From the NCBI GenBank assembly GCA_018398765.1, contig JAHBMJ010004188.1, positions 1-20,329 of the forward strand: a stretch of 20,329 nucleotides of DNA. Reading direction: 5' to 3'. A model generated the notes under the pieces. The model had not been told where the DNA came from, made no database searches, and saw only the letters and a list, made by a program, of their open reading frames with translations. Every line of letters begins with the position of its first letter. The first letter of the stretch is position 1. This document shows, piece by piece, positions 1 to 20,329 of this stretch. This DNA comes from Chromera velia (Eukaryota > Sar > Chromeraceae). Position numbers and translations under genes: made by a program.

Positions 1-1509
1 TCTTTTAGGGTCTTTCAGGGGTCCTCTTTCTAACACGTGTGCTGGCATGACAGAATCTCTTTGAAGGACCCTGCATGCTGCCCTGATATGCCCCTTATTT
101 CCGCAGTAGGTGCATGTGATGCTGTATAGCAGTGAGCATCCTTCTACTGTGTGCATACGTTTTCCCCCACATCTACGACAGGATTCTTGTTCCCTGATAA
201 TATCTGCAGTCATGCTTGCTACTCGTACAGACGATCTGGGGACAAGTAGATGTGAATCTACTTGCGTGTCTTCTGCGGTGGCTTGGAGGTACCCTCCTTG
301 GACGGGACCTTGATCAAGGTGAGTTCCAGTGAACACGTGGGTACTCTCTCTCCCGTCCAGTCGGTCTTCTTCTGCTTGTAGAGTAGAGACATGATAAGTG
401 CCGTTCGGGACAACCGAAGAATAGCGCTTTGTGTCAAGAAGAACCTCTTGAAAGGATGTATACGTTTTCATGCGTAAGGCGACTCGCACCGTCTCGTTAG
501 TCAGTCCCTTCACGAAGTGTTTGAAGGTGTGTGTTGAGTCAATATCCTTCCCGCTTTCATTGCAGAGGCTACGGTAGCGGCTGGCATAGTCGTCAATGGA
601 TTCCGTAAGCTTCTGCTTCAAGGTGAAGAGCCTCTCCTCTGCAGAATCTTGATCTGCCTCGGTGAGTTCGTATTCCTTCAAAAACAGACTTCCCAGTTCC
701 TCTATGTCGAACACATTGACTAGACGCCCGGCCAGCAGGTGGTCATACCAAGTTTTTGCTTTTCCTGTGAGTGTTGAAGGGAAATAAATGTCTCGGAAGT
801 CCAAAAATTCCCATCTCATGCGGTCGTTCAGCCGCACCAGTCTTCTCCAGTAAGCCTTTGTCTGTGATCGATCCTCTCCCGTGAAAGTAGGGAGGTCAGT
901 TTTGACTTTCGGAATGTCTCGGAATCTCTGTTGGGTTGCTGCAGGGGGTGGCGCACGTGCAGACGCCTGTTCTACTGCAAAAGGGAGCAAATCTCCTTCT
1001 TTATTGATTCTGAACTGGAATCCCTGTCTCTGCAGGTCCATCAATACACCTGGGTCCAAGTCTCGGAGGGTGACCCTTGCAGAGCGTGCGTCTGATCCGA
1101 GGTTCGAGTTAGTGACTGCGGCAGCTATTGGGCCATCCGCTAGAGGATCAACGTCCATCATTTCGACATCTGCTGCTCCCTCGGGCTGGGGGTTAGGCAA
1201 CGCGTTTTGGTCTCCAGCTTGTTGCAGAGGTAAGTCGTTTTGTGGAGGTTCGGCTTGGGGTGGTTGAGGTGCTGCAACGTCTTTCACAGGTGGATCGGGT
1301 TGCTGAGGTTGTGCTGCCTTTGCTTTCGGTTGCATCTTTGGTTTGGCTGCTCTTTTTGCCCTTCCTTTAGCTTTCGGTTGTATTGCTTTGGGTTTGGGTG
1401 CCGCTTTCGCTTTGGGTTCTGCTTTTGGTTGTGCTTTTAGCTTTGCTTTGGCCTGAGCCTTCGGTTGAACCTGAGCCTTCGCTTTTGCTTTTGCTTTAGC
1501 TTGGGGCAT
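1..1509 (-). CDS. Gag-like polyprotein of an LTR retrotransposon, partial (open at left edge)
   Basis: Reading the minus strand from the ATG at 1509 gives 503 codons to position 1 without a stop; the frame is closed upstream by a TAG at 1558-1560 and this is the first ATG after it. Residues 1 to about 65 are basic and low-complexity, rich in Lys, Ala, Gln and Pro (opening MPQAKAKAKAKAQVQPKA). Residues 70-130 are Pro/Gln-rich and acidic. About 205-345 looks like a retrotransposon Gag capsid domain, with LTGKAKTWYDHL and ESIDDYASRYRSLC as landmarks. Two cysteine motifs follow: C444-x2-C447-x5-H453-x4-C458, one residue longer than a standard knuckle, and a canonical zinc knuckle C466-x2-C469-x4-H474-x4-C479. 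Gag of this type packages element RNA into virus-like particles. The frame is intact here, unlike the other element ORFs in the window, so this insertion may be young. A search against Pfam Retrotrans_gag and zf-CCHC would settle it. Confidence 0.85.
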   Translation of the reverse strand, partial: MPQAKAKAKAKAQVQPKAQAKAKLKAQPKAEPKAKAAPKPKAIQPKAKGRAKRAAKPKMQPKAKAAQPQQPDPPVKDVAAPQPPQAEPPQNDLPLQQAGDQNALPNPQPEGAADVEMMDVDPLADGPIAAAVTNSNLGSDARSARVTLRDLDPGVLMDLQRQGFQFRINKEGDLLPFAVEQASARAPPPAATQQRFRDIPKVKTDLPTFTGEDRSQTKAYWRRLVRLNDRMRWEFLDFRDIYFPSTLTGKAKTWYDHLLAGRLVNVFDIEELGSLFLKEYELTEADQDSAEERLFTLKQKLTESIDDYASRYRSLCNESGKDIDSTHTFKHFVKGLTNETVRVALRMKTYTSFQEVLLDTKRYSSVVPNGTYHVSTLQAEEDRLDGRESTHVFTGTHLDQGPVQGGYLQATAEDTQVDSHLLVPRSSVRVASMTADIIREQESCRRCGGKRMHTVEGCSLLYSITCTYCGNKGHIRAACRVLQRDSVMPAHVLERGPLKDPKR

Positions 1510-1603
1510 GGCAGTCAGGGCAGCCCTATACAGGGCACACGTATGCGTCGAACGGTTCTAGATAAGTGGGAAGCTTATAGCAGTAGGTAGAGACGAATCT
1601 CTC

Positions 1604-1900
1604 TTAAAAAGTAGTATCTAATGCCAGTGCTTGGTGTAGGTGGGATGAAAGCCGGTTGTGTGCGTGAGCGTGATGGGTGTACTGATTGATCAGGAAAATG
1701 CTGAACCCCAACGGGTTTCTCGTAAACTGATAGTTCTTCTCGAGTATTCGTTCTACAATCACCTGTGCCCTTTCTCTGGTATCAACGATCAGTCTGTCCG
1801 ATGGGTCTCTGTAAATGAGGGTGCTTCCAACGCTGCTTGCAGACTGTCGTTTGCTAGGTCGTTTGAAGAACGAGAAAATTCTGTCCAGTGGTAATTCAGG
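1604..1900 (-). pseudogene. unrecognised coding-like segment, copy 1, upstream of gag
   Basis: The minus strand is open for 99 codons between a TGA at 1901-1903 and a TAA at 1604-1606, with no ATG. Its C-terminal part reads FLINQYTHHAHAHNRLSS and then QALALDT. This matches segment copy 2 (1978-2403) at the protein level: shared pattern N-x2-F-x2-[DN]-P, S-x-FL-[LI]-NQYT, HAH-x-R-x-SS, QAL-x-LDT. Conserved residues between copies that differ widely at DNA level suggest both descend from a translated sequence. I do not recognise the family. It lies between the candidate primer-binding site and gag on the same strand, so it could be an extra element ORF or a captured fragment. Lack of a start codon argues it is not translated alone. 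Confidence 0.4.
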
Positions 1901-1977
1901 TCAGTCTGGGGTAGGAGGTTGTCTTCAAAGCGCTTCTGGTGGAAGTCTTGCATTCCTCGGTCGATCTGTGACTGTTT

Positions 1978-2403
1978 TTATTTCTGGAAAGGGGTCTCTA
2001 GGGGAATGTATCTGTCAGAAGCGAAGAGATATGGAGGCAGCAGGAGATACAATTTGCACACGAACTTTTGCTGGGGAAGTGTATCCAGATTCAGTGCCTG
2101 GAGGGTTCTCGATGACTGACGATGGTGTGCGTGAACGCAGTAGGTGTACTGATTGAGCAAGAAAGTGCTCAAATTTTCTGGGTCAGTCGCAAAGTCCAAG
2201 TTCCTTTGGAGAGTCTCTTTTGTCAGGGTTCGTGCTTGTTGCACTCTTCTTGTTCGCAGTAATCGGAGTAGGTCTCTGAAGAGAACGAATCTGAGGGCTT
2301 TTCTGATCAGTAGGGGGGTCTGGTCAAAGTTGAGGTGAGGTCTTCGAGGTAAGTTTTGCTGTTGCTGAAGGATTTTGACTGGGTGCGATACGAGTTTGTA
2401 TTG
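1978..2403 (-). pseudogene. unrecognised coding-like segment, copy 2, upstream of gag
   Basis: The minus strand is open for 142 codons from after a TAA at 2404-2406 to a stop at 1978-1980. There is no ATG; a GTG at 2244 is the only plausible alternative start. The middle reads LSTFLLNQYTYCVHAHHRQSS and then LQALNLDT, paralogous to copy 1. The C-terminal extension (LYLLLPPYLF and on) has no counterpart in copy 1. In transcription order copy 2 comes first, then copy 1, then gag. Start-to-start spacing is about 460 bases, so this is an old tandem duplication. Function unknown. Confidence 0.4.
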
Positions 2404-2457
2404 TTACTTGTGTGTTTTCTTCAAATCTAGAAGTTTGAGAATGAAAAAAAAAATGGG

Positions 2458-2830
2458 CAGCGCTTCGTAGTTTGCTCTAGTCTTTTCGGTTTTCTTCTCA
2501 AAGGACAGAAGGGAGAATAAAACGAAAATTTGGCAGCGCTTCGCGGTTTGCTCCAGTTTTGTTTCGGTTTTCTTCTCAAAGGACAGAAGGGAGAATAAGA
2601 CGAAAATTTGGCAGCGCTTCGCGGTTTGCTCCGGTTAAACTTTTGTTTCGGTTTTCTTTTCAAAGGACAGAAGGGAGAATAAGATGAAAATTCGGCAGCG
2701 CTTCGCGGTTTGCTCCGGTTTTGTTTCGGTTTTCTTCTCAAAGGACAGAAGGGAGAATAAAACGAGAATTCTGCAGCGCTTCATGGTTTGCTCTGGTTTT
2801 GTTGTAATTCTTCTCCAAGTCAAAGGTGAA
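2458..2830. repeat. tandem repeat, ~78-bp unit, about 4.7 copies
   Basis: The word CAGCGCTTCG (CAGCGCTTCA in the last copy) recurs at 2458, 2534, 2612, 2696 and 2774, with spacings of 76, 78, 84 and 78 bases. Each unit also contains CAAAGGACAGAAGGGAGAATAA. The period is not constant and not always a multiple of three, so the minus-strand ORFs spanning it are probably not real. It sits in the leader of the LTR retrotransposon, where such minisatellites are common. Confidence 0.9.
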
Positions 2831-3240
2831 GGTCGTTTCAACTCGAAGGGCTCTTTGTGGTTAATGAAGGCATCAGAGCGTACCAGAAGCTGGGCGTGAA
2901 AGCGTGCCGATGTGGATAGAGTTGAGAAGACAGAGAAGGAAGTCCAGAAACAGCAGGGTCCAAAGGAGCGACAGCTGTCCACATACAGGAAGGGTCTCCA
3001 GCGAGTAACAGAAGGAACTGCTAGATCCAGCGCTTGCAGGTGTGGTTGGATGAAGAGAACTCTTTGGTGTCGGTTTCTGAAGAAGAGTGGTCGGCCATAC
3101 AGTTCGACCTTCTCTCTGCTGGGGTTCCCGGCAAGGAAGAGAGTTCCCGAAGTTGCCTGGATAGAAATCTTCCAAGTGTCTGTGCTGAGAGACTTGATTG
3201 ATCTCCAGCTAGTTTCGCTCTTTGCAGGTTGTGTTCGACT
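2831..3240. other. retrotransposon leader, no gene recognised
   Basis: This stretch lies between the 78-bp repeat and the candidate primer-binding site. A minus-strand frame is open across it (2635-3348), but its product resembles nothing I know and its 3' part runs through the tandem repeat. I see no convincing coding pattern and treat it as untranslated leader. Confidence 0.5.
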
Positions 3241-3257
3241 CTCGCGGCAAGTCACCA
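3241..3257 (-). other. candidate tRNA primer-binding site of the gag element
   Basis: The plus strand reads CTCGCGGCAAGTCACCA, ending in CCA like a tRNA 3' terminus. It is followed after two bases by TG at 3260, which would be the LTR edge. On the minus strand this gives LTR-CA, a 2-nt gap, then TGGTGACTTGCC, the expected arrangement for a primer-binding site. The non-coding LTR element at 13.3-15.8 kb has a similar site starting TGGTGAC. The matching tRNA was not identified. Confidence 0.35.
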
Positions 3258-3601
3258 CATGAACTGCGCTAGTCGGACTTTGTGTCTGAGCCAGGCAGCC
3301 AGGTAAAGCTAGAAGAGAACGGGGCGCCAAAGAGCCTAGAATGAACACTCACAGAGAGCTAATTGATTGAAGTTGTTTGTGCAAGAAAGTTCAAGACTGA
3401 GTTCGATTTTAGACCGGGTTCAGATTCTTCCAAGTCAGAAGTTCAGTTCAGAGCGAGAATCGAATCTAAGGTTCAGAGAGAATCCTTCAAAGTTTAGAGC
3501 CGCATCCTTCGACAAGCTTGAAATCTCCATTTCCAAATCGCACTTCAATTTTGTTTTTTTGTTTCAATCTGATTTTTCAGATTTTTCTGTTAGATATGTC
3601 C

Positions 3602-3709
3602 GTCCGATTTTCTGGACCCGTCTGATTTTCCAGACGCATCCGATTTTCCGGACATGTCCGATTTTCCAGACGCGTCCGATTTTCCAGACGCGTCCAATTT
3701 TCTGGACAT
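3602..3709. repeat. array of six 18-bp units, each a small hairpin
   Basis: Six head-to-tail 18-base units of the form GTCcgATTTTCcgGAC plus two linker bases run from 3602 to 3709. Most units can fold as a 5-bp stem with the loop ATTTTC. Paired positions change together: GTCTG/CAGAC in unit 2, TCCG/CGGA in unit 3, GTCCA/TGGAC in unit 6, and a G-T wobble in unit 1. Units 4 and 5 have one C-A mismatch. Nearly all differences between units are transitions. The array lies where the LTR of the minus-strand retrotransposon is expected. It also reads as a PIFQTR-like hexapeptide repeat on the plus strand, which I regard as incidental. Confidence 0.8.
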
Positions 3710-3779
3710 GTCTAACGCCTGATCCAGCGGCCTTGATCATCTTTCCAAGTGGTCTTAAGTTATGATTTTGCCTGCAACA

Positions 3780-4140
3780 CTTACTGTATCTAGCATGCTC
3801 CTAGGTGTGCTCCGATTAAGCTTGAACTCGTTTAGATCCCGTTCCTACAATTCTATATTTATTTATTTCTTTATGATTATAATCAATGTATTTAATTCAT
3901 TTCTTTTTCTTATCTCACTTCTTCTTTATTTCCAAAAACAATTATTCACTAAATCTTTCTAAATAAATCTATTTTCTTTAATTATTTTTTATCTTTCTTT
4001 TAGACTAAGTACTGTCTTTATTTTTACTAGCTGATTAATAATTTAATTCATCTATATTTACCTCTAGGCTAAACTAATTTAATGATTTCTTTACTTTTAA
4101 ACTAAGACCATTAGCGATTTCCTCTGTATATTTCTAAGAG
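3780..4140. other. AT-rich spacer, no gene
   Basis: Base composition drops sharply to long A and T runs (for example around 3840-4110) between two GC-richer mobile elements. No coding frame with recognisable content is present. A similar AT-rich stretch lies at about 10,440-10,620 beyond the non-LTR element. The two could be the halves of an original AT-rich target, but I could not identify a target-site duplication joining them. Confidence 0.6.
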
Positions 4141-4149
4141 TCTAAAGTG

Positions 4150-4560
4150 CAACGGAACACCACCCACCCCGCATATACGCACACACACGCATACACACCC
4201 ATAGACCCCAAAAAGCCTCAGCAACACCCCAGAGGCAGCCCCTTTCCAACCACCAGAACCCCCGAAGCCATCCATCCCGCATACATACACACATAAGCAC
4301 ACATACCCACAGACCCCAGAAAGCCTCAGCGACACCCCAGAGGCAGCCCCCTTCCAACCATCAGAACCCCCGCAGCTACTCACCCCACATACACGCACAT
4401 ACACGCACATACACCCACAGACCCCAGAAAGCCTCAGCGATGCCCCAGAGGTAGCCCCCTTCCAACCACTGGCACCTCTGCAGACACTCACCCAACATAC
4501 ACAACCCCATACACACATACATATACAAACCCCCGAAAGCCTCAGTGATACACCAGCCGA
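4150..4560 (+). repeat. 108-bp coding tandem repeat in ORF1, about 3.8 copies
   Basis: The word AAGCCTCAG recurs at 4213, 4321, 4429 and 4537, exactly 108 bases (36 codons) apart. The frame that continues into ORF1 reads through all copies except for one TAG. The minus strand is also open here, which explains a long but unconvincing reverse ORF. Confidence 0.9.
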
Positions 4561-5141
4561 GACCCCCACCCCCCCAAAGGGGTACCTGGGAGTGCCGGAC
4601 GAAGCCTCAACGGACCCCCTCGAGAGGTATAAATAGATAGCGGACAAGAGAGTCCGCGAGCGGCGCCTTAAAAGGATATGGAAGGAGAGGCGGGGCGGCA
4701 AGGAAAGAGAGAAAGAGGAAGAGGATGACGAACCCCGTGATTTGGTCAACTCAGAGCATTCGGACAGCGAAGATGAAGGCACAGCAGCCAGACACAGCAC
4801 CAAAACACCCACCCCCCCATCCTGGAACTCGCAAGAGGCAAGGACGAGCGAATGCTGTGCATGCCATAGGTTGGGGGGAAGGTGCACCTCGTGCCAATGT
4901 GTCCGGCAAGGGAGACCGTGCAGCACAAACGGTCTCATCTGCCCCCTCCAAGCTCCAGCAGACACCCAAGCCTACCCCTCCGGCACAAAAACATGTCAGA
5001 ACCTCCACAACACTCTACTAGACACCCCCCCTCCACTGCCAAGCGCTCCCCTGCCCTGGGGCTCCGGCCCTGGAGACAAAGACCGAAGCAACGAAGGGGA
5101 GGGGGGCAGCTCAGACCCCTTGTCATCCTCTTCCGCTAATT

Positions 5142-5268
5142 CCTCCACTTCCGCCCCCTCTTCTTCCTCTTCCTCCTCCTCTTCCTCCTCCTCTTCCTCC
5201 TCCTCCTCGTCCTCTTCCTCGTCCTCTTCCTCCGCCTCCTCTTCCTCCTCCTCCTCCGCAGCACTCTT
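5142..5268 (+). repeat. TCC/TCT triplet run encoding poly-Ser in ORF1
   Basis: A nearly uninterrupted run of TCN triplets encodes about 40 residues, almost all Ser with a few Ala, in the ORF1 frame. The complementary strand reads as poly-Glu/Gly shadow ORFs, which are not reported as genes. Confidence 0.9.
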
Positions 5269-5741
5269 CCCTGCAGCCATGGGCCAGGACCCCCCACCCG
5301 AAAGGCCCCCACAAGAAGGGGACGTGGTAGTAGTAACTGCCGGAGCCAACGAAGGGGGGGGGAAATACTTAGGAAGGGTCCTTAACGTCAGCAAAAAGCA
5401 AATCGAGCTCCACCTGTAGGGAGGAACTAGAGATATACAGAAGCCAGTGCCCGGCTGACAGCCTATAAGAGAAACCAGCAGGGGGTGGAAGTTCTTCAAA
5501 CAACTCCGCTTCGGCGGCGCCAGCCCACCAAAGGGCCATGAAGCAGTCACATAGACCTAAGCTTTCACTTCAGCCAAAGAAAGGGGGCGAAGGTTACCGT
5601 ATGTCCGGTCTGCAACTTCTGCTCGGATGTCTTTCAGCGGTTCCTCCACACGAAAGTGAGGAGGAGCAGCCAGCAGGGGGGGGAGCCGTGGCAGGCATAC
5701 GGCAAGGCATTAGTCAGAGTGAACCATATCTGCCGAGAGGC

Positions 5742-6232
5742 CGCAGCAGAAGAAGACGGCCAAGGCCCCCCGCACAGCCAAACAGCAGCAGAAGAAGACG
5801 GCCGGGGCCCCCCGCGCAGCCAAACAGCAGCAGAAGAAGACGGCCAAGGCCCCCCGTACAGCCAAACAGCAGCAGAAGAAGACGGCCGAGGCCCCCCGCG
5901 CAGCCAAACAGCAGCAGGAGAAGACGGCCAAGGCTCCCTGCGCAGCCAAACAGCAGCAGGAGATGACCGCCGAGGCCCCACGCACAGCCAAACAGCAGCA
6001 GGAGAAGACGGCCGAGGCCCCCCGCGCAGCGAAATAGCAGCAGGAGAAGATGGCCGAAGCCCCCCACACAGCCAAACAGCAGCAGGCGAAGACGGCCGAG
6101 GCCCCCCGCACAGCCAAACGGCAGCAGGAGAAGACGGCCGAGGTTCCCTACACAGCTAAACAGCAGCAGGAGAAGACAGCCGAGGCCCCCCACGCAGCCA
6201 AACAGCAGCAGAAGAAGACCAAAGGGGCCCCC
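5742..6232 (+). repeat. 42-bp coding tandem repeat in ORF2, about 12 copies
   Basis: A 42-base unit (GCCAAACAGCAGCAGAAGAA as its first 20 bases) repeats about 12 times with small substitutions and no indels. All three plus frames are largely open: AAEEDGRGPPRSQT, AKQQQKKTAEAPRT and RRRRPRPPAQPNSS. The first is taken as genuine because it joins the zinc-finger frame upstream and the RT frame downstream. The stop at 6157 in that frame is TAA where the sister units have CAA. Confidence 0.9.
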
Positions 6233-7719
6233 CATGCGAGGCCCCGCACAATCGACCACTGAGAGAGAAGAAAAGCGAGGCGAACGCAGGCATACAAGCG
6301 GCCAAGGAGGAGAAGCGCCCCCTGACAAGAGAAGAGGCCGACCGCCTCATGGAGGCAGCCTACGGGGCCCCCAGGGAGCCAGGAGGGAAGCCCCCCCTCG
6401 CTCAGGGAAGGTGGGAGAGAGAGTGGAGGCGTACACAGCATCTATACCCCAGCGGGCAGTACGCATTCCCCAAAAGGAGCACAGGGAGGAGGCTAGTATG
6501 GCTGACACAATCCCTAATTGCAGGGATTAGGAGCGGGGACAACCCAAGTGAAGCGCTCCTGCTGATGCTAGACCTTACCCTCCGGAGGGACCCCCATATC
6601 AAAAAGGCAAAGAAGGTACGGGAGACCATCAAAAGCAGGCTAGATTTGTGAGAGCAGGGGGAGAATACAAGAGAAACCCTCCTTCAGAAGGCAACCAAAA
6701 TTAGCAGGAGAGCCTACAGCAGCAGCAGGAGGGGGGAGAGCGAGAGCCAATTAAAAAGGGAAGAACTTGAGAAGGCAGCGGGCCTCCCCGAGATGAGGAA
6801 ATTTCGAAACTTCATCCAGGTGGGGGAGGTGAGGAGGGGAACACAGATACTGACAGGCCAAGAGAAAGGGGGAGTCCTGGACGGAGAAGATACCTTCACC
6901 AAGAGAGGATAAACCTACCAGGTAGCAGAGACTCTGAAAGCCAAACATCTTCCCGGAAAAACACCCTAAGCAGCAATACTAGAAGCGATGCCTAGAGAGG
7001 GCCTCCCCACCCTCACACCCCTCCTAATCACCGAGGAGGACATCGCCGTAGTAGCACGCCGCCTCCAAGGCAGCGCAAGGCCGTCTGAATTCGATAGCAC
7101 ACAGCTCCGCACCGCAGTCCTGAGCCTAGGGAGGGAGAGTAGAAAGTTAAGGGAAGCACTCGCAAACTTAGCAACAGAAATGGGGAGGAGGGTGTTCGAG
7201 TGGGACCAGGTGAAAGCACTCATGGCATGCCGACTGGTTGTGCTAGACAAATGCCCTGGGATACGCCCGGTAGAAATCGGGGAGGCAATCAGGTGCCTCC
7301 TCGGAAAAGCAGTTATGAAAGAGACTAGAGAGGAACTGCAGGAGGTATGCGGAGCCGATCAGCTGTGCAGTGGCCTCATGGGAGGCCTGGAAGGGGGGAT
7401 TCATGCAGTAAGGGAGCTCTGAGAGACCCTCACATAGGAAGCCGGCAACAACCCCAAGAAGGCATTCGGAACCCTCCTAATAGACACCAAAAACGCTTTC
7501 AACGCAGCAAATCGCACAACGGGGCTGTGGAATGCCCGTATACTCTGGCCTAGAGCCTCCACATTCCTCTTCAACTGCTATAGGGGGGATGCAGAGCTCT
7601 TCCTAAGAGGAACCTACGGGACCACCACCATTAGCAGCAGAGAAGGATGGATGCAAGGGGACCCGATGTCGATGGCAGGGTACGCTATCACCATCCTCCC
7701 CCTCGTCCGAGCTCTCTGA

Positions 7720-8652
7720 GGCAGCAGGAGTGGGCAGACGGAAAGTGAGACACAGTCAGAAATAAGCGGAAGCAGCCAGACAGCCGGAGAGAAACAGACA
7801 AGGATGAGGGAGAGCAGACAGGCAGACAGAGAAACACAGTCAGAATCGAGCGAGAGCAGCCAGCCAGACAGAGAGAGTCAGACAAGGGCGAGTGAGAGCA
7901 GACAGGCAGACAGCAAGACACAGCCAGGAACGAGTGAGAGCAGCCAGCCGGACAGAGAGAATCAGTTAGGGGCGAGTGAGAGCAGACAGGCGGACAGAGA
8001 GACATAGCCAGGAACGAGTGAGAGCAGCCAGCCGGACAGAGAGAATCAGTCAGGGGCGACTGGGAGCAGACAGGCAGACAGTCTGAAAGAGAATCGGCCA
8101 GAGGCAAGCGAGAGCAGCCAGACAAACAGGGAGAAACAGACAGGGGCGAGAGACAGAAGACAGAAAGCCGAAGAGCATACACCCACCGCCACAACCACTC
8201 ATACACCAAACCAGATAGGAAGAGAAGACAACCCGATACACAAGACAGGTAGACAGGCAGCCACCCTTTCATCATCTTCAGCTTCCTCCCCCATTTCATC
8301 CTCCCCCTCTTCTCCCTCCCCCTTTTCCCCCTCCCCCTCCCCCTCCTCCTCCTCCTCCTACTCCTCCTCCTCCCTCCATGCCTCTTCGTCCTCGTCCTCC
8401 TCCTCATCCTCCTCCTCCTCCCCCTCCTCCCTCCACTCGTACCACCCCTCAGCTCGCCCACCAGCCCCACCCCTTAGCAATTCGCATCGCACAGCATCGT
8501 CCTCTTCAGCCACCTCCGCGTCAGCCCAAAACGGAAGCGACTGGTTTTTCATAGCAGACAGATGGAGTGCAGGGGTGGCAGCTAGAATGGAGAAGAAAAA
8601 GCAACAACAGCAGGAGCCCAATCCTCCTCAGAGATTATACTGGCACCAGCTC
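7720..8652 (+). other. low-complexity in-frame insertion of about 313 codons between RT motifs B and C
   Basis: After QGDPMSMAGYAITILPLVRAL the conserved sequence stops and resumes only at YVDD. In between, the ORF2 frame reads alternating 14-residue units (SESRQADRETQ and SESSQPDRENQ types, about 7800-8160), then a poly-Ser tract encoded by TCC triplets (about 8266-8445), then Ser/Ala/Gln-rich sequence. The insertion has one internal stop, TAG at 8005, where a sister unit has CAG. RTs normally have only a few tens of residues between these motifs. The palm would tolerate this only if it loops out; it may have expanded after the element lost function. Confidence 0.75.
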
Positions 8653-10184
8653 TAGTATGTGGATGACTCGTCCAATACTGGCTGGTTGTGCCAGCTGCGA
8701 GCATGGCTGCGCGAGTTAGTCAAGAGGGGGCCCGCGGCAGGGTATGTAGTGAAGGTGGACAAGTTGATCCTTGCAGTGCTCCCGAAGTTTCTGCAGAAAG
8801 CCAAAAAGATTTTTACAGAGTTCCCCGACCTGTAGATAGTAGAGGAAACGCGTCTTCTAGGAGGACACGTAGGCATGGACGCACACAGAGAGAAATGGGT
8901 GCAGGAGAAGGTGAAAAAGTGGGCCGGAAGCGTGGAGAGAGTCGCAACAGCAGCAGAATTTGCCCCACATGAAGCATACGCAGCCTGTTCCAAATCCCTG
9001 CAGCACAAATCAAAGTTTGTGGCGAGGGTAGTACCAGGGGTGGGGGGACAGATAGGGCAGCTGGAAGGCACGATCAGAGACCGCCTCATCCCCGCCCTGA
9101 TGAAAGGACGATGGAACGGAGGGCCCCCCACCCAACACGACGTATGACTAAGAGACGTTGCTGCCCTCCCGGTCTGACTGCTAGGCTTAGGCATCCCCAA
9201 ACCCACCAAAACAGCGGACAGGGACTACAAAACCTTAGCTGCAGCCAGTGAAGCGATCATAGAGGCCATCTTTCGAGGAGAGGACATAGACGCAGATGAG
9301 CATGTGAAGAGGGGGCAGAAGGCAAGGGCAGCCCACAAAGAAGCAGTAAAAGAAGCAGTAGAGAAGGAGTGGGAGAGGTTAGGCAGCCAGTCAGGGTAGG
9401 TAGCCAATAAGGACCAGTATGAGGAAGTCAGGCAGTCAAAAGAAAAGAGGCAGTCAGGATGGCTGACGGCCACCCCCCTGAAGGAACACGGAATGAATTC
9501 CGGGATACGATGATAATCCGATATCAGGGGAGGGTAAGGGGGGAGAAGAGCAGATGTGAGGGATGTGGGGGAAGGTGGAGTCTGCAATACGCCCTTAACT
9601 GCCCAGTAGGGGGACTGCCCACGTTGCGACATGACGAAGTTAACCGTACGTGGGCGAGTCTAGCAGCGGAAGCATACCCCGCAGGAGCGGTCCACACAAA
9701 GGAGCCGATCATTAGGGAGGAAGGGGAGGTGCAGGGATGTCCGGCGCTAAGGGGGGACTTCCAAGTCCGGGGGGCCTATGCTCTACAAAGGCTGGCAATT
9801 TTCGATACCAGGGTGATAAACCCACACGCCGCCTCGAGGGAGAAGGTGACCTGGACTCAAGCCCTCAAAGCAGCAGCAGAAGAAAAGAAGAGGAAATATG
9901 GGCAAGCAAGCGCAGACAGAGGGTGTGACTTCACCCCACTCATGAGTGCGGTCGACGGAACGATGGAGGGGGAGGCAAAAATGTTCTTGAAGAGGGTGGC
10001 AGAGCGATTAAGTGAGAAATGGGGGCAATACGTGAGCAAGACGTGCGGCCGGATCCGAGCCCGACTGCAGATTGCCCACCTCAGGCTGAAAGCGGCAAGC
10101 TGCATTCGGGGGACCAGAGGAGTGCAGGGGGAGGGCTGGGAGGAAAGAGGAGTAGGCAGTGCGCTGGTCATGACTGACGGGTAG

Positions 10185-10440
10185 GAAGTACTTAGCAAAT
10201 GCCGAAGAAGGCATTCGGACGGAGGAGCGTCAAGTATGAGGTCGCATGAGAGAGAGAGCTAGCAGCGAGAGCAGTAATCAGGACAGAAGGAAGAGATGAA
10301 AGACGTATAGGCCAGACGCTAAGAACAAACTTTAAGTCAATGCCCGCCTAACTCTTTATAGTTCTTTCAAACCAAGCTAGGCTCAGACGCAAACTGTGAT
10401 GCAATCTGCATTCATGTCACATTAAGTCAATACCCCTAGC
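10185..10440 (+). other. 3' untranslated region of the non-LTR element
   Basis: A hairpin AATGCC-GAAGAA-GGCATT lies at about 10,198-10,215, shortly after the ORF2 stop. Such 3' stem-loops are recognised by the RT in several LINE families. A word TTAAGTCAAT-G/A-CCC occurs at 10,332 and 10,422, the two copies differing by one transition in the shared core. No coding content is seen. Confidence 0.45.
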
Positions 10441-10620
10441 AATGCCCACAGATTAATCATTTAATCTAACTTAGGTTCGAGATCTAGCTTAGGTTTTTTT
10501 CTATGTTTTTTTTTTTTAATATTTTTTTCTGGATTATTTTTGAATTTATAAAAGGCTGGGTTAAGTTAGGTAAAAATCTAGATAAAACTATCAAGGTAAA
10601 AACCTACTTTGAAATTAAGC
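10440..10620. other. AT-rich stretch with an inverted repeat, no gene
   Basis: AGATTAA-TCAT-TTAATCT at 10,450-10,467 forms a 7-bp stem, followed by T-rich DNA at 10,493-10,517. This may mark the 3' border of the non-LTR element or the start of AT-rich flank. No coding pattern. Confidence 0.45.
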
Positions 10621-11155
10621 CTGTGCAGAGGCTCTACCAGCTAGTCTACGAGAGGCTATTCCGCAGGACTAACCTCATCCTTCAACTAATCGAGATCAAA
10701 ATCGAGACCACAGAGATTCCAAACAGGATCCCACAAGTCGAAAGGGAAGACACAACAGGAGCGTGCAATACCGGCAAAGACAGTCATCTGCATCCAAAGC
10801 AGCATACAGAAGATCATGAATCGAGTTAATCTCTCCATGTTATATGCCACGCAAGTCAGTTCATCCATTCAGGCGCTTCGTGCAATTGTTATACCATGAA
10901 ACACCGAGAAAACATACTCATAGACAAATGCATGGAGCATACTCAACCCTTGGGAAGCTTCTTCTGTGTGGTGAGGATGATGATTTTAGAGAAAAACCCG
11001 GCGTTGTGGCGGCACAACAAGGGCAGTCCGGACATACATGTAAGGTGCGTTTTATGCTTGCAAAACAAGTGCATCTTCCTGTTCGAAATACAAGCAAGAG
11101 AGAACTACGTCCCTGTATGAGTATGCGTATGTGATGTATGTATTTATATATACAT
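10620..11155. other. no gene recognised
   Basis: Several plus-strand frames are open for 70-110 codons (10,503-10,829; 10,844-11,134; 10,896-11,120) but overlap in different frames. None shows motifs I know. The stretch could hold a broken gene or element fragment; I cannot support a call. Confidence 0.4.
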
Positions 11156-11159
11156 ACAT

Positions 11160-11294
11160 ATGTGTGTGAGAGAGAAAGAGAAAGAAAGAGCAAGAGAGAG
11201 AAAGAGAGTATATGCATGCATGCGTGTGTGTGTGTGTGTGCGTGTGTGTGTGTCTTTGCATCTGTGTCTTTGCATGTGTGACTGTGTCTGTGCG

Positions 11295-11344
<50 letters not shown>

Positions 11345-11478
11345 TGTGTGTGTATGTGTGTGTGTCTCTCTGTGTGTGTGTGTGTGTGTGTGTGTCTGTG
11401 TGTGTGTGTCTGTGTATGTGTCTTTGTATGTGTGTGTGTGTGTGTGTGTGGGTGTGTGTGTGTGTGTGTATGTGTCTT

Positions 11479-11520
<42 letters not shown>

Positions 11521-11525
11521 TATGA
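11160..11525. repeat. GA/GT/CT dinucleotide microsatellite cluster
   Basis: GA-rich DNA (11,164-11,210) passes into long GT runs broken by CT runs (11,215-11,521), with an internal longer-period repetition of the type TATGTGTCTTTGTATGTGTG near 11,414-11,485. Poly-Thr/His and Cys/Val ORFs across it on both strands are artefacts of the repeat. Confidence 0.95.
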
Positions 11526-12641
11526 GCGTATGTGCGTGTCCATCCCATCTTCCCGTCTCTGAGCTGGACGTGCTTGTGTATTGTGCAAAGCTGCACGAAT
11601 TTTTTGGCGAACATACAAACAGCTGAGTTGAGAACGCTTTTGCGTTTAACGAGAATCGCACAATTGGGTTACCACCCTACACAATCAAAGAAGAGCAAAC
11701 TCACCGCCCTGCGCATAGTCCAGCCTGTCCACCCCCAAGAAGACCCGATAGAAGTCCAAATCCTCCCCTATCGGCACCTCCTTCTCGGCCTCTCTTCTCA
11801 ACCAGATCTTTGCCTTTGCCACACTCCTCTCCCGTCTATTGGAGAACAGACGAAGAATCCGCACCTCTTCGGGAGAGTTGGCCCCGAAATTCATGACAGA
11901 GCGCGGACGTCGACGGAGAGCCCGTCCAATTCAATTCACGCCGTAGAATAATTTTCCCCTGCTGCGACCTCACATGAGGACCCCCGAGATTCGAAACACT
12001 TTGTGTGACACTCGGATCATCTGCATAGAGAACCCAATTTAATCAATCAGCACTTTGTGTCCCGCACTAGAATACTCAACCAGCCGTGCTAGTGGGGAAT
12101 CTGCGATACCATCTCTGTACCGGAAATGAGCCTGGGACCTGGGTGCTAGCTCAGTCTGAACATACGGAAGCCTTCCGCGCGCGTCGGAGTGGTTGTCTGT
12201 GCTGTCTGTCTGCCGCAACACGCATGAGAGTTGAACCAACGGACCTTCGAACGCGTTTGACTCGCCGAAACTCCCCACGGAACCTTGCCCTCCCAGGATG
12301 GTACGTTGTCAACTTGTCATTGAGGTGGGCTGGAGCTGGGGGTGCATGGAGACGGAATGCGGTATACGGCCAGAGACGGCGTTCCATCAGAGACGGCGCG
12401 GTCAATTCGGAGACGGCTTGCAAGCGTATATAGACGGGATACACCCAACCAGTTGGGTGAGTGCCTCGGGGGGCCATTTAGGGGGTCGGCCATAATTTGA
12501 TTGCATGTTGGGCATGTCTTGCCTGCAATGCATGCATAGGCAAATGGCGGGGGCCACGGCAACGTACGAAAAATTTGCTTTTCGGGACCACGCATGAACA
12601 CATATACAATTAACTCCTTGCGAGTTATACTGGAGGGGTAC
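11526..12641. other. intergenic stretch, no gene recognised
   Basis: Only short overlapping ORFs are present. One minus-strand ORF of 69 codons (11,685-11,894) has protein-like composition but no known motif. The word GAGACGG recurs four times between about 12,348 and 12,417. A hairpin ACCCAAC-CA-GTTGGGT lies at about 12,444-12,459. Nothing here supports a gene call. Confidence 0.4.
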
Positions 12642-12656
12642 CAGGCTTTCTAGACA

Positions 12657-12743
12657 CCACGGCGTTTACGGTCAAACGCCGCGGTGCCGCGGAGCGGCAC
12701 CAAGCGTCACAGAGCGCCCGAAGGGCGTACCGCGGCGTGCCGC
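12657..12743. other. cluster of four consecutive GC-rich hairpins
   Basis: Within 87 bases lie CGGCGTTT-ACGGTC-AAACGCCG (12,660-12,681), GGTGCCGC-GGA-GCGGCACC (12,683-12,701), CGCCC-GAA-GGGCG (12,715-12,727) and GCGGC-GT-GCCGC (12,732-12,743). They lie just inside the left end of the candidate hAT-like element. The last resembles ACCGCGGC-GTA-GCCGCGGT near the right end. No ORF or RNA family is recognised. Confidence 0.7.
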
Positions 12744-12779
12744 AGTTGTAAAACCTTGAAGAAAGGGGGGAACCGCAGT

Positions 12780-13317
12780 ATGATTGTTCCGGTCTTTACC
12801 TTTTCTGAGGTAAGTTGAACCAAATTGTTTATTGAGGGTTTGTGAATGTATAGCACGTCCCAGCATACCGGCCGTTAGTTCGCACGGTATTGGGTATCGT
12901 GCTTAGGCCAGTTTCTTCCTAATCTACCCTAATCTATCCACCCTTAGTTTCTGACTCTGCCTGCCTCTCTATCGCGTTTTTTTCCCTAGTTTCTCTTTTA
13001 CATCAACTTTAATCGCCCCTGCCAGCCCGAAATTGACCTGGAATCACTTAACTCACTTTCAAGTAACGACTTTTTAACAAACAACTCTTCCTGTCCGATT
13101 TTTTTTTTCTCTCTCCAACCCTTTACTTCTTTATGCTTCTCCATCATTCTTCGTCCAGTCAATCAGCTCGGTCTTCACTTCACCCTGTCTTTTACTCGCC
13201 GTTGGCGTCCCCGGCCCCCTGCGTGGGGACAGAGAACGCTGCCACGTCACAAGCCAGTAATGGCTCCGCTTGGAAAGGACCCCTTCTCCCTTTCCATGAG
13301 TAAATGGAAGAAAACAC
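12780..13317. other. left interior of the candidate DNA element, no gene
   Basis: This pyrimidine-rich, non-coding sequence runs up to the nested LTR element. A GTCCCC...GGGGAC inverted repeat lies at 13,207-13,230 and GGAAAGG...CCTTTCC at 13,271-13,294. No coding content seen. Confidence 0.5.
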
Positions 13318-13777
13318 TGCTTTGTCCCTCCTGTCCGGCCACCTTATGGCATCCAGACAGAAGGTAAAGCGAGGATAAGAACCTTAGGGAAGATCTAAAG
13401 AAGGAATGTGAGCAACACTCATTTAGGCAGCAGTTTACAGAAGGTTTAGCTCTAGAGCTATCTGGGATTCCAATCAGCTAGGTTCATTCTATCATTGCAC
13501 AATCTCTACTTATGCTCCCCTCTGTTCCTCTCTCTCAGAGTCTTAGACTCCCGATCTATACCAAACAGACATTAGACTCAAACAATGCTATCCATTGCTC
13601 GAGTGACATATTGCATACTTGAATACGAAGGTCAGACTCGATTTCAACGACTTTGATCGACGCGCGCGACATGTACGAAGCAAAGCGCGGCGGCAGAATG
13701 TGGCGCGGCATGCTGGCTCACTCAGTCATGGCGCATGCGAAGGCTCAAAGGGCGGCGCTACAGGGTAGGACTCCACA
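13318..13777 (-). repeat. LTR of the non-autonomous element, left copy (3' LTR)
   Basis: This 460-bp copy starts TGCTTTGTCCCTCC and ends GGACTCCACA on the plus strand. It aligns without gaps to 15,345-15,804 at a constant offset of 2,027 bases, with 18 substitutions (3.9%), all transitions. If each change is read as C-to-T on one strand, 12 occurred in this copy and 6 in the other. Confidence 0.9.
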
Positions 13778-15344
13778 GATCCCCCCCGGCCACGAACAGG
13801 AAAATCGCGTCCTCGCGATCAACAAATGAAGAGACCGAGCATGAGCTTCAATGCCCAAAGTGGATCTCATCCAAGTCGCCGTAGACATTGTCAGAGCTTC
13901 AAAAACTTTATCTTAATGGCATTTGTGTCAAAATATTCAAGGCGCCACGTATATCAGAACAATCTCAAAGCGCCACGATATGTGAGGCGTGCTCGCAAAT
14001 CTAAGATCACCCAGAGATAGGCACGCGATGCAGATATTGGTGGCACCAATAAAAGCACCTGTTCAGCGCCTGTGTATCTGTCGTTGACCGGAAGACTCGA
14101 TCGGAGTTATGGGTTCCCAGCACCAGCTAGTTCAGGAGCACGGCGGCCAACGTGTGCATCCAACTCGGCGTCATCGAATTGTTAACAGCTGCAAAGGGAT
14201 GTAGACAAAAAAAAAGGGTGCAGCTACACACTGCTCCACTCATGGCTTCCTGAAAGCCTGTTTGCGTGTCGGCCATCCTCGTTCTTACTAAGCTACCATG
14301 CCAAACCAAGTGACTTCAGAACACTCTGTCATGACCTCACTCTTCGAGATGCATTGCTCTAATTTTTCAATCGTTTGCTTCATAAGCAGCTATCACCAGC
14401 TTCAAATCCTTCCACCTTCTCACTGTCAGTTGAGAAGAACGGTGCAACCGGGGTTTACCAACCCATCATAGGGGAACCCGGCCACGCGGTAGTAGTCACA
14501 CACTTGACTTTTCGTACTTCAGGCCTGCCGTTCCCTCAGGGGCATCAAATACATCCAATGCCTTCTGGCTTAACATGAAGATCGAAAGTGCAAGTCTTCT
14601 CAGCTTCTGACGGCGTGTCACTCTGCAGCAGAAAGAACTCTCTCAGCTCTGCTCTTTTGGAGGGAAGTCCCGACGATTTCATGTGCATGTGTACACAATG
14701 GATGGAGTGGTTGTAAGGCCGTGGCACACTCAGCCTCCTGCTAAGCGCCCATACCTTTCGTATCATTTCAATACAAAAGGATTATCGCACAAAGGTGCCA
14801 ACCACCGTGAATAAGTGCACACACCGCCTGACAGAGTCAGACCACATACGGACAGTCGTTCATGTACAGACACGCACGCAGCAAACAGCAGAGTCAACGC
14901 CGGACATGCACACGCCGGTTCCGACCGATCAGGTACAGAACTAGTCATACACTCATAGAACAGCAAGCAAAAGAAGCAATCTACTGGCCGTTTCATTTGT
15001 GATGTACTCGTAGACGGCAATCTCCATGAGACGGAGTCACTCGAAAGTCTAAGTAATACCAACCAACATCTCCACGATCGGTTCCATGCATGCAGAGGTC
15101 TCCGATCCACTTCTCCAATCAGGAACGCCACCCCGAGTTCTCAGTCTACCACGATGATCTCGAAAAGAGGGCTCTGGGCAGCTTGGGACACAAGGGGACG
15201 CTGAATTCCCCTACTCACGGTCTTTGCCTGACCGTGCCTGTATCGTTGCAATCGGCTTTCAACTGTTGCGCAAAAGGAAGATCTGATCTCCATCACAGAA
15301 GGAAAATGAGAGTCGACACTCATCGAGCTGAGCGGTCACCATAA
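13778..15344 (-). other. interior of the non-autonomous LTR element, no coding capacity
   Basis: Minus-strand ORFs of 122 codons (14,763-15,131) and 73 codons (14,545-14,766) are the longest on that strand, and plus-strand ORFs do not exceed 84 codons. None carries retroelement motifs. The interior is therefore probably RNA only, with packaging and priming signals near the right LTR. Confidence 0.6.
15330..15341 (-). other. candidate tRNA primer-binding site of the non-autonomous LTR element
   Basis: The plus strand reads GAGCGGTCACCA, ending in CCA as a tRNA 3' end does, then three bases, then the LTR. The minus strand gives LTR-CA-TTA-TGGTGACCGCTC. The primer tRNA is unknown; a match to a host tRNA gene would confirm it. 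Confidence 0.5.
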
Positions 15345-15804
15345 TGCTTTGTCCCTCCTGTCCGGCCACCTTATGGCGTCCAGACAGAAGGTAAAGCGAG
15401 GATAAGAACCTTAGGGAAGATCTAGAGAAGGAATGTGAACAACACTCATTCAGGTAGCAGTTTACAGAAGGTTTAGCTCTAGAGCTATCTGGGATTCCAA
15501 TCAGCTAGGTTCATTCTATCATTGCACAATCTCTACTTATACTCCCCTCTGTTCCTCTCTCTTAGAGTCTCAGACTCCCGATCTATGCCAAACAGACATC
15601 AGACTTAAACGATGCTATCCATTGCTCGAGTGACATGTTGCATGCTTGAATACGAAGGTCAGACTCGATTTCAACGACTTTGATCGACGCGCGCGACATG
15701 TACGAAGCAAAGCGCGGCGGCGGAATATGGCGCGGCACGCTGGCTCACTCAGTCACGGCGCATGCGAAGGCTCAAAGGGCGGCGCTACAGGGTAGGACTC
15801 CACA
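15345..15804 (-). repeat. LTR of the non-autonomous element, right copy (5' LTR)
   Basis: This copy is the partner of 13,318-13,777. It retains a CpG-rich block around 15,681-15,722 that is nearly identical in the left copy. As the 5' LTR on the minus strand it would carry the promoter, but I see no clear core promoter signal. Confidence 0.9.
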
Positions 15805-16038
15805 GCACGTTTGCTACCACAAATCTCTGCAAGGTGCACAACAGAATTTTGAAGCAAATTGATCAGCAATTGATCAAATTTATCATTGAAACACCTTTAA
15901 AAAAATTTTGTGGCACCTGCGGCACGCAGAAAAAACCGTTTTGACAGTATGTGGGGCTATGTCCCAAATGGGAGGGGGCGCCGCCGTGGAGAGGCCTGGA
16001 GGGAACCGCGGCGTAGCCGCGGTGCTAAAAATGGCCGC
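15805..16038. other. right interior of the candidate DNA element, with an 8-bp-stem hairpin
   Basis: The perfect hairpin ACCGCGGC-GTA-GCCGCGGT lies at 16,005-16,023. Upstream is AT-rich sequence with TTGATCA words (15,859-15,879). No coding content. Confidence 0.5.
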
Positions 16039-16059
16039 TCTAGAGAGCCTGAAGGGCAC

Positions 16060-16481
16060 GTATCATGAAGAGCGAAGTATATAATATTATAATGCGATCG
16101 CGGCTCCGTGCGAGTTGCTTGAGGGGCATATTTTGGAATTTGGGCGACACTGACTGTGATGGAGACAGAACCGAATCCCCCCCCCAAAAATGAAAAAATG
16201 CGTTATGCGGATGCGTGCGATCTGAGGGCCTCTCGGCTGATCTCAGCAGAGCTGAGCTGCCCCCCGAGGCGACGGGATGTAGACGGGGGTCAATGTGATG
16301 CAGTGAATGTGTACTGAATGCTCTCTGCTCTTCATGTGCTCTTCTATTGCTCTTCGTCACTGAGTCATGCTTTTCCATTAGACTGGCAGATTCCAGTTCT
16401 TCTTGCATATGTATATAGAACCCGAAACTCCTTGCCGCCTGCATCCCCCCACCCGAAACTCCTTGCCAGATCGAAGGATCG
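16060..16481 (+). other. upstream region of the kinase-like gene
   Basis: No ORF of interest. A C9 run lies at about 16,176-16,184. A TATA-like word (TATGTATATAGAA) lies at about 16,408-16,420, some 65 bases before the ATG. A 16-base direct repeat CCCGAAACTCCTTGCC occurs at about 16,421 and 16,452. These are possible promoter or leader elements; none is proven. Confidence 0.35.
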
Positions 16482-17403
16482 ATGGAGACGGGAGCAAGCT
16501 CAAAGGACGAGAAGGGAAACGCACAGGCTGAGGAAACCGTTTCCGCCCCTCCCAAAGGACCTCAATGGCCCGGTTTGCCTGAGTACTACGAGATCAAAAA
16601 GATAACTAGCACGAGTACCACTGGTACGCCTTTTGAAACTTTTCTTTTTTTTTCTTGCCCCGACTCTCTCCCGCTCGCTCTCTCCCACTAACCCTCACTG
16701 GCACACCACTCATCCATTCATCACTCACCCGCCCATGCACCCACATCTCTCGCGTCTTTCAGCTCACGTCTCACTTTACTGCAGCTGTTTCTACGTCCAA
16801 CATGCACGCGTCCATTCGTGTATGTATGCGCAGTGAACGTGTACGACAGCCACATGTGCAGAAGCATGATGAGGAGGTATGCGCGTAGGCACGCACGGCG
16901 TGTGGGAGGATTTCTTTGACCCGCAGCGTCCGAAGTAGACGAGAATCCGAAGGACAATTTCACACACATTGATAAAGGAAAGATGAATTTGTGTCGGGCT
17001 CTGCAGGGGCAGTGGCTGAGTGTATTGACGTGAGGAGTGGGAAGACGGTCATTGCGAAGAGGCTGCAGCGTCTTTTCTCTTCAAAGGACGAAGAATGGAG
17101 GGAAGCAGGAACGGACTTAAAAGAGATCGCTCTGCTGAACAAACTGCAGCATCCTGGGGTGATCAGACTGCGTGCCCCCCGACTTGGACAAGTCAGTCAG
17201 ACTGCTCTCCCTCCCTCCCGGCCGGTGCGTGTACATGTACTTGTTTCTCTCTGTCTCCGTCTCCGCCTTTTTGCTTTTGACTAGTTAGCGGTCCAAAATT
17301 CTGTCTAGAAGAGCGTTTGCCCCTTTCTATTCCTCTACCACCTCTCTCCTTTCACGGTGTGTATGGAGAGAGAGAGAGAGAGAGAGAGCCGACTCTCTCT
17401 GTC

Positions 17404-17438
<35 letters not shown>

Positions 17439-17825
17439 GAACGTGCACGCCCCCCCTGTCCCTTCCCGTGCCTCTGCTGCAGTTTCGACGAAATCTACCT
17501 GATCATCGAATCAACAGACGCGGACTTAAAGAAACTGTCACAGACTGCGGGCGTTTCCTTGGCAGAAGAGCATGTGAGTGAGTGATCGAGTCATGCGTGT
17601 TGTTTCTCTCTTTCTCTTCTTTTTTTCTGTTCCAGTCAGTGTCTCTCTCCTCTGCATTCTTCGGCTGGATCCATGACTTCTTTAGGTTTTTGTCTCTTGT
17701 GTGGGTGGGGACCCTTTGACAGTTATCGGTCTCTTGAAAGAGGGCGCCTGTTTGTCTCTTGTCCTTCTCGCCTGCTCTCTTGCGTTTGACTCAATCTTGC
17801 AATCCCGGCCTTCTTTCTCTCTCTC

Positions 17826-17875
<50 letters not shown>

Positions 17876-20329
17876 ACAGGTGCGAGCAATCTTGTCGAAT
17901 CTTCTGGAAGCTCTGAAAACAATCCACAGAAAAGAAATCGTGCACGCCAACCTGAAGCCTGCCGCCTGTCTGCTCAATCAGGACTGTACGACGAAACTTT
18001 GGTCTGTCTCTATGTCTGCCTGCCTGTTTGCGTGTCTTGTCTGCCTCCCCGTCTGTCTTGAATGGATTGATCATGGGTACATTTTTCTCTCTCCTTATCC
18101 TGATTGGTGCATACTCATGATTTATCACAAAGAACTGGACTCGTGTGTGTACGCGATCATCCTTCACGTTTGTTGCACATGTTTGCTCCGTAAATCATGC
18201 CATTATCTGTTCTTGTCGCTGTGAGCAAAAGATAGCAACAATCTCCTCACCAACCACATGGATGCCCATGCAATCCCTGGCTGTCTTCTTCAAACTCGGA
18301 GAAACAGCTGTCACCGTGGCTGAATGCATGGATGCATGGATGCATGCAGCGACTTTGCTGCGGCGAGGGTCATCAAGCCGCCTTGCTCCGCTGCTTCTGC
18401 TTCATCATCTCCGGCAGCGGAAACTTCTGGGACGGGGACAGATTCTCAACAACAGTCGGTCTGCATGGAGAGAGAGAGCAGTCGGCAGGCAGCAAATCAC
18501 TCGTCCGAGGTGTTTTGTTTCCCATCTGCGCTTTGACGGAACAGAAGGAAGGAGTCTGAGTGACTGAGTACGCGCAGTCTTTTGGATAATTTCGTCCCCC
18601 CCTTCATTCTCCAGTGGAAGAAAGGAACAAAATTTTGGATCATTTCGTCCCCCCCTTCATTCTCCAGTGGAAGAAAGGAACAAAATTTTGGATAATTTCG
18701 TCCCCCCTTCATTCTTCAGCCAGTGGAAGAAAGAAACAAATAGAAGCGAGGGGATGACAGGCCGTCTTTTCTTTCAGCCCTCCTCTTTGTTTTCGCCACA
18801 TGCAGTCGACTTCGTACTTGATTGCTTTCATGAAACCAAAATCAATCACAGCAAGCGAGTCTATTACCAAGAAGAAATGACATGACTACTGCTTTCTTTT
18901 CTCAGCCTGTTGCTCCCTTTCTTCTCCAGAGAGCCCATGCACTCGCTATCTTATCTGTCTGCATGCCTGCCTGTCATGCTCCCTCTCCCTCCTGCATGCC
19001 TGCCTGTCATGCTCCCTCTCCCTCTGCTTTCTTTTCTTTGCCGTCCTTCTCTTTGAGGCAAATGACTGCATGCACGTATGTATGTATCAATCTGCATACA
19101 TACACACAAAGCTGTGAACACGAGAACACACGCAGGTGGGAGACACCTCTCTCGCACAGCTGTCATCCCGTGAACAGGTGGTTCACTGCTCCTGAGATTC
19201 TCCTTCGTCAGGTCGGTCGGTCAGCGTGATCGATCGATCGAGTGCATCATCATCGACATGAGGGGAAGGAGGGAAGGAAGGAAGGAAGGAAGGAGTGTTG
19301 CACAAGTGACTGTATTGCGTTGACTCCTTCGTCAGGTCGGTCAGCGTGATCGATCGATCGAGTGCATCATCATCGACATGAGGGGAAGGAAGGAAGGAAG
19401 GAAGGAACAAAGGAAGGAACACGGGTTGGATGCAAGCAGCTGCTGAAATTCTTCGTCTGCCTAGCTGTGTGTGTGGAATCCTTCCAATTAATCAGTCAGC
19501 TCAGACACCTGCCTGGCAGCCTGTGTGGACGGGCATTGCTTGCTTGTGTCCTTTCCGCAAGTGGTACGTATCTTTAGAAGCATTCTAGCAATATGCAAGC
19601 ATTCGCAAAAACTTCCAATTTGCGAGGAAGATGTAGTGAGGTACGTCAACAGAGCTTTGAGTTGTTTTTTTGTTCTCCGGTGCTTCTAGATGTTGGCGCT
19701 CAATCAATGCAGAACGCTCGATTGAAGTTGGCCTTCTTCATCCAGCAATTTTGAATCAGGACGGGCATTCGCACTTGTGCGTCATATGCGCAAAGAAAGC
19801 ATATCTTTCGTGTGCCCCTCAAAGTCTTGTTTGCAGAAGAACGTCGGAGGGGCCGCTGACGTCTGGTCCCTCGGGTGCGTCTTCGCTGAGTTGATGTACT
19901 TGGTGGAGGGGAACGCGGAGGTGAGTGAGTGCCTTGATGGCATGATGGCATGGAATGGAGTGGAAGGGAGCGTCAAGGTGGTGGTAGGGCCCCTGTCCTG
20001 TTTCACTATCCGACGAAACAAGGGGGGGAAACAGTAAAGAAGAGAAGTGATTGTACATGAATAATACCACCTTGAAAGTCTACCGGGATCCATCCAGCTT
20101 TCTCTGCTTTCGTGCTTCCCTTCTGTTTTTTTTTTTTTCCCTCATTTCCTTTCCTTCTTGCCCTTTATCTGTTTTCTGCATGCCTTCCCTTTTTTTCTTC
20201 CTTCTTGCATTCCCTCCTTCCCTTCTGCCCACGCGCAGCCCAACTATCCCCGGGGGAGCCCTCTTTTTCCCTTCTTGGCACTCGATTCAATGCAACACTG
20301 CAACATTGCATGCATGCACGCAGGGGGGG
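16482..20329 (+). CDS. MAPK2-like (CMGC) pseudokinase, eight exons seen, 3' incomplete
   Basis: Proposed exons: 16482-16623, 17007-17191, 17483-17573, 17880-18001, 18350-18454, 19136-19211, 19837-19920 and 20239 to beyond the window. All introns are GT-AG and phases agree throughout, apart from one extra base in exon 2. Kinase landmarks in about 268 codons to exon 7: ATP loop TSTSTTGAV (two of three Gly lost), beta-3 Lys65 (TVIAKRL), helix-C Glu87, HRD replaced by H161-A-N163, loop Asn replaced by Ala168 (LKPAACLLNQDC), DFG replaced by D181-F-A, activation segment SCHPVNRWFTAPE, and ADVWSLGC. The LNQDC block, the long activation segment, the SCH where the family has TSH, and the insertion before SPLFP resemble apicomplexan MAPK2. 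Asp and Asn loss predicts little or no phosphotransfer, suggesting a scaffold or regulatory role. Exon 5-6 junctions are the least certain. Without RNA data a decaying gene cannot be excluded. Confidence 0.8.
17367..17435. repeat. GA/CT/GT microsatellites in intron 2
   Basis: A GA run is followed by CTCTCTCTG, a short GT run and a second GA run. The GA and CT parts could pair as a hairpin in the transcript, about 45 bases before the 3' splice site at 17,482. Confidence 0.85.
17816..17879 (+). repeat. CT microsatellite forming the polypyrimidine tract of intron 3
   Basis: About 55 bases of nearly pure CT lead directly into TCTTACAG at the 3' splice site before exon 4. The microsatellite therefore doubles as the splicing polypyrimidine tract. 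Confidence 0.8.
18580..18741. repeat. 53-bp tandem repeat, three copies, in intron 5
   Basis: Units starting TTTTGGAT begin at 18,580, 18,633 and 18,686. Each holds TTTCGTCCCCCC and CAGTGGAAGAAAG. The third has a small insertion and a shorter C run. The spacing is not a multiple of three, consistent with intron sequence. Confidence 0.9.
18962..19024. repeat. short direct duplication in intron 5
   Basis: CATGCCTGCCTGTCATGCTC and the following CCTCTCCCTC occur twice in a row, about 32 bases apart. No function is suggested. Confidence 0.8.
19200..19415 (+). repeat. ~124-bp tandem duplication spanning the 5' splice site of intron 6
   Basis: CTCCTTCGTCAG-GTCGGTC, the last codons of exon 6 and the donor site, begins at 19,200 and again at 19,324. 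Both copies continue with CAGCGTGATCGATCGATCGA, a shared CATCATCATCGACATGAGGGG word and a GGAA microsatellite. The first copy has an extra GGTC. The duplicate donor lies inside intron 6. Using it would include an in-frame stop, so the first donor (19,212) is preferred. Confidence 0.85.

What the first reader, a model, noticed from the sequence alone, without database searches (positions are those of the whole stretch)
13318..15804. LTR pair differs by 18 transitions and nothing else, with a CpA bias: a RIP-like mutation signature outside fungi?
The two LTRs (13,318-13,777 and 15,345-15,804) align over 460 bp without gaps. I count 18 differences: all A/G or C/T, no transversions, no indels. LTRs are identical at insertion, so these are post-insertion mutations. 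At an ordinary 2:1 transition bias, 18 of 18 has a chance of about 0.0007. Scored as C-to-T on whichever strand carried C, the 3' neighbour is A in 11, G in 5, T in 2 and C in 0. CpA preference is the hallmark of fungal repeat-induced point mutation. Plain CpG deamination does not explain it, because a dense CpG block near 13,656-13,708 survives almost intact in both copies. Changes fall on both strands and in both copies. The host does not look fungal. Alternatives are non-CG methylation plus deamination, or an A-to-G editing process on element RNA or cDNA, if the direction is the reverse.
Basis: partly seen in the sequence, partly recalled or inferred. Interest (0 to 1): 0.9.

Follow-up and report, generated by a model that had tools for sequence, protein, structure and literature searches.

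The report
Repeats decaying by C-to-T mutation
In the alga Chromera velia, copies of a scattered repeat such as this one mutate almost only from C to T, in a pattern that looks like the footprint of a DNA-methylating enzyme; it resembles the fungal defence called RIP but differs from it in sequence preference.

Summary
In detail: the two 460-bp LTRs differ at 18 sites, all transitions, no indels. It is a family trait. In 25 LTR pairs from the host, Chromera velia, transitions outnumber transversions 402:26; polarised changes are C>T 329, T>C 29, transversions 20. At all 18 window sites the commonest state in 62 other copies is C or G. Both strands and both LTRs are hit evenly. "CpA = RIP" is only partly right: C>T rates are CpG 50, CpA 35, CpT 18, CpC 14 per 1000 sites, with no 5' effect. 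That suggests a cytosine methyltransferase plus deamination, not an APOBEC-like deaminase or canonical RIP. A repeat with reverse transcriptase shows the same ranking; local arrays show less transition excess. Against: singletons in the copy alignments lack that ranking. The only C5-methyltransferase pieces found are DNMT2-like. Best reading: gradual, methylation-linked C>T decay concentrated on dispersed repeats. A RIP-like mutator or a genome-wide bias is not excluded; methylation data and single-copy controls are missing.

The parts
13318..13777 (+). 5' LTR, 460 bp, TG...CA ends; at 12 of the 18 differences this copy carries the T/A state that is the minority elsewhere
13778..15344 (+). 1567-bp internal region; longest stop-to-stop frame 125 aa, without a Pfam match; 40 genomic matches listed (358 first-look candidates, 40 scored)
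15345..15804 (+). 3' LTR, 460 bp; at 6 of the 18 differences this copy carries the minority T/A state
13314..13317 (+). left 4-bp target-site duplication, ACAC; differs from the right one by one A/G transition
   Evidence: by eye; 4-bp duplications are perfect in 15 of 30 listed neighbouring LTR pairs
15805..15808 (+). right 4-bp target-site duplication, GCAC
   Evidence: by eye
13656..13708 (+). CpG-dense block in the LTR; family-wide its CpGs change about as often as most CpGs elsewhere in the LTR

Best explanation
The feature is a copy of an abundant non-autonomous LTR element of Chromera velia. Its LTRs have diverged after insertion by C>T changes on either strand. The likeliest mechanism is gradual, methylation-linked deamination. 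A cytosine methyltransferase that reads the target C and its 3' base (preference G > A > T > C, no 5' preference) marks dispersed repeats, and the marked cytosines turn to T far faster than other mutations arise. Shown: spectrum, direction, both strands, 3'-only context in LTR pairs, presence in 25 LTR pairs and in a repeat with reverse transcriptase, weaker transition excess in local tandem arrays. Inferred: that the mark is methylation, that it is confined to repeats, that decay is gradual rather than in bursts, and which enzyme does it.
For: LTR pairs: 402 transitions to 26 transversions over 25 pairs and 11,574 sites; polarised C>T 329, T>C 29, transversions 20. The 3' neighbour matters (p = 2e-16); the 5' neighbour does not (p = 0.50). 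CpA exceeds CpT and CpC, and CpG exceeds CpA, in over 99% of 2000 bootstraps over elements, also when the neighbour is conserved in at least 90% of copies. No CHG excess: CAG 31 against CAA 30, CAC 33, CAT 45 per 1000. No strand bias within copies (p = 0.30) and no imbalance between the two LTRs (p = 0.26); transversion share not heterogeneous among pairs (p = 0.13); these fit steady accumulation. Closest internal-region pairs 36:1, 48:1, 71:6. A repeat with a reverse-transcriptase match (RVT_1), L038 against L039: 170:24, ranking G>A>T>C. Local arrays at 85% identity or more, five of them: 106:38, against LTR pairs p = 6e-10. Under the LTR spectrum GC would settle near 8%, while flanks have 48%. 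An SRA domain (methylcytosine-reader type, recalled) is encoded.
Against: No methylation data. All three C5-methyltransferase loci found look DNMT2-like, a family best known as tRNA methylases. No single-copy DNA could be compared. The array control weakens at matched divergence: the two arrays within about 10% give 45:15, not clearly different from the reverse-transcriptase repeat plus one unidentified repeat, 201:34 (p = 0.08), though still from LTR pairs (p = 2e-5). Changes seen in a single copy of the alignments keep the C>T bias but show no CpG or CpA excess; loss of hot sites from singletons by repeated hits predicts this for the LTRs (direction right) but not fully for the inner region. 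In two other repeat comparisons CpA is level with or above CpG. Four of five near-matching target-site duplications differ by a transition (by eye), so the process may reach beyond the repeat. The ratio (15:1) is far above that reported for wheat TEs (2.8; PMC2996936, passages read), so plain plant-type decay may be too weak.
Confidence: 0.56

Rival explanations
1. A true RIP-like mutator: a repeat-sensing enzyme system actively converts C to T in duplicated DNA, in bursts or during mitosis, independent of slow spontaneous deamination.
For: Transition share (94%) and C>T share of polarised changes (329 of 378) are closer to the Dim2-dependent mitotic mutation of Zymoseptoria (>95% C>T; PMC8016269, passages read) than to wheat TEs (2.8:1). 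All four C contexts exceed the T>C rate about 6-fold or more. Transition counts do not track transversion counts (Spearman -0.03).
Against: CpG is the most mutable context in the LTR pairs, whereas RIP and mitotic RIP favour CpA. RIP indices are not in the RIP range. No RID- or Dim2-type gene found. No sign of bursts: LTR imbalance, strand imbalance and transversion share are all unremarkable.
Confidence: 0.19
2. A genome-wide mutation bias of Chromera: C>T dominates everywhere and repeats merely make it visible.
For: No single-copy comparison was possible. Four of five near-matching target-site duplications, host DNA in origin, differ by a transition (by eye). Flanks have CpG observed/expected 0.69. 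The two least diverged local arrays still give 45:15.
Against: Local arrays give a far lower ratio than LTR pairs: five at 85% identity or more 106:38, p = 6e-10; all ten 383:228, of which the L046 array alone is 105:101 and two are below 75% identity. GC of flanks is 48% against an expected 8% at equilibrium.
Confidence: 0.18
3. A cytidine deaminase (APOBEC-like), or editing of element RNA or cDNA, made the changes.
For: C>T on either strand could come from single-stranded intermediates.
Against: Such deaminases read the 5' base (recalled); here the 5' base has no effect (p = 0.50) and the 3' base a strong one. Within copies both strands are hit evenly. LTR-LTR differences arise after insertion (established knowledge), and a repeat with reverse transcriptase but no known link to this element shows the same ranking.
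Confidence: 0.03
4. Assembly artefact in a short-read draft: collapsed or corrected repeats.
For: The published assembly is Velvet k-mer 71 with iterative base correction (PMC4501334, passages read).
Against: Artefacts would not be expected to make directional C>T changes with a 3'-neighbour rule in 25 LTR pairs; 4-bp target-site duplications support real insertions.
Confidence: 0.03

Closest known systems
Repeat-induced point mutation (RIP) of ascomycetes (RID/Masc1, DIM-2)
   Same: C:G>T:A on both strands of dispersed repeats, few transversions, CpA above CpT and CpC
   Different: CpG is the top context in the LTR pairs, composition indices are not RIP-like, host is an alveolate, no RID- or Dim2-like gene found, timing unknown
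Dim2-dependent mitotic C>T mutation in Zymoseptoria tritici (PMC8016269, passages)
   Same: mutations there over 95% C>T and concentrated in methylated repeats
   Different: there over 98% of C>T changes were at CA and CG was little mutated; here CpG exceeds CpA
5-methylcytosine decay of plant transposons
   Same: CpG plus non-CG cytosines raised, gradual
   Different: wheat TEs show 2.8:1 (PMC2996936, passages) against 15:1 here, and there is no CHG excess here
Non-autonomous LTR elements (TRIM/LARD type, names recalled)
   Same: TG...CA LTRs, short target-site duplications, no coding domain recognised inside
   Different: no primer-binding site or polypurine tract was recognised beside the LTRs by eye

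Membership tests
Repeat-induced point mutation | C>T on both strands of repeats with hardly any transversions | tested here: met
   402:26 in 25 pairs; C>T 175 on + and 154 on -
Repeat-induced point mutation | CpA is the preferred context | tested here: not met
   CpG 50, CpA 35, CpT 18, CpC 14 per 1000 in LTR pairs; CpG/CpA 1.47, 95% interval 1.17-1.89. In two unpolarised repeat comparisons CpA is level with or above CpG
Repeat-induced point mutation | RIP indices in range (TpA/ApT above about 0.89, (CpA+TpG)/(ApC+GpT) below about 1.03; cut-offs recalled) | tested here: not met
   LTRs 0.85 and 1.26; flanks 0.73 and 1.28
Repeat-induced point mutation | confined to duplicated DNA | tested here: inconclusive
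   local arrays 106:38 at 85% identity or more, 383:228 over all ten; no single-copy comparison possible
Repeat-induced point mutation | RID/Masc1 or Dim2 methyltransferase | tested here: inconclusive
   PF00145: 4 matches at 3 loci, the pieces read are DNMT2-like; intron-split genes can be missed
Repeat-induced point mutation | acts in the premeiotic dikaryon | not testable with these tools
   needs crosses or culture
5mC deamination of silenced repeats | CpG most mutable, 3'-neighbour rule, no 5' rule | tested here: met
   LTR pairs; singletons do not show it
5mC deamination of silenced repeats | repeats carry 5mC | not testable with these tools
   no methylation data at hand
5mC deamination of silenced repeats | a DNA C5-methyltransferase other than DNMT2 | tested here: inconclusive
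   none found; SRA domain found
LTR retrotransposon (non-autonomous) | TG...CA direct repeats with short target-site duplications | tested here: met
   perfect 4-bp duplications in 15 of 30 neighbouring LTR pairs, one mismatch in 5 more (by eye)
LTR retrotransposon (non-autonomous) | primer-binding site and polypurine tract | tested here: inconclusive
   none recognised by eye in the 24 bases on each inner side; no tRNA comparison made

The most novel reading that the evidence does not exclude
Chromera velia runs a repeat-directed mutator, an alveolate counterpart of RIP with its own context rule (CpG > CpA > CpT > CpC), in a genome whose only recognisable C5-methyltransferases are DNMT2-like, so that a DNMT2-type or unrecognised enzyme destroys its transposons.
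Probability: 0.18. Interest if true: 0.9.

Novelty: new variant of a known kind. Interest (0 to 1): 0.58.

Why it matters
Repeat-directed C>T mutation is called fungus-specific (abstracts of PMC2621366 and PMC7882544, seen in the listing); a 2022 review says it may well have evolved outside fungi (PMC9246332, passages read). A near-pure C>T signature with a methyltransferase-like context rule in a photosynthetic relative of apicomplexan parasites makes that testable in a culturable alga. If only DNMT2-type enzymes are present, it also bears on the old question whether DNMT2 ever methylates DNA. It matters practically too: dating C. velia insertions by LTR divergence with a standard clock would probably overestimate their ages.

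Tried and rejected
A-to-G editing: rejected by polarity. APOBEC-like or ultraviolet dipyrimidine damage: disfavoured because the 5' base has no effect and both strands are hit evenly per copy. Plant-type CHG methylation: no excess. CpA signal as a by-product of former CpGs: rejected, it persists with conserved neighbours. Protected CpG block: rejected.

Results that came out weaker. Rare variants in the LTR alignment: singletons C>T 37, T>C 18, transversions 17, with CpC the highest C>T rate; only variants shared by more copies approach the pair spectrum. Inner-region rare variants: 5.9:1 (singletons, flat over the four contexts), 8.5:1 (up to two copies), 11.3:1 (up to three copies, CpG and CpA about twice CpT and CpC). 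A star-tree expectation says that hot sites should be under-represented among singletons of many copies; it gives the right direction for the LTRs but does not fully explain the flat inner-region singletons. I relied on LTR pairs because their differences are post-insertion. The array control was first run on seven arrays (252:159), then ten (383:228; two of these are below 75% identity, and L033 is a spaced repeat), then on the five at 85% identity or more (106:38).

Rows dropped: 6 partial matches of 72; from then on, copies L050_4097, L064_2274 and L064_4476, which removes the pairs L050 (58:26) and L064 (36:10). With them the total would be 496:62. In regions with three LTRs only the first pair was used. 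In one search, 31 transitions and 1 transversion of mixed polarity and 18 differences with too few informative copies were not polarised.

No match of the element in phages. No psbA, DNMT1-RFD, CDCA7-type zinc finger, NAD1 deaminase, TET/JBP or N4-methyltransferase domain in the genome; for 45, 50, 61 and 70 no control genome rang, so absence is not shown. A protein search with one methyltransferase piece found nothing. Statements that something is not in print rest on searches, which listed no paper on C. velia DNA methylation or RIP-like mutation; the lists of 36, 46 and 53 were complete, those of 20, 21, 72 and 73 were capped.

Full report
Check of the observation. The two repeats at 13318-13777 and 15345-15804 align gap-free over 460 bp with 18 differences, all transitions. 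They start TG and end CA, and are flanked by ACAC and GCAC, a 4-bp target-site duplication with one transition (by eye).

Host and element. The window lies in a 177.8-Mb assembly. All 16 proteins found for an ORF in the window (9423-10184) are Chromera velia CCMP2878 records, so the host is this chromerid alga. Its published assembly is 193.66 Mb in 5953 scaffolds with about 30 Mb of transposable elements (PMC4501334, passages read), so the genome held here is smaller than that. The LTR had 42 listed matches (580 first-look candidates, 40 scored), the internal region 40 (358 candidates, 40 scored). I fetched 36 regions; with the window they hold 66 LTR copies long enough to use. Of 30 neighbouring LTR pairs listed, 15 have perfect 4-bp duplications and 5 more have one mismatch (four transitions, one transversion, by eye). 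So many of these are independent insertions. Their inner parts (about 1.57 kb, or 2.4-2.8 kb in a longer form) hold no stop-to-stop frame over 236 aa; four such frames, one of them the window's, have no Pfam match. They look non-autonomous.

Spectrum. In 25 pairs, one per region, over 11,574 sites, there are 402 transitions and 26 transversions; in the 22 pairs under 5% divergence, 306 and 16. I set direction by the state of at least 75% of copies from other regions. Of 378 polarised changes 329 are C>T, 29 T>C and 20 transversions. In the window pair the commonest state elsewhere is C or G at 18 of 18 sites. C>T per thousand sites: CpG 50.2, CpA 34.9, CpT 17.9, CpC 14.3; T>C overall is 2.5. 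The 3' base matters (p = 2e-16), the 5' base does not (p = 0.50; within CpG and non-CpG sites taken apart, p = 0.38 and 0.29). Bootstrapping over elements keeps the order CpG > CpA > CpT, CpC. There is no CHG excess. The window pair has more CpA than the family would predict (p = 0.03), which is how it came to look like RIP.

Results that pull the other way. Changes found in a single copy of the alignments are still mostly C>T (LTR 37 C>T, 18 T>C, 17 transversions; inner region 172, 41, 36) but show no CpG or CpA excess. Part of this is expected, because hot sites are hit in several copies and so drop out of the singletons; a star-tree estimate gives the right direction for the LTRs but not the flat profile of the inner region.

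Strands, copies, time. C>T and G>A are even (175 and 154), also within copies (p = 0.30), and the two LTRs of a pair share changes evenly (p = 0.26). The transversion share is not heterogeneous among pairs (p = 0.13). Some columns are hit repeatedly: 24 columns at least four times, 12.8 expected if uniform. All this fits steady accumulation at preferred sites after insertion; it does not exclude repeated small bursts.

Other sequences. Closest pairs of internal regions give 36:1, 48:1 and 71:6. Three other repeat comparisons came from the flanks. L038 against L039, a repeat with a reverse-transcriptase match, gives 170:24 with the ranking G>A>T>C. L038 against L041, not identified, gives 31:10 with A>G>T>C. 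L048 against L063, which by eye of the frames is the long inner part of this family, gives 179:36 with A and G level. Ten local repeats, mostly tandem arrays, give 383:228 with a weaker CpA effect (1.5-fold over CpT and CpC, against 2.4-fold in the dispersed repeats; odds ratios). Much of that low ratio comes from diverged arrays and from L046 (105:101). The five at 85% identity or more give 106:38, still well below the LTR pairs (p = 6e-10) and below L038/L039 plus L038/L041 (201:34, p = 0.005); the two within about 10% give 45:15, not clearly below 201:34 (p = 0.08) but below the LTR pairs (p = 2e-5). The LTR spectrum implies an equilibrium GC near 8% while the 122,561 unmasked flanking bases have 48%, so the bulk of the genome cannot long have been under it without strong opposing forces. 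These controls are indirect: no single-copy sequence could be compared.

Enzymes. PF00145 found four matches at three loci. The pieces I could read match DNMT2 or tRNA C38 methyltransferases best among solved structures: 3.9e-28 and 5.1e-22, and weakly, 0.01, for the third. An SRA domain is encoded at C2797. So either a DNA methyltransferase is missed (intron-split, or in sequence not held), or a DNMT2-type enzyme acts on DNA, or the mark is something else.

Comparison. RIP is C>T in repeats with CpA preference (PMC12543289, passages read). Mitotic C>T mutation in Zymoseptoria depends on Dim2, with over 98% of C>T changes at CA and few at CG although CG is more methylated (PMC8016269, passages read). 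Wheat TEs show 2.8:1 against 1.9:1 in introns and untranslated regions (PMC2996936, passages read). C. velia shares the near-purity of the fungal process and the CpG-first ranking of ordinary methylcytosine decay. The order CpG > CpA > CpT > CpC recalls the preference of mammalian DNMT3 enzymes (recalled, not tested).

Verdict. It works like methylation-linked C>T decay of dispersed repeats. It is not a member of RIP as defined by CpA preference and indices, though it may be a functional analogue. It is a new variant of a known kind, and worth testing because no report on C. velia DNA methylation turned up in the searches (four of these lists were capped).

Noticed in passing
L035:2110-3047 (G000:C818): Two LTRs of this family separated by only 18 bp, which by eye join the start of the internal region to its end, with a perfect 4-bp target-site duplication: a nearly empty element that still looks like a normal insertion.
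   Followed up: no
L031, L040, L041, L042 against the window element: The same LTR family flanks two different inner parts, about 1.57 kb and 2.4-2.8 kb, alike only near their ends; no autonomous partner was seen in the regions fetched.
   Followed up: partly
L057 (and the start of L036): Head-to-tail arrangement in which neighbouring elements share an LTR: three LTRs and two inner parts in a row in L057; in L036 the end of another inner part abuts the first LTR.
   Followed up: no
window 13778-13801 and 15321-15344: No TGG-type primer-binding site after the 5' LTR and no purine tract before the 3' LTR (by eye), unusual for an LTR retrotransposon.
   Followed up: no
window 5743-6220: Tandem repeats with a 42-bp step, open in several frames.
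   Followed up: no
window 6970-7422 and 9423-10184: ORF fragments that by eye look like a decayed LINE; relatives of the second are named only as uncharacterized C. velia proteins.
   Followed up: partly
window 16976-17284: Exon-like ORF with a weak match to the protein kinase domain, below Pfam's cut-off.
   Followed up: partly
G000:C2797:69898-70705: SRA (SAD_SRA) domain in two matched stretches, although only DNMT2-like cytosine methyltransferases were found.
   Followed up: partly
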